A stretch of 50,218 bases of DNA from Bordetella parapertussis (GTDB taxonomy: Bacteria > Pseudomonadota > Gammaproteobacteria > Burkholderiales > SG8-41). Made by a program: the position numbers and the translations under genes. A model generated the notes under the pieces. It searched no databases, was not told where the DNA came from, and saw only the letters and a program-made list of their open reading frames with translations. Position 1 is the first letter of the stretch. Every line of letters begins with the position of its first letter. The DNA lies in assembly GCA_945906935.1 (NCBI GenBank), contig CAMDSO010000015.1, positions 1 through 50,218 on the forward strand. The letters are read 5' to 3'. Of this stretch, positions 1-50,218 are shown one piece after another.

Positions 1-360
1 CGCTTCAGGAACGAGCCTCTGGTCGCCACCGGCTACGCGGTGATCACGGTGCAAAACCACAAGTTGCCCGCCCAACAACGACTGCTTGCAATCCGTGCCG
101 CCAAAATTGACGCCTACCGCAACCTCGCTGAACAGATCTACGGCATGCGCCTGGACTCCTCAACCTCTATCGCGGATATGGCCATCACCAGTGACCGCTT
201 CCGCGCGCGGGTTGAGGGCGTCATATTTGGCGCGGTCCTTTCAAACATCACCCCCACCGATAATGAAACCTATGAAGTCACGCTGACCCTCGACAGCTCG
301 GTCGTCAACGATATACGCATCCTCTACCTCGAACAAAAATTGAGCCGCAACGGGCACTAA
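1..360 (+). CDS. FlgP/LPP20-like exported protein (5' end outside window)
   Basis: The reading frame is open to the left edge, so the start lies outside the window and only the last 119 residues are seen; an in-frame GTG at 40 is internal. The visible part has the pattern of the LPP20/FlgP family: an Ala-rich helix (LLAIRAAKIDAYRNLAEQIYG) followed by a strand-rich part with SDRFRARVEGVIFGA and a final beta pair. In Vibrio and Campylobacter, FlgP is an outer-membrane lipoprotein that forms a disk around the polar flagellar motor. The stop codon overlaps the next start (TAATG at 358-362), so the two genes are very likely translationally coupled. The next gene is FlgT-like, which supports a flagellar role. 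Assignment is by pattern and context only. Confidence 0.6.
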   Translation, partial: RFRNEPLVATGYAVITVQNHKLPAQQRLLAIRAAKIDAYRNLAEQIYGMRLDSSTSIADMAITSDRFRARVEGVIFGAVLSNITPTDNETYEVTLTLDSSVVNDIRILYLEQKLSRNGH

Positions 361-1490
361 TGCGAAACATCTCTAACGCCCGGACGGCTGCTGGTTTTTT
401 TCTGCTGATTGCACTTGTGTGCAAAGGCGCCGTTTCTGCGGACAGCATCAGCAGCGCAAGCGCTCATTCGGAGCAGCGTATCGAAGCACTTCGCAATGCG
501 CTGATTAACCGCGCAATGCAGGCCCCGACCCGAATCAAAAGCAGCGCATGGATCGACCAATCAGGCCGGCTGCAGGAAAGCACTCGCATCACATCCGACA
601 TGACAGTACGCGGCATCCGCCTTGTAGCAAACCCGGACGCACAGGATGTCACTGATGAAAAAATAATTATCGATGCGGCAAACTCTGTCATTACGCCGGA
701 AAAATGCAGCGATGCCAACTCAGCGTGGCTGCGCCGGGCAATTTTAAAAATCGAACAACACGGTTCAAATGACGGCATTAGTGCGGACCATATGGCGGAA
801 ATCGTCCGGGCTACTAACCATCTGTTTGCTGAAACCTGGAGCAGCAAAGGATCGTGGAACCTTCTGCCTGCGAGCGATCTGAACCACTACGAACAACTGG
901 TGAGAGTTGGCAGACAGGTTTCCGCCCCTTACGGCATAACGGTCTCAATCGTGACGTCGAAATCGGAGCCGAAACTTAAAACGACCTCACAAAACCTGAA
1001 AGAAGCCTTTTTCCCACCAAGCCCGTTATTGCCGGATTCGATGCTCATACTGAAGATCATTTTGTCAGAATCAGTATCGGGCAAAACCGTTTGGAGCTCA
1101 TCTGCCCCACTCCATTTTCCGGCCACCACAGTCAGCATTTTGAAACGCCCGCTACCAGGCGATATCTCCACACAGCTTGCCAGCATCATCAGCCGCTGGA
1201 AGCAACAGGTTGATACAAAATTAAAATGTGAACCGATATTTTTTAATGTCGTCAATGAAGCCGACGGCACGGTCAATATCAATGCTGGCCAGGCTAGCGG
1301 ACTGCGCGAAAACGACAAGGTACTGGTAATCGACCAGGGGCAGGTCCCGCAACACATTCTGGAGGGTGGTCTGGATAAAAGTGTTTTTCTCGCTGAGGTT
1401 GAGTCTGTTTCCAATTATTCGTCGAGGCTACGTTTTTTCTCGACCCCACCGGGGCGCAACACGTCACGCTGGATAGCGATACCCTTTTGA
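360..1490 (+). CDS. FlgT-like flagellar assembly protein
   Basis: 376 residues with an N-terminal signal peptide (about residues 1-27, ending near VSA). The order resembles FlgT, the periplasmic H-ring protein of polar flagella: an N-terminal domain with an Ala-rich helix and repeated strands (about 35-120), a middle domain with YEQLVRVGRQV (about 180-290), and a C-terminal beta barrel (about 300-376) with INAGQASGLRENDKVLVI, close to the FlgT C-terminal pattern of Asn-x-Gly-x-x-x-Gly-Leu. Its length matches FlgT (about 375-380). The ATG overlaps the stop of the preceding FlgP-like gene. Family identity is inferred from the pattern and the neighbour; a general exported assembly factor is the alternative. 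Confidence 0.55.
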   Translation: MRNISNARTAAGFFLLIALVCKGAVSADSISSASAHSEQRIEALRNALINRAMQAPTRIKSSAWIDQSGRLQESTRITSDMTVRGIRLVANPDAQDVTDEKIIIDAANSVITPEKCSDANSAWLRRAILKIEQHGSNDGISADHMAEIVRATNHLFAETWSSKGSWNLLPASDLNHYEQLVRVGRQVSAPYGITVSIVTSKSEPKLKTTSQNLKEAFFPPSPLLPDSMLILKIILSESVSGKTVWSSSAPLHFPATTVSILKRPLPGDISTQLASIISRWKQQVDTKLKCEPIFFNVVNEADGTVNINAGQASGLRENDKVLVIDQGQVPQHILEGGLDKSVFLAEVESVSNYSSRLRFFSTPPGRNTSRWIAIPF

Positions 1491-1536
1491 GACTACTGGC
1501 AGAACAACGCCGCAATCCGCCGATTGGTTGAAATTG

Positions 1537-2109
1537 ATGAAAATGCCATCCGTGTATCGTTGTAGCCTTACGACGCTGCTTGCGCTGGCGGTCGCCTCGT
1601 ATAGCGCCACGCCCGCCGCGGCGGAGAAAGCAAAACGCGTCAGCACCAAAACGAACAGCGGCAACATGAAAGCCTCAGCGGTTAAAAATACCACCCTCGC
1701 AAATTCAAATTTTCCGGAATTGGATACTTTTATACAGGAACTGTTAGACAGTAAAACCAACGATGCCGGCGCACTCCCTGCAGACAGCTTCGAGATGGTG
1801 GTGGTTAAAAAAGACGCCGCTGTCGAATCCGTTATTCAAAAATACTGGGGCGACTTACCGTTCAAATCCGGAAATCTAAAAACCGTGATCTTTAAACTCA
1901 ACCCAGGCCTGATGAAAACGGCCGCAGCAAAAACCTTCTCTGCCGGAGGAACACTGTCTGTTCCATCGGCGCATACATTGCGCACCGCGCTACTCTCTGC
2001 AAAGAGCCAGTCTATGGCCGCACAACCCGCCGCTTGCGAACCCGAACCGCAATCGAGAGATGCGCGGGCTACGACTGGCGAAACCCAGAACTGGATCCGG
2101 TTTCCTTGA
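1537..2109 (+). CDS. Exported protein with LysM/FimV-like region
   Basis: About 190 residues. I prefer the ATG at 1537 (MKMPSVYRC) to the TTG at 1528; neither has a clear Shine-Dalgarno. Residues 1-29 form a Sec signal peptide ending in Ala-rich sequence. Residues about 85-150 (VVVKKDAAVESVIQKYWG, then VIFKLNPGLMK, then GGTLSVPS) follow the LysM-like layout seen in FimV/HubP proteins, which bind peptidoglycan and organise the cell pole in pilus and flagellar systems. It lies 46 bp after the FlgT-like gene on the same strand, so it probably belongs to the same operon. The LysM match is weak, and the C-terminal tail (Pro, Arg, Gln-rich) is unrecognised. Confidence 0.5.
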   Translation: MKMPSVYRCSLTTLLALAVASYSATPAAAEKAKRVSTKTNSGNMKASAVKNTTLANSNFPELDTFIQELLDSKTNDAGALPADSFEMVVVKKDAAVESVIQKYWGDLPFKSGNLKTVIFKLNPGLMKTAAAKTFSAGGTLSVPSAHTLRTALLSAKSQSMAAQPAACEPEPQSRDARATTGETQNWIRFP

Positions 2110-2512
2110 GCATCCCATACGAACCCGGATTGGGGAGCATACGACGGTGATGTGTTATCCATTGTAACTGGCATAACAAGACGCAACTACTGAACGGTAT
2201 GCCCCAGCTTTGACAGCGGGAACATCAGTCATAACATCCCCTGTGGACCACTCAACAGGCTCCCGGGTTAGAAAGCGCTGCATCGCCAAAACGTTGTTGT
2301 GGCGCGATGTTTCCCGCGAATTTTGCGACCCAGGAAGATTCGGCTGACGTTTTTTTAATCAGCATAAAAATATTTGAAATGAACTGTTAAATATTTAACA
2401 TACTTGTAATGTTTTTCGCATTAAAATTCTTGGACCGCTGTGAAATACCAGCGGGCATGAGTCCCCCTCGGGTTACTCTTTTTGACGTTTTTTAATTTAT
2501 AGAGGAATTACC
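2110..2512 (+). promoter_or_regulatory. Structured AT-rich leader of the Gly-rich gene
   Basis: This 403 bp gap has no gene. From 2340 it turns AT-rich and carries several ordered elements: a perfect 16-bp palindrome TGTTAAATATTTAACA at 2385-2400 (operator-like); a perfect 6-bp hairpin CCGCTG/CAGCGG at 2435-2454 with an 8-nt loop; a hairpin GAGT..CCC/GGG..ACTC at 2459-2478 followed by a T run at 2477-2483 that looks like a terminator or attenuator; and a Shine-Dalgarno AGAGGAA at 2501-2507, 5 nt before the ATG at 2513. The order hairpin, terminator-like hairpin, ribosome site suggests a regulated leader RNA, but it matches no riboswitch class I recognise. Confidence 0.45.
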
Positions 2513-2797
2513 ATGTCAATCAGTTCAGGTGTTAGCTCAAGCGGCAAATCGGGTGGTGATGGCGGTTCTGCTTTTTCGGGCGGCGGTAACAACGTTAGCG
2601 CCGGCGGTGGTAGCATGGTCGGCGGTATGGGCGTCGGCGCAGATGCCGGTGCTTTTGGCGGCGGCAACAATGCTAGCGCGGGTGCCATGGGTTCAATGTC
2701 AGCCACTGGCGGAAGCGCTTCTGGCGCGGGTTCCAGCACGATGGGTGGCAGCGCTTCAGACAACACCTCGATCGGTTCTATTAACATCAAAGGATAA
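2513..2797 (+). CDS. Small Gly/Ser/Ala-rich protein
   Basis: 94 residues, nearly all Gly, Ser, Ala, Met and Asn, with no Cys, Trp, Tyr, Pro or His. Two imperfect repeats are visible: AFSGGGNNVSAGGGSM (about 21-36) and AFGGGNNASAGAMGSM (about 46-61). There is no signal peptide, no membrane segment and no RTX nonapeptide, so if it leaves the cell it does so by a leaderless route. The strong Shine-Dalgarno (AGAGGAA), the leader structures upstream and a textbook terminator 37 bp after the stop show a single-gene transcription unit. Composition recalls structural or phase-separating glycine-rich proteins. I do not recognise the family, and function is unknown. Confidence 0.75.
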   Translation: MSISSGVSSSGKSGGDGGSAFSGGGNNVSAGGGSMVGGMGVGADAGAFGGGNNASAGAMGSMSATGGSASGAGSSTMGGSASDNTSIGSINIKG

Positions 2798-2834
2798 ATT
2801 CCTTGATGCTGTGACCTGATAAGTTACAGGAAAG

Positions 2835-2863
2835 CGGGGTGGAGATTTCCACCCCGTTTTTTT
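2835..2863 (+). terminator. Rho-independent terminator of the Gly-rich gene
   Basis: Perfect 9-bp stem CGGGGTGGA (2835-2843) / TCCACCCCG (2848-2856), 4-nt loop, then seven T (2857-2863). It closes the single-gene unit that ends at 2797. Confidence 0.95.
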
Positions 2864-3069
2864 GGGTGTGACAAAGGTAACCGTTGCTTGCAGATTGACT
2901 GCGACACAGCGCAAAAAAAGCTTTGGAGCGATCGTAGAGGGGCCGGTGGTACGCTGTATGGATTGGAGCCTTTCCGCGGCTACAACGGGCGTGGGCGGCC
3001 TATCTGGTTACGCCGTAGGTTACATTCGAGCCACACATTCCAGATTTCCCTATCGACTACCCTCAATTT

Positions 3070-3237
3070 TTACTTGCCTTTCATCACCGCATAAATAGCC
3101 AAAACCACGACCAATGCGCAGACCCCCATTTCGCCATACGTAATTTGTCCGTCAAACGGGTCTACCGCCAAGTAGTCCTCTATCGGCATAGAGGTAGGAT
3201 TTTCTGCTACGTATTTCTCGCGTGCCTTGTTATCCAT
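3070..3237 (-). CDS. 55-residue single-pass membrane protein
   Basis: A short minus-strand frame of 55 residues: a charged N-terminus (MDNKAREKYV), an acidic middle (IEDYLAVDPFDG) and a C-terminal membrane helix (about 37-51, MGVCALVVVLAIYAV) ending in Lys-Gly-Lys. A strong Shine-Dalgarno (GGAGGAG, about 3240-3246) lies 3-4 nt upstream of the ATG, which together with the coherent topology makes it credible despite its size. The topology predicts a cytoplasmic or periplasmic acidic head with a C-terminal anchor. No family recognised. Neighbours are unrelated (Gly-rich gene on the other strand, recombinase remnant), so context gives no function. Confidence 0.6.
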   Translation of the reverse strand: MDNKAREKYVAENPTSMPIEDYLAVDPFDGQITYGEMGVCALVVVLAIYAVMKGK

Positions 3238-3451
3238 TTCTCCTCCACTCGAATTGTTCTTCGTGCTTGATTGTATTCGGATTGACGCATCACAATAGAA
3301 AATAGTTTATGCCGCCCGTACGGCGATGACAATGGCAACTCTGGCCAACTACAATCAAACTCACCCCGCCCCATCCCCTTCGAAATGATTGACTTGCTCA
3401 GTCCCTCGCTATGAAGCAACAATGGTTCATAGATAAAAACAACGAGGTGAC

Positions 3452-3733
3452 ATGGCGATGGGTGGTGACGTAAAAACATTTCGCGCCGCGCAATATGCGC
3501 GCATGTCGACGGTGCATCAACGGTATTCGACCAGCAATCAAGGCGACAAGCTCAAGGAGTATGCCGACCAGCGCGTCAAACGCTCTATGGCCAGCGAATA
3601 CCGCTGCACCATCAAGTCAACCCGTTCTTCCTGGTTTAGCGTCCCCAGCGAATGGCCGTCTCGACAGTTCGAATCCAATTCTGAACCCCATCCGCTCGAT
3701 TCACTGGATCTGCAATCCTTAGCCGGCTTGTGA
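3452..3733 (+). pseudogene. Truncated serine recombinase (N-terminal fragment)
   Basis: Residues about 10-41 (FRAAQYARMSTVHQRYSTSNQ, then LKEYADQR) match the start of the serine recombinase catalytic domain, including the Tyr-x-Arg-x-Ser motif with the nucleophile Ser19. Genuine family members run on for at least 180 residues, often 500. Here homology stops near position 3574 and the frame continues into unrelated sequence that belongs to a ~205 bp direct repeat also found at 39637. A Shine-Dalgarno-like GAGGTG precedes the ATG at 3452, so the native start survives. It is therefore a recombinase decapitated by deletion or rearrangement and cannot be active. It marks a former mobile element. 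Confidence 0.7.
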
Positions 3734-3808
3734 TGTGGTACGTTCTGCCCCGCCAGCACCAACACCTCCAACTCGCTCAGGCGGCGTTGAGGCTGCCAGT
3801 GTGGGCGG
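3601..3808 (+). repeat. Direct repeat DR-L (copy 1 of ~205 bp)
   Basis: By eye this stretch aligns without large gaps to 39637-39845 at roughly 85% identity. The best blocks are the shared core around 3659-3690 (CTCGACAGTTCGAATCCAAT and onward) and CCTCCAACTCGCTCA at 3765-3779. Same orientation in both copies. It begins where the recombinase homology ends, so it is probably part of the same former mobile element. The region from 3809 to 3970 holds nothing I can recognise. Confidence 0.8.
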
Positions 3809-3970
3809 ACTCGTCACCCGGAGTATTCGGGCTCGCAGCGTCAGCCCTTGCCGTTTGGCAAGGGCTCCGGCAAACGCGGTTACCGGCAACACAAAGCATC
3901 GTCTTCCTCCGCCGTGATGACGCGCCTCAGATGTGAAACACCGCAAAAATCGCTCCCGCGGCTGGTTTAC

Positions 3971-4462
3971 CTATTGTTTGGTGTCGGGTCCTTCGATTAA
4001 GTTGCCCGTGCCCAACCAATCACTCAAGGATTTGGCTTCCTCCATCAATATCTCGTGCCCAGGATATATTTGCAACGCCTTCTGACACATTTCAGACGCT
4101 TTTATGGGCTCACAATTGCAGCGCAGCGCCCGGATGTAGTGTTGCCAAGTCGCTGGCGGCGAGAACGGGTCCTGCATGGCGACCAGCTTCGCGAGCAAAT
4201 AGGCGGCCGTGTCCCAGTCGTGGCGTAATTCCGCCAACAATGAACAGATGACCAACAAGTCTTCACTTTCCGGGAAAAGGCTAAATCCGGCATCAGCCAG
4301 GGCCTCCGCCATTGTGATGTTGTCAGACTTGACCTGCTCGGCGATGGCCAGACGAAAATCAAGCGGGCTGAATGAGGAAACATCCGGCATGCCGTTGATG
4401 GCGAGGCATTCGGCGTGAATTGATGGATTATTTGATAGATTGGGCATGATCATGGTTCTCAT
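3971..4462 (-). CDS. TPR-like hypothetical protein
   Basis: 163 residues, soluble, no signal peptide. Helix pairs in the middle resemble degenerate tetratricopeptide repeats: SLFPESEDLLVICSLLAELR, then DWDTAAYLLAKLVAMQD, then ASEMCQKALQIYPGHEILMEEAK, the last giving the typical Ala-x8-Pro ending of a TPR helix pair. Such proteins are usually adaptors or chaperones. Three in-frame ATG codons lie close together (4462, 4453, 4447) and none has a strong Shine-Dalgarno; I kept the longest form. It stands alone, with no partner gene next to it, so no pathway can be given. Confidence 0.6.
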   Translation of the reverse strand: MRTMIMPNLSNNPSIHAECLAINGMPDVSSFSPLDFRLAIAEQVKSDNITMAEALADAGFSLFPESEDLLVICSLLAELRHDWDTAAYLLAKLVAMQDPFSPPATWQHYIRALRCNCEPIKASEMCQKALQIYPGHEILMEEAKSLSDWLGTGNLIEGPDTKQ

Positions 4463-5214
4463 GTAGTGGGCGAAAGTTTCGGGAAAAAGACGCTGCTAAA
4501 TCGCATTAGCTATAAGCAATCGCTATGCCAGTCTCCATAATTCTTTCCTGGATAAAAAAACCTATCAGAAAAAATATTACCGCAGGCCCGCCAGCCCTGT
4601 AGCTATCTTCAGGCTCGCGCCTAAACCATTGAAGTCATTTATGTATGGCTTATTTTTTTGAAGACCCCCGCGACCTGCCTGATAACGCAGGCCCCTCTTG
4701 AAAAAATATCGCAGAAAATATTGCCTCTACGGATCGGTAATAAATTACCCTGTGGCAACTATTTGCCGCCCAGGCAGCCCACAATATTGCCCCCCCTCCC
4801 TCCGCCACACCGACACCGGATCCAGTTTCCGGGATAACCAATCATTCCGAATCAGCGTCATCATGAACGGCGGTCGCCTTTGCCATCCTCATGGGGCAAG
4901 AGACCATAACCGAGAAAAACCAGCAGCATACCGAGCCCAATCAGGCGTTAGGGCATGCCTCTTTCGGATGTCAGCAAAAAACCACACACAACAAGCAAGA
5001 GGCCGGAAATCATCACAGCAACACCCAGACTCTCGGCGGGTTGGGTAACGCTTTTTTTTGACCGCCCCAACCGCCATCTCGTTGCCAGCAGAAAAGGCTC
5101 GTTACAGCCTGTTTGCGCGGAAGCTTACGGCATCAAAAGATCAATGACGCCCCCCCCGCCCGTTGCAGCATAGATGGTTTCGGCAGATCTCAATTCGATC
5201 AGGGTCAATAGCTG
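4463..5214. other. Gene-poor gap with a possible decayed membrane-protein gene
   Basis: No intact gene is visible in this 750 bp. On the minus strand, about 5080-4865, one frame encodes two plausible membrane helices (VMISGLLLVVCGFLLTSERG and LIGLGMLLVFLGYGLL) separated by an in-frame TAA just after Gly-Met-Pro, and no good start precedes them. An eight-A run (minus strand) lies shortly upstream. This could be a decayed two-helix membrane protein. The rest, including the AT-rich part at 4540-4650, shows nothing recognisable. Confidence 0.35.
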
Positions 5215-5246
5215 AAAAAAACGCGCTGTTGTGCAGCGCGTTTTTT
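5215..5246 (-). terminator. Bidirectional rho-independent terminator
   Basis: Perfect 7-bp GC stem CGCGCTG (5222-5228) / CAGCGCG (5234-5240) with a 5-nt loop, flanked by seven A on the left and six T on the right, so it works in both directions. It lies about 105 bp beyond the stop of the minus-strand carbonic anhydrase gene and probably ends that transcript. Confidence 0.9.
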
Positions 5247-5352
5247 ATTCAGTTTTTCGGCGGAACACCGTGGTTACGTACATGGATGCCATGCACGTCT
5301 TTGTCGCGCCCGGCCGACTAGCAACCGGGGGGGGCGACAGCGGACTTAGGAC

Positions 5353-6213
5353 TTAGTTGGCCGAAATAGGCCGGCCATTCAGCTGTTGAACGGGGCGTGC
5401 GTTCATTTTGAACGGGAAGGCATCCACTTGCGCGCGCGATATGGTGATCGGCGTCTTCAGGATATAGAAGGTGACACCCTCGGTACACGGCGGCGTCGTC
5501 AGAGAGCCTTCAAAGGAGTAGTAATGCAAACGCTTCGGCAGCAACGCGGCAGGATTAAGCGTGCTCTCCGCCACCACCTTCTCGGGGCCTTCTTCCTTGG
5601 GTGCGTTCGCCCAGATCAGCTTGACTGATTCGTTTTCCGCACCCTCGCTCAACAACACGCCGATCACGGCGAGTTTTCCGGCCGCGCTCTTGTGTACAAA
5701 GTGCGCGACCATGGCCATCGGCTTGCCGTCGATATGCTCTTCGCTCGGGCGATGGAAATGAAATTGCAGCAGTTCGTAGCTCTCGCCGTTGATCTCTGTC
5801 TTGCTGCCAGCGGCTACATTGACCTGAATGGTATGCCCGTTGTTGAGCAGCTTGAGCGTGCCTGGCTTGAAGTCCGGCTTTAACTCGTGAGTGGCTTTAA
5901 TAAACGGCCCACGAATATCCACCGGGGACTGTGATTTGCCGCCGCCGCATACCGGGAATACATCACCCCATTTAGCCGGATTCAAATCGCCATCGTAGCC
6001 CCAATGCGGCGTCCCGTGGGCCTTTGCAGGAACGTGCGATTTTTCAGCCGCCTCGGCAAGCTGGTTGATCTTCTCACCGACTTTGTCGAGCTTCAGATTG
6101 AGGGTGCCGATCTCTTTCTCAACCCCCTTCACCTGAACAACGTTGACAACGTTCAGAGTTATCGCGACCGCGAGCGCAACCGAAAGCAGCACACCCAAAA
6201 TGACACGAATCAT
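5353..6213 (-). CDS. Alpha-type carbonic anhydrase, membrane-anchored
   Basis: Converts CO2 and water to bicarbonate in the periplasm. With the ATG at 6213 (Shine-Dalgarno GGGTGG; a GTG at 6222 is the alternative) the protein has 286 residues. An uncleaved-looking N-terminal membrane helix (about 3-25) is followed by a short coiled coil (about 28-58, heptads of Leu/Ile/Val), then the alpha-CA domain: HWGY (70-73), CGGGKSQSPVDI with Cys89, zinc ligands His152 and His154 (QFHFHRP) and His171 (AHFVH), and the TTPPCTEGV motif whose Cys should pair with Cys89. All zinc ligands are present, so it should be active. The anchor plus coiled coil is unusual; most bacterial alpha-CAs have a cleaved signal peptide. 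A MerR-like gene lies 74 bp upstream on the same strand and a terminator downstream. Confidence 0.95.
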   Translation of the reverse strand: MIRVILGVLLSVALAVAITLNVVNVVQVKGVEKEIGTLNLKLDKVGEKINQLAEAAEKSHVPAKAHGTPHWGYDGDLNPAKWGDVFPVCGGGKSQSPVDIRGPFIKATHELKPDFKPGTLKLLNNGHTIQVNVAAGSKTEINGESYELLQFHFHRPSEEHIDGKPMAMVAHFVHKSAAGKLAVIGVLLSEGAENESVKLIWANAPKEEGPEKVVAESTLNPAALLPKRLHYYSFEGSLTTPPCTEGVTFYILKTPITISRAQVDAFPFKMNARPVQQLNGRPISAN

Positions 6214-6287
6214 TTTAACCACCCAAATCCGAATAATTCATTTATGAGACCTGCGAACCTGCCCTCGAAACCTGCACCTGCACGCTA

Positions 6288-6746
6288 TTAGACCACAGCA
6301 TCCATCCGGGGCGATGAAAAGGGCTTGCCGATACTGGGGATTACTGTCGCTTCTGACGCATTCATTTCGCCAAACAATTTACCGACCTTCAATGCAAGCC
6401 GAACCCTGAGTAGCTCTTTCAGATGTTCACTGGTGAGAAACTCAGCACCCTGACGCCGTTTTGCCTGCATAAAGCCCTCAATATCGGCATGCTCCATGAG
6501 GTCAATGGCCCCCTCCAGAGTCATACCCAGATCATCGACTGCAGAACGCACGGCAAGAATCAATGTCACCTGCCAACTTAGAAAACGCCTCTGATTGTTA
6601 CCGTAGCGCTTGGCCGCCTCGAGGCGAGCGCTACGCGTTCCCCAGTAACGGATGACGCTTGTGGGCAGTCCTGTCGCATCAGACATTCGACGAATGGAAA
6701 AATATTGGCGCTCCAAAAGCTCTACCGGCTTTGCAGGAAAAAACAT
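6288..6746 (-). CDS. MerR-like helix-turn-helix protein
   Basis: 152 residues. Residues about 15-85 fit a MerR-type winged helix: YFSIRRMSDATGLPTSVIRYWG, then the RFLSWQVTLILAVRSAVDDLGMTLEGA helix pair. The C-terminal half (about 95-152) is short, helical at first, and has no Cys or His metal site, so the effector is not a metal judged by MerR standards. Shine-Dalgarno AGGGG lies 8-9 nt before the ATG at 6746. It is 74 bp upstream of and co-directional with the carbonic anhydrase gene, which suggests an operon or a regulator/target pair. Upstream is a 550 bp gap with AT-rich sequence. Confidence 0.7.
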   Translation of the reverse strand: MFFPAKPVELLERQYFSIRRMSDATGLPTSVIRYWGTRSARLEAAKRYGNNQRRFLSWQVTLILAVRSAVDDLGMTLEGAIDLMEHADIEGFMQAKRRQGAEFLTSEHLKELLRVRLALKVGKLFGEMNASEATVIPSIGKPFSSPRMDAVV

Positions 6747-7301
6747 GTCGGTTGCCCCTAGCTTCGTTGTTAGATTTACACGACCATTAGTCTTAAATTC
6801 ACATCAGCCTTAGGGCTCAATATACTAATATCGTTTAATTTGTGCAAATCGTTTTTTTCTTTTTATATAAAATAACGCAAGCCATGCAGCCTTAATCACC
6901 GTGCATTTTTTCTGAGTTGAGTTACGCGCTTAAGCTACGGAACGCAGCCCCAAGCCAGCGGCACCGCCCCCACGAATGTGCCTTAACTGGCGTAACCCCC
7001 CCCTTCACTGCCGCAGGCAGCAATCCGCTCACGGCTGATTAAGGGGCAATCAATGGCGTCGAAATAGCGGCACGACCGACGGCAGCTGGTCTTATCAGCC
7101 ATGGGGGTGTGACTGCGACCCCGCTAGCCGTGTTTTTCCGGTTGGAATGTGCCGGCTAGCAAAATTGTAGTCGCGCGCTGAGCGCCAAAATCGCCGGGGT
7201 AGCGGCCGCTAATTTAGCCGGCGGGCGTGTGCCGCGCACTGAGCTAAACCACCACAACCGCCGTCGCTACCATAGGTCCGGCGGTTTTCAACAGCACCAC
7301 C
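6747..7301. other. Intergenic region with AT-rich promoter and inverted repeat
   Basis: No gene. The part next to the MerR-like gene (about 6780-6890) is AT-rich with T and A runs, fitting a promoter for the minus-strand MerR-carbonic anhydrase unit. Farther right, GCCGGCTA near 7150 and TAGCCGGC near 7216 form a perfect inverted repeat with a ~57 bp spacer. I see no coding pattern. Confidence 0.4.
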
Positions 7302-7652
7302 TCAGGCGGTACGGCGCGAGACCTGTCGCAATTTTTGGCGCAGATTGGCCAGCGCCACCGGTCGCTCGGCGACCGGCATGTGACGGCGCGCGGCCAGGGC
7401 GGCGGCGCGAGCTTCGGGAGACAGCTTCAGGGCATCACAAAGGCGGTTGATCAACGCATCAAACTCCGCCCAATCGTCGGGCGTATAGGACCAGTAATCA
7501 TTGGTCCGTGACGCCCGCGAACCACCGCGGTTAACACCGCCAACGGCACCCTCGCAACTGCCACGCGCGGCAACCGTATAAGCACAGACACGATGGACGG
7601 CCAAAGCGTTCTGAAACTCATCCGGTTTGGCAATATTTTGCACTTTATTCAC
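7302..7652 (-). CDS. Hypothetical protein with conserved-looking C-terminus
   Basis: 116 residues starting at GTG 7652, chosen because GGGAG lies 7 nt upstream. The N-terminus and a Gly/Arg-rich linker (about 28-48) are followed by an acidic-aromatic segment NDYWSYTPDDWAEFDALINRL and a helical basic tail EARAAALAARRHMPVAERP up to RQKLRQV. The segment with Trp-Ser-Tyr-Thr-Pro-Asp-Asp-Trp looks like a small soluble module, but I do not recognise it. Codon usage is typical of the neighbours. It lies downstream of the sensor kinase gene on the same strand, with 280 bp and a GACGG/CCGTC hairpin (7684-7699) between them. Confidence 0.5.
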   Translation of the reverse strand: MNKVQNIAKPDEFQNALAVHRVCAYTVAARGSCEGAVGGVNRGGSRASRTNDYWSYTPDDWAEFDALINRLCDALKLSPEARAAALAARRHMPVAERPVALANLRQKLRQVSRRTA

Positions 7653-7932
7653 AATGCGGCTCCCAAGTCGGGCTCCGGCAGGCGACGGCTCCAGCCGTCA
7701 CTAGCTACTTGCCTGAAGCATACCGGGTGAATAACGGCAGCGCTGTAGGGTTCTTGAAGGCCACGTTGAGGTGCCAGCGGGCCGGCCATGACGTGGGTTC
7801 ATGGTGTAACACGGCCTCAAGCGCCGGCGTTGGTCACTCAGTGCCGAGGGACGGCAAGCAGACTAGACGGCGATGAAACCCAACCGCAAGCCGGTCGCAG
7901 CCTGTGGCCGTAGCCAGACGTGGCACACCGCC

Positions 7933-9624
7933 CTAAAACACCGCCGGTGGGGCCTGCCGGCGTTCGGCGTGCGCGCCGCTGCGCTCGGCGCCGCTGGTCG
8001 CGTAGGGAATTTCGACATTGAAGGTAGTGCCTGCGCCCACCGTCGTTTCAAAACTGATCGTGCCGCCCATCAATACCGCCAGCGTCTGGCATAGATTAAG
8101 CCCCAGCCCGGTGCCGCCGTGTATGCGGCTGAGTTCCGGATCGCCCTGACGAAAACGCTCGAAGATGGTTTCACGGTATTGCGGCGGTATTCCCGGTCCG
8201 CTGTCATGCACACTGACATTGAGCCGGGTGGCGCTTAAATGCGCGGCAACATCAACCGCGCCCTTACCGGTGAATTTGACCGCATTGCTGAGCAGGTTGT
8301 GCAGGATCTGGGCAAAACGGAAGCCGTCGATGTAGAGGATCTGCTGCTCGTCGCCGGAAAAATGGGAGCTCAGCACCAGTCCTTTTTTCTCCGCCTGCGC
8401 ACGATGAATATGCACACAGTCGCTGACCAACTTGCGGATGTCGACCGCGCTCGGAAACAACTGCAACTGCCCGGCCGAGCCTTTTTCCGCATCAAGCAGT
8501 TGCGACACTACGCGATCAACGTGATCAACGGCACGCAGGATGGTCAGCGCGTAATCCTTGCTGGTTTCATGATCGGGCTGCTGCATCACCCACAACTCGG
8601 CAAAGCCCTTGATATTGGTCAGCGGGCCGCGCACCTCGTGTGAAATCGCGTTGATGAACTCATTCTTGAAGGAGTCAGACTGTTCGGCCAGTGCGCGGGC
8701 ATCACGCATCTTGCCGAGCGCCAGCTTTTGCAGCCGCGAGCCACGATTAACCACCAAGCCCATGCACAATATAAGAGCAACAACAAAAAGGAGGGAGATC
8801 CGCAGTTGCTGCTCTGCCTTGCGATACAAAACCAGGCCCGCTTCTTGGTTAGTCGCAAGTATCGTCAGCAGCGGGAATTTTTTCGACTTATGCCAACCGT
8901 AGACACTGAGCTCGCCACTAGTCACACTGGCGCCCGAACGATGCCCCGCCCACTTCGCACTCGAATTCGCATATTCAAAATGTGGGCTCCCGACGAGACT
9001 TCCCCCCACATCAAATACTGTTGACTGCGGCGAGTCTTGCGGAAAGTTCAGATGGCTGCGCGCCAATATGCGCCCGCTTTCCACATGAGCCAAGGAAATG
9101 CGCACCCTTTTGTCCAATGGCAACCCGCCGAAATTAGTAGTGAAAGTTTCAGGATTCAGGGTAACCGTCACGACGCCGGCAAAACGCCCGTCGCTGTGAT
9201 TGAGCCGCCGCGAGAGAACGAGCAGCCATGTTTTTTGGGGGGCGTTGCCTGGCAACAAATCGCTTAAAAAAAACGCCGGGCGATCGGGCTGCAGATGTAT
9301 CTGAAAATACCGTTGATCACGGATGGATAAATGGCGCCGCCCCTCCCCCCGCGATGAAAAGACAACACGGCCGCTTACATCGGCGACCTCGACATGCTGG
9401 ACGCTACCCTGGCCCCACCGATTGCTATGCGCCAGACGCTTGACTTCTTCCAGATCAAGCGTCAGCCATCCAGTTTGTACGTAACGGGCGATCGCATCGC
9501 CTTGCGTAAACACCGCATCGGTGTTCGCCATGACGATCCCCGCAAGCAACTCGTTTTCGTGCCCTTCGGCTTCCACCGCCGACCGCAGCAGCGCATCGCG
9601 CGAGCTGGTGTAAACCAAACCCAA
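7933..9624 (-). CDS. Membrane sensor histidine kinase with Cache-like input
   Basis: Two-component sensor kinase. A periplasmic Cache-like domain (about 20-260, with VSGRVVFSSRGEG and a DQRYFQIHL segment) is followed by a membrane helix (about 276-292), the HisKA dimerisation box with phospho-acceptor His329 (ISHEVRGPLTNIKG), N-box Asn447 (HNLLSNAVKF), G1 DSGPGIP (474-480), F-box IFERFRQGD and G2 GGTGLGL (503-509). All catalytic motifs are intact. The first membrane helix is expected at the N-terminus but is encoded upstream of the TTG at 9624: the open frame continues to about 9700 and reads AALWCCILLICVGLGLVY. No ATG, GTG or TTG is available there, so the true start may be the CTG at 9675 or another rare codon. 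The HTH-receiver gene ends at 9695. Confidence 0.9.
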   Translation of the reverse strand: MGLVYTSSRDALLRSAVEAEGHENELLAGIVMANTDAVFTQGDAIARYVQTGWLTLDLEEVKRLAHSNRWGQGSVQHVEVADVSGRVVFSSRGEGRRHLSIRDQRYFQIHLQPDRPAFFLSDLLPGNAPQKTWLLVLSRRLNHSDGRFAGVVTVTLNPETFTTNFGGLPLDKRVRISLAHVESGRILARSHLNFPQDSPQSTVFDVGGSLVGSPHFEYANSSAKWAGHRSGASVTSGELSVYGWHKSKKFPLLTILATNQEAGLVLYRKAEQQLRISLLFVVALILCMGLVVNRGSRLQKLALGKMRDARALAEQSDSFKNEFINAISHEVRGPLTNIKGFAELWVMQQPDHETSKDYALTILRAVDHVDRVVSQLLDAEKGSAGQLQLFPSAVDIRKLVSDCVHIHRAQAEKKGLVLSSHFSGDEQQILYIDGFRFAQILHNLLSNAVKFTGKGAVDVAAHLSATRLNVSVHDSGPGIPPQYRETIFERFRQGDPELSRIHGGTGLGLNLCQTLAVLMGGTISFETTVGAGTTFNVEIPYATSGAERSGAHAERRQAPPAVF

Positions 9625-9694
9625 GCCAACACAAATGAGAAGGATGCAACACCACAGCGCTGCATCTGGTGTCAGATATTTTTGGAGGCTACTT

Positions 9695-10333
9695 CTAACG
9701 GGCGACGCTTAACTGCCGCCGCGACATCGCAGCCTGCATAAAGCCGCGCAACTGCTGCCACGGTACCGGCTTCGGAAATTCCGCCACGCCCGGCGCGAGG
9801 CCGCCGCGTTTGGCGATATCGGCGCTGTCCATGCCGCTGACGACAACGATATCCATCGCATCGTATTCAGGATAACTACGGATAATTTTCAGCAACTGAA
9901 AACCATCCATGCGCGGCATCTTGAGATCGAGGATCAGCAGATCAGGACGCGTGCGTTCAATCAAAAACGTCACTTCAATGCCGTTCTGCACAATGGTCAG
10001 ATCGATCGGCATCTTCCAGGTGCCGATCGTCTTCTCGTAGAGTTTGCACAGCACCGGATCGTCCTCGGCAATGAGGATCGAGTATTTGCTGTTGCCCGCG
10101 CGTTCGACACTGCCACCCGGCTGACGCTGATTGAGCGCCTTTTGCACGGCGTCTTCACCAATGCGGCGATGGCCGCCGGAAGTCTTCCAGGCCTGTAACT
10201 GGCCTTTTTCGACCATCGACTGCACGGTGGTCAACGAAACGCCGAGCAGCTTTGCCGCTTCGCGCGTGCTGTAATACTTCTTCGGTGTCGGTTGAGCTGA
10301 CATTGAATTAGGCACTTTTGTTGTAGTTACCAT
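9695..10333 (-). CDS. Excisionase-type HTH fused to a receiver domain
   Basis: 212 residues with an unusual order: a MerR/excisionase-type DNA-binding helix-turn-helix first (about 19-65, YYSTREAAKLLGVSLTTVQSM, then GGHRRIGEDAV) and a CheY-like receiver second (about 84-203). Receiver residues are intact: acidic Asp91 and Asp92, phospho-acceptor Asp136 (LILDLKMP), Ser166 (VVVSG) and Lys188 (FPKPV). Most response regulators put the receiver first. It sits directly upstream of the sensor kinase, the likely phospho-donor, with the kinase frame overlapping its stop. The start has no strong Shine-Dalgarno; an in-frame ATG at 10303 is possible. Confidence 0.85.
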   Translation of the reverse strand: MVTTTKVPNSMSAQPTPKKYYSTREAAKLLGVSLTTVQSMVEKGQLQAWKTSGGHRRIGEDAVQKALNQRQPGGSVERAGNSKYSILIAEDDPVLCKLYEKTIGTWKMPIDLTIVQNGIEVTFLIERTRPDLLILDLKMPRMDGFQLLKIIRSYPEYDAMDIVVVSGMDSADIAKRGGLAPGVAEFPKPVPWQQLRGFMQAAMSRRQLSVAR

Positions 10334-10361
10334 TATATTACTGCCAATAGTGTAGCAGAAC

Positions 10362-11168
10362 CTAACCCCTGTCGGCGCTCTCCCAGACAGCCATTTTCAG
10401 TTTCACCAGTGTTCCGGCCGCCCCGCCAAAACCACAGACCATGTCCTGATCCCGCGCAATATCAGCGGCCAGCCGCAGCCCCGGCGAACGTTCATCAATC
10501 GACAAACGCGCCGCCGCCCCGCCAGCGAGGCCATGCACCACCTGCAGCGCCACCTCGGAGTCCTGCCGTGTCATCGCCACCGCAAAATGCGGCGCCGCCG
10601 GCGCCTGACAGAGCAGATCGATCAGCAGATTGAGCAGGATATGTCGCAACGCCTCGCCAGAGCCCGCCACGCGCAAGCCCGGGCAACTCTCGACGATGCC
10701 CAGATCGCTACCAGCGGCGAGGAAATACGGGCGCAAAAAAGCCACCGCCTGCTTGACCACTGGCAGCAGTTCGGGCGCATCTTCCGGCGGACGTTCGTGC
10801 CGCCCCTGCAACCAGAACAGCAAGGCCCGATTGGCCAGCAAGCTACGCAGCACAAACAACCTTAACTGGCCGGCCTGCGCGGCATCGCCACCAGCACCAA
10901 ACAGCCGGCGGTTATGCGGATCGAGCAACAAAGCAGCCTCGCCGAGCCAGTGGCCGACGCCGTGATCGAGTGTCTCAGTGACCGCCGTCAGCGTTTGGGC
11001 AAAGCGGCCCTGCTCAGCCTTCCACGCCTGGGCGGCTATTTCGCGCTGACGGAAGGTCAAGGCAAAGTCATCGACCACCCTCTCAAGTTGCAGGCCGTCA
11101 CAGAAGCGGTCAACCGCCTCCGCTGCTCGCGCGTCATCCGCGGACACCGGCGATCTCACAATCAGCAT
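10362..11168 (-). CDS. Degenerate histidine-kinase-like protein
   Basis: 268 residues. The ATG at 11168 has AAGGAG 8 nt upstream, so I prefer it to the GTG at 11177. No membrane segment. The first half is helical (possible dimerisation region). The second half resembles an HATPase_c fold: EALRHILLNLLIDLL stands where the N-box would be but has Asp for the second Asn, and no convincing G1 (DxGxG) follows; IDERSPGLRLAADIARDQDM recalls the G2 helix without the GTGLG loop, then FGGAAGTLVKLKM. ATP binding is therefore doubtful. It lies between receiver genes in a signalling cluster on one strand, so it may be a phosphotransfer or scaffolding partner. The kinase relationship is inferred. Confidence 0.6.
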   Translation of the reverse strand: MLIVRSPVSADDARAAEAVDRFCDGLQLERVVDDFALTFRQREIAAQAWKAEQGRFAQTLTAVTETLDHGVGHWLGEAALLLDPHNRRLFGAGGDAAQAGQLRLFVLRSLLANRALLFWLQGRHERPPEDAPELLPVVKQAVAFLRPYFLAAGSDLGIVESCPGLRVAGSGEALRHILLNLLIDLLCQAPAAPHFAVAMTRQDSEVALQVVHGLAGGAAARLSIDERSPGLRLAADIARDQDMVCGFGGAAGTLVKLKMAVWESADRG

Positions 11169-11287
11169 GATGTGCACTCCTTATTTCCGGCCTTACTCAA
11201 AAAATGCGGCAGTCGCGCCTGACGCGCCAGTGCCACAGTTCGTTGCTTGAACAGGTTCATGATGGCGGTTGGTTTTCTTGATTACGG

Positions 11288-11758
11288 TTAGTTGAGGCGC
11301 GCGGGCGGCGTTTCTGCGCTGACATCGGGCATGATGATGACGCCCAACTTGGAAATGATTTCCCACAGCATCCCCATGCTCACCGGTTTCACCAGATACT
11401 GATCGGCCCCGCGCTCGCGGGCGCTATCGATGTCCGCGGGATCGCTCAAGCCGGTGAGCATGATCACGTAACAGCGATTGGTCGCCGGATTGGTTTTGAT
11501 TTTCCAGCAGACATCGAAGCCCTCGGGCTTGCCGCGCATCATCACGTCAGCAATCACCAGATTCGGCTCGCCGCGCCCGAGGGCGTCGAGCGCCTCATCG
11601 GCGTTGGCGGCTTCGACTACCCGCATGCCATGCAGCTTGAGTAATTCGGCAATCGGCCGGCGCACATGCGGATCATCCTCGACGATCATGGCCAGCGGCG
11701 AGGTCTGCGCGGAATCGAGCAGGTCCTGCGCGACGCCCGAATGAAACGGTTTGATCAC
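11288..11758 (-). CDS. Single-domain response regulator (CheY-like)
   Basis: 156 residues from the GTG at 11758; the start overlaps the stop of the upstream receiver gene (GTGA arrangement), which indicates translational coupling. A TTG at 11770 is the alternative. The protein is one receiver domain with a short N-terminal extension (about 1-20) and a ~20-residue tail: acidic pocket Glu27, Asp28 and Asp29, phospho-acceptor Asp71 (VIADVMM), Thr102 (IMLTG) and Lys124 (YLVKPV). The loop after the acceptor is longer than usual (RGKPEGFD). There is no output domain, so it should act by protein contact, probably with other members of the cluster. Confidence 0.85.
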   Translation of the reverse strand: MIKPFHSGVAQDLLDSAQTSPLAMIVEDDPHVRRPIAELLKLHGMRVVEAANADEALDALGRGEPNLVIADVMMRGKPEGFDVCWKIKTNPATNRCYVIMLTGLSDPADIDSARERGADQYLVKPVSMGMLWEIISKLGVIIMPDVSAETPPARLN

Positions 11759-12150
11759 ACCAGCAACCAATCGACAGTTTCAAGAAATTTGATCGGGCCG
11801 AAGGGCTTGACGATATAGGCGTCCGCCTTGGCGCTGCGGCCATTGGCGAAATCGGCGCTTTGCCCCCTGGCGGTGACAAAGACAATCTTCACCGCGTCAC
11901 CGGCATCGGCGCGGATCTGCCGGCACATACCAAGACCGTCAAGACGGCCGGGCATCATGATGTCGAGCAACACCAGATCGGGTTTGAAGCTATTGAATTT
12001 TTCCAGGCCGGCGTCCGAATCGGCGGCGGATTCTGTTTCGAGATTACGCAACCGCAGCGTCGCCAGAATCAGCTTGCGCGTATCGTCGTGATCCTCCACC
12101 ACCAGCACCCGGCGGCGGCGAACAACTGTTTCAGCCATGCTGTTTTTCAT
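11755..12150 (-). CDS. Single-domain response regulator (CheY-like)
   Basis: 131 residues, essentially one receiver: VLVVEDHDD (16-23, acidic pocket), phospho-acceptor Asp63 (LLDIMMPG), Thr93 (VFVTARG) and Lys115 (YIVKPFG). A basic stretch (RRRR, 11-14) leads in. It is the first gene of the minus-strand signalling cluster, and the next receiver starts within its stop codon. Upstream (12230-12300) is a very AT-rich island that probably holds the cluster promoter. No output domain; likely a phospho-relay or protein-interaction partner. Confidence 0.88.
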   Translation of the reverse strand: MKNSMAETVVRRRRVLVVEDHDDTRKLILATLRLRNLETESAADSDAGLEKFNSFKPDLVLLDIMMPGRLDGLGMCRQIRADAGDAVKIVFVTARGQSADFANGRSAKADAYIVKPFGPIKFLETVDWLLV

Positions 12151-12426
12151 ATCTAACCCATAGAGATAGGGACGATTCCCAACACAGGTTGCGGCCAGCT
12201 GCGCTCACAACCCGATCAGCCACGACAATAATTTACTATAAATGTTAGATTTGTTAAATAGATTTTAAATATATTTAAATATACAAATGCACAATAGTTC
12301 CTTGAAAACACGGATTTCAAAATAAACCAGGGCGATTGGGCATGACAGCAAGGAGCGATCAGGGCTATGCGTCCCAAACCGAGGCGAGACCGACTTGACG
12401 ACCAGCCGAACGCCCCCGCCACCCGC
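12151..12426 (-). promoter_or_regulatory. AT-rich promoter island of the signalling cluster
   Basis: 276 bp without a gene. Positions 12230-12300 are strongly AT-rich in an otherwise GC-rich context and include the perfect palindrome TTTAAATATATTTAAA at 12264-12279. It lies 80-150 bp upstream of the first receiver gene (start 12150, minus strand), so it probably contains that promoter. No exact -35/-10 pair is assigned. Confidence 0.45.
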
Positions 12427-13176
12427 CTAATGGGTGGCGAATATGAACGGCAGCCGGTACAACCACAGCGAGCGCTCTGCCCCCGCCGGCAGCACCGCAA
12501 CCGGCAGCAGGTCCAGCGCCGGAAACTCCAGACTGACCAACCACGTACCGGGCCTCATCTCCGACCTTGCCTTGGCAACCGCGCGTGGCATGCTCTCGGG
12601 GCGCTGAAACAAATACACCATTTCATACCTCCCCCAATCTTCATGCCAAATGTCGCCATGAAGCACGCGCGCCCAGGGGCAACGCAATTTCGCCATCCAG
12701 CATAACGGCCGGCTCAATTCAATCCCGACCCAACGCCCCTGCGGATACGCGAGGCGAAGCGCGCGGAGACCGTCGCCCGCACCGCAACCCGCATCGAGTA
12801 TCAAAGCCTGCGGCGGCAAAGTTGCGTGACCGGGGAGTTCGCGCAGCGCCTGCAACGGCGTCGGGAACACAGGGGCGTCACGCAAGGTGTGCAGGGGATA
12901 AATCAGCAAGGCCAGCGCCAGCGGCAACAACCACATCCATGGCGGCAGTGCAACCGCTCCGGACAACAAAAGTGAAACAGGGAAACCCAGCGCAAAAACT
13001 GCCACACGCATGGTGGAATACCCCCTCATGCTCGCCACAGCACTCGCTAAAATTCCGATCAGCGCAGCCCATAATAGGGCCACCACGGCCGGAATATCGC
13101 CCAGCAAGAGCAATCCGTAGCACAGCCAGCCGGAGGTCCAAACCAGCAGCGCAGAAAAGGGCCAGCGCGAAATCAT
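12427..13176 (-). CDS. Membrane-bound SAM-dependent methyltransferase
   Basis: 249 residues. The N-terminal part contains about four hydrophobic segments (about 8-27, 29-47, 54-72, 76-95). Residues from about 115 carry a class I methyltransferase fold: motif I ILDAGCGAGDGLRAL (about 128-142), WVGIELSRPL (acidic residue at the end of strand 2), ARVLHGDIW and YEMVYLFQRP. The substrate is not evident. The combination of a membrane anchor with a short methyltransferase recalls betaproteobacterial proteins of unknown substrate, perhaps acting on a lipid or a membrane protein. It stands alone between the signalling cluster and the acyl-CoA dehydrogenase gene on the other strand. Confidence 0.8.
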   Translation of the reverse strand: MISRWPFSALLVWTSGWLCYGLLLLGDIPAVVALLWAALIGILASAVASMRGYSTMRVAVFALGFPVSLLLSGAVALPPWMWLLPLALALLIYPLHTLRDAPVFPTPLQALRELPGHATLPPQALILDAGCGAGDGLRALRLAYPQGRWVGIELSRPLCWMAKLRCPWARVLHGDIWHEDWGRYEMVYLFQRPESMPRAVAKARSEMRPGTWLVSLEFPALDLLPVAVLPAGAERSLWLYRLPFIFATH

Positions 13177-13330
13177 TAAACGAAAAGCCTCGAAAGTATC
13201 AAAGGACGGCTACAACAAAAATTCGTGGCCCCTGCAAACCATTTTGCCGAATAACGGGCGCAGACAATAAACATCCATCCCAATCCTGCGGCGAAATCTC
13301 TTCTGAATTTTATGCACCTGTAAAAACGGC

Positions 13331-13370
13331 GCCTCAGCGACGCCTCAGCAACGCCTCAGCAACGCTTAAG
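13331..13370 (+). repeat. 11-bp tandem repeat array A
   Basis: Three perfect-phase 11-bp units: GCCTCAGCGAC (13331-13341), GCCTCAGCAAC (13342-13352), GCCTCAGCAAC (13353-13363), then a decayed GCTTAAG. It lies in the 348 bp gap between the methyltransferase (minus) and the acyl-CoA dehydrogenase (plus), 155 bp before the latter. Closely related units occur at 17493-17525 and 30046-30067 on the opposite strand. The rest of the gap (13177-13524) has no visible feature. Confidence 0.85.
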
Positions 13371-13524
13371 CGCCGAGCAGTGAATCCTCAAGCAGTGTTC
13401 CTCAAAGTCTCATCAAATACAAGATCCGCTTGCGCACCTCGCGACCTCGCCGCCATCTGCCAAAACGCCACGGCACGCGTGCTAACATTCCGCCACTTAA
13501 ACCGCCATCACTGAAGGGGGCTTT

Positions 13525-14742
13525 GTGTTCGATATTCGTTTGTCGCAGGAGCAGCGTGAGTTTCGCGATCTCGCCCGCAAGTTCGCGCAGGAAGACATCA
13601 AACCCACGGCGATGCCGCTGGACCGTGAAAATGACTGGGAAAAACGCGTACCCTGGGGCCTCCTGAAGCAGGGCTCGCAACTCGGCTTTCGCACCTTTGT
13701 GCTACAAGAAGAAAACGGCGGCTCCGGCATGTCGGACCACATCACCTCCTGCCTCGTCGCCGAGGAACTGGCCGCCGGCGAACTGGGCACCGCCTATTAC
13801 TTCATGCTGACCGCGCGGCGCGCGCGCGACTGGTTCGAGCTGCGCATGACGCCCGAACAGCGCGCTTATTTTTTGCCCAAGTTCGTCAGTGACGATCTGT
13901 ATTTCACGACGGTGGCGATCCACGAACCGGAGACTGATTTCGGTTTTGACTTCTTCACCGAAACGCCACCGACCATACGCCTGCGCACCCAGGCTACCCC
14001 ACAAGACGACGGCTCATGGCTGATCAACGGCACCAAGGCCTACCAGACAGTGGGATATCTCGCCAAGTTGATCGTGCTGCGCGCGCAGATTCCAGACGGC
14101 AGTGTGCAATCATTTCTCGTCGAGGGCGACTCGCCCGGACTGTCGCGCCGGCCGATGTCGAAGTTCGGGCGGCGGGTTGGCGACAACGCCGCGGAAATGG
14201 TGTTCGACAATGTGCGCATTCCGGCCGGACGCATCCTGCCGCCGTCGCCCAAGGGCCGCACCGACATGGGCACCCATCCAACGATCGCCGCGCTGACCCT
14301 CGGCCTCGGCCGCGCCGCCTATGAAGAAACGCTCAAATACGTGCAGGAGCGTATCTCCGGCGGCAAACCCATCATCCAGCATCAGGCTGTGGGCCTGGCG
14401 ATTGCTGAAATGGCGATGAATCTGCAGGCGGCGCGCCGCCTGATCTGGACCGCGGCGTGGGTGAAGGATCATCCCGAAGCGATCGAAGACGGCAGCGTCG
14501 AAGCCCTGCCCTACGAGCACATGGCGATCGCCTTCACCGGCACCGCGGTGCAGCGCATCACCGAACAGGCGCTCGAATTATTTGGCGGCGCCGGTGTCAT
14601 CCAGGGCATGCCGATCGAGAAGTATGTGCGCGACGCGCACGTGCAAAAACACGTCTCGTTTCCGTATCCGTCACGCTTCAAGATCACCGAGGCGCTGGTC
14701 GGCTACAAGCGCAAGCTCGCGCCGTTTCACGGCGGCGACTAA
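13525..14742 (+). CDS. Acyl-CoA dehydrogenase family protein
   Basis: FAD-dependent alpha,beta-oxidation of an acyl-CoA thioester. 405 residues, a normal family length, starting at GTG 13525 with AAGGGGG 6 nt upstream. Domains: N-terminal helical (about 5-120, LSQEQREFRDLARKFAQEDI), beta middle domain (about 120-230, FTTVAIHEPETDFG, GSWLINGTKAY), C-terminal helical (about 250-400, LGRAAYEETLKYVQER, ALELFGGAGVIQGMPIEKYVRDAHVQK). The family normally has a catalytic Glu in a YEGT-type motif shortly after this; here the sequence reads HVSFPYPSRFKITEAL, so the usual base is missing. It may use a base at another position, or act on an unusual substrate. No electron-transfer flavoprotein gene is adjacent. 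Confidence 0.9.
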   Translation: MFDIRLSQEQREFRDLARKFAQEDIKPTAMPLDRENDWEKRVPWGLLKQGSQLGFRTFVLQEENGGSGMSDHITSCLVAEELAAGELGTAYYFMLTARRARDWFELRMTPEQRAYFLPKFVSDDLYFTTVAIHEPETDFGFDFFTETPPTIRLRTQATPQDDGSWLINGTKAYQTVGYLAKLIVLRAQIPDGSVQSFLVEGDSPGLSRRPMSKFGRRVGDNAAEMVFDNVRIPAGRILPPSPKGRTDMGTHPTIAALTLGLGRAAYEETLKYVQERISGGKPIIQHQAVGLAIAEMAMNLQAARRLIWTAAWVKDHPEAIEDGSVEALPYEHMAIAFTGTAVQRITEQALELFGGAGVIQGMPIEKYVRDAHVQKHVSFPYPSRFKITEALVGYKRKLAPFHGGD

Positions 14743-14771
14743 GTTGCAGGCGCGGGCGCCACATATTGTGC

Positions 14772-14819
14772 GGCGCCTGCGCACAGCCGGCTGATCGCGT
14801 ATCAGCCGGTTGCGGCGCC
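14772..14819. terminator. Long intergenic hairpin between convergent genes
   Basis: Outer stem GGCGCC (14772-14777) / GGCGCC (14814-14819) and inner perfect stem CCGGCTGAT (14787-14795) / ATCAGCCGG (14801-14809) with a 5-nt loop. It sits between the stop of the plus-strand acyl-CoA dehydrogenase and the stop of the minus-strand amidohydrolase. There is no T run, so it is more likely an RNA-stabilising or factor-dependent end than a classical terminator. Confidence 0.6.
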
Positions 14820-14838
14820 CACCAACCACCGCGTAGCG

Positions 14839-15882
14839 TCAGCTGCGTAGACGCGGGAACAGTTGCAAGGCGTTATCCCGGTTGATCGCACGCAGATCAT
14901 CGGCGCGAAAGCCGTGACGGCCGAGACCATCGATCACCTCGGCGCCATCGCGAAACGGAAAATCAGTGCCGTAGAGCACGCGTGAAGTCGGAATGATCTC
15001 CAGCAGTGCACGTAGCGCCCCCGGATGGTTGCCCTGCGCAGTGTCGTAATAAAACTTGCGCAACTCATGCATGACGCCGCGCGGCAATATTCCCTTGTCC
15101 TTGAGCGCCTCTTCCTCGCGTTCAAAGCGCGACAACAGGAAGGGCGTGACGCCGCCACTGTGCGAGAAAATCCAGCGAATGTCCGGAAAGCGCGCCGCCC
15201 CGCCCTGAAACATCAGACTCACCATGGTGCGTGTGGTGTCCACCGGCCCCTCGATCGCGTTGATCGAAATATAGGGCATGATTTTCGCGCAACAGTCGGG
15301 CGTCGCCGGATGCGTGTAAACCACCACGCGGCGCCGGTTGAGTTCTTCGAGAATTGGAAAAAACGCCGGGTCGCCGAGCAGCTTGCCGCCATAACTGGTC
15401 CACAAATAAATGCCGTCGGCCTTCAGCGTATCGAGTGCGTATTCGATTTCACGCAAACTGCCGTCGATATTCGGAAACGGAATCGAGGCGAACGAACCAA
15501 AGCGGCCCGGATAATCGCGTGCGAGGGTGGCCGCATATTCGTTCGACTCGCGCGCGATCCGGCGTGCCATCGCGATGTCGGTGGACCAGGCCTGCATGCC
15601 CGGGTTGATCAATGAAGTCATGGCGGTGGCGATACCACTCTTATCCATGTCTTCGAGCGACGCCTCGATCGACCACGCGGCGTGTCCGCGCTTCATCGCC
15701 TTTAATGCGGACGAATACGACGGCGGCGCAATGTGGTGATGCACGTCGATGCGTTGCGCGCGTGCAGCCGCAACCCCCGCTGTCTGACATCCCGGCAACA
15801 ACGCCCCGGCCCCGAGTGCGGCCACGCCCGTCAAAAATGCGCGGCGTGACGCTGCGCTGCTGTCATCTGTCTCAAAGTTCAT
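14839..15882 (-). CDS. TAT-exported amidohydrolase lipoprotein (ACMSD-like)
   Basis: 347 residues. The N-terminus has a twin-arginine motif (SRRAFLTG) and a lipobox (LLPGC, about 28-32), predicting TAT export and lipid anchoring. The mature protein is an Amidohydro_2 TIM barrel: DVHHH (first metal site), a strand with YTHPATP (about 192-199), IFSHSGG (about 239-245) and YGTDFPF (about 314-320, metal Asp). The closest known relatives are aminocarboxymuconate-semialdehyde decarboxylase-like and 6-methylsalicylate decarboxylase-like hydrolases; substrate here is unknown. Shine-Dalgarno GGAGG precedes the ATG. The Bug gene upstream (15980-16948) is co-directional, with a perfect inverted repeat between them. 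Confidence 0.85.
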   Translation of the reverse strand: MNFETDDSSAASRRAFLTGVAALGAGALLPGCQTAGVAAARAQRIDVHHHIAPPSYSSALKAMKRGHAAWSIEASLEDMDKSGIATAMTSLINPGMQAWSTDIAMARRIARESNEYAATLARDYPGRFGSFASIPFPNIDGSLREIEYALDTLKADGIYLWTSYGGKLLGDPAFFPILEELNRRRVVVYTHPATPDCCAKIMPYISINAIEGPVDTTRTMVSLMFQGGAARFPDIRWIFSHSGGVTPFLLSRFEREEEALKDKGILPRGVMHELRKFYYDTAQGNHPGALRALLEIIPTSRVLYGTDFPFRDGAEVIDGLGRHGFRADDLRAINRDNALQLFPRLRS

Positions 15883-15905
15883 GGTTACGTGCCTCCGTTA
15901 GAGCA

Positions 15906-15934
15906 GCAATCGTCACTAAACTGGTGACGATTGC
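15906..15934 (-). promoter_or_regulatory. Perfect 11-bp inverted repeat between two operon genes
   Basis: GCAATCGTCAC (15906-15916) and GTGACGATTGC (15924-15934) are exact inverted copies with a 7-nt spacer. On the minus strand this forms a stem-loop in the 97-bp gap between the Bug stop and the amidohydrolase start, about 12 nt upstream of the amidohydrolase Shine-Dalgarno. No T run follows. Possible roles: operator, or an mRNA stem that protects the upstream cistron and tunes the second. Confidence 0.75.
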
Positions 15935-15979
15935 CATATTGAGATGTATTGATAAAGACTGCCAATACCGCCGATGCCC

Positions 15980-16948
15980 TTACAGCGGCTTGATATCGGC
16001 CTGTTTGACGATCTTCTGATACTTGGCGATTTCGCTGCGCACAAAGCGCCCGAACTCCTCCATGCCCATCGCGCCAGGCGTCATGCCGAGTTTTTCATAT
16101 TGCTCCCTGACGTCGGCCCGTTGCAGCACCCGATTGGTATCGGCGTTGATTTTTTGCAGCACCGCCTGCGGTGTCGCCGCCGGCGCCCATAGACCAAACC
16201 AGAGGTCGATCTCGAAGCCCGCGAGGCCCTGCTCGGCGATCGTCGGCGCATTGGGCAACTGCGGCACCCGTTTGGCCGAGGTGACGCCCAGCACCCGCAC
16301 CCGCCCCTCCTGCGCCATGCCGATGGCGGTGCCGATGGGTGCCATGTAGTAGGCAACGCGACCGGTTGCCGCATCGGTGATCGCCTCCGGCGAACCCTTG
16401 AACGGCACATGAATCATGCGCACACCAGCGACCTGATTGAAATACTCCGCGGTCAGGTGGGTGGAACTGCCGACACCGGCGGAGGCAAACGGAATCTCGC
16501 CAGGCTTGGCGGTAGCGGCGCCAATCAAGGCGCGCAAATCGCGATACGGTCCGGTGGGGGCGGCAACCATGATGTAGGGGCTGGTGCCGAGCAAGGCGAC
16601 ATCCGCAAGATCGCGCAGCGAGTCATACGGCAGCTTTTCATAGATCGCCGGATTGGCGGCATGCGAAGCCGATTGCGCCATCAACGTATAACCGTCGGCG
16701 TTGGCGCGCACCACCATCTGCGTGCCGATCTGACCGCCGGCCCCGGGGCGGTTATCCGCCACCACCGACTGTTTCCACACCTCGGTCAGCGCACGACCGA
16801 CAATACGCGCGGCGATATCGGCGCCCGACCCCGCGGTCAAGGGCACCACCACGCGCACGGGTCGGTCCGGAAACGGCTCTGCCGCCCCCACCGATGTCGA
16901 TGCCAGCACCGCCGTCAGACACGCAATCACCCACAGACGCTCGATCAT
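15980..16948 (-). CDS. Bug/TctC-type periplasmic binding protein
   Basis: 322 residues; signal peptide about 1-23 (ending VGAAE). Family signatures: FPDRPVRVVVPLTAGSGADIAAR at the mature N-terminus, VVADNRPGAGGQIG, MIHVPFKGSPEAITDAATG, and the closing EFGRFVRSEIAKYQKIV. Bug proteins bind small carboxylates or similar ligands and may feed TctAB permeases or serve as sensors; none is adjacent. Shine-Dalgarno AAAGGAG lies 7 nt before the ATG. It is the first gene of a pair with the TAT amidohydrolase, so the ligand may be that enzyme's substrate or product (inference). Confidence 0.93.
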   Translation of the reverse strand: MIERLWVIACLTAVLASTSVGAAEPFPDRPVRVVVPLTAGSGADIAARIVGRALTEVWKQSVVADNRPGAGGQIGTQMVVRANADGYTLMAQSASHAANPAIYEKLPYDSLRDLADVALLGTSPYIMVAAPTGPYRDLRALIGAATAKPGEIPFASAGVGSSTHLTAEYFNQVAGVRMIHVPFKGSPEAITDAATGRVAYYMAPIGTAIGMAQEGRVRVLGVTSAKRVPQLPNAPTIAEQGLAGFEIDLWFGLWAPAATPQAVLQKINADTNRVLQRADVREQYEKLGMTPGAMGMEEFGRFVRSEIAKYQKIVKQADIKPL

Positions 16949-17492
16949 TTTTTGTCTCCTTTTTTAAGCGCGGCATCAGGCGGCACAACGTATAACCGCG
17001 CCGACGATGTCGCATCTTTTTGAACCTGCGTTGCTGTAACCATCCGGCATCCTCACGCCAAGACACGGGCCTCAGCAACACGCCGCATGATGATCAGGGG
17101 CGGCGAGGCCGGTATGCCCGGTTCATTTTAGGTGAGTTTTACGGTTGGCCGCAGCAATCCTGGCGCCGCCCGCCACCAAGCCGCCGCACCTGCTCCAACC
17201 CGCCACCGAAAACCCGCTATTGCTCCCCGCCAAACCGCTCTTATGCACGCCCGCGGAAGCCCACCACAAAAGCGGGAAATCGAATGCCGCGTGGTTTGAC
17301 CGCCATGGAGCACGGTGCTATGGTGCGGGTGGGCAAAACAAGTTTCTAATATTCCAACCCACTGCAACAGCGATTCCTGAACCGACCAGCGCGGCATCGG
17401 CATAATTTAGTCGGCGCACGCCTTCAGGTGCACGCGGTTTGCGGCAGCATGGTGGGGAAAGAGGCCTGATCGTTGGACCTGCGAGGTGCGCA
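16949..17492. other. Gene-free gap before the heme/propeller operon
   Basis: About 540 bp between the Bug gene (minus) and the 11-bp array at 17493. It holds divergent promoters by position, but I can assign no box with confidence and see no coding pattern. Confidence 0.5.
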
Positions 17493-17525
17493 GCTTCGGC
17501 GTTGCTTCGGCGTCGCTTCGGCGTT
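17493..17525 (-). repeat. 11-bp tandem repeat array B
   Basis: Three contiguous 11-bp units, plus strand GCTTCGGCGTT, GCTTCGGCGTC, GCTTCGGCGTT. Read on the minus strand they become AACGCCGAAGC, GACGCCGAAGC, AACGCCGAAGC, which match array A (13331) except at two central bases, with the same G/A alternation. It ends 42 bp before the start of the c-heme/propeller gene, in its promoter region. Confidence 0.85.
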
Positions 17526-17566
17526 ATTTCCGACCTAAATCGTCTACTGCAATAGGGGGAAAGACC

Positions 17567-19714
17567 ATGAAAAAATTTATTTTGACCAGCGTCACTGCAA
17601 TCGGTATTGCAGCGCTCGGGCTGATCGCGCCAGCCACACTGCAGGCGCAACAACCGGCCGCGGTGGCCATCGACAGCGACGACATCGGTGGCGTCGTCAC
17701 CGGCGCCAAAGGCCCGGAGGCCGGCGTCTGGGTGATCGCCGAAACGCACGATCTGCCGGTGCGCTTCATCCGCATTGTCGTCACCGATGATCAAGGTCGT
17801 TACGTCATCCCCGACCTGCCTAAAGCCAAGTACGACATCTGGGTGCGCGGCTACGGTCTGGTCGACTCCCCCAAAACCAAAAGCGAACCGGGCAAGCAGC
17901 TCAACCTGAAAGCCGTTACCGCACCAAACGAAACCGCGGCGGCACAGTATTACCCGGCGATCTACTGGTACTCGATGATGAACCTTCCCGACGCCAAGGT
18001 CTTCGGCAGCAAAGACGCGCCGGCGAACGTCAAGCTAACCGATTATCTCAACGGCATGAAAAACAACGGCTGCGTCGGTTGTCATCAGCTGGGGCAGTTG
18101 TCAACCCGCACCATCCCTGACTACCACCTTAAGGGCCGCACCCATCAGGACGCCTGGATCCGCCGCATCCAAGCAGGACAGGCGGGAGAGAACATGGTTC
18201 TCCAGGCTGCAGGGCAGTTGGGCGGTATGCCGTTTAAATACCTCGCCGACTGGACCGAGCGCGTCGCCAAAGGCGAACTGCCTTCCAACAAGCCGACACG
18301 TCCGCAAGGGGTCGAACGCAACATCGTCGTCACGCTGCGCGACTGGCACAACCCCAAACAATATCTGCATGACCTGGTCGCCAGCGACCGGCGTTATCCG
18401 ACCGTCAACGCTTATGGCCCGCTCTATGGTCAATGTGAGCATGCCTGTGATGACATGCCGATCCTTGATCCGGTCAAAAACGTGGCAAGTAATTTCGTGC
18501 TGCCCACCACCCCGGACATGCCACTGGCACTCGGCCCTGGCAACGCGGGATCAATCAATATCCTGCAACCCTCGGCCTATTGGGGGGACGAGAACATCTG
18601 GAACAGCAGGGCCAACAACCATAATTCCATGTTCGACCGCCACGGCCGCCTCTGGCTCGCCGCCACCGGTCACAAGCCGGATAACCCCGACTTCTGCAAA
18701 AAAGGCTCAACGCATCCGTCCGCAGTCGAGTTTCCGCTCAACAGCACCAACCGTCGTGTCACGATGTACGATCCGAAGACCAAGAAGTACACCGCGTATC
18801 AGACCTGCTTCGGCTCGCATCACCTGCAGTTCGGTTACGACGCCAACGACACGCTGTGGATGAGCACCGGTGGTGGTGGCGGCAACGTTGGCTGGATCAA
18901 CACCAAGATGCTCGACGAAACCGGGGATATTCAAAAATCGCAAGGCTGGACGGCGCTGGTGCTGGATACCAACGGCAACGGCCAACGCGATGAATACACC
19001 GAACCAGGCAAGCCGCAGGAAGCCGGCAAGGACATGCGTATTGGCGCCACCTTCTACGCAGTGATGCCAAGCCCGACCGACGGTTCGGTGTGGGGCACGC
19101 TGCGCGGCAACCCGGGTACGATCGTGCGCATTGATCCGACCAAAAACCCGCACAAGGCACTGGCCGAGCAGTACACCGTGCCGCTGCCCGGCTTCGGTCC
19201 ACGCGGTGGCGACATCGACAAGCAAGGCCGTGTCTGGGTCTCGCTGGCCAGCGGCCACATGGGCGTATTTGATCGTCGGCTATGCAAGGGCCCGCTGAAC
19301 GGTCCAAAAGCCACTGGCGACCACTGCCCTGAAGGCTGGGCCTTTCATCAGTATCCCGGCCCCGGCTTCAAGGGTATCGGCGATAACAGCGCCGAGTCGA
19401 GTTACTACTCGTGGGTCGACCAGCACAACACCTTCGGTCTTGGCGACGACATTCCGATGTCCACCGCCAACCTGATGGACGGCCTGGTCGCGCTGAACAA
19501 GGACGGCAAGATGGTCTCGATCCGCGTGCCCTACCCGCTGGGCTTTTACGCCAAAGGCTTTGACGGCCGGATCGACGATCCGAACGCCGGTTGGAAAGGC
19601 CGCGGCTTGTGGGCGGCCAACGGGGATCGCACACCGTGGCTGATTGAAGGCGGCAAAGGTAGCAAGCCGCTGGCCGCGCACTTCCAAATCCGGCCGAACC
19701 CACTGGCGCACTAG
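17567..19714 (+). CDS. Periplasmic c-type heme protein with beta-propeller
   Basis: 715 residues from the ATG at 17567 (GGGGGAAAG 3 nt upstream). Signal peptide about 1-28 (ending LQAQ). Domains: carboxypeptidase-regulatory-like beta sandwich (about 35-115, GGVVTGAKGPEAGVWVIAET, DDQGRYVIPDLP), a single c-type heme site CVGCH (169-173) in a helical domain, and a long propeller-like part (about 290-690) with repeated WxxxxxD and NGNGQRDEY segments, resembling virginiamycin B lyase-type propellers. The heme implies electron transfer; the propeller probably carries an unknown ligand or catalytic site. It heads an operon with two small membrane proteins and a secreted partner. I know similar domain strings from soil proteobacteria but no assigned function. 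Confidence 0.8.
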   Translation: MKKFILTSVTAIGIAALGLIAPATLQAQQPAAVAIDSDDIGGVVTGAKGPEAGVWVIAETHDLPVRFIRIVVTDDQGRYVIPDLPKAKYDIWVRGYGLVDSPKTKSEPGKQLNLKAVTAPNETAAAQYYPAIYWYSMMNLPDAKVFGSKDAPANVKLTDYLNGMKNNGCVGCHQLGQLSTRTIPDYHLKGRTHQDAWIRRIQAGQAGENMVLQAAGQLGGMPFKYLADWTERVAKGELPSNKPTRPQGVERNIVVTLRDWHNPKQYLHDLVASDRRYPTVNAYGPLYGQCEHACDDMPILDPVKNVASNFVLPTTPDMPLALGPGNAGSINILQPSAYWGDENIWNSRANNHNSMFDRHGRLWLAATGHKPDNPDFCKKGSTHPSAVEFPLNSTNRRVTMYDPKTKKYTAYQTCFGSHHLQFGYDANDTLWMSTGGGGGNVGWINTKMLDETGDIQKSQGWTALVLDTNGNGQRDEYTEPGKPQEAGKDMRIGATFYAVMPSPTDGSVWGTLRGNPGTIVRIDPTKNPHKALAEQYTVPLPGFGPRGGDIDKQGRVWVSLASGHMGVFDRRLCKGPLNGPKATGDHCPEGWAFHQYPGPGFKGIGDNSAESSYYSWVDQHNTFGLGDDIPMSTANLMDGLVALNKDGKMVSIRVPYPLGFYAKGFDGRIDDPNAGWKGRGLWAANGDRTPWLIEGGKGSKPLAAHFQIRPNPLAH

Positions 19715-19768
19715 AAACCCGGCGGCGCGGGTTGCAATCTCGCGCTGCCGCTGTTTGATAGAGGTATG

Positions 19769-20272
19769 ATGGATTTCCTTCTCGACTATATTTCTGTCAA
19801 CACGTTCTGGACCATCCTCTTGATGGGCCACGCCTTGTTGTCGGTTGCACTCCTCGGTGCAATCACGCATCAGGCGGCTGCCGTGTTCGCACCGCCGCGC
19901 AGCGGGGGTAACCCTGGCTTCGTCACCCACTTTCGTTCGGTATCGGGGCCGCGCTACGCCACCGCTGTATGCGTTTTGTGGATAATCGCCTTCATCCTCG
20001 GCGGCTGGATCTACGCCAAGTACCGCATCTATGTGCGCATCCCGATGGAACAGGAGGGCTTCTGGAAAACCCAGGGGGCCTTCGAATTAAAAGAACACCT
20101 GACGACGATCGGCCTCGGCTTGCTGCCGTTTTATTGGCATCTCTGGAAAAACACGCGTAACGCCGCCTTTGAACAGGCGCGCAAATGGCTGACCGTAGTG
20201 CTCGCCGTGATCTGCTGGTACGCGTTTCTGGCCGGCCACGTCGTCAACAATGTGCGCGGGTTCGGCCTGTGA
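19769..20272 (+). CDS. Four-helix membrane protein, candidate b-type cytochrome
   Basis: 167 residues. ATG 19769 is preferred over 19766 because AGAGG (19760-19764) then has a usable spacing. Four membrane segments (about 11-36, 64-84, 110-127, 140-158). Histidines are paired across helices: His21 and His34 (13 apart) in segment 1, His110 and His124 (14 apart) in segment 3, and His157 near the end of segment 4. Such spacing is typical of bis-His heme b in four-helix membrane cytochromes. Together with the upstream c-heme protein this suggests a quinone-linked electron-transfer subunit (inference). The stop overlaps the start of the next gene. Confidence 0.7.
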   Translation: MDFLLDYISVNTFWTILLMGHALLSVALLGAITHQAAAVFAPPRSGGNPGFVTHFRSVSGPRYATAVCVLWIIAFILGGWIYAKYRIYVRIPMEQEGFWKTQGAFELKEHLTTIGLGLLPFYWHLWKNTRNAAFEQARKWLTVVLAVICWYAFLAGHVVNNVRGFGL

Positions 20273-20640
20273 ATCAGCAGATATCAAACACCGCACCGGC
20301 CCTCTCACCTGCCGGCACCTTCGCCCTCGTCTTCGGTATCGCGTTTGCCATTCTCTACGTAATCTGCGACATGGCGGCGTTACCGCTGTTCACCTACCAC
20401 CCCGGCACCGGCCGCATTGATCCGGGCTTTGCGCGGGCACGCATGGACGAAGGCCCGGCGATGTATTGGTATGGCTGGATCGCCAGCTCGGCGCTCGGCG
20501 CACTGTTCGCCGGCGGTCTCGCCACCCTGCTGCCGGAAAAAGTCCGCGCGCGGATTCCGTCGGCATTGGCGTGGCTGCTACCGATCGTGTTGCTGCCGGT
20601 GCTGGTTTATTCGTTAAAATTTTACTGGCGTTGGGAATAA
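20269..20640 (+). CDS. Small three-helix membrane protein of the heme operon
   Basis: 123 residues starting at GTG 20269, which overlaps the preceding stop (GTGA), so translation is coupled. Three membrane segments (about 15-34, 66-88, 98-117), with a loop FTYHPGTGRIDPGFARARMDEGPAMYW between the first two that should face the periplasm. There is one His. Not recognised as a known family; coupling to the putative cytochrome b subunit suggests that the two form one membrane complex. Confidence 0.7.
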   Translation: MNQQISNTAPALSPAGTFALVFGIAFAILYVICDMAALPLFTYHPGTGRIDPGFARARMDEGPAMYWYGWIASSALGALFAGGLATLLPEKVRARIPSALAWLLPIVLLPVLVYSLKFYWRWE

Positions 20641-20706
20641 TTGTTCGTCTGCGCAGCAGCGAGCGATTTCCAGCACCATCAATCTGCTGATTTCTGGAAT
20701 GCCCCT

Positions 20707-21087
20707 ATGAAGATGCTGATCCGTTTATTGGCGTTGGCGCTGAGCATGACTGCAGCAACACTAGCCTTTGCGGGCGGCGACGACTACGACGCCGCCAACG
20801 ATGTCAAAGGCCAGGGTCCCGCCTATTTCGGCTTTGTACGTGACACGCGCGGCTCGGCGGTGGCCGATGCGCAGGTCGTCCTGCAGCCGAAAAAAGGCAA
20901 GGCGCTCACCTTAAAGACCAATGTATTGGGCCTCTACCGCGGGCACATCAGCAAAGCCGTTCTGGCGGATGAGGTGCAGGTCTCCTGCCTCAAGACCGGT
21001 TACAAGCAGACTAAAATCAACCGCCGCACGCCACCAGGCAACACTGCAATGTTTATCGAGACCGAATGCACCATGCAGCGCCAGTAA
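20707..21087 (+). CDS. Secreted carboxypeptidase-regulatory-like protein
   Basis: 126 residues from ATG 20707 (MKMLIRLLALALSMTAATLAFAGG, a signal peptide cleaved near residue 22). The mature protein is one beta-sandwich of the carboxypeptidase regulatory-like/transthyretin type: YFGFVRDTRGSAVADAQVVLQPKKGKALTLKTNVLGLYRGHI. Two Cys (SCLKTG and ETECTM) could form a disulfide. This fold repeats the N-terminal domain of the 715-residue heme protein in the same operon, so it may be a binding subunit of the complex. Its 3' end overlaps the start of the amidohydrolase gene by 22 bp. Confidence 0.7.
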   Translation: MKMLIRLLALALSMTAATLAFAGGDDYDAANDVKGQGPAYFGFVRDTRGSAVADAQVVLQPKKGKALTLKTNVLGLYRGHISKAVLADEVQVSCLKTGYKQTKINRRTPPGNTAMFIETECTMQRQ

Positions 21088-22784
21088 GGTCCGCCGCTCG
21101 CTACCGCTTTGCCCGCATCGTTGCGCATTTCCTCCTTGCACTGACCGGCATCACAAGCGCACAGGCGCAATCCGCCTCACCGCCAGACGCCATACTCATC
21201 AATGGCAAAGTCGTCGTCTACGGCGCACCGCATGCACAGGCGTTGGCGTTACGCGACGGCAAAATCAGCGCCATCGGCAACACCCCCACCATACGCGCGC
21301 TGGCTAGCGCCTCAACACGCATCATTGAGCTCGGCGGCCGCACCGTCATCCCCGGCCTGATTGATTCGCACATCCACGCCATCCGTGCCGGCATCAGCTA
21401 TACCAGCGAGGTCCACTGGTCGGACGTCAGAACCTTAAAGCAGGCGCTCGAGCGTTTGCAAGCCGCCGCGAAAACCACGCCCAAGGGCGCATGGCTGGTG
21501 GTGGCGGGCGGTTGGAGCGAACGGCAATTCCGCGAAGACCGCCGCCCGACGCAGGCCGAGATCAGCGCCGCCGCACCGGATCATCACGTCTACATTCAGA
21601 AGTTCTACAGCAGCGTGTTACTCGACCCGGCAGGCGCGGCCGCGCTTGGCATTGCGGATAACCCCGCATGGTCAAAACGCCTGACGATGGAACGCGATGC
21701 CAACAGCCGGCCGAGCGGATGGCTGGCCGGTGACAACCGTGCCATCAGCGATCTCTTCAACCTGCTGCCAAGACCGACCTACGCGCAGAAGCTCGCCGGC
21801 ACGCGCGCATTTTTTCGCACACTCAATAGCATGGGCGTGACCGGCGTCCTTGACCCTGGCGGCTACAACATCGAAGAGGACGATTACCAACCGCTGTTCC
21901 AGCTCTGGCGCGAAAACGCACTCACACTACGCTTGCGCTACAGCCTCAGCGCACCGCGTGACGACCATGAACTCGAAGACTTCAAACGCCTGACACAACA
22001 ACGGCCGATGGGCGGCGGCGATGCCTGGCTGCGCTTCAACGGTATCGGTGAGAACGTGACCTGGGGCCATTACAACAACGATCAACCGGACGCTGCGCAA
22101 AAAGCGCGGCTCGAAACCGTGCTGCGCTGGGCGGCCGGCCAAAACATGACAGCGACCTTTCATTGGCACAACGACCGCCACGTGCACCACCTGCTCGATG
22201 TGGTGGCGCGGGTGAATGCCGATACGCCGGTTGCACCATTACGCTGGTCGGTCGCGCATCTCAACGATGCCTCGCCCGAGACCTTGCAACGCCTGCGTAT
22301 CCTGGGCATGGGCTGGCTGGTGCAGAACGCGTTTTATTTTCGTGGCGAGGCCTTCCTCGGCCAGCGCGGCGCTGAAGCCGCGCGCAGCGTGCCACCGCTC
22401 GCCAGCGCGCTGCGCCTGCAACTGCCGGTCGGTGGCGGCACCGATGCACATCGCGTGATGACGCCCAACCCCTTTGTCGCGCTGCAATGGATGCTCGATG
22501 GCAAAACCGTCTCCGGCATCGCCATGCGCAGCGCGGCGGAAACACCAACACGCCTTGAAGCCCTGCGCCTCTACACACAGGGCAGCGCCTGGTTCAGCTT
22601 CGAAGAAACCAGCCGCGGCGCCCTCGCCGTCGGACAACTCGCCGATCTGGCCGTATTGAACCGCGATTACCTCGGCGCGCCGCTTAACCAGATCGGTGGC
22701 ATCACCTCCGTGCTTACCATGGTGGGCGGACGCATCGTCTATGCCGTCGGCCCTTACGCCGCGCTTGAAGAAAAGCCGCGCTGA
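21066..22784 (+). CDS. Exported amidohydrolase of the YtcJ (Amidohydro_3) type
   Basis: 572 residues. The start at ATG 21066 overlaps the preceding gene by 22 bp. A signal-peptide-like N-terminus (about 10-36, LLALTGITSAQAQS) precedes the composite barrel. Family marks: DAILINGKVVVYG, VIPGLIDSHIHA (metal His-x-His), FHWHNDRHVH, VAHLNDAS, VGGGTDAHRV (metal Asp) and GALAVGQLADLAVLNRDYL at the C-terminal beta sandwich. Zinc-dependent hydrolase of unknown amide or ester. It ends the heme/propeller operon, which suggests that the operon handles one exogenous compound: hydrolysed here and oxidised by the heme protein (inference). Confidence 0.88.
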   Translation: MHHAAPVRSAARYRFARIVAHFLLALTGITSAQAQSASPPDAILINGKVVVYGAPHAQALALRDGKISAIGNTPTIRALASASTRIIELGGRTVIPGLIDSHIHAIRAGISYTSEVHWSDVRTLKQALERLQAAAKTTPKGAWLVVAGGWSERQFREDRRPTQAEISAAAPDHHVYIQKFYSSVLLDPAGAAALGIADNPAWSKRLTMERDANSRPSGWLAGDNRAISDLFNLLPRPTYAQKLAGTRAFFRTLNSMGVTGVLDPGGYNIEEDDYQPLFQLWRENALTLRLRYSLSAPRDDHELEDFKRLTQQRPMGGGDAWLRFNGIGENVTWGHYNNDQPDAAQKARLETVLRWAAGQNMTATFHWHNDRHVHHLLDVVARVNADTPVAPLRWSVAHLNDASPETLQRLRILGMGWLVQNAFYFRGEAFLGQRGAEAARSVPPLASALRLQLPVGGGTDAHRVMTPNPFVALQWMLDGKTVSGIAMRSAAETPTRLEALRLYTQGSAWFSFEETSRGALAVGQLADLAVLNRDYLGAPLNQIGGITSVLTMVGGRIVYAVGPYAALEEKPR

Positions 22785-22814
22785 CGTCCGCGACGACGAC
22801 GATGACCGTCAGCC

Positions 22815-24212
22815 TTACGCCGGCATCGTCAAGCCGATCAAAGCATCGGCCCGCGCTTGCCCATCCAGCGCGCGACAGGTTTGTATGATCGTCTCAAAGC
22901 GCTCCGCGCTCAGCGGCAGCCCCGGCACCAGGTCACGCACCCGCCGCGCCTGCTCCTCGTAGTTCCAAATGAATTCCTGCCCAGTGCCTTGCCGCGTATA
23001 AGACTTTCCGTCAAGGGTAAAAATGCTGATACGCGGCGCGAAGAGCCCGGTGGTGTGGGACGGAATGATCGTCACCCGTTTCATCAACTCCAACACCTCG
23101 GGAGGATCGTCGGCACTGACGCTTTGCGGCACCCAGTCCCTCAACATCGGAAAGCCGCGCTGGATCGCCGCGAAGGCGAGGTGATACGCCGTGCTGCCGG
23201 GCTTATGGATTTTGTCTTCACGCCGATTGGGAAACGCCGGGCTTGGATACTGCGTCTCCAGCCAGTTCACCACCGCCTCGATGCGTTCGATCTGATCAGG
23301 TTTTATCGAATGCTCGGTGCACAGCTGCGCGGTAACCGCGATGTGCCCGATGTTGTAACCCGAGGTGGAATAAATACGGTAGAGCGTTTCGAGAAATATC
23401 CACGACGCGCCGAGACCCGCAGTGATGTTGTCCAGATTGGCGCGCGTGTCACCGGTGAAACTATAGGTCAACCGCCCCTGATTGTTGCCAATATAGGCGT
23501 GATAGAAACCGGCTTCGCCTTCGAGCACCGTTTCACCACCGACATGCCCCTGCCGCGCCAGCGCCACGGCGAACAAGGCATTGCGCGTGGCGACACCTTC
23601 ACGCAGCGCGCGGCCGCCGCTGCGCGGGCCTTCCAGATTGCCACCGGCCATGCTCGCGCAGAGCGCAATCGCGCTGTTCATCTGATCTTCATTCAGACCG
23701 AACATTTTCCCCGCCGCCACTGCCGCGCCAAAAATCCCGAACACCGGGCTGGCGTGAAAGCCGCGCGACATCAGCGTCGGGATGAAATCGGCGGCCAGTC
23801 GTTCCATCACCTCGTAGCCTGCGGCCAGCGCCGTGATGTAATCCTTGCCAGACGCACCACACTCCTCGGCTGCTGCAAACGCCGCCGGAATCACACTGGT
23901 GCCCGGATGCATCAGCATGCGGAAGGTATCCCACTTGCCGCCGGCAAAAGCCATTTCAGAATTAGCAAAGGCTGCACCACCTTTCGTCACCGTGCCGCCC
24001 AAGACCATGATGGTCGCACCGCGACTCACACCAGCCTCCTCCTGCCGGATCAACTCCACCGCCTCACGCCCGGGTGATGTCTGCGAACCGATCAAGATCG
24101 ACGCCAGACATTGCAGCGTGACGCCTTTGGCACGGTCCACCACCGCGGGCGGCAGGTCTTCATACTGCAGCCCCACCACCCAGCGTGCCAACTGCCGACT
24201 CAGAGATGCCAT
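22815..24212 (-). CDS. MmgE/PrpD family protein
   Basis: 465 residues, the usual length. Members include 2-methylcitrate dehydratase (PrpD), itaconate-related and other dehydratase/decarboxylase-like enzymes. Signatures: LARWVVGLQYEDLPPAVVDRAK, a mostly alpha first domain, VLGGTVTKGGAAFANSEMAFA (about 70-90), HPGTSVIPAAFAAAE, HASPVFGIFGAAVAAGKM, and the C-terminal lid with PSPAFPNRREDKIHKPGSTAYHLAF. Shine-Dalgarno AAGGAG lies 9 nt before the ATG. No prpB or prpC neighbours, so 2-methylcitrate is not implied; a Bug gene starts divergently 195 bp away, as is common for betaproteobacterial MmgE/PrpD genes. Confidence 0.88.
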   Translation of the reverse strand: MASLSRQLARWVVGLQYEDLPPAVVDRAKGVTLQCLASILIGSQTSPGREAVELIRQEEAGVSRGATIMVLGGTVTKGGAAFANSEMAFAGGKWDTFRMLMHPGTSVIPAAFAAAEECGASGKDYITALAAGYEVMERLAADFIPTLMSRGFHASPVFGIFGAAVAAGKMFGLNEDQMNSAIALCASMAGGNLEGPRSGGRALREGVATRNALFAVALARQGHVGGETVLEGEAGFYHAYIGNNQGRLTYSFTGDTRANLDNITAGLGASWIFLETLYRIYSTSGYNIGHIAVTAQLCTEHSIKPDQIERIEAVVNWLETQYPSPAFPNRREDKIHKPGSTAYHLAFAAIQRGFPMLRDWVPQSVSADDPPEVLELMKRVTIIPSHTTGLFAPRISIFTLDGKSYTRQGTGQEFIWNYEEQARRVRDLVPGLPLSAERFETIIQTCRALDGQARADALIGLTMPA

Positions 24213-24407
24213 GACTCAAACTCCTTGTATATTGAAGCGGTGATTTTGCCTGAATCGAGGACGGGCAAGACAACACACATCCGTCCGGCGAATAGTCAAA
24301 TTGCGCGGCACGAGCATGCCCCCAAAGAAGCCAGCACCCTGCCCGCTCGATTGACAACACGCCGCAACCAGACAACACTCAGTGCACTTTTTAATCGGGA
24401 CCCCACC

Positions 24408-25382
24408 ATGCAACTCAAAACGCTGCTCACCGCCACAACCTGCGCCATCGCCGCACTGACCGCCACCATCACCTGCGCACAAACCTACCCCAACAAACCG
24501 CTCCGCATGATCGTGCCATTCCCGCCGGGTGGTGGTGTTGATTTCATGGCGCGCATCATCGCGCAAAAACTCAGCGAGCGCGTCGGCCAGCAAGTTATCG
24601 TCGACAACCGCGCCGGTGCCAACGGTATCACCGGGCTGCAGGCCATGATGGCCGCACCCAACGATGGCTACACCATCGCCAGCGCCTCGGCCGGTCCGCT
24701 CGCGGTCAATCCGTCGGTCTACAAAAATCTGCCCTATGATCCGCTGCGCGACTTCAGCATCATCGCGCGCGTCTGCGACTTTCCGCTGTTGCTGCTGGTG
24801 CATCCAGCGCTGCCGGTCAAGAATGTGCACGATCTGATCGCCTTGGCGAAAGCCAGACCCGCGCAATTGTCGTACGGCTCGTCGGGCGCCGGTAATTCAG
24901 ACCACCTCGCGGCAGAACTTCTTAAATCACTGGCCAAGGTCGATATCGTGCACATCCCGTACAAGGGAACCGGGCCGATGTCGCTGGCACTGCTCTCTGG
25001 CGAAATACCGGTGGCCTTCAGCAGCATTCCGCCCACGCTCTCGCAAGTGCGCGCCGGCAAACTACGCGCACTCGCCGTCGGCAGCGGCATGCGTATTCCG
25101 ATGCTGCCTGAAGTACCGACAGTAGCCGAAGCGGGCGTGCCCGGTTATGAAGCCTATTCATGGGGCGGTGTCGTTGGCCCGGCCAACATGCCACGCGAAA
25201 TCATTCAGCGCCTGAACCGCGAGATCGTCGATATTCTCAAGCAAAAGGATGTCATGGATCGCTACCTCGGTGGCGGCACCGTGGCCACGCCTTCGACGCC
25301 GGAGGAATTCACCACCCTCATCCGCGACGAAATCAAGAAGTGGGGCGATGTCGTGAGGGCGGCGAAGATTACGGCGGATTAA
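24408..25382 (+). CDS. Bug/TctC-type periplasmic binding protein
   Basis: 324 residues from ATG 24408. Signal peptide about 1-25 (ending ITCAQ). Family marks: YPNKPLRMIVPFPPGGGVDFMAR, VIVDNRAGANGITG, LPYDPLRDFSII, IVHIPYKGTGPMSLALLSGEIP, LPEVPTVAEAGVPGYEAYSW, and an EFTTLIRDEIKKWGDVVRAAKI C-terminus. It is transcribed divergently from the MmgE/PrpD gene, so the bound ligand may be a hydroxy- or dicarboxylate processed by that enzyme (inference). No TctA or TctB is near. Confidence 0.93.
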   Translation: MQLKTLLTATTCAIAALTATITCAQTYPNKPLRMIVPFPPGGGVDFMARIIAQKLSERVGQQVIVDNRAGANGITGLQAMMAAPNDGYTIASASAGPLAVNPSVYKNLPYDPLRDFSIIARVCDFPLLLLVHPALPVKNVHDLIALAKARPAQLSYGSSGAGNSDHLAAELLKSLAKVDIVHIPYKGTGPMSLALLSGEIPVAFSSIPPTLSQVRAGKLRALAVGSGMRIPMLPEVPTVAEAGVPGYEAYSWGGVVGPANMPREIIQRLNREIVDILKQKDVMDRYLGGGTVATPSTPEEFTTLIRDEIKKWGDVVRAAKITAD

Positions 25383-25520
25383 TGGGCGCCTGTTACCCCT
25401 CCTTATCAATCCTATCGATCTGCCAGTAGCGGTCATGCACACCCGTCTCTTACGTTTGCACAATACGCAACGAACCACAGCGGTTGTCGGCGCTGATTAC
25501 GTGTCTGACCGGACCCGGGA

Positions 25521-26762
25521 ATGAGCGACACCGGCGACGAGACCGAGGAATCGCGGCAATTTCCATATTGGCGGCACAACCTCAAGGTGCTGCCGCTTGC
25601 GACTCTTTTGTGCAGCCTCGGTTTCGCCCTCTCCTGGCCCTTCCTGCCGCTGATGCTGCGGGACTTGGGGGTGAGCGAAAACCTTGAGACCTGGGTGGGT
25701 TACATCATGCTCGGCTTCAACGTCATCGGCTTCGCCATCAGTCCGATCTGGGGCGACATTGCCGATCACTACGGCCGCAAGATCATGGTGCTGCGCGCGA
25801 TGCTGGGGATGGGCTGCGTGATGATGCTGGTGCCGTTTGCGCAAAGCCCGCTATGGTTCGCCGTGCTGGTGGTAACGGTCGGCTTCTTCTACGGCTACAT
25901 GAACGCCAGCATGGCCCTGCTCGTAGCCAATACGCCGCCGCGGCGTATCGGCAGTGCGCTGGCCTATGCACAGACCGGCGGACTAGTGGGGCAGACCATC
26001 GGCCCCGCCATCGGTGCTTTGCTGGCTGCGGTGATCGACCGCCAGCATTGGTTGTTCTGGATGAGCGGCGGCATGATGCTCTCCGGTGGTGTATTGGTGG
26101 CGCTGTTCGTGCGCGAGAAAAAACAAACCGTGAGCGGGCCCTGGCGCCCCGACTGGATAGGCAGCCTGCGTGAAATCCTTGCCGTGCCACACATGGCGCC
26201 CCTGTATTTTCTGAGCTTTCTGTTTGCCGCATTGTGGTATGGCAATGTGGCCATCGTCAGCATCTACATGTTGCAACTACTCGATGCGCAACCTGCTGGC
26301 GCGGGTAGCGAGACATTCTGGGTCGGTGCCGCGGCAATCGGTCTCGCCATCACCAGCATCATCGCGGTGCCGCTATGGGGCCGTGTACTGGATCGCTACG
26401 GGCCCTCGCGCGTGTTGCTGTTTGCCACCGCAGCGGCGGCACTCACCCACGCGCCACTGCCTTTTCTGCAAACGCCATTGCAACTTGTAATGGTGCGACT
26501 TGCCTTCGGCCTCACCTCAGCGGCAATGCTGCCAGCGATCATACAACTGCTCAGAACCCACACCCCGGTTGGCATGGATGCGAGAGCGATCTCTTATGCT
26601 TCTTCGTTTCAGTGCATTGGGATGGGACTGATGCCGTTTGGGGCCGGATTAATCGGTCCGGTCTTCGGACTGCGCGTTTATTTTGCCCTCTGCACTGCGC
26701 TCACGCTGGGCGGATTAATGCTGTGGCTGCGTGCGGCCAAGCAAATCAGCACTCTACGCTAA
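25521..26762 (+). CDS. MFS transporter (drug or metabolite efflux type)
   Basis: 413 residues with twelve hydrophobic segments. The MFS signature loop between helices 2 and 3 is present (GDIADHYGRKIMVLRA, about 76-91), and its counterpart between helices 8 and 9 reads GRVLDRYGPSRVL. A soluble N-terminus (about 1-25) precedes helix 1. The overall layout resembles TetA/MdtG-type proton antiporters; substrate unknown. GGGA lies next to the ATG. It follows the Bug gene by 138 bp on the same strand, but no shared function is obvious. Confidence 0.9.
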   Translation: MSDTGDETEESRQFPYWRHNLKVLPLATLLCSLGFALSWPFLPLMLRDLGVSENLETWVGYIMLGFNVIGFAISPIWGDIADHYGRKIMVLRAMLGMGCVMMLVPFAQSPLWFAVLVVTVGFFYGYMNASMALLVANTPPRRIGSALAYAQTGGLVGQTIGPAIGALLAAVIDRQHWLFWMSGGMMLSGGVLVALFVREKKQTVSGPWRPDWIGSLREILAVPHMAPLYFLSFLFAALWYGNVAIVSIYMLQLLDAQPAGAGSETFWVGAAAIGLAITSIIAVPLWGRVLDRYGPSRVLLFATAAAALTHAPLPFLQTPLQLVMVRLAFGLTSAAMLPAIIQLLRTHTPVGMDARAISYASSFQCIGMGLMPFGAGLIGPVFGLRVYFALCTALTLGGLMLWLRAAKQISTLR

Positions 26763-27002
26763 CAGCGTATCGAGGCGGCGTGCAGCGCGGCGAGCGGCCT
26801 GCGCAAACACTTGCCACGGCCAGCCCATCAGTAATAGCCAAAGCAAAATCGGCTGGTTTATCCGCGCTGTAGTACCGCTGCCATAGACATCTCCGTTACC
26901 ATACAGGCCTCGCGACAGGCACAAACAGCACGTGTGCCGGGTGCGGTCACGGCGACAATGCCGCCAACCGCGATGACCTCATTCGTTCCACACAGGGCCT
27001 GT

Positions 27003-28031
27003 ATGCCGCACAAGATCAGCAAAACCCACATCAACCCGGTTGCAGAGCCGGCTGTCGACGCCATGCCGGCGGCGAGCAGCCCCCGCAACGCGGCCATCAA
27101 GAGCGGCCTGCATCCGCGCAACAAACACCGTCAGCGCTATCGTTTCGACGAGTTGATCGCCACCAGCCCGGCGCTGAAAAAGTTCGTGCGTTTGAATGCC
27201 TACCAGGACGCCTCCATCGATTTCGCCGACCCGCGTGCTGTCAAAGCCCTTAACCAGGCCTTGCTACAACATTTTTATGCGATCTTGGGCTGGGATATTC
27301 CACCTGGGTATCTGTGCCCGCCGATCCCGGGTCGCGCCGATCACATTCATTACCTGTCTGATTTACCGGGCATCCGTCATATCGCGGGCAAGCCGACCCG
27401 TAAACCGGTCCGGGTACTCGACATTGGCGTCGGTGCCAATGCGATTTATCCGCTGATTGGCTTTCGAGAATATGGCTGGCACTTTGTCGGCACCGACATT
27501 GATGAAACCGCGCTCGCCAACGCGCAGCAGATCCTCAAAGCCAACAGGGGGCTTACCTCATGCATAGAACTGCGTTTGCAAAACTCGGCTACCGCCGTTT
27601 TCAACGGAGCCGTGCGGGCCCATGAAAGCTTTGATCTGACGATGTGCAATCCGCCCTTCCATCAATCCTTTCGCGAAGCGCAGGCGGCGACGCAGCGCAA
27701 ATTGAAGGGCTTGAGCAAGAATGCCGGCAAAGCGCTCCCCTATGATGAATGGCAAACCGCAACCCATAATTTCGGCGGACACGCCCATGAACTCTATTGT
27801 GATGGCGGCGAAGTCGCGTTTATTGAACGCATGGTTGGGGAAAGCCGGCGCTTTGCCACCCAATGTTTATGGTTTACGACGCTGGTCTCGCAGGCCGCCC
27901 ATTTACCCGACGTTTACCGCGCTCTGCAGAAAGTCGAGGCATTACGGGTCGAAACCATCGATATGTCGCAAGGACAAAAGAAAGGCCGCATCGTCGCCTG
28001 GACCTTCCGCCAGCTCAGCATCGATCGTTAA
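27003..28031 (+). CDS. rlmF: 23S rRNA m6A1618 methyltransferase RlmF
   Basis: Methylates N6 of A1618 in 23S rRNA using SAM. From ATG 27003 (AGGG upstream) the protein has 342 residues; starts at 27063 or further upstream (GTG 26934) are possible. Family marks: GLHPRNKHRQRYRFDELI, LLQHFYAILGWDIPPGYLCPPIPGRADHIHYLSDL, SAM motif VLDIGVGANAIYPLIG, the DNA/RNA-adenine methylase motif NPPF (216-219, CNPPFHQSF) and HELYCDGGEVAFIERMVGES. All motifs are intact. Single gene; the 9-bp repeat array begins 18 bp after its stop. The gap upstream (26763-27002) shows no other gene. Confidence 0.9.
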   Translation: MPHKISKTHINPVAEPAVDAMPAASSPRNAAIKSGLHPRNKHRQRYRFDELIATSPALKKFVRLNAYQDASIDFADPRAVKALNQALLQHFYAILGWDIPPGYLCPPIPGRADHIHYLSDLPGIRHIAGKPTRKPVRVLDIGVGANAIYPLIGFREYGWHFVGTDIDETALANAQQILKANRGLTSCIELRLQNSATAVFNGAVRAHESFDLTMCNPPFHQSFREAQAATQRKLKGLSKNAGKALPYDEWQTATHNFGGHAHELYCDGGEVAFIERMVGESRRFATQCLWFTTLVSQAAHLPDVYRALQKVEALRVETIDMSQGQKKGRIVAWTFRQLSIDR

Positions 28032-28048
28032 ATACACAGTTCTAAAAG

Positions 28049-28129
28049 CTCAACGGGCTCAACGTTCTAACTGTTCTAACCGTGCCGAGCGCGCCAAACA
28101 CGCCGAGCACGCTGATTACGCTGAGCAGC
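28049..28129 (+). repeat. Degenerate 9-bp tandem repeat behind rlmF
   Basis: Nine consecutive units in exact 9-bp phase: CTCAACGGG, CTCAACGTT, CTAACTGTT, CTAACCGTG, CCGAGCGCG, CCAAACACG, CCGAGCACG, CTGATTACG, CTGAGCAGC. Units drift from one end to the other, as in an old minisatellite. It starts 18 bp after the rlmF stop and lies between that gene and the convergent UGSC gene. Confidence 0.75.
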
Positions 28130-28246
28130 GTGCCCTAGCGAAGCGGCCATGCGCACGTCAAGCGCAATGATTACGCCAGCGCTCTACTGCCACCGCTGGT
28201 TGTGTTTTCTGGCGGGCACTGACACACAACAGCACCCGCCGCTGGC

Positions 28247-29959
28247 TCAGCTTGAGCCCGCCGCGCGTGCGGCATCCGCTTCGGCCACCAGTTGATCAAA
28301 TGCCGGCGGCAGCTTGATTTCGCGGCCGATAATGCCCGGGCAATAGCCCTGCAGCCACAGCGCATGGCTCGAATGCCCGCCACCGGCAACCACCAATCCG
28401 ATGTTGGACGGCTTCGCTGCAATCGGCCACGGATCAAGCTGCATGCTCTCGCGGGCCACCTCGGTGGAGGCAATCTCCATCCACGCCAGGCCGCCGGCAG
28501 CGCGCATGTCGGCGAGCGGAATTTTCGAATGCTCGAAGAGAAATTCGCGTATCGAATTCTTGGTCCAGCCGAGCGAAGCCAGATCGGCGGCAACCACTTT
28601 CGACAGCACCACGATACCCGGCGTGCCCTCGGCATAACCGTAGATGTAATGAATGTTGGGCACGCGCAGATACTGCGCCACGCGATGCAAGCCCTGCAGT
28701 GCATCCTCTTCCTTGGTTTCCTTCTTCGCACCACGGCGGAAAATATTCTCCGCGCCGTTGGCAAAGGCCAGCGAAATGCAATTCACACCGCGCGCGAAGC
28801 CATGGCGTTCCTCGGTAAAAGTCGGCCAGCCGTCGGGCATGCCCTCCTCGTCCTCGGCAAACACGGCGTTGGTGTAACGCATCTGACCGAACACCGCCAT
28901 CGTACCGGTCGCCGGCAACGCACCACCAAGATTCTGTTGCATCAAGCGCAATGCGCGACCGATGCTGGCACCAGCCGGATGCTCAGGGTCGGGCCCGAGC
29001 AAACCAAAGCCTGAATTGAGACGGATCTTCTTCGCCATCGGTCCACTGACAATCACCACCGGAAACGGACTACCGGAGGTCGCCTGCAACAATTCACTCA
29101 TCGCCGACGGTTCAAAAAATGCTTCCACGGCGGCGATCAATACCGGCAAATACTCGGGACGCCCACCAGCCATCGCCAGCGCGATCGCGCAGGATTCGAC
29201 CTTCACAATCGCGCCCCGCGGCGGAAACTTGCCCAGCACATGCGCACGCGGCAGTGGCGCGCCGCGCATGATCCAGTTGACGCGTTCGGTGGTCGCCGGC
29301 CACAGTGGCAGACCATCGCCCCATTGCCGCGCGATTAGCAGATCGTTGGCCTTGTTCAAGGCCTCTTCGTACGTCGGCGCCTCGACGCTCAACATGCGCC
29401 CTGCAACCGCGCGTACTTTGTTCGACACCCACTTAGTGAGCCCGGCATAAAACTCGCTCTTGCGCGCCTCAATGGCCGACAGATCGGCACTCGGCAAAAA
29501 ATTCTCCGTGGGAAAGGTCACCATCGCGATGTCGGGGGCAAGACCAATCCCGGACACTGCATTCTTCACCACGCCGATAAATTCCTGGCGCGTCAGCACC
29601 ACGGTCGGGATCCCCATCAACTCCAATTGCGCGGCAGCACGGCCGCACGCTGTTGAGCACGCCCCTCAGGCGGCGTTGCCGACAATGACGGCATCCACCC
29701 CGCTGTCTCTGACCATTTGCACCACTTCAGCAGTGCCAATCCTGGTATTGCCTTGCGGATAATGATCTTCGGACAAGACTTCGATGCCAGGGAAATCCGT
29801 CTCCAGCAGCGTCTTCAACAAGGGCAGCATCCGAAAGGCCTGCCATTGGCCGTTGGACAGCATGCCGATACGTTTGCCGGCGAGCGACGGCAGCCGTGTC
29901 GCATATGGTTTCGAGGCGTCCAGCGTTCCGGACGGATCGTAAAATTCGAGTTTGACCAT
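28247..29959 (-). CDS. UGSC-type selenoprotein (in-frame UGA = Sec98)
   Basis: 570 residues if the UGA at 29668-29666 is read as selenocysteine. Start: ATG 29959, GGAG 7 nt upstream. The N-terminal part (1-97) ends DAVIVGNAA, then U-G-A-C at 98-101, then STACGRAAAQLELMGIPTVVLT. The UGSC family of (seleno)proteins carries this UxxC redox-like motif at the same point, with Cys in some members. Coding continues in the same frame past the UGA without any other stop for 472 codons. A 7-bp hairpin (29648-29642 / 29635-29629) begins 17 nt after the UGA; its 6-nt loop has G 26 and 28 nt from the UGA, as in bacterial SECIS elements. The C-terminal part (about 180-570) is soluble and unrecognised. A nonsense mutation from TGC is the alternative. 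A Bug gene starts divergently 161 bp away. Confidence 0.8.
29629..29648 (-). promoter_or_regulatory. Candidate bacterial SECIS hairpin
   Basis: On the minus-strand mRNA: GTGCGGC (29648-29642), loop CGTGCT (29641-29636), GCCGCGC (29635-29629), giving seven pairs including one U-G. It begins 17 nt after the in-frame UGA and has G in the loop, within the 16-37 nt window known for SelB-bound SECIS elements. The structure is drawn by hand. Confidence 0.6.
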
Positions 29960-30045
29960 CAATATCTCCGATTGATTACCGCGTATTTTTTTGCCAGTAC
30001 ATTGTAACGTCGCTGTCGATGGAAACGAAGTTGCCGCGCTGAAGT

Positions 30046-30067
30046 ACGCAGAGGCGACGCAGAGGCG
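30046..30067 (-). repeat. 11-bp tandem repeat C
   Basis: Two exact copies of ACGCAGAGGCG (30046-30056 and 30057-30067). On the minus strand the phase GCCTCTGCGTC resembles array A's GCCTCAGCGAC at 9 of 11 bases. It lies in the divergent promoter region between the UGSC gene (start 29959) and the Bug gene (start 30121). Confidence 0.75.
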
Positions 30068-30120
30068 GCCGCTATAATCTTCGTCACCGGTTCGGCAACG
30101 CCCATTTCTTAGGGATACCC

Positions 30121-31089
30121 ATGCATCCAGTCTTTCGCCCCGCCCTCACGACCTTGATGCTGTTGTCAATAGCATCTGCACTGCACGCGCAACCGTATCC
30201 GCACAAACCGATCCGCATCCTCGTTGGCTTCGCTGCCGGTGGGCCCACCGATGTGGCGGCGCGTCTCTTAAGCCAGCGACTGACCGAACGCTGGGGACAA
30301 GCCGTCGTTGTCGAGCCGCGCACCGGTGCGGGCGGCAACATCGCCGCAGAGGCCGTCGCCAAAGCAGCGCCCGATGGCTATACGCTGCTGCTGCCGGCGT
30401 TTGCGCACGCGGTCAATCCCTCTCTATATGCAAACCTGCCGTTTGACACCGACCGGGATTTTGCCCCGGTGGCATTGCTCACCACCTCCGCCAATCTTTT
30501 GGCGGTGCATCCGTCGGTGCCGGCGCATACGCTGCGCGAACTCATCACGCTGGCCAAATCAAAACCTGGCGAGCTGAGCTACGGTTCGGCCGGCGTTGCC
30601 TCGGCCTCACATCTTGCCGGTGAATTGCTCAACAGCATGGCAGGTATCAAGCTCACGCATATTCCCTACAAAGGTGCAGCGCCGGCGAGCGTTGATCTGG
30701 TCGGCGGCCATATCTCGGCCGCATTCCCCAGCGTCTCGCTGGCCTCACCCCACGCCAAAGCCGGCAGGCTGCGTGTCTTGGGCATCGCCAGTCTGAAGCG
30801 CGCAGAGAACCTGCCGGAGGTGCCAACCATCGCCGAAGCCGGCGTGCCCGGGTTTGAAGTGCTGTCGTGGTATGGACTGCTGGCCCCGGCTGGCACACCC
30901 ACTGAAATCATTACGCGCCTGAATCAGGAAGTCACGCGCAGCCTCAACGAACCCGAGGCGGTCGAACGCCTGCGTGCGATCGGCGCCGAACCAATGAAAT
31001 CAACGCCAGCTGAATTCAACGCCTTTCTCAAAAACGAATTTGCGAAGTGGGCGAAAGTCATTCGCACTGCAGGCATGCGGGCGAACTGA
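30121..31089 (+). CDS. Bug/TctC-type periplasmic binding protein
   Basis: 322 residues; AGGGA 6 nt upstream of the ATG. Signal peptide about 1-23 (LSIASALHAQ). Family marks: YPHKPIRILVGFAAGGPTDVAAR, VVVEPRTGAGGNIAAE, LPFDTDRDFAPVALL, LTHIPYKGAAPASVDLVGG, LPEVPTIAEAGVPGFEVLSWYG, EFNAFLKNEFAKWAKVI. It is transcribed divergently from the selenoprotein gene, so it may import that protein's substrate (inference). A terminator follows at 31183. Confidence 0.93.
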   Translation: MHPVFRPALTTLMLLSIASALHAQPYPHKPIRILVGFAAGGPTDVAARLLSQRLTERWGQAVVVEPRTGAGGNIAAEAVAKAAPDGYTLLLPAFAHAVNPSLYANLPFDTDRDFAPVALLTTSANLLAVHPSVPAHTLRELITLAKSKPGELSYGSAGVASASHLAGELLNSMAGIKLTHIPYKGAAPASVDLVGGHISAAFPSVSLASPHAKAGRLRVLGIASLKRAENLPEVPTIAEAGVPGFEVLSWYGLLAPAGTPTEIITRLNQEVTRSLNEPEAVERLRAIGAEPMKSTPAEFNAFLKNEFAKWAKVIRTAGMRAN

Positions 31090-31182
31090 ACGAGCCACAC
31101 CCGTTATGCACTGCAGATAAAATTACTTAAAACAAGAATTCTTTACTTAAAGAGTCTGCTAGCGTCACTGCGTAAACTCATC

Positions 31183-31217
31183 AGCATCGCGGCCTCTTAA
31201 GAACTGCGATGCTTTTT
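31183..31217 (+). terminator. Rho-independent terminator after the Bug gene
   Basis: Perfect 8-bp stem AGCATCGC (31183-31190) / GCGATGCT (31206-31213), 15-nt loop containing the palindrome TCTTAAGA, then a run of five T. It lies 94 bp beyond the Bug stop at 31089. Confidence 0.8.
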
Positions 31218-31346
31218 CCCTCGACAACCGTCGTGACTCTCACCCTCCGCCGCAAGCGTAATGTCAGCATTCGACCGGTGCAGTTGATTTTGCCTGCCGG
31301 CATCGTCGATACGGCCCTCGCGCTACTGGATCTCAGGGTATGATCA

Positions 31347-31553
31347 ATGTCTAATCATCCAGATACAGGGCGCGCCATGAACGTCTCATCAGTGAGCCAT
31401 TCCGCCAGCACTCCGCCGGCAAGCATCAAACCCGCACAACCCAAAGAACCGCCGGCCGAAGTCGCGGCTGAAAAACACGCTGCACAAAAACCCGCACCAG
31501 TGTCGGAAACACCACGCGAGATTAAGGGATCGCACGTCGACATCACGGCATGA
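31347..31553 (+). CDS. Small Ala/Pro-rich hypothetical protein
   Basis: 68 residues, hydrophilic and low-complexity (Ala, Pro, Ser, Lys, Glu), ending in GSHVDITA. No signal peptide or membrane helix. AGGG lies 8 nt before the ATG at 31347; an in-frame ATG at 31377 also has a nearby AGGG, so the start is uncertain. Betaproteobacteria carry other small proteins ending in a similar Gly-x-x-(Ile/Val)-(Asp/Asn)-x-x-Ala tail, without known function. The next gene, an M48 lipoprotein, follows by 65 bp. Confidence 0.45.
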   Translation: MSNHPDTGRAMNVSSVSHSASTPPASIKPAQPKEPPAEVAAEKHAAQKPAPVSETPREIKGSHVDITA

Positions 31554-31602
31554 AGACAGTTTTGTTTCCCCAATCATGCCCTGTGTAATGCCATCCAATC
31601 CG

Positions 31603-31618
31603 CCTGTTCGAAAACAGG
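31603..31618 (+). promoter_or_regulatory. Hairpin abutting the M48 start codon
   Basis: CCTGTT (31603-31608), loop CGAA, AACAGG (31613-31618), directly followed by the ATG at 31619. The only Shine-Dalgarno-like bases (AGG) lie inside the stem and touch the start codon. Initiation may be inefficient or conditional. Confidence 0.5.
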
Positions 31619-32401
31619 ATGCCACCGCCATCCTTTCTGCGTGACGCAGCCCGCGTCCTGCGTCACGCTCTGGCGATACTGATCGTCAGCGGCTGCGCAA
31701 GCACACCGCAAAAATCCGCACCAGCGGCAGACGCCTGGATACTCAATGGCAACTGGAACCAGACCAGTGCTTTTGCCGACATCACGCTAAAAGGTAAAAG
31801 CGGACTATCCTATCCGCTGCAGGGCGTTCACCTGACCAATCTGCGCAAGGTCGTCACCGCGCTACAAGTGCAAAGCCGGCTGGACCCACAGGTATCGCTA
31901 GTGGCAGGCGACGTGCCCAACGCGTTTGCCAGCACCAATAACGGCCGCCAGATCATCGCACTCACTTTACCGATGCTCGAAAAAATCGGCGCCGATCAGG
32001 ACGCACTGGCGACCACACTCGGCCACGAGCTCGCCCACCTTGCGTTGAAACACGGTGAACTGCGCCGCCAACGCGCTGAGTCCGCCAAAGGTGTGAGCGA
32101 TGTGCTGGGCTTGGTACTGGGCGTGGCCGGCGTACCGATGGGCGGTACCCTCGCCAATCTTGGTGTCGGCGCGGTCACTTCCGCCTACTCACGCGATGAA
32201 GAACGCGAAGCCGATGTACTGGGCTTGCGCTGGGCGATGGCGGCCGGTTATAGCGCCTGCGGCTCGGCCAGAACCATGCAAATGCTCAAAACGATTTCGA
32301 GTTCTTCGTCGCTGCCATTTCTGGCGTCTCACCCCGGACATGACGAACGCATCGAACGCGCCCATCAAACTGCGCTCAAAGCAGGCGGGCAGGCTTGTTA
32401 A
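31619..32401 (+). CDS. M48-family metallopeptidase lipoprotein
   Basis: 260 residues. An N-terminal signal with lipobox (LIVSGC, lipid Cys at about 26) predicts a lipoprotein. The zinc site is HELAH at 136-140 (His136, His140, catalytic Glu137) with EREAD near 195-199 supplying the third ligand. A hydrophobic/Gly stretch (about 160-182) and a C-terminal HPGHDERIERAH segment follow, as in BepA/LoiP-like envelope peptidases. Likely role: quality control of outer-membrane proteins. No chaperone or TPR partner is fused, so it is shorter than BepA. The ATG is the only possible start in the frame and sits against a hairpin. Confidence 0.9.
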   Translation: MPPPSFLRDAARVLRHALAILIVSGCASTPQKSAPAADAWILNGNWNQTSAFADITLKGKSGLSYPLQGVHLTNLRKVVTALQVQSRLDPQVSLVAGDVPNAFASTNNGRQIIALTLPMLEKIGADQDALATTLGHELAHLALKHGELRRQRAESAKGVSDVLGLVLGVAGVPMGGTLANLGVGAVTSAYSRDEEREADVLGLRWAMAAGYSACGSARTMQMLKTISSSSSLPFLASHPGHDERIERAHQTALKAGGQAC

Positions 32402-32442
32402 TACTGGGCGACGACTACAAAACCAAATAACCCGCCAGCCCC

Positions 32443-33330
32443 TCAGACCTGGCGGCGCGACGCATACTCTCGGTGCAAAAACGCAATGATTTTTTTGAGA
32501 CCGTCGACCGCCGCCGGCGTGTCGGGCTTGTAGAGAATAAAGCCCTCGCCTTCGCCGGCGTAGAGATGTAGATCAACCGTGCCGCCGGCCTCACGGTAGG
32601 CCGCGACAAAGCTATCGAGATTCGCGCGTGGATGCGCCACATCCACCTCGCCCTGCACATACAGCACTGGCGGCAAAGCGGTCTTCTCGCCACCTTCGAG
32701 GATGCGCACCGGGCTGCCTTCGGCCATCGCCGCCTCGGTCTGCCAATAACGATCATGATCGGGCAACACGCGGTCGACGACCGGCGGATAGGGCTGGCCT
32801 TGCGCCTTGAGCTTCTTCGCATATTCGTAACGGCCGAGCGGATCAATCACCGGCCAGTAGAGCACCGCGCAACAGACATCGGCACTGACAACGCCCGCCG
32901 CGTCCGGCAGCGGCAAGGCCGCATAACGCGCGTCAGCGGGGCGCAATGCCACCAGCATGGCCTGATGGCCGCCGCTGGAACTGCCCATGATGGCGACACG
33001 ATCCGGCGACACGTGGAAGCGTGCCGCCTGTGATTTAAACCAGCGGATGGCGAAATTGATATCCACAATTGAAGCCGGATAAGCGGCCTCGGGCGGCATG
33101 CGGAAGTCGAGGGCGGCCACCACGATGCCGCTGCGCGCCACCGCTTCGTGAATCAGCGCATCCTGCAGGCGGTCGGCACGACACCAGGCACCGCCATGAA
33201 TTTCAATCGCCAGCGGGAACGGGCCGCTGCCGCGCGGTGTGTAGACGCGGGCCAGGAAGGGCTTGCCGGCATGACGGATGTATTCAACATCCTCGATATC
33301 AATCTCGTATTGCTGCGTAGTGGTATTCAT
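32443..33330 (-). CDS. Alpha/beta hydrolase (HSL-like) with altered active-site His
   Basis: 295 residues; AAGGA 7 nt before the ATG. The fold is clear: oxyanion motif HGGAW (45-49), nucleophile elbow GSSSGG with Ser118, and VLYVQGEVDVAHPRANLDSF for the acid strand. At the place where esterases of this type have the catalytic His in GEGHGF, the sequence reads GEGEGF (259-264), so Glu262 replaces it; the codon is GAG. Either His is supplied elsewhere or the protein is not a classical hydrolase. It is co-directional with the GlcG-like gene 48 bp upstream and divergent from a Bug gene, so the three may share one substrate. Confidence 0.8.
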   Translation of the reverse strand: MNTTTQQYEIDIEDVEYIRHAGKPFLARVYTPRGSGPFPLAIEIHGGAWCRADRLQDALIHEAVARSGIVVAALDFRMPPEAAYPASIVDINFAIRWFKSQAARFHVSPDRVAIMGSSSGGHQAMLVALRPADARYAALPLPDAAGVVSADVCCAVLYWPVIDPLGRYEYAKKLKAQGQPYPPVVDRVLPDHDRYWQTEAAMAEGSPVRILEGGEKTALPPVLYVQGEVDVAHPRANLDSFVAAYREAGGTVDLHLYAGEGEGFILYKPDTPAAVDGLKKIIAFLHREYASRRQV

Positions 33331-33378
33331 CGAATTATCCTTGATCGGCCATGATTGCGCCTGCGATGCAGCCGCGCC

Positions 33379-33846
33379 TTAATTCTTCAAACGCACATGG
33401 TGTTTCGACTGTGTGGCGTCGGCGTCCGTTTTCAGTCCCGCCTGATGAATACCCCAGGCGGCGAGCTCTTCATCACACTCCTGCGTGTCACCGGTGACGC
33501 CGACCGCCCCCAGCACGTCGCCATGCGCGTCGCGGATCAACATGCCGCCGCCCTCGGCGAAGATGCGATCCTGCGAAGCCTTGAACAGAAAATCCATGAA
33601 CAGGGGACGCTCCTCGCTACGCATGCGCACCAGACTCGACGAGCGTCCGAGTGCCAGCGCGGCGTACGCCTTACCCATCGCCATTTCGAAACGCATCATT
33701 GCCGAGTCATCCTCTTTCTTGAACGCCTTAACGATGGCGCCGGGTTCAACCACCACCACCGACATCGGCCGGCAGTCGAGTTCGCGCGCCCGCGCGAGTA
33801 TGCAATCGATGATTTTTTCGGCCTGCGCGAGACTGATCATGCTCAT
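33379..33846 (-). CDS. GlcG/HbpS family protein
   Basis: 155 residues from ATG 33846 (GGGGG 7 nt upstream); a TTG at 33861 is possible. Family pattern: ISLAQAEKIIDCILARARELDCRPMSVVVVEPGAIVKAFKKEDDS, then RFEMAMGKAYAALALG, then FAEGGGMLIRDAHGDVLGAVGVTGDTQECDEELAAWGI. GlcG/HbpS-like proteins bind heme or small ligands and often sit beside catabolic genes; the exact role is unsettled. A C-terminal tail (about 135-155) rich in charged residues is extra. Precedes the alpha/beta hydrolase by 48 bp on the same strand. Confidence 0.85.
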   Translation of the reverse strand: MSMISLAQAEKIIDCILARARELDCRPMSVVVVEPGAIVKAFKKEDDSAMMRFEMAMGKAYAALALGRSSSLVRMRSEERPLFMDFLFKASQDRIFAEGGGMLIRDAHGDVLGAVGVTGDTQECDEELAAWGIHQAGLKTDADATQSKHHVRLKN

Positions 33847-33938
33847 GTCTTGACCCCCCAAATACGGCTGATTATATGACGCCGCCCGCTGCGATCACGC
33901 CTATACTCCGATTTTTGGCGACGCGTGAGGCCCCCAAA

Positions 33939-34922
33939 ATGCCGCTGCATAAATGCTTCGACCGCTGGGTGACAGCCCTTGTATTGATCCTGTGTCCGCT
34001 GCTTGCTGTGCACGCAGCCGAGCCCTATCCGGCGAAACCGGTGCGTTTGTTAGTCGGCTTTGCTGCCGGCGGCGCCAACGATTTGGTCGGCCGCATCGTC
34101 GCCGCCAAACTCAGCGCGCGCATGAACCAGCCAGTGGTCATCGACAACCGCGCCGGCGCCGGCGGCAATATCGCGCATGAGATCGCTGCCAAAGCCACCC
34201 CCGACGGTTACACCATGGTGCTGGCGTCGGTGACCTCGCTGGCGATGAGCCCGGCACTTCTCGGCAAGGTGCCTTACGATCCGGTCGCTGATTTTTCATT
34301 CGTGGCACAACTCGTCGAGGCCAGCAGCCTGTTGTCGGTACACCCGTCGATAGCGGTCAAAACACTCGCAGAATTTGTCAGCCGCGCAAAACAACAACCC
34401 GGCAGCCTGAATGTCGCCAACCCGGGCACCGGCAGCATTGCGCATCTCTCGTTTGAGCTATTTAAAACGACCGCCGGGATCCGTGTCGTCAACGTGCCCT
34501 ACAAAGGCGGCGGGCCGGCAGTGATCGATGTGCTCTCCGGCCAGGTTGGCAGCCTGGTCAGCGTAATTTCTACCGGCGTCCCGCATATCAAAGCCGGCCG
34601 GTTGAGAGGCCTCGCCATCAGCAGTCTCGCGCGCTCACCCATCCTGCCGGAGGTGCCGACGATTGCCGAGAGCGGCTATCCGGGCTTCGAAGCCAACGGC
34701 TGGCTGGGTCTCGCCTTCCCGGCGAAGACGCCCACCGCGATCGTGAACCGGCTGCAACAAGAGGCGCTGGCCGTGATGGCGCTGCCTGACCTGCTCGAGC
34801 AGCTGCAAAACGCCGGCCTTGAACCCTCAGTCAAGGACGGTGTGGCGTTTAAACGCTATGTGCAGGCCGAACTCGTGAAGTGGACGAAGTTAATCAAGGA
34901 ATCGAACGTCAAGGCGGATTAA
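33939..34922 (+). CDS. Bug/TctC-type periplasmic binding protein
   Basis: 327 residues. I chose ATG 33939 (GAGG 8 nt upstream) over 33876 because it puts the signal peptide (about 1-26, LILCPLLAVHAAE) at the N-terminus. Family marks: YPAKPVRLLVGFAAGGANDLVGR, VVIDNRAGAGGNIAHE, VPYDPVADFSFVAQL, VNVPYKGGGPAVIDVLSGQVG, LPEVPTIAESGYPGFEANGWLG. Divergent from the GlcG/hydrolase pair across a 92-bp shared promoter region. Confidence 0.93.
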   Translation: MPLHKCFDRWVTALVLILCPLLAVHAAEPYPAKPVRLLVGFAAGGANDLVGRIVAAKLSARMNQPVVIDNRAGAGGNIAHEIAAKATPDGYTMVLASVTSLAMSPALLGKVPYDPVADFSFVAQLVEASSLLSVHPSIAVKTLAEFVSRAKQQPGSLNVANPGTGSIAHLSFELFKTTAGIRVVNVPYKGGGPAVIDVLSGQVGSLVSVISTGVPHIKAGRLRGLAISSLARSPILPEVPTIAESGYPGFEANGWLGLAFPAKTPTAIVNRLQQEALAVMALPDLLEQLQNAGLEPSVKDGVAFKRYVQAELVKWTKLIKESNVKAD

Positions 34923-35172
34923 CGCCGGGGCACTTTATCCACCGCTATCCGGCACGCATCAGAACCGCATCGCTGGTGCCATAGATCCCCACTTCTTTGC
35001 GCAGTTTCGTCTTCAGGATCTCCGTCATGACGAAACCTGCCGCTCCGGACTACCCGACGGGATTGTTATGGGCATAACATTCTTCCCCAGCTCGTCGCCG
35101 GCCATAAAAACACTGATTCCCCGGCGTTGCCACCCGATATCCAGCCAAACCCCCTCCTTTTAGTGGATTTTC
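34923..35172. other. Intergenic stretch with a possible gene fragment
   Basis: 250 bp downstream of the Bug gene. The only coding-like item is a 27-residue minus-strand frame (34945-35028, MTEILKTKLRKEVGIYGTSD then AVLMRAG), too short to be a gene and perhaps a remnant. Nothing else seen. Confidence 0.3.
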
Positions 35173-35202
35173 AGCGCAATCCTTCGGGGTTGCGCTTTTT
35201 TT
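35173..35202 (+). terminator. UUCG-loop rho-independent terminator
   Basis: Ten-bp stem AGCGCAATCC (35173-35182) / GGGTTGCGCT (35187-35196) with one G-T pair, a TTCG tetraloop and seven T (35196-35202). It isolates the iron transporter gene from transcription coming from the left. Confidence 0.9.
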
Positions 35203-35276
35203 ACAAAAACGGCTTTTTCACAATGTTTGCGCGATTACGCCGCCTCCACAGGCAGGGTCTGCAGCGGCTATTGACT

Positions 35277-35295
35277 AATGAGAATCATTCGTATT
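35277..35295 (+). promoter_or_regulatory. Fur box upstream of the iron-binding protein gene
   Basis: AATGAGAATCATTCGTATT contains the perfect inverted repeat AATGA-GAA-TCATT (35277-35289), close to the Fur consensus. It lies about 58 bp before the ATG at 35353, in promoter position, so the gene is expected to be repressed by Fur when iron is sufficient. Confidence 0.8.
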
Positions 35296-35352
35296 TAATG
35301 CGGCCGCCTTTCACCCCATAATCACACCATCCCGCTTATGCTTGGAGAATTC

Positions 35353-36432
35353 ATGTTCAGTCGTTTCTGCGCCGGGCTGCGCGCCGCTGCCTGCACCGTC
35401 TCGATCAGGCCCTTTTTTATAGTCCTCTACGCAGCAGGTTTTAGCGCCAGCCATTCGGCGCAAACGCTGGCACAGAGCAACGTACTTAATCTTTATTCTG
35501 CACGCCACTATCAAACCGACGACGCACTCTACAAAAACTTCACCAAGGCAACAGGAATCAAGGTCAACCTCATTGAGGGTGGCGAAGACGCGCTCATGGA
35601 GCGCATCAAGAGCGAAGGTGCGAATAGCCCCGCTGACGTATTCATCACCGTGGACGTAGGCCGCCTTTGGCGTGCTGAACAACTAGGCTTGTTCGCCGCG
35701 GTCAAATCGCGCAGCCTGGAAAGCCGCATTCCCTCCAACTACCGGGACCCTGACGGCCACTGGTTCGGTTTCTCGAGGCGCGCCCGCATCATCGTCTATA
35801 ACAAGGCGGCGATAAACCCAACAGATATCGCAAATTACGAGGATCTGGCAGCCCCCCGATTCAAGGGCAAGATCTGCATAAGATCGAGCAGCCACGTTTA
35901 CAACCTCTCGCTAATGGGGGCCATGATCGGCGCGCTCGGTGAAACCGCCGCCGAAGCCTGGGCAAAAGGTCTGAGCTCCAACCTTGCCCGTCCACCCAAA
36001 GGGGGAGACACCGATCAAATCCGGGGTGTCGCTGCGGGAGAATGTGACATTGCGCTAAGCAACACCTACTACTTTGCGCGCCTGCTGCGATCAGACAAAG
36101 TCGAAGAGCGCCAAGCCGCAGAGAAGCTCGGTGTGTTATTTCCCAACCAGTCCGGCCGCGGCGCCCACTTCAATATTTCCGGCGGCGGTATGCTCAAACA
36201 CGCGCCACACAAGCAAGCCGCGGTGCAGTTCCTGGAATACCTGTCAGGCAACGAGGCACAAATTTACTTTGCCGATGGAAACAATGAGTGGCCGGTAGCG
36301 CAAAACGTGGCAACGAACAACCCGGCATTGAAAGCAATGGGCACTTTCAAAGCCGAAACACTCGACATCGCGACGATCGGCAGAAACCAGCCGACCGCGC
36401 AAAAGATTTTCGACCGCATCGGCCTTCGGTAG
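35353..36432 (+). CDS. Ferric iron ABC transporter, periplasmic binding protein
   Basis: Captures Fe3+ in the periplasm for the FbpB/FbpC-type importer. 359 residues from ATG 35353 (TTGGAG 6 nt upstream; 35338 is less likely). Signal peptide about 1-40. FbpA/FutA signature: NVLNLYSARHYQTDDALYKNFTKATGI, PADVFITVDVGRLWRAE, GECDIALSNTYYFARLL with the adjacent iron-binding Tyr239 and Tyr240, and a GGGMLKHAPHKQAAVQFLEYL hinge region. Preceded by a Fur box. The permease gene is convergent with it, on the other strand. Confidence 0.93.
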   Translation: MFSRFCAGLRAAACTVSIRPFFIVLYAAGFSASHSAQTLAQSNVLNLYSARHYQTDDALYKNFTKATGIKVNLIEGGEDALMERIKSEGANSPADVFITVDVGRLWRAEQLGLFAAVKSRSLESRIPSNYRDPDGHWFGFSRRARIIVYNKAAINPTDIANYEDLAAPRFKGKICIRSSSHVYNLSLMGAMIGALGETAAEAWAKGLSSNLARPPKGGDTDQIRGVAAGECDIALSNTYYFARLLRSDKVEERQAAEKLGVLFPNQSGRGAHFNISGGGMLKHAPHKQAAVQFLEYLSGNEAQIYFADGNNEWPVAQNVATNNPALKAMGTFKAETLDIATIGRNQPTAQKIFDRIGLR

Positions 36433-36467
36433 CGCAAACAGCCCCGGTGGAACCGCTGTTGGCGCCT

Positions 36468-38159
36468 TCAGTGTTGCAGCGGCATCGCGGTAACGGCACC
36501 GCGGCCGCTAACTGCGATGCTACGCGAAAGCACCAACAACGGCAGCAGGCTCACCAGCACGATTGTCAGCGCCGCAACCGACGCTTCTGCCAGGCGCTCG
36601 TCAGCAGCAAGCGTGTAGGCACGCACGGCAAGCGTGTCGAAATTAAACGGGCGCATCACCAACGTTGCCGGCAGCTCCTTCATCACGTCGACAAATACGA
36701 GAAGTGCCGCAGTCAACAGGCTGCCACGCATCATCGGGCCGTGAACCCGCAGCAACGTGGCGGCAGGACCGCTGCCGAGCGAACGCGCGGCATCGTCCAT
36801 GCTCGGCGTAATCCTCGCCATTCCGGCATCGACGGTTTGCAGCGCCACAGCCAGAAAACGTACCAGGTAGGCATAAACCAGTGCAACAATGCTGCCGGTC
36901 AGCAGCAACCCGGTGCTGATTCCCGCGTTCTCGCGCATCCATGCGTCGAGCGCATTATCGAACTGTGCAACCGGTACTAAAATGCCAATCGCGATTACTG
37001 CACCGGGGATGGCGTAGCCGACGCCAGCCACGCGATTTGCTGCGAGCGCCAAGCGGCTAGGCCGTAGCCGCACTGCATAGGCCATCAATAGCGCTACGCC
37101 GACGGCGACGACAGCGGTCACCCCTGCCAGCGTAAAGCTGTTGAGGACGAGTTGCATGAAACGCTGACCCAGTTCAGCGCCCGATCCGAGCAACGACATG
37201 TGCAGCAACAATGCAGTCGGCAGAAGAAAACCGAACACCAGTGGCATGCTGCAGATCAAAGCCGCCAGACAGGCGCGTGCTCCACGCAACTCATAGCGCG
37301 CCGGCCACTTGCGTCCGTCAGAGTGGTGATAACGCGCTCGGGCACGGCCAGAGCGTTCGAGCAAGAGGATCAACGCCACGCAGCCGAGCAACAGTGCCGA
37401 CAATTGTGCGGCGGCAACCCGGTCTCCCATCGACAGCCATGCGCGATAGATACCGGTCGTGAAGGTCGGCACTGCAAAGTAGGACACCGTACCGAAATCT
37501 GCCAGCGTCTCCATCAAGGCAAGTGCGACTCCCGCGGCAATGGCCGGACGCGCGAGCGGCAGGGCAATGCGGAAAAATCCGGCCCATGGCCCGTAGCCGA
37601 GCGTACGACCGACCTCAATGATGCCGATTGACTGTCCGAGGAAAGCCGCGCGCACGACGAGATAGACATAGGGATACAGCACCAGACCCAGCATAGCCGT
37701 TGCCCCGCCGACCGAGCGAATTTCCGGAAACCAGTATTCGCGCGCCTGCCATCCTGTGATTGCCCGCAACCATGTTTGTGCTGGGCCGGTGAACTGCAAA
37801 AAATCGGTATAGGCGTAGGCCATGATGTAGGCCGGCATGGCGAGCGGCAAAATCAACGCCCATTCGAATATTCTCCGCCCTGGAAAACTACACATCGTCA
37901 CCAGCCACGCCGCGGCGACGCCGCCGAACATAACCATCGCTGCAACGCCGCCAACCAGCCAAAGTGTATTGGCAATATATTCGGGCAGCACGGTCGCGGC
38001 CAGGTGTTGCAAGGTACCCTGCCCCGGCGTCAGTAGATTCCACAGCACGGCGAAGATGGGGACTGCGATTAGAACCGCCACCACCATCGCCAGCCCGCTG
38101 AGTAGACTCGGCGCGCCAAACTGATAAATGGGTCTCCTTGACGAGAGCAGGGTGCGCAT
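36468..38159 (-). CDS. Ferric iron ABC transporter permease (two fused domains)
   Basis: 563 residues from ATG 38159, with about twelve membrane helices in two homologous halves, each bearing an EAA-type loop: VGRTLGYGPWAGFFRIALPLARPAI (first) and DDAARSLGSGPAATLLRVHGPMMRG (second). This is the FbpB/AfuB architecture for Fe3+ uptake. The upstream in-frame extension to 38297 lacks support. It is transcribed toward the binding-protein gene and divergently from the ATPase gene, with 95 bp between starts, so the three parts of one transporter occupy three separate transcripts, which is an unusual order. Confidence 0.92.
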   Translation of the reverse strand: MRTLLSSRRPIYQFGAPSLLSGLAMVVAVLIAVPIFAVLWNLLTPGQGTLQHLAATVLPEYIANTLWLVGGVAAMVMFGGVAAAWLVTMCSFPGRRIFEWALILPLAMPAYIMAYAYTDFLQFTGPAQTWLRAITGWQAREYWFPEIRSVGGATAMLGLVLYPYVYLVVRAAFLGQSIGIIEVGRTLGYGPWAGFFRIALPLARPAIAAGVALALMETLADFGTVSYFAVPTFTTGIYRAWLSMGDRVAAAQLSALLLGCVALILLLERSGRARARYHHSDGRKWPARYELRGARACLAALICSMPLVFGFLLPTALLLHMSLLGSGAELGQRFMQLVLNSFTLAGVTAVVAVGVALLMAYAVRLRPSRLALAANRVAGVGYAIPGAVIAIGILVPVAQFDNALDAWMRENAGISTGLLLTGSIVALVYAYLVRFLAVALQTVDAGMARITPSMDDAARSLGSGPAATLLRVHGPMMRGSLLTAALLVFVDVMKELPATLVMRPFNFDTLAVRAYTLAADERLAEASVAALTIVLVSLLPLLVLSRSIAVSGRGAVTAMPLQH

Positions 38160-38254
38160 GGTGTTACTTCTTTTCCGGTAATAGCCCAATTTTAGCAAAC
38201 GCACAGTGCCTGCCCCCATCGCAATCACAGATAGCAACGTTATAATCCTGAGCC

Positions 38255-39331
38255 ATGGACCTTCCCGCCATCGATTCGAATGCGACCGCGGCCGCACAGC
38301 TTACCGTTACTGGAGTAGAGCAGTCGTATGGTGTACGCCGGGTGCTCAAATCGATTTCATTTTCCTTGCAGACTGGCGAAATAGGCTGTCTACTCGGCGC
38401 AAGCGGGTGTGGCAAGACAACTATGCTGCGCTGCATTGCCGGCTTCGAGCCTATCGACGCCGGTAGCATTGATCTCAAAGGGATCACCATCGCCGACGCG
38501 CGTATTTCAATGCCCGCAGAAAAACGCCGTATCGGCATGGTGTTCCAGGACTACGCGCTGTTTCCACATATCAATATCGCCGCCAACGTCGGCTTCGGCT
38601 TGCGGCGGATGGACAAACCGCAGCGCGATCGCCGCGTCGCCGAACTTCTCGACACGATCGGTCTTGCACCCGCAGCCAACCGGTTCCCCCACGAACTGTC
38701 GGGGGGGCAACAACAAAGGGTTGCCTTGGCGCGTGCGCTGGCACCGCGCCCCGACTTACTGTTGCTCGACGAACCGTTCTCCAATTTAGACGTCGAACTG
38801 CGTGAGCGCCTCGGCGCCGAAGTCCGCGATACCCTCAAGCAACAGAACACCACCGCCATTTTGGTCACCCATGACCAGAACGAAGCCTTCAGTATCGCCG
38901 ATTCAGTCGGCCTGATGGTTGACGGCGAGATTGCACAGTGGGACACACCATACAACCTATATCACAAGCCAGCGACACGTTTCGTTGCCGATTTTATCGG
39001 TCAGGGTACGTTCCTCGCCGGCCATATTGTCGACGACGGTAGAGTGGAAATTGAACTCGGCCGTTTCCCGGCGAGCATCAACGAAAATCTGGCCAAGGGC
39101 GATGTCGTGGATGTGCTGCTGCGGCCTGATGACATACTGCACGATGATACGGGAGTGATCCATGCAGAGGTTATCCACAAGGCATTTCGCGGCGCCGAGT
39201 TCCTCTACACGCTTCAATTGCCGCAGGGCGGTCGCGTCCTGTCGCTGGTACCTAGCCATCACAATCATGCCGTCGGCGAAAAGATCGGCATACGTCTTGA
39301 AATTGACCACGTGATGGCATACCTCCGCTGA
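38255..39331 (+). CDS. Ferric iron ABC transporter ATPase
   Basis: 358 residues. Walker A GASGCGKT (48-55), Q-loop in VFQDYALFPHI, signature LSGGQQQR, Walker B LLLLDEPFSNLD and switch HD in LVTHDQNEA, all intact. The C-terminal part (about 240-358) is a TOBE-like regulatory domain. FbpC/FutC type. The start is close to a TATAAT at 38241-38246, only 9 nt before the ATG, which would give a nearly leaderless mRNA if used. No clear Fur box was seen in the 95-bp divergent region. Confidence 0.93.
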   Translation: MDLPAIDSNATAAAQLTVTGVEQSYGVRRVLKSISFSLQTGEIGCLLGASGCGKTTMLRCIAGFEPIDAGSIDLKGITIADARISMPAEKRRIGMVFQDYALFPHINIAANVGFGLRRMDKPQRDRRVAELLDTIGLAPAANRFPHELSGGQQQRVALARALAPRPDLLLLDEPFSNLDVELRERLGAEVRDTLKQQNTTAILVTHDQNEAFSIADSVGLMVDGEIAQWDTPYNLYHKPATRFVADFIGQGTFLAGHIVDDGRVEIELGRFPASINENLAKGDVVDVLLRPDDILHDDTGVIHAEVIHKAFRGAEFLYTLQLPQGGRVLSLVPSHHNHAVGEKIGIRLEIDHVMAYLR

Positions 39332-39636
39332 CACTTCAAGCCCTGCGCCGTACAAATGTCAGGCTCGCTCAGCGTAATTCGTAAGGCGTTGTCCCGCTTG
39401 GTCAAAATATCCAGCGCCGCCGATTTCCGGAAAAACACCAGCATCTGCGCTGCCGCGATCTCGGCTGCGGACCAAGCTGACCAACAAAAAACAGCGGAAT
39501 TTCTACACGCATGCCACGCACCAACACCGCCGAAACGATCGGGCACAAGGGCGCACCGATGAAGCATACCGCCCTGCCCGCCCCACCCCGACGACGAAAC
39601 GCTCATCCCGCCTTACGGTGATAGTAGCGCGGGATT
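39332..39636. other. Gap before direct repeat copy 2
   Basis: About 300 bp after the ATPase gene. No gene, terminator or repeat recognised. Confidence 0.5.
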
Positions 39637-39845
39637 CCGCTGAGCCATCAAATCAACCCGTTGTTTTTGGTTTAGCGTCGGCAGCCAATAGCCGTCTCGA
39701 CAGTTCGAATCCAATTCTGAACCCCAGGGGCTCGATTCACTGAATCTGCAATCCTTGGCCGGTTTGTGTTGTGGTATGTTCTACCGTGTGCGCACCTAAA
39801 CCTCCAACTCGCTCAAGCGGCGTTGATGCCGCTCACCGTGTGGGG
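39637..39845 (+). repeat. Direct repeat DR-R (copy 2 of ~205 bp)
   Basis: Aligns by eye to 3601-3808, same orientation, about 85% identity, with longest exact blocks around 39697-39728 and at CCTCCAACTCGCTCA (39801-39815). Here no recombinase sequence precedes it. Downstream (39846-39970) is a T-rich stretch and the promoter of the next operon, with AAAGGAGG at 39955-39962. Confidence 0.8.
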
Positions 39846-39970
39846 CGAAGCGCCAAAAGCTGCTGACTGTGATTGCGGTAAAAAACGGGCTTTTTCCTTT
39901 TTCTTTTTATGCATTAGTCATGCTGTAATGCGATAGTCCAATCAGACGTTCAAAAAAGGAGGTAATTCAC

Positions 39971-40441
39971 ATGGCACAAAAAATCACCGCGAACTTGACC
40001 GTCAACGGTCAGCGGCAATCCATCACGGCGGCAGCAGATACGCCGTTGCTGTGGGTGTTACGCGAGCAACTGAAAATGACGGGCACGAAATTCGGCTGCG
40101 GTGCCGGCCAATGCGGAACCTGCACGGTTCATCTCGACGGCAAGCCGGTGCAATCCTGCGTGCAAACCTTGCAGGACGTTGCGGGGCGCAGTGTGACCAC
40201 CATCGAAGGACTCTCCAAAGACTCCAGCCATCCGCTGCAAAAAGCGTGGCTGGCCGAGCAGGTGCCGCAATGCGGCTACTGCCAGTCGGGCCAGATCATG
40301 CGGGCCGCCGGTTTGCTCAAGGAGACGCCGCGCCCGACGCGCGAGCAGATCGTTGACTACATGAGCCCCAACATTTGCCGCTGCGGCACTTATGCCCGCA
40401 TCGCGGCGGCTATCGAACGCGCAGCCAAGGAGATGGCTTAA
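39971..40441 (+). CDS. [2Fe-2S] small subunit of molybdenum hydroxylase (IorA-like)
   Basis: 156 residues with a very strong Shine-Dalgarno (AAAGGAGG). Two [2Fe-2S] sites: plant-type Cys43, Cys48, Cys51, Cys63 ([10 protein letters not shown]) and helical Cys101, Cys104, Cys136, Cys138 (CGYCQSG..CRC). Typical of isoquinoline 1-oxidoreductase and aldehyde oxidoreductase small subunits. It passes electrons from the molybdenum subunit encoded 3 bp downstream to the cytochrome c encoded after that. No signal peptide, so it is probably exported with the large subunit, which has a TAT signal. Confidence 0.95.
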
Positions 40442-40443
40442 TC

Positions 40444-42660
40444 ATGAAAAATACAATCAACAAACAGCGCCGGCAATTCATGGTTGGCGCCGCCGGCTTC
40501 ACCTTCGGCGTCGCCGCCGGCGTTCCTGCCGCCCTGCTCTCCGGCCAAGCCGCCGCACAGAACAGCAGCGTCCGTCTCAACAACTGGGTCACCGTATTCA
40601 CCGATGGCACGGTTGCCATCATGTCGCCCGCCGCCGAGATGGGCCAGGGGTCGTTAACCTCGCTGCCGCGTATCGTCGCCGATGAAATGGACGCCGACTG
40701 GGGCAAGGTCAAAGTGATCGCCTCACCGGCCAGCGATAAAATTTACGGCAATCCTGGTCGCGGTTACACGCAATACACCGCAGGTAGCGCCACTGTCACC
40801 GGCTATTTCAATAGCCTGCGCCAGTTTGGCGCACAGGTGCGCTACGTCTTGATGGACAACGCCGCACAACGCTGGAACGTGCCGCTCGCAGAACTGAGCA
40901 CACAACCGGGCGTGGTCTTGCATGCCAAAACCAACCGCCGCATGACCTATGGCGAAATCGCCGCCTTCGCCAAAGTACCGGCCGAAGCGCCCCAAATCGA
41001 AGTCGAACCGGTGGCCAGCGCGGACTTCCGTCTGATCGGCAAGGACACACCGCGTGTCGATGTCGACGGCAAACAAAACGGCAGCGCCCAATACAGTATC
41101 GACGTGCATGTGCCGGGCATGATTTACGGCGCGATACTGCGCGAACCGGTCGATGGCGCCGGCGTAGAGAAAATCGATGACGCCGCTGCACGCGCCATCG
41201 ATGGCGTGATCAATGTGGTCAAGCTCAAATACGGCGTTGGCATACTGGCTGATTCTCACTGGGCGGCGTTTCAGGCGCGCAAGGCGCTGAAGGTGACCTG
41301 GGGTAGCAAGGCAAAGGGTCAGGGCTTTTCCACCGCTGCGGGTTACGCCTTGTTCTCGGCGGCAGCAAAGAATCCGGCGCAAGCAACCATTGATTGGGAG
41401 CGCAAAGGGGACGCCGCAGCAAAGCTCAAAGGCGCCGCTACCGTCATCGATGCCGAGTACCGTTCTGATTACGCCTATCACGCACAAATGGAGCCTCTCA
41501 ACTCAATCGCCGCCGTTTCCCCGGCTGGCGATGCCGTCGAGATCTGGTGCGGTGTGCAAAGCCAGACCATGGCGATCACCGTGGCGGCGCAGGCGCTGGG
41601 TATTCCGGAAGCCAAGGTCAAATTCAATCATTACCTGCTGGGCGGTGGCTTTGGCCGTCGTGGCAATCGCGACGTCGATTTCGTGCTCGACTCGGTGTTG
41701 CTGTCAAAGGCCGCCGGCAAGCCAGTGAAGGTGATCTGGACACGCGAGGACGATATCCACGCCGGCCGTTTCCGTCCGCTCTATGTCAACCGCCTGCAGG
41801 CGGGACTCGATGCCTCCGGTAATGTCGCCGGCTGGCATCACCGCGCGGTCTGCGACCACGTCATGGCCTTCATGGACCCGGTGCGCTACAAACAGGTCAA
41901 CGGTCGTGATCCCATCGCACTATTGGGCACCGAGGTGCCGGCCTATGAACTGCCCGACCGCACCATCGAGGGCGTATTGCAAACCACCGGCATGCGCACC
42001 AATCCGCTGCGCGGCATCGGCTTTACCGCCAACAGTTTCGCCACCGAAGTGTTCATCGATGAACTGGCGGTCAAGGCCGGCGTCGACCCGGTTGCCTTCC
42101 GTCTGCGCCTGCTGAAAAATTCGCCGCGTGCACGCCACGTGATCGAGGAGACCGCAAAGATGGCGGACTGGCAGCGCAAGCGCCCAGGCCGCGGCCTTGG
42201 CGTCGCCTACGTCAGCTACTCAGGCACGCAGATTGCCGGTATCGCCGAGATCTCGGTGGACAAACAAAGCGGCGCGATCAAGGTGCATGAATTCTGGTGC
42301 ACCATCGACTGCGGGGTTGCCGTGCATCCGGACAACGTCATCGCGCAAACCCAAAGCTCGATCGTCTACGGCGTCGGCCTCGCGCTCTCCGAGCGCATCA
42401 CGATCGCCGATGGTGCGGTTGAGCAGTCGAACTTCTACGACTATCACGTGCCACGTATGCGCGATGTGCCACAAATGCACATCAAGCTAGTGCAGACGAA
42501 GAATCATCCGACTGGTGCCGGACAAATGGCGGTGCCGCTAGTGCCGTCGGCGATCTCCAACGCGGTGTTTCAGTTGACCGGCGCGCGTCTGCGCCAGCAA
42601 CCGATGTTGGCCGGACGGGTCAAGCAGGCCCTGCTCGACTCAGAGACCAAACTGGGCTGA
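40444..42660 (+). CDS. Molybdopterin-binding large subunit (IorB-like)
   Basis: 738 residues from ATG 40444. TAT signal QRRQFMVGAAGF (9-20), predicting periplasmic location. Xanthine dehydrogenase-family molybdopterin (MCD) domains: EMGQGSLTSLPRIVADEMDADW, LLGGGFGRRGNRDVDFVLDSVLLS (about 397-420), and the C-terminal IAEISVDKQSGAIKVHEFWCTIDCGVAVHPDNVIAQTQSSIVYGVG. Length fits IorB-type enzymes, which use cytosine-dinucleotide molybdopterin and oxidise aldehydes or N-heterocycles. Substrate unknown. No XdhC/MoaB-type maturation gene lies nearby. Confidence 0.93.
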   Translation: MKNTINKQRRQFMVGAAGFTFGVAAGVPAALLSGQAAAQNSSVRLNNWVTVFTDGTVAIMSPAAEMGQGSLTSLPRIVADEMDADWGKVKVIASPASDKIYGNPGRGYTQYTAGSATVTGYFNSLRQFGAQVRYVLMDNAAQRWNVPLAELSTQPGVVLHAKTNRRMTYGEIAAFAKVPAEAPQIEVEPVASADFRLIGKDTPRVDVDGKQNGSAQYSIDVHVPGMIYGAILREPVDGAGVEKIDDAAARAIDGVINVVKLKYGVGILADSHWAAFQARKALKVTWGSKAKGQGFSTAAGYALFSAAAKNPAQATIDWERKGDAAAKLKGAATVIDAEYRSDYAYHAQMEPLNSIAAVSPAGDAVEIWCGVQSQTMAITVAAQALGIPEAKVKFNHYLLGGGFGRRGNRDVDFVLDSVLLSKAAGKPVKVIWTREDDIHAGRFRPLYVNRLQAGLDASGNVAGWHHRAVCDHVMAFMDPVRYKQVNGRDPIALLGTEVPAYELPDRTIEGVLQTTGMRTNPLRGIGFTANSFATEVFIDELAVKAGVDPVAFRLRLLKNSPRARHVIEETAKMADWQRKRPGRGLGVAYVSYSGTQIAGIAEISVDKQSGAIKVHEFWCTIDCGVAVHPDNVIAQTQSSIVYGVGLALSERITIADGAVEQSNFYDYHVPRMRDVPQMHIKLVQTKNHPTGAGQMAVPLVPSAISNAVFQLTGARLRQQPMLAGRVKQALLDSETKLG

Positions 42661-42680
42661 ACGGGAGAACGGACCGCGCA

Positions 42681-43007
42681 ATGAAAATCTTCATGACCCG
42701 CCATCTGTTATTGGTTGCCGCCGGGGTGCTCTGCAGTATGCTCACCGGCGGCGCGCAAGCCGATGCAACACTCGCCCAGAACAAGGGCTGCCTGACCTGT
42801 CATCACAGCGAGAGAAAGGTCATCGGCCCGGCTTTCAAGGACGTGGCAACGCGTTACCAGAACGACAAAGACGCGGCCGCCATGCTGGCGAAGAAAATCA
42901 AAGACGGTGGCAAGGGGGCGTGGGGAGACGCCGTAATGCCCCCAAACCCGCATGTCAACGATGCCGACAGCGCACGACTCGTGGTTTGGATCCTCGGGCA
43001 GAAATAG
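42681..43007 (+). CDS. Class I cytochrome c, acceptor of the molybdenum hydroxylase
   Basis: 108 residues; signal peptide about 1-27 (ending GGAQA). One heme site CLTCH (about 36-40) and a distal Met in the MPPNP segment (about 86-90). Ends in VVWILGQK, a typical class I helix. Same strand as, and 20 bp after, the large subunit, so it is the likely electron acceptor of the IorAB-like enzyme, delivering electrons to the respiratory chain. Followed by a strong terminator. Confidence 0.92.
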   Translation: MKIFMTRHLLLVAAGVLCSMLTGGAQADATLAQNKGCLTCHHSERKVIGPAFKDVATRYQNDKDAAAMLAKKIKDGGKGAWGDAVMPPNPHVNDADSARLVVWILGQK

Positions 43008-43028
43008 TCCGCAGATAGCCCTCTCAAC

Positions 43029-43063
43029 AAGGCCGGCCCTGTCACAGGGGCCGGCCTTTTTTT
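43029..43063 (+). terminator. Rho-independent terminator of the molybdenum hydroxylase operon
   Basis: GC-rich stem AAGGCCGGCCC (43029-43039) / GGGCCGGCCTT (43048-43058), with an 8-nt loop, followed by a T run to 43063. It lies 22 bp beyond the cytochrome c stop and between convergent genes. Confidence 0.92.
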
Positions 43064-43080
43064 ATGCGCTGAGGTAGCGA

Positions 43081-44322
43081 CTACAAAGCCACCATGCCCA
43101 TCCAAAACATCAATTTATTACCGACCTCGAAATCGTATTTCCGCACGAAGGTCAGCTTGCCATCGCTGCCGATGCGAAACACGCTCAATCCCGCCGCGAT
43201 GGTACGCACCGCATTGCCATCCCTGACATCGACCGGCAGGTTGTGTTGCGCCACCAGCATGCGGCCGCTGGGATCGATGTGAAAAGTGCGCGGATGAATA
43301 GCCTGCGTCTCAATGTTCTGTATCTGCGTGTGTTCACCGGTGCGCTGATCGATCGAATAAACAACGATGCTGTTTTCGCCGCCCTTATAAACTTTGCGCC
43401 CCTCGAAATCCACCATATCCTGAGAGCGGTTTGAGCCGTACAGGAAGCGCCCATTCGGATGCACATGCACGGTGCTCGCGGCCTGCCGCGAACGGATGTT
43501 GTTCGGCTCTGCCAGCGTCTCTGTTGAATACACCACTGCAGCAAGTGGTTTGCCGCCCTGCATGCGATGCATATGCATCTTGTTCTGCGTTTCAATCGAA
43601 ACATACATCCACGGCTTGGTCGGATGAAAATCCAGATGGCGCGGGCCATATTCACGTCCACCGTTGGGCGCAATCTCCGACTGATTCGACAACACGCCGT
43701 TCTTGTAATCGAACATCTTCAATCCGCCCGGGTCCTCGGCTTTTTGCGGCGTGACTTCATTGCCACGGGTGACCAGTATCACGTGCCGGTTGTCGGGCGT
43801 GACACGCACCTGGTGTGCAAAGATACCGGCGTCCATCGGCGCCTGCTTGACCTCCGCACCTGGCGTGAAATCCGGGTTGATCCGATAGATCCGCAACGCG
43901 CTGGGATTATTAAAGGCCACCAGCAGGTGCTGCGAGGGAATGTCGGTAGTCATATGAATCGGGCGGGTCGGCAGCCTGATCGGCTCTCCATGCAGGCTCA
44001 GGGCGCCACTCGCCGGGTCGATGCGATACGCCGACACATGATGATCGGTTCCCGCTGCACCGTAGCCCGAGGCGCTGCTGCTGGTAGCGATATAAAGATA
44101 TTTTCTCGACACATGTGGCCAGCAGTACTGCACGCCAGCGGGCAGACTCACCGATTCGCGCCTAACCAATGCGGCGTTGGCGACGTCAACATCGAAATGC
44201 ATCAACTCTTCACCGATGTTTGCGTACAGCGCAACCTTGCGCGGACGCGCCTGCGCATGGGCAAAGCCGGCAACAACCACGCTACCGGCAACGAGTGACA
44301 AAAATGTTCTGCGACTGGTCAT
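43081..44322 (-). CDS. Exported lactonase-type beta-propeller protein
   Basis: 413 residues; AAGGAGG 5 nt before the ATG. TAT-like N-terminus (TSRRTFLSLVAGSVVVAGFAHAQ). The mature part repeats the Pgl/YVTN-type pattern: RIDPASGALSLHG, HQVRVTPDNRHVILVTRGN, GPRHLDFHPTKPWMYVSIE, STVHVHPNGRFLYGSNRS, RTFHIDPSGRMLVAQHN. Seven-bladed propeller related to 6-phosphogluconolactonase; in the periplasm it is more likely a hydrolase or binding protein of unknown substrate. Convergent with the molybdenum hydroxylase operon, divergent from a Bug gene. Confidence 0.85.
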   Translation of the reverse strand: MTSRRTFLSLVAGSVVVAGFAHAQARPRKVALYANIGEELMHFDVDVANAALVRRESVSLPAGVQYCWPHVSRKYLYIATSSSASGYGAAGTDHHVSAYRIDPASGALSLHGEPIRLPTRPIHMTTDIPSQHLLVAFNNPSALRIYRINPDFTPGAEVKQAPMDAGIFAHQVRVTPDNRHVILVTRGNEVTPQKAEDPGGLKMFDYKNGVLSNQSEIAPNGGREYGPRHLDFHPTKPWMYVSIETQNKMHMHRMQGGKPLAAVVYSTETLAEPNNIRSRQAASTVHVHPNGRFLYGSNRSQDMVDFEGRKVYKGGENSIVVYSIDQRTGEHTQIQNIETQAIHPRTFHIDPSGRMLVAQHNLPVDVRDGNAVRTIAAGLSVFRIGSDGKLTFVRKYDFEVGNKLMFWMGMVAL

Positions 44323-44551
44323 GGAGGCCTCCTTATGCTGAATAGATAATTATTATTGTCGTTACACTGGTTGTAACAATACGGGAAACGCTTGAATCTA
44401 ACATTAATTAGCCGGTCTTCGCGGGGAATAAAACTGATATCCCCGGTTGAACCGGCAGAGCGCCAGACGGCACGGGGCGATCCTATTGAGAACGGTCGTG
44501 GCGCTGCGATACAGGCTAATATTTGCCGTCGACTCATCGGCAAGGACATCC

Positions 44552-45568
44552 ATGCGTTACAAAAAAAGCGCCGCGCACAGACATCATCAGCTGCCTGCCT
44601 TTGCTTGGCTCCTCGCATTGCTGAGTTACGGACTACATTCCGTACACGCATGCGCCGCCGGTTTGGTCGCCGCTACCGATTACCCTCTGCGCCCCCTGCG
44701 CATGCTGGTGCCTTTCCCTGCAGGCGGCGGCGCCGACATTACCGCGCGCATTGTTGCCGAGAAACTGTCTGAGACGCTGCGAACACAAATCATTGTCGAC
44801 AACCGCGCCGGTGCTGGCGGCAATGTGGCGGGAGTGCTTGCCGCCAGAGCGCCAGCCGATGGATACACCCTCTACACCATCACCGCCTCAACCGCAGTCA
44901 ACGCAGCGCTCTACGCTCAACTTGGTTATGACCTGATGCGCGATTTTTCACCGGTCATCCAGATTTCCACACTGCCCTATACGCTGGCCGTGCAGAGCTC
45001 ATCACCACTGATCGGCGTCAAAGAACTGCTTGCGCAAGCGCGACTGCAACCCGGCACCATCAGCTACGGCTCCAACGGACTCGGCGGACTGAGCCATGTG
45101 GCCGGTGAACTGCTGGCGGCACGGTCGAATACCAAGCTGTTGCACGTTCCGTACAAAGGGGGGGCACAAGCCTTGACCGATGTCATTTCCGGTCAAATCA
45201 ACATGCTGTTTGCAACGCCCTTGCTATCGTTGCCGCACGTGCGCAGCGGCCGTATCCGTGTGCTGGCGGTGACCACCGCAAAGCGCACCCCATCGCTGCC
45301 GGATGTGCCGAGCATCGCTGAATCAGGCGTCCCCGGCTATGCGGTATCTTCATGGAACGGCATCCTGGTGCCCAAGGCGACGCCGGCGGCAATCATCACA
45401 AAACTCAATATAACCACCGCACTCGTGCTTGATACCGAACGTGCCCGCCTGTCGAAGGATGGTTCGGAGGTCAGCAGCGGCACACCCGCGGAGTTTGGCG
45501 CCCTCATACGCGCAGATATCGAGCAATGGAAAAAACTGGCGGTTCACATCGGACTGCCGCCACAGTAA
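44552..45568 (+). CDS. Bug/TctC-type periplasmic binding protein
   Basis: 338 residues from ATG 44552 (AAGGA 5 nt upstream). The N-terminal region is long (about 1-38), with a basic lead RYKKSAAHRHH before the hydrophobic signal core. Family marks: YPLRPLRMLVPFPAGGGADITAR, IIVDNRAGAGGNVAG, LLHVPYKGGAQALTDVISGQIN, LPDVPSIAESGVPGYAVSSWNG, EFGALIRADIEQWKKLAVHIG. Divergent from the lactonase-like gene. Open frames of the following helicase gene overlap its 3' end, but that gene's likely start is 60 bp downstream. Confidence 0.92.
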   Translation: MRYKKSAAHRHHQLPAFAWLLALLSYGLHSVHACAAGLVAATDYPLRPLRMLVPFPAGGGADITARIVAEKLSETLRTQIIVDNRAGAGGNVAGVLAARAPADGYTLYTITASTAVNAALYAQLGYDLMRDFSPVIQISTLPYTLAVQSSSPLIGVKELLAQARLQPGTISYGSNGLGGLSHVAGELLAARSNTKLLHVPYKGGAQALTDVISGQINMLFATPLLSLPHVRSGRIRVLAVTTAKRTPSLPDVPSIAESGVPGYAVSSWNGILVPKATPAAIITKLNITTALVLDTERARLSKDGSEVSSGTPAEFGALIRADIEQWKKLAVHIGLPPQ

Positions 45569-45627
45569 TTTATTTTCCCGCTGGTTCACGCGAGCAGCGC
45601 CGCCGATGGCACAATTACCGGCTGTCC

Positions 45628-48600
45628 ATGTCGCCAGGAATGCTAATTTTCCCGCGGCTTAATGCTTGTTTGGGGTGGGAACCGTCATTGAATCCAAACC
45701 TGTGGTTTAAACCGCAATCACTGCTGGCACTGACCGATGCCGGCACCTGGTCGCGCGGACTGATGCTGTTTCGTCACCAGAAAGTCCTCAGCCTGAAGAT
45801 CCAGCCGACGGGGAAAGACTGGGTGTTGCTCGGCAATGTGCAGGGCAGCCAGCCCATGCCCTACGAGGTTGCGGTCGATTTATCCTTTTCCGCCGACGGC
45901 ATTGTGTACAACTGGAACAGCGATTGCGAATGCCCGGTCGGCAGTCAATGCAAACACGCCATCGGCCTGATGCTGGAAGCGGCACACCGCGGCATAGAGG
46001 ATATTGAGGCGGACTTCCAAAGCAGCCGCCCTGCCGCGCCCACCCCCGAACAGATCGAAGCCGAGCGCCTCGCCACCGAGGCGCGGCTGGAGTCGATGGC
46101 ACAGGCGGCGGCCGAACGCGAACTGCTGGGATGGCTGGCGGACATGGATCGCGCCAACGGGTTCGACAACGGGCCGGGCAATCTCACCTCCTCCGCGAAC
46201 CGTTTGCAAAAACCAATCGAGCGGGCTGAACAATATCTGTATTTGTTGTCGCTGGCCGATACCGCAGCAAAACCACGCCTGCATATTTCTGTGGTGACTT
46301 CGTATCGCAAGGCCAACGGCGGCTGGGCCAAACCGCGGCCGCTGCGCCGCGATCCCTATCGGATGCCCTCGCTGCTGGAGCGGGCGACACCAGAGGATCG
46401 CGAGGTTTTGCAGTTGCTCTCCGGCATGATCGAAGTTTCACACTACCGGGGCTTTTCCTACGACCCTCGTTTCACGAGCGCCGTCCAGGGACGCAGCGGC
46501 TTGATCGCATTAGAACTGGCAGCCGGTACCGGCAGGCTGTTTATGAACAACAACGCCGATGCCCCCGGACAGGAGATGCAATGGGGCCAGGCGCTGGAAC
46601 CACGCTGGGCATGGCAGGAAGTGGAGCCCACACCGAACAAGGTGGCTGGCTGGGCCTTGCGCGCCGAAGCGCCGCAGGCAGGCGTCACCGTCTGCTACAA
46701 CCAGCCGCCGCTGTATATCGATGTCGTGCGCGGCGAATGTGGATGCTTGCAGGCGGCAGGCATTCCCGCCGCCCAGCTCGACATCCTGCTCAAAGGCCCA
46801 GTCATCAAAAAAGCCGTGCTGCAAAAACATCAGCTCGGGCTGATGCAGCGTCTGGGGGGGCTACCGGCACCACCCGGTCTGAAACCGGTGACCACGGTTC
46901 AGGGGGTGACGCCTAAAGCCTGCCTGCACCTTTCAGCGGTGGCGGCAGCCGACCAAGCGCATATGGGGCTGGTGCAAGCGCGCTTGCGCTTTGACTATCA
47001 AGGCCATCGCGGCTGGTGGACGGGCCGCGGCGGCATCATCGCCATCGACACCGAAGCCGGCACCACACTGTTGCATCGTGATGTCGAAGCTGAACTCGAC
47101 GCCATTACGCGCCTGTCGAGTTTGGGGCTGCACGTCATTGGTCAGGGCCTGTTCGGCATTCCGGCCGATCAATCGCAGCAACTCTGGCTGCGCTGGGCCG
47201 ACGACGGATTCACCGTGCTCCGCGAAGCCGGTTTCGTTATCACTCATGACACGGTCTTTGAGCACTGGATCCAACGCGCGGAAACACTCAGCGTGCAACT
47301 GCAGGCGCAGGATGGCGATGAGGCGACCTCACCGTGGTTTAATCTATCGCTGGGCATGGAAATCAACGGCGAGCGGCATAACATTCTGCCCTGCCTGCCC
47401 GGACTGATTGCACAAGCCGCCGCCAGTCCGCTCGACCCCACCACCGGCCAGCCTCGCATGCCGCCCTATGTTTATCTGCACGCGCCCGATGGCAGCGGCT
47501 TCATCCGTCTGCCAACCGAGGCGATCAAACCGTGGATGGCCGCACTACTGGAACTGGTCGGCGATCGCGAGCATCAGTTCAGCGGTGACAGTCTCAAGCT
47601 GTCGCGCCTCGATGCGCTACGCGCCAGCGCTGCACTCGGTGCCGGCGCGGTGTGGGAAGGCGCGCAATCATTGCGCGCGATGCTGCATCAACTGGGGGGA
47701 CGCGAAGCCCTCGCCGAAGTGCCGGTCCCGGCCAGCGTGAAAGCCAGCCTGCGGCCGTATCAGCAACAAGGCGTGAACTGGCTGCAATTTTTGCGTCAAT
47801 ACAATCTCGGCGGCATCCTCGCTGATGACATGGGCCTCGGCAAAACCCTGCAAACCCTGGTGCACATCCAGGTCGAAAAAGACGCCGGCCGTCTGGACCG
47901 CCCCGCCCTCATCATCGCGCCGGTCAGCCTGATGGGAAACTGGCAACGCGAAGCGGCACGCTTTTGTCCGCAACTGCGCACACTCGTACTGCATGGCAAA
48001 GAGCGGCACGGCCTGGCCGATCACATCAATGCCCACGACGTGATCATCGCCCCCTATTCCTTGTTGCAACGCGACCGTGAACTCTGGCTGGAAACGCAGT
48101 GGCACCTCGTTGTCCTCGACGAAGCGCAGAACATCAAGAATGCCAGCACCCACGCTGCGCAGGTCGTCAGCCAACTGCAAACCCGCCAACGTCTGTGTCT
48201 GTCGGGCACACCGATGGAAAACCATCTGGGCGAAATCTGGAGTCTTTTTCACTTCCTGATGCCGGGCTTTCTGGGCAGCCAAAAACGCTTCGCCACCTTG
48301 TTCAGAACGCCCATCGAGAAACAGGGCAACCTCGAACGCATGGATCAACTGCGCGCACGCGTCACGCCCTTTATGCTGCGGCGGACCAAGGCGGTGGTCG
48401 CCGTCGAGTTACCGCCGAAAGTAGAAACCGTGATGCGCGTCGAGTTGTCCGGCAAGCAGGCCGACCTCTACGAAACCATCCGTCTCGGCATGGAAAAAAC
48501 CGTGCGTGATGCGCTCAACACGCGCGGCCTCGCCAAATCGCAGATCACCATCCTCGACGCCTTGCTCAAACTGCGCCAGGTCTGCTGCGACCCGCAACTC

Positions 48601-49155
48601 TTGCCGCTGGCAAGTGCGAAAAAAATCCACCACTCGGCCAAGCTCGAACAACTGATGGAGATGCTGCCCGAGATGCTGGCCGAAGGTCGCCGCATCCTCT
48701 TGTTTTCGCAGTTCACCAGCATGCTCACACTGATCGAAGCCGAGCTCGAACAGCGCGGCTTACCATGGGTCAAATTGACCGGACAAAGCCAGAAGCGCGA
48801 CGAATTAATCGAGCGCTTTACCAGCGGCGCGGTACCGCTATTCTTGATCAGCCTGAAAGCCGGCGGCACCGGGCTTAACCTGCCGCAGGCCGATACCGTC
48901 ATTCACTATGATCCGTGGTGGAATCCGGCGGTTGAACGGCAGGCTACCGATCGCGCCCATCGCATCGGCCAGACGGCAAGCGTGTGGGTGGTGAAACTGG
49001 TCGCCCAGGGCACCATCGAAGAACGCATCCTCGCTCTGCAGGAACGCAAGGCGGCGCTGGCCGACAGCATGTACAGCGGTGCTGCTGGTCGCAAGCAACC
49101 GCTGTTTACCGAAAGTGATCTGGCGGAATTGCTCAAGCCGCTGTCGGAGGAATGA
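45628..49155 (+). CDS. SWIM zinc finger, SNF2-family helicase
   Basis: 1175 residues from ATG 45628; TTG 45688 (GGTGGGA upstream) is an equally plausible start. A SWIM zinc finger CEC..CKH (100-110) is followed by a long linker region (about 200-650), then the SNF2 engine: motif I ADDMGLGKT (732-740), Ia LIIAPVSLMGNW, II DEAQ (831-834), III LSGTPMEN, IV RILLFSQFTSML, V LKAGGTGLNL and VI ERQATDRAHRIGQT. All ATPase motifs are intact. Bacterial RapA-like/SWIM-SNF2 proteins remodel nucleoprotein complexes; this one has no nuclease or methylase neighbour, so a defence role is not indicated. Confidence 0.92.
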   Translation: MSPGMLIFPRLNACLGWEPSLNPNLWFKPQSLLALTDAGTWSRGLMLFRHQKVLSLKIQPTGKDWVLLGNVQGSQPMPYEVAVDLSFSADGIVYNWNSDCECPVGSQCKHAIGLMLEAAHRGIEDIEADFQSSRPAAPTPEQIEAERLATEARLESMAQAAAERELLGWLADMDRANGFDNGPGNLTSSANRLQKPIERAEQYLYLLSLADTAAKPRLHISVVTSYRKANGGWAKPRPLRRDPYRMPSLLERATPEDREVLQLLSGMIEVSHYRGFSYDPRFTSAVQGRSGLIALELAAGTGRLFMNNNADAPGQEMQWGQALEPRWAWQEVEPTPNKVAGWALRAEAPQAGVTVCYNQPPLYIDVVRGECGCLQAAGIPAAQLDILLKGPVIKKAVLQKHQLGLMQRLGGLPAPPGLKPVTTVQGVTPKACLHLSAVAAADQAHMGLVQARLRFDYQGHRGWWTGRGGIIAIDTEAGTTLLHRDVEAELDAITRLSSLGLHVIGQGLFGIPADQSQQLWLRWADDGFTVLREAGFVITHDTVFEHWIQRAETLSVQLQAQDGDEATSPWFNLSLGMEINGERHNILPCLPGLIAQAAASPLDPTTGQPRMPPYVYLHAPDGSGFIRLPTEAIKPWMAALLELVGDREHQFSGDSLKLSRLDALRASAALGAGAVWEGAQSLRAMLHQLGGREALAEVPVPASVKASLRPYQQQGVNWLQFLRQYNLGGILADDMGLGKTLQTLVHIQVEKDAGRLDRPALIIAPVSLMGNWQREAARFCPQLRTLVLHGKERHGLADHINAHDVIIAPYSLLQRDRELWLETQWHLVVLDEAQNIKNASTHAAQVVSQLQTRQRLCLSGTPMENHLGEIWSLFHFLMPGFLGSQKRFATLFRTPIEKQGNLERMDQLRARVTPFMLRRTKAVVAVELPPKVETVMRVELSGKQADLYETIRLGMEKTVRDALNTRGLAKSQITILDALLKLRQVCCDPQLLPLASAKKIHHSAKLEQLMEMLPEMLAEGRRILLFSQFTSMLTLIEAELEQRGLPWVKLTGQSQKRDELIERFTSGAVPLFLISLKAGGTGLNLPQADTVIHYDPWWNPAVERQATDRAHRIGQTASVWVVKLVAQGTIEERILALQERKAALADSMYSGAAGRKQPLFTESDLAELLKPLSEE

Positions 49156-49395
49156 GCGGCGCCCCGCTCTGCGGAACAAATCTTCGGGGCTTAGAACAAC
49201 TGCAATCGGCTGCAATCGGACATCCCCCCGGCACCCACATCACGCCGCTGGAACGGCAAAATTGAGTTTGCGCAGACCGTCAGCTACACTTGCCCCCGTC
49301 CATAACAACAGACTCCAACTGGCGCAACGCGACGCGCCGGCCAGCAGTCGTATCCCGGCAGGCGCCCTCGTGGCATCTGCATCATTGGAATGTCC

Positions 49396-50218
49396 ATGCA
49401 ACGCTGCCTCCGTCTCCGTCTCTTTGTCTATCTCTGCGTCTGCGGCCTCGCCGCGCCTTTTTTATTTGCCATTCAAGCCAACGCGGCAATGTCGCTGTCG
49501 TCAGCCGCACCTTATCCCAACCGGCCGGTGCGAGTGGTGGTGCCAGTCGCTCCGGCCGGTGGCACCGATATCATTGCGCGTATCGTCATCAATGCCTTGT
49601 CGGAAAAGCTGGCGACCAATTTCATCATCGACAACCGTGCCGGTGCGGGCGGACTGCTGGGCAGTGATATCGTCGCCAAGGCACCCGCCGATGGCTATAC
49701 GCTGCTCTTCACCTACGCTGCACACACCATATTGCCGTTCATTTATCGCACAGTGCCCTACAACGTGCACAAGGATTTCAGCGCGATCACGCTGGCCGGC
49801 TCGCAACCGTTGGTGGTTGCCGTTAACGCATCACTCAATATCAATTCAATCGAAGCGCTGATCAAAGCGGCGCGCGCGCGGCCCGATGGCTTTAACGTGG
49901 CCTGGCCCACCCCTAGTGGTTCCGGCGCCCTGGCCGCCGAAGTGTTCAAGCGCGTCACCGATACGCGCATGGTCTCCGTCCCATTCAAGGGCGGCAGTCC
50001 GGCGATGACAGCGCTGGCCGGCGGTGAAGTGCAACTAATCTTCACCACCCTGCCCTCGGTGCTGCCCTTCCTGCACAGCGGCAAAGTGAAAATACTGGCG
50101 ACCACGGGAACACGCCGCGATCCACATCTTCCCGAGTTGCCCACGCTTGCAGAGTCCGGGGTACGCGATATGAACACATCGCCGTGGCAAGGGCTGATGG
50201 CACCGGCCGGCACGCCTG
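49396..50218 (+). CDS. Bug/TctC-type binding protein (3' end outside window)
   Basis: 274 residues visible; the frame runs off the right edge. Start ATG 49396, with 49390 as the alternative. Long signal peptide (about 1-31, VYLCVCGLAAPFLFAIQANA). Family marks: YPNRPVRVVVPVAPAGGTDIIAR, FIIDNRAGAGGLLGSD, MVSVPFKGGSPAMTALAGGEVQ, LPELPTLAESGVRDMNTSPWQG. The coding DNA for the signal peptide (49409-49450) is built of CGTCTC/TCTGCG-like units, recalling the tandem repeats elsewhere in the window. About 60 residues should follow outside the window. Confidence 0.9.
   Translation, partial: MQRCLRLRLFVYLCVCGLAAPFLFAIQANAAMSLSSAAPYPNRPVRVVVPVAPAGGTDIIARIVINALSEKLATNFIIDNRAGAGGLLGSDIVAKAPADGYTLLFTYAAHTILPFIYRTVPYNVHKDFSAITLAGSQPLVVAVNASLNINSIEALIKAARARPDGFNVAWPTPSGSGALAAEVFKRVTDTRMVSVPFKGGSPAMTALAGGEVQLIFTTLPSVLPFLHSGKVKILATTGTRRDPHLPELPTLAESGVRDMNTSPWQGLMAPAGTP

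Follow-up and report, generated by a model that had tools for sequence, protein, structure and literature searches.

The window, by which we mean the whole 50,218-nt stretch of DNA analyzed here, carries on its minus strand a complete selenoprotein gene of 570 residues at positions 28247–29959, supported by its reading frame, a PF24696 match, and purifying selection past an internal UGA. The frame opens with an ATG, runs for 97 codons to a single in-frame UGA, and, after another 472 codons, ends at a normal stop codon at 28247–28249. A Shine-Dalgarno sequence, GGAG, lies on the same strand at 29966–29969, 6 nt before the ATG. The UGA is codon 98 (29666–29668) and sits in the context VDAVIVGNAA-U-G-A-C, with cysteines at residues 101 and 105; Cys101 (29657–29659) forms the second half of a U-x-x-C pair and is nearly invariant in the alignment. 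The UGSC domain, located by profile match and structure model, spans residues 7–151 (29507–29941), a bSECIS-like hairpin follows the UGA at 29629–29648, and residues 184–570 (28250–29410) form a C-terminal module that we call the C-part, all on the minus strand. A divergent gene on the plus strand (30121–31089) encodes a TctC (Bug-type) solute receptor (PF03401) and offers a possible link to a substrate. A first-pass annotation, made from the sequence, had proposed this frame with its coordinates, its 97 + UGA + 472 codon layout, and its own Shine-Dalgarno sequence, all of which were borne out, and the internal TTG it described as a start for gene callers does exist and would yield a 459-aa product (28247–29626).

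The translated protein matches the UGSC family of Pfam, PF24696, with 76.5 bits against a gathering cut-off of 25, which supports the claim of a UGSC-type selenoprotein gene. U98-G-A-C101 satisfies the family pattern of Sec or Cys followed by G-x-C, and the UGA thus occupies the Sec/Cys position of the family, as had been proposed along with Cys101 and Cys105. On the other hand, the NCBIfam equivalog model NF041046 gave 54.4 bits, below its cut-off of 125, and the window gene is therefore a member of a divergent UGSC subfamily; a short paralogue (L055) exceeds that cut-off with 143.3 bits. With the PF24696/NF041046 family the gene shares a domain over the Pfam gathering score, a U-G-x-C motif, and a bSECIS-like hairpin downstream, but it differs in missing the NF041046 cut-off, in reading U-G-A-C, and in a hairpin loop that lies 5 to 7 bases farther from the UGA than those of two other subfamilies. 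The UGAC motif had been described as departing from the eponymous UGSC; the motif is there, but it is no oddity, as alanine stands at this place in 17 of 32 subfamily members. According to the available part of a 2008 paper (PMC2398784), the UGSC family and its fusion to an unknown domain were published in that year, and UGSC was among the commonest selenoproteins of an ocean-sampling set, with no function given there. As far as that text goes, the window gene is a further member of a published selenoprotein family with a domain fusion known since 2008.

The first-pass annotation had made its proposal depend on selB, selC, and selD and suggested a search for the Sec machinery; all three genes are present in the same genome, and so is selA. 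Matches to selA (604.9 bits) and selB (427.8 bits) are over their cut-offs, the tRNA-Sec (selC) scores 75.5 bits and has a UCA anticodon, and selD, likewise over its cut-off, contains one in-frame TGA of its own. Contig C149 carries, one after the other, selA, selB, a thioredoxin-reductase-like gene, and tRNA-Sec. Exactly one TGA is found in all 36 matches listed with at least 59 % identity, the window included, although some of these end at contig borders and at most 23 candidates were scored per genome, which leaves the counts as lower bounds. Measured against four relatives, all of which (4/4) have TGA at the position of codon 98, dN/dS after the UGA is 0.06, 0.13, 0.12, and 0.16; before the UGA it is 0.07–0.20 in three relatives, with four changes to go on in the closest one. 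Since the single TGA recurs in 36 of 36 listed matches and dN/dS stays at 0.06–0.16 past it, the pattern is more than chance. Across 60 genomes, UGSC and selB occurred together in 36, UGSC alone in 3, selB alone in 4, and neither in 17 (Fisher p 1.3e-8, calculated without correction for kinship); the three genomes with UGSC only are 80, 91, and 88 % complete. Together, the complete Sec machinery, the UGA kept in relatives, and the selection downstream of it confirm Sec coding over a broken gene, and we infer that the in-frame UGA is almost certainly read as Sec in the cell.

The hairpin consists of a 7-bp stem (29648–29642 paired with 29635–29629) and a loop, CGUGCU, at 29641–29636, with a free energy of −11.8 kcal/mol and a pairing probability of ~0.67 in a 51-nt context. 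The published bSECIS model, as set out in the available text of PMC13188914 (section 5), calls for a loop of 3–9 nt, a stem of 4–16 bp, a G as first or second base of the loop, a distance of 16–37 nt from the UGA, and an MFE of at most −7.5 kcal/mol. With 6 nt in the loop, 7 bp, G in second place, a loop start 24 nt past the UGA, and −11.8 kcal/mol, the window hairpin lies within these limits. The 7-bp hairpin with a loop G at SECIS distance, as first described, is real, and 5 of its 7 pairs are conserved in the subfamily: across 32 sequences, all 160 cells of the five inner pairs are paired, one as G-U, while the outer two vary and are often unpaired. Folding of the window's 42 nt past the UGA was no stronger than that of random synonymous recodings (z +1.76), and neither the window nor its two close paralogues gave a signal in this MFE test; in the whole family, 35.7 % of 115 genes reached p ≤ 0.05 compared with 4 % of 225 control windows. 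Since the test fails for the window and these two paralogues, we turned to codon constraint as evidence for the hairpin. Synonymous codons beneath it are nearly frozen: an Arg codon is CGT in 31 of 32 subfamily members compared with 12 % further down the same genes, the next Ala codon is GCA or GCT in 31/32 (11 % downstream), a later Arg codon is AGG or AGA in 22/25 (3 % downstream), and a Thr codon is ACA in 21/31 (4 % downstream), the sequences being related to each other and the counts thus non-independent events. Support for the hairpin in the window's subfamily rests on this constraint. Two other subfamilies possess different stems, one of 8 bp with 198 of 200 cells paired (25 sequences) and one of 6 bp with 152 of 156 cells paired (26 sequences), and in these the distance from UGA to loop is five and seven bases shorter than in the window subfamily; these class counts leave out 32 of the 115 sequences, which fall outside all three hairpin classes.

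A PF24696 profile search of the source genome returned 22 UGSC domains, each with one TGA, and a search with the C-part returned 23 places, at one of which the C-part stands alone. Every one of the 22 UGSC domains has a C-part on the same strand, fused in one frame in 13 cases and adjacent in 9. The UGSC domain comes first in 5 of the 9 separate pairs and the C-part in 4; a same-frame pair at C72:9092 was counted as separate, its open frame being 179 aa and its order reversed. Since the two parts are fused in some copies and separate in others, these findings suggest that the UGSC module and the C-part work together. The C-terminal part of ~390 residues had been singled out as unrecognized, and it does lack a Pfam or NCBIfam name, but it is not a peculiarity of this gene, as it is paired with 22 of 22 UGSC domains. 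The 22-copy family and the resemblance to GrdB/PrdB described below had escaped the first-pass annotation. Like the UGSC/Unknown_1 fusion in the available text of PMC2398784, the window gene joins UGSC to a second conserved domain of unknown function, and the C-part is likely the published Unknown_1, a candidate identity; what the source genome adds to that description is the constant pairing (22/22) and the split form.

The family is also abundant in related genomes. Each of the 36 genomes sampled from the window's family contained UGSC, with 2 to at least 48 matches per genome, where at most 48 candidates were scored per genome and the counts are lower bounds. Full counts gave 58 UGSC matches in G004, a draft of the same genus, 54 of which have TGA (a further stop occurs in 3 of the 54), and 21 matches, 19 with TGA, in G021 (~30 contigs). 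Sampled more widely, the phylum gave UGSC in only 5 of 398 genomes, the source genome included, with at most 8 candidates scored per genome. The genomes are mostly drafts, in which strain mixtures are possible. In a tree of 82 UGSC domains, which has open forks and long branches, the paralogues of the source genome are scattered over many deep branches, several of them shared with other phyla, and most copies therefore appear to be of old origin, not products of recent duplication. The largest whole bacterial selenoproteomes comprise 57 and 63 genes, and selenoprotein-rich bacteria are mainly anaerobes, according to the available part of a 2026 review (PMC13188914). Against these whole-genome records of 57 and 63, a single family accounts for 54 UGA-bearing matches in one draft genome. 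The partly available literature contained no report of a UGSC expansion in Burkholderiales, and the scale of the family in betaproteobacteria, its constant second module, and its link to glycine and proline reductases are what we find surprising here.

At least 546 relatives were found in named genomes, and we examined the best 80 of these, a set biased to window-like sequences. Their records name uncultured Betaproteobacteria, Burkholderiales, Chloroflexi, Rokubacteria, Tectomicrobia, Nitrospinae, Alphaproteobacteria, Actinomycetota, and others, and many titles among these best 80 indicate lakes and groundwater. At the Sec position, 70 of the best 80 have TGA in the gene and 4 carry a UGSC motif with TGA up to 2.5 kb away in a different frame; Cys is found in 2 (Novosphingobium flavum and Nonomuraea corallina; L155 and L161), Met in 1 (L143, a Clostridiales MAG), and 3 have no UGSC in the available DNA. 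Cys also stands at this position in L184 and L185, and the Cys homologues L155, L161, and L184 each form one uninterrupted frame. Both forms occur in plasmid records: Paracoccus versutus UW1, like Acidovorax sp. T1, has the TGA form, and the Cys form is found in Natrinema zhouii and in Variovorax boronicumulans, with the gene of strain EBFNA2 at L184:7986–9623.

An NCBIfam scan of the window protein gave weak matches to GrdH, GrdF, PrdB, and GrdB around Sec98 (E 0.004–0.05), all short of the family cut-offs (12.6 bits against 65.45 for TIGR01918 and 14 bits against 300 for TIGR04483). PF07355 (GRDB) was also missed, with 11.1 bits against a cut-off of 22, E 0.24, and a matched part of the model that lies away from the Sec end; we took this match as noise, together with the higher-ranked Pfam matches to Peripla_BP_6 (E 0.038) and Asparaginase_C (E 0.12). 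By simple HMM search the link to GrdB is thus weak, and it rests on profile-profile comparison. We built a GrdB/PrdB profile from 15 loci in the relatives' genomes, of which 11 were aligned and L194 (second stop), L198, L199, and L200 were left out. Compared by hhalign with a UGSC profile of 24 sequences, it gave a probability of 95.4 % and E 1.9e-8 over 90 columns, with Sec placed on Sec, whereas control profiles of 5 sequences each gave 0.3 % (thioredoxin-reductase-like proteins) and 0.4 % (TctC receptors). Given 95.4 % against controls of at most 0.4 %, remote homology between the UGSC domain and the GrdB/PrdB Sec domain is very likely, a connection for which we found no mention in the partly available literature. 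GrdB, the selenoprotein B of glycine/betaine/sarcosine reductase (PF07355), and PrdB of D-proline reductase (TIGR04483) share with UGSC the 90-column profile similarity, the Sec on Sec, and a common VDAVI...U...GIPTV pattern. They differ in that the window protein scores far below their family cut-offs and has in its C-part no GrdE-like partner, and the Sec of the GrdB of L188 lies near residue 346 rather than at residue 98.

The predicted structure of the window protein (pLDDT 92.6, pTM 0.93) has an alternating strand-helix domain over approximately residues 24–183, in which Sec98 stands at the start of a helix. The best structural matches of this region are Rossmann-like and response-regulator-like proteins. 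Thioredoxin is absent among the 50 matches listed in the fold search, an absence that in itself excludes nothing, and judged from the model the UGSC fold does not look thioredoxin-like as suggested in 2008. Fold searches with the whole protein returned lists filled with Rossmann-like proteins; the top Foldseek match, 3-dehydroquinate synthase (best E 1.5e-4), had a TM below 0.3 and was not taken as homology, and phmmer against PDB sequences gave two chance matches (E 0.38 and 0.47).

For the C-part, Pfam and NCBIfam contained no match up to E 10. Comparison with a GrdE profile of 3 sequences by hhalign gave a probability of 0.1 %, which rules the C-part out as a detectable GrdE homologue, and a relationship to GrdB itself was likewise rejected. 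Since the C-part has no homology to GrdE or to any Pfam or NCBIfam family, a glycine-reductase-like Schiff-base mechanism is not supported. The C-part model is confident (pLDDT 90.1), but Foldseek found no match for it at E ≤ 0.001, the best being fumarate hydratase at E 0.013, and the best VIA match had a Z of 5.0 over 168 residues, at noise level; no named fold for the C-part is supported by these scores. Residues invariant in 61 aligned sequences include Gly216, Ala258, Met263, Gly265, Gly334, Arg335, Asn343, Glu369, and Trp378, and Asp215 is conserved as well; 20 of the best-80 loci were left out of this structure alignment.

Of the at least 546 relatives, the best 80 include 30 loci that have a TctC-like cluster within three ORFs and 21 that have it directly next to UGSC, with neighboring ORFs taken from a simple greedy caller and clusters named from one scanned member, TctC by alignment with the TctC of the window. 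TctC genes are common in these bacteria, and their proximity is only a hint of the substrate. MmgE/PrpD-type genes occur within three ORFs in 6 of these 80 loci and CoA-transferases in another count of 6/80, and the window itself has an MmgE/PrpD-type gene ~4 kb downstream. Given these TctC, MmgE/PrpD, and CoA-transferase neighbors, the genomic context suggests small organic acids as substrates. Only 5 of the best 80 loci have a thioredoxin-reductase-like gene no more than three ORFs from UGSC. In L141, L144, and L160 such a gene adjoins one of a selB cluster, which takes its name from another member, L117, that scanned as SelB. In Variovorax boronicumulans, a distant thioredoxin-reductase-like gene, TctC, and a Cys-form UGSC gene form an operon-like run. 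Two further clusters were set aside: neighbor cluster 1 proved to be further copies of UGSC and the C-part rather than a separate family, and neighbor cluster 4 looks like spurious antisense ORFs.

Taking these findings together, we think it reasonably probable that the window gene encodes a Sec-reading, two-module seleno-reductase related to GrdB/PrdB, with paralogues for different substrates. The hairpin after the UGA would help to insert selenocysteine at codon 98 of a two-module enzyme, in which UGSC would be the Sec module, as a relative of GrdB/PrdB, and the C-part its constant partner. By analogy with GrdB plus GrdE, there is an even chance that the C-part serves as the substrate-binding partner and makes the pocket. 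Because the UGSC domain appears homologous to GrdB, we propose that the Sec98 selenolate may attack a small organic substrate and cleave a bond reductively, after which Sec98 and Cys101, the putative resolving thiol, would end as a selenylsulfide. This would be in keeping with glycine reductase, in which GrdB uses its Sec to attack the bound substrate, with release of ammonia (available parts of PMC10838667 and PMC13188914). The many paralogues would then serve different substrates, several of them imported by TctC receptors, although we give scarcely an even chance to the reaction type itself, that of seleno-reductases cleaving different small organic substrates. As electron donor we tentatively nominate the thioredoxin-reductase-like flavoprotein encoded between selB and tRNA-Sec, which would restore Sec98/Cys101. 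Specialization of this kind is described for GrdB/GrdE-type paralogues in the available text of PMC10838667, in which cleavage of the C-F bond is the proposed activity of farEB, the fluoroacetate reductase of Cloacibacillus porcorum MFA1; farEB is a precedent for substrate-specific Sec paralogues, but it consists of true GrdB/GrdE proteins in an anaerobe and belongs to another family than UGSC.

The selenoprotein may instead have a different task. The U-x-x-C motif, the thioredoxin-reductase-like gene adjoining selB, and the statement in the available part of PMC2398784 that UGSC is 'likely Trx-like', with a conserved Cys in fused domains, would all suit an enzyme that does not cleave a substrate reductively but handles thiol-disulfides or peroxides in general. 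We consider such an enzyme unlikely, since the model of residues 24–183 is an alternating strand-helix domain with Rossmann-like and response-regulator-like proteins as its best matches, the UGSC profile similarity points to GrdB/PrdB, and 22 to 58 copies (source genome and G004), paired with the C-part in the source genome, fit many substrates better than one redox duty. It is more doubtful that Sec or Cys acts as nucleophile or base in a non-redox reaction of the racemase, lyase, or dehydratase type, with a lyase-like C-part. Consistent with such a reaction are the MmgE/PrpD-type genes near 6 of the best 80 loci and downstream in the window, the Met at the Sec position in L143, and the C-part model, which weakly resembles fumarate hydratase, L-serine dehydratase, and folds of the MmgE/PrpD type. 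Against it, the structural scores of the C-part are at noise level, the near-invariance of Cys101 suits redox, and Sec is usually retained for redox or nucleophilic chemistry. Finally, that the UGA is a true stop, whether of a pseudogene, between two separate genes, or through assembly error, has next to no probability even though a TTG start lies downstream and the window comes from a draft of 259 contigs; we rejected it on the single-TGA matches and purifying selection, and the complete Sec machinery and the uninterrupted Cys homologues also argue against it.

If we return to the seleno-reductase related to GrdB/PrdB, a broader version of it is plausible but falls short of probable: UGSC plus C-part may be a third branch of the GrdB/PrdB superfamily, in which a new partner module replaces the pyruvoyl subunit. 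In uncultured Burkholderiales this branch would have radiated until a single genome encodes dozens of seleno-reductases, each specific for its substrate, and its relatives would extend to Chloroflexota and other phyla. Were this so, one family would give uncultured Burkholderiales some of the largest selenoproteomes known. The link to GrdB/PrdB, the constant partner, the reductase gene at selB, and the Cys-form run of Variovorax make the function of UGSC testable. Since gene callers can stop at the UGA and cut these genes there, UGSC copies may be absent from databases; in the PLSDB gene table, which is incomplete, the Acidovorax sp. T1 plasmid relative is represented solely by the 97-codon piece that ends at the in-frame TGA.

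The gene under study lies in a stretch of the window (21066-34922) that we read from sequence as a predicted small-molecule catabolism neighbourhood. Three genes for TctC, a Bug-type solute receptor, are found there (24111-25382, 30121-31089 and 33876-34922), the second on the plus strand and divergent from the gene under study, together with an MmgE/PrpD gene, an amidohydrolase, an MFS transporter and an HbpS-like gene.

Comparison of the SECIS stretches of 115 UGSC genes revealed three UGSC subfamilies with three distinct hairpin sequences, and the hairpin loop in the window's subfamily sits five to seven bases farther from the UGA than in the other two of these. UGSC genes were also present in bins titled Bordetella parapertussis (L119, L137, L146, L160 and L177) and Chitinophaga pinensis (L135 and L154). 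These genes cluster with betaproteobacterial UGSC genes, and in the tree of 82 UGSC domains L154 is nearly identical to the copy on contig C41 of the window's genome. Both titles look wrong for these bins.

In Acidovorax sp. T1, a conjugative IncP plasmid carries a UGSC/C-part gene with TGA (L183, 7929-9461; NZ_CP021650.1), which lies downstream of IS1071- and IS91-family transposase genes and is annotated solely as a 97-codon hypothetical in the PLSDB gene table, which is itself incomplete. A Dehalococcoidia contig of 71446 bases (DCAE01000115.1, G459:C131; L171 and L189) has a genuine, TGA-bearing grdB about 7 kb from a UGSC/C-part locus. In a Clostridiales MAG (L143, 5275-6915), the Sec position is Met (GDMGSC) and the frame is otherwise open.

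Within the window's genome (G000), the C-part at C23:33339-33935 (L097) was the only one where we found no adjoining UGSC domain. The selD of this genome (C29:9419-10345; L100, 1501-2427) carries one in-frame TGA, so the SelD protein is probably itself a selenoprotein.
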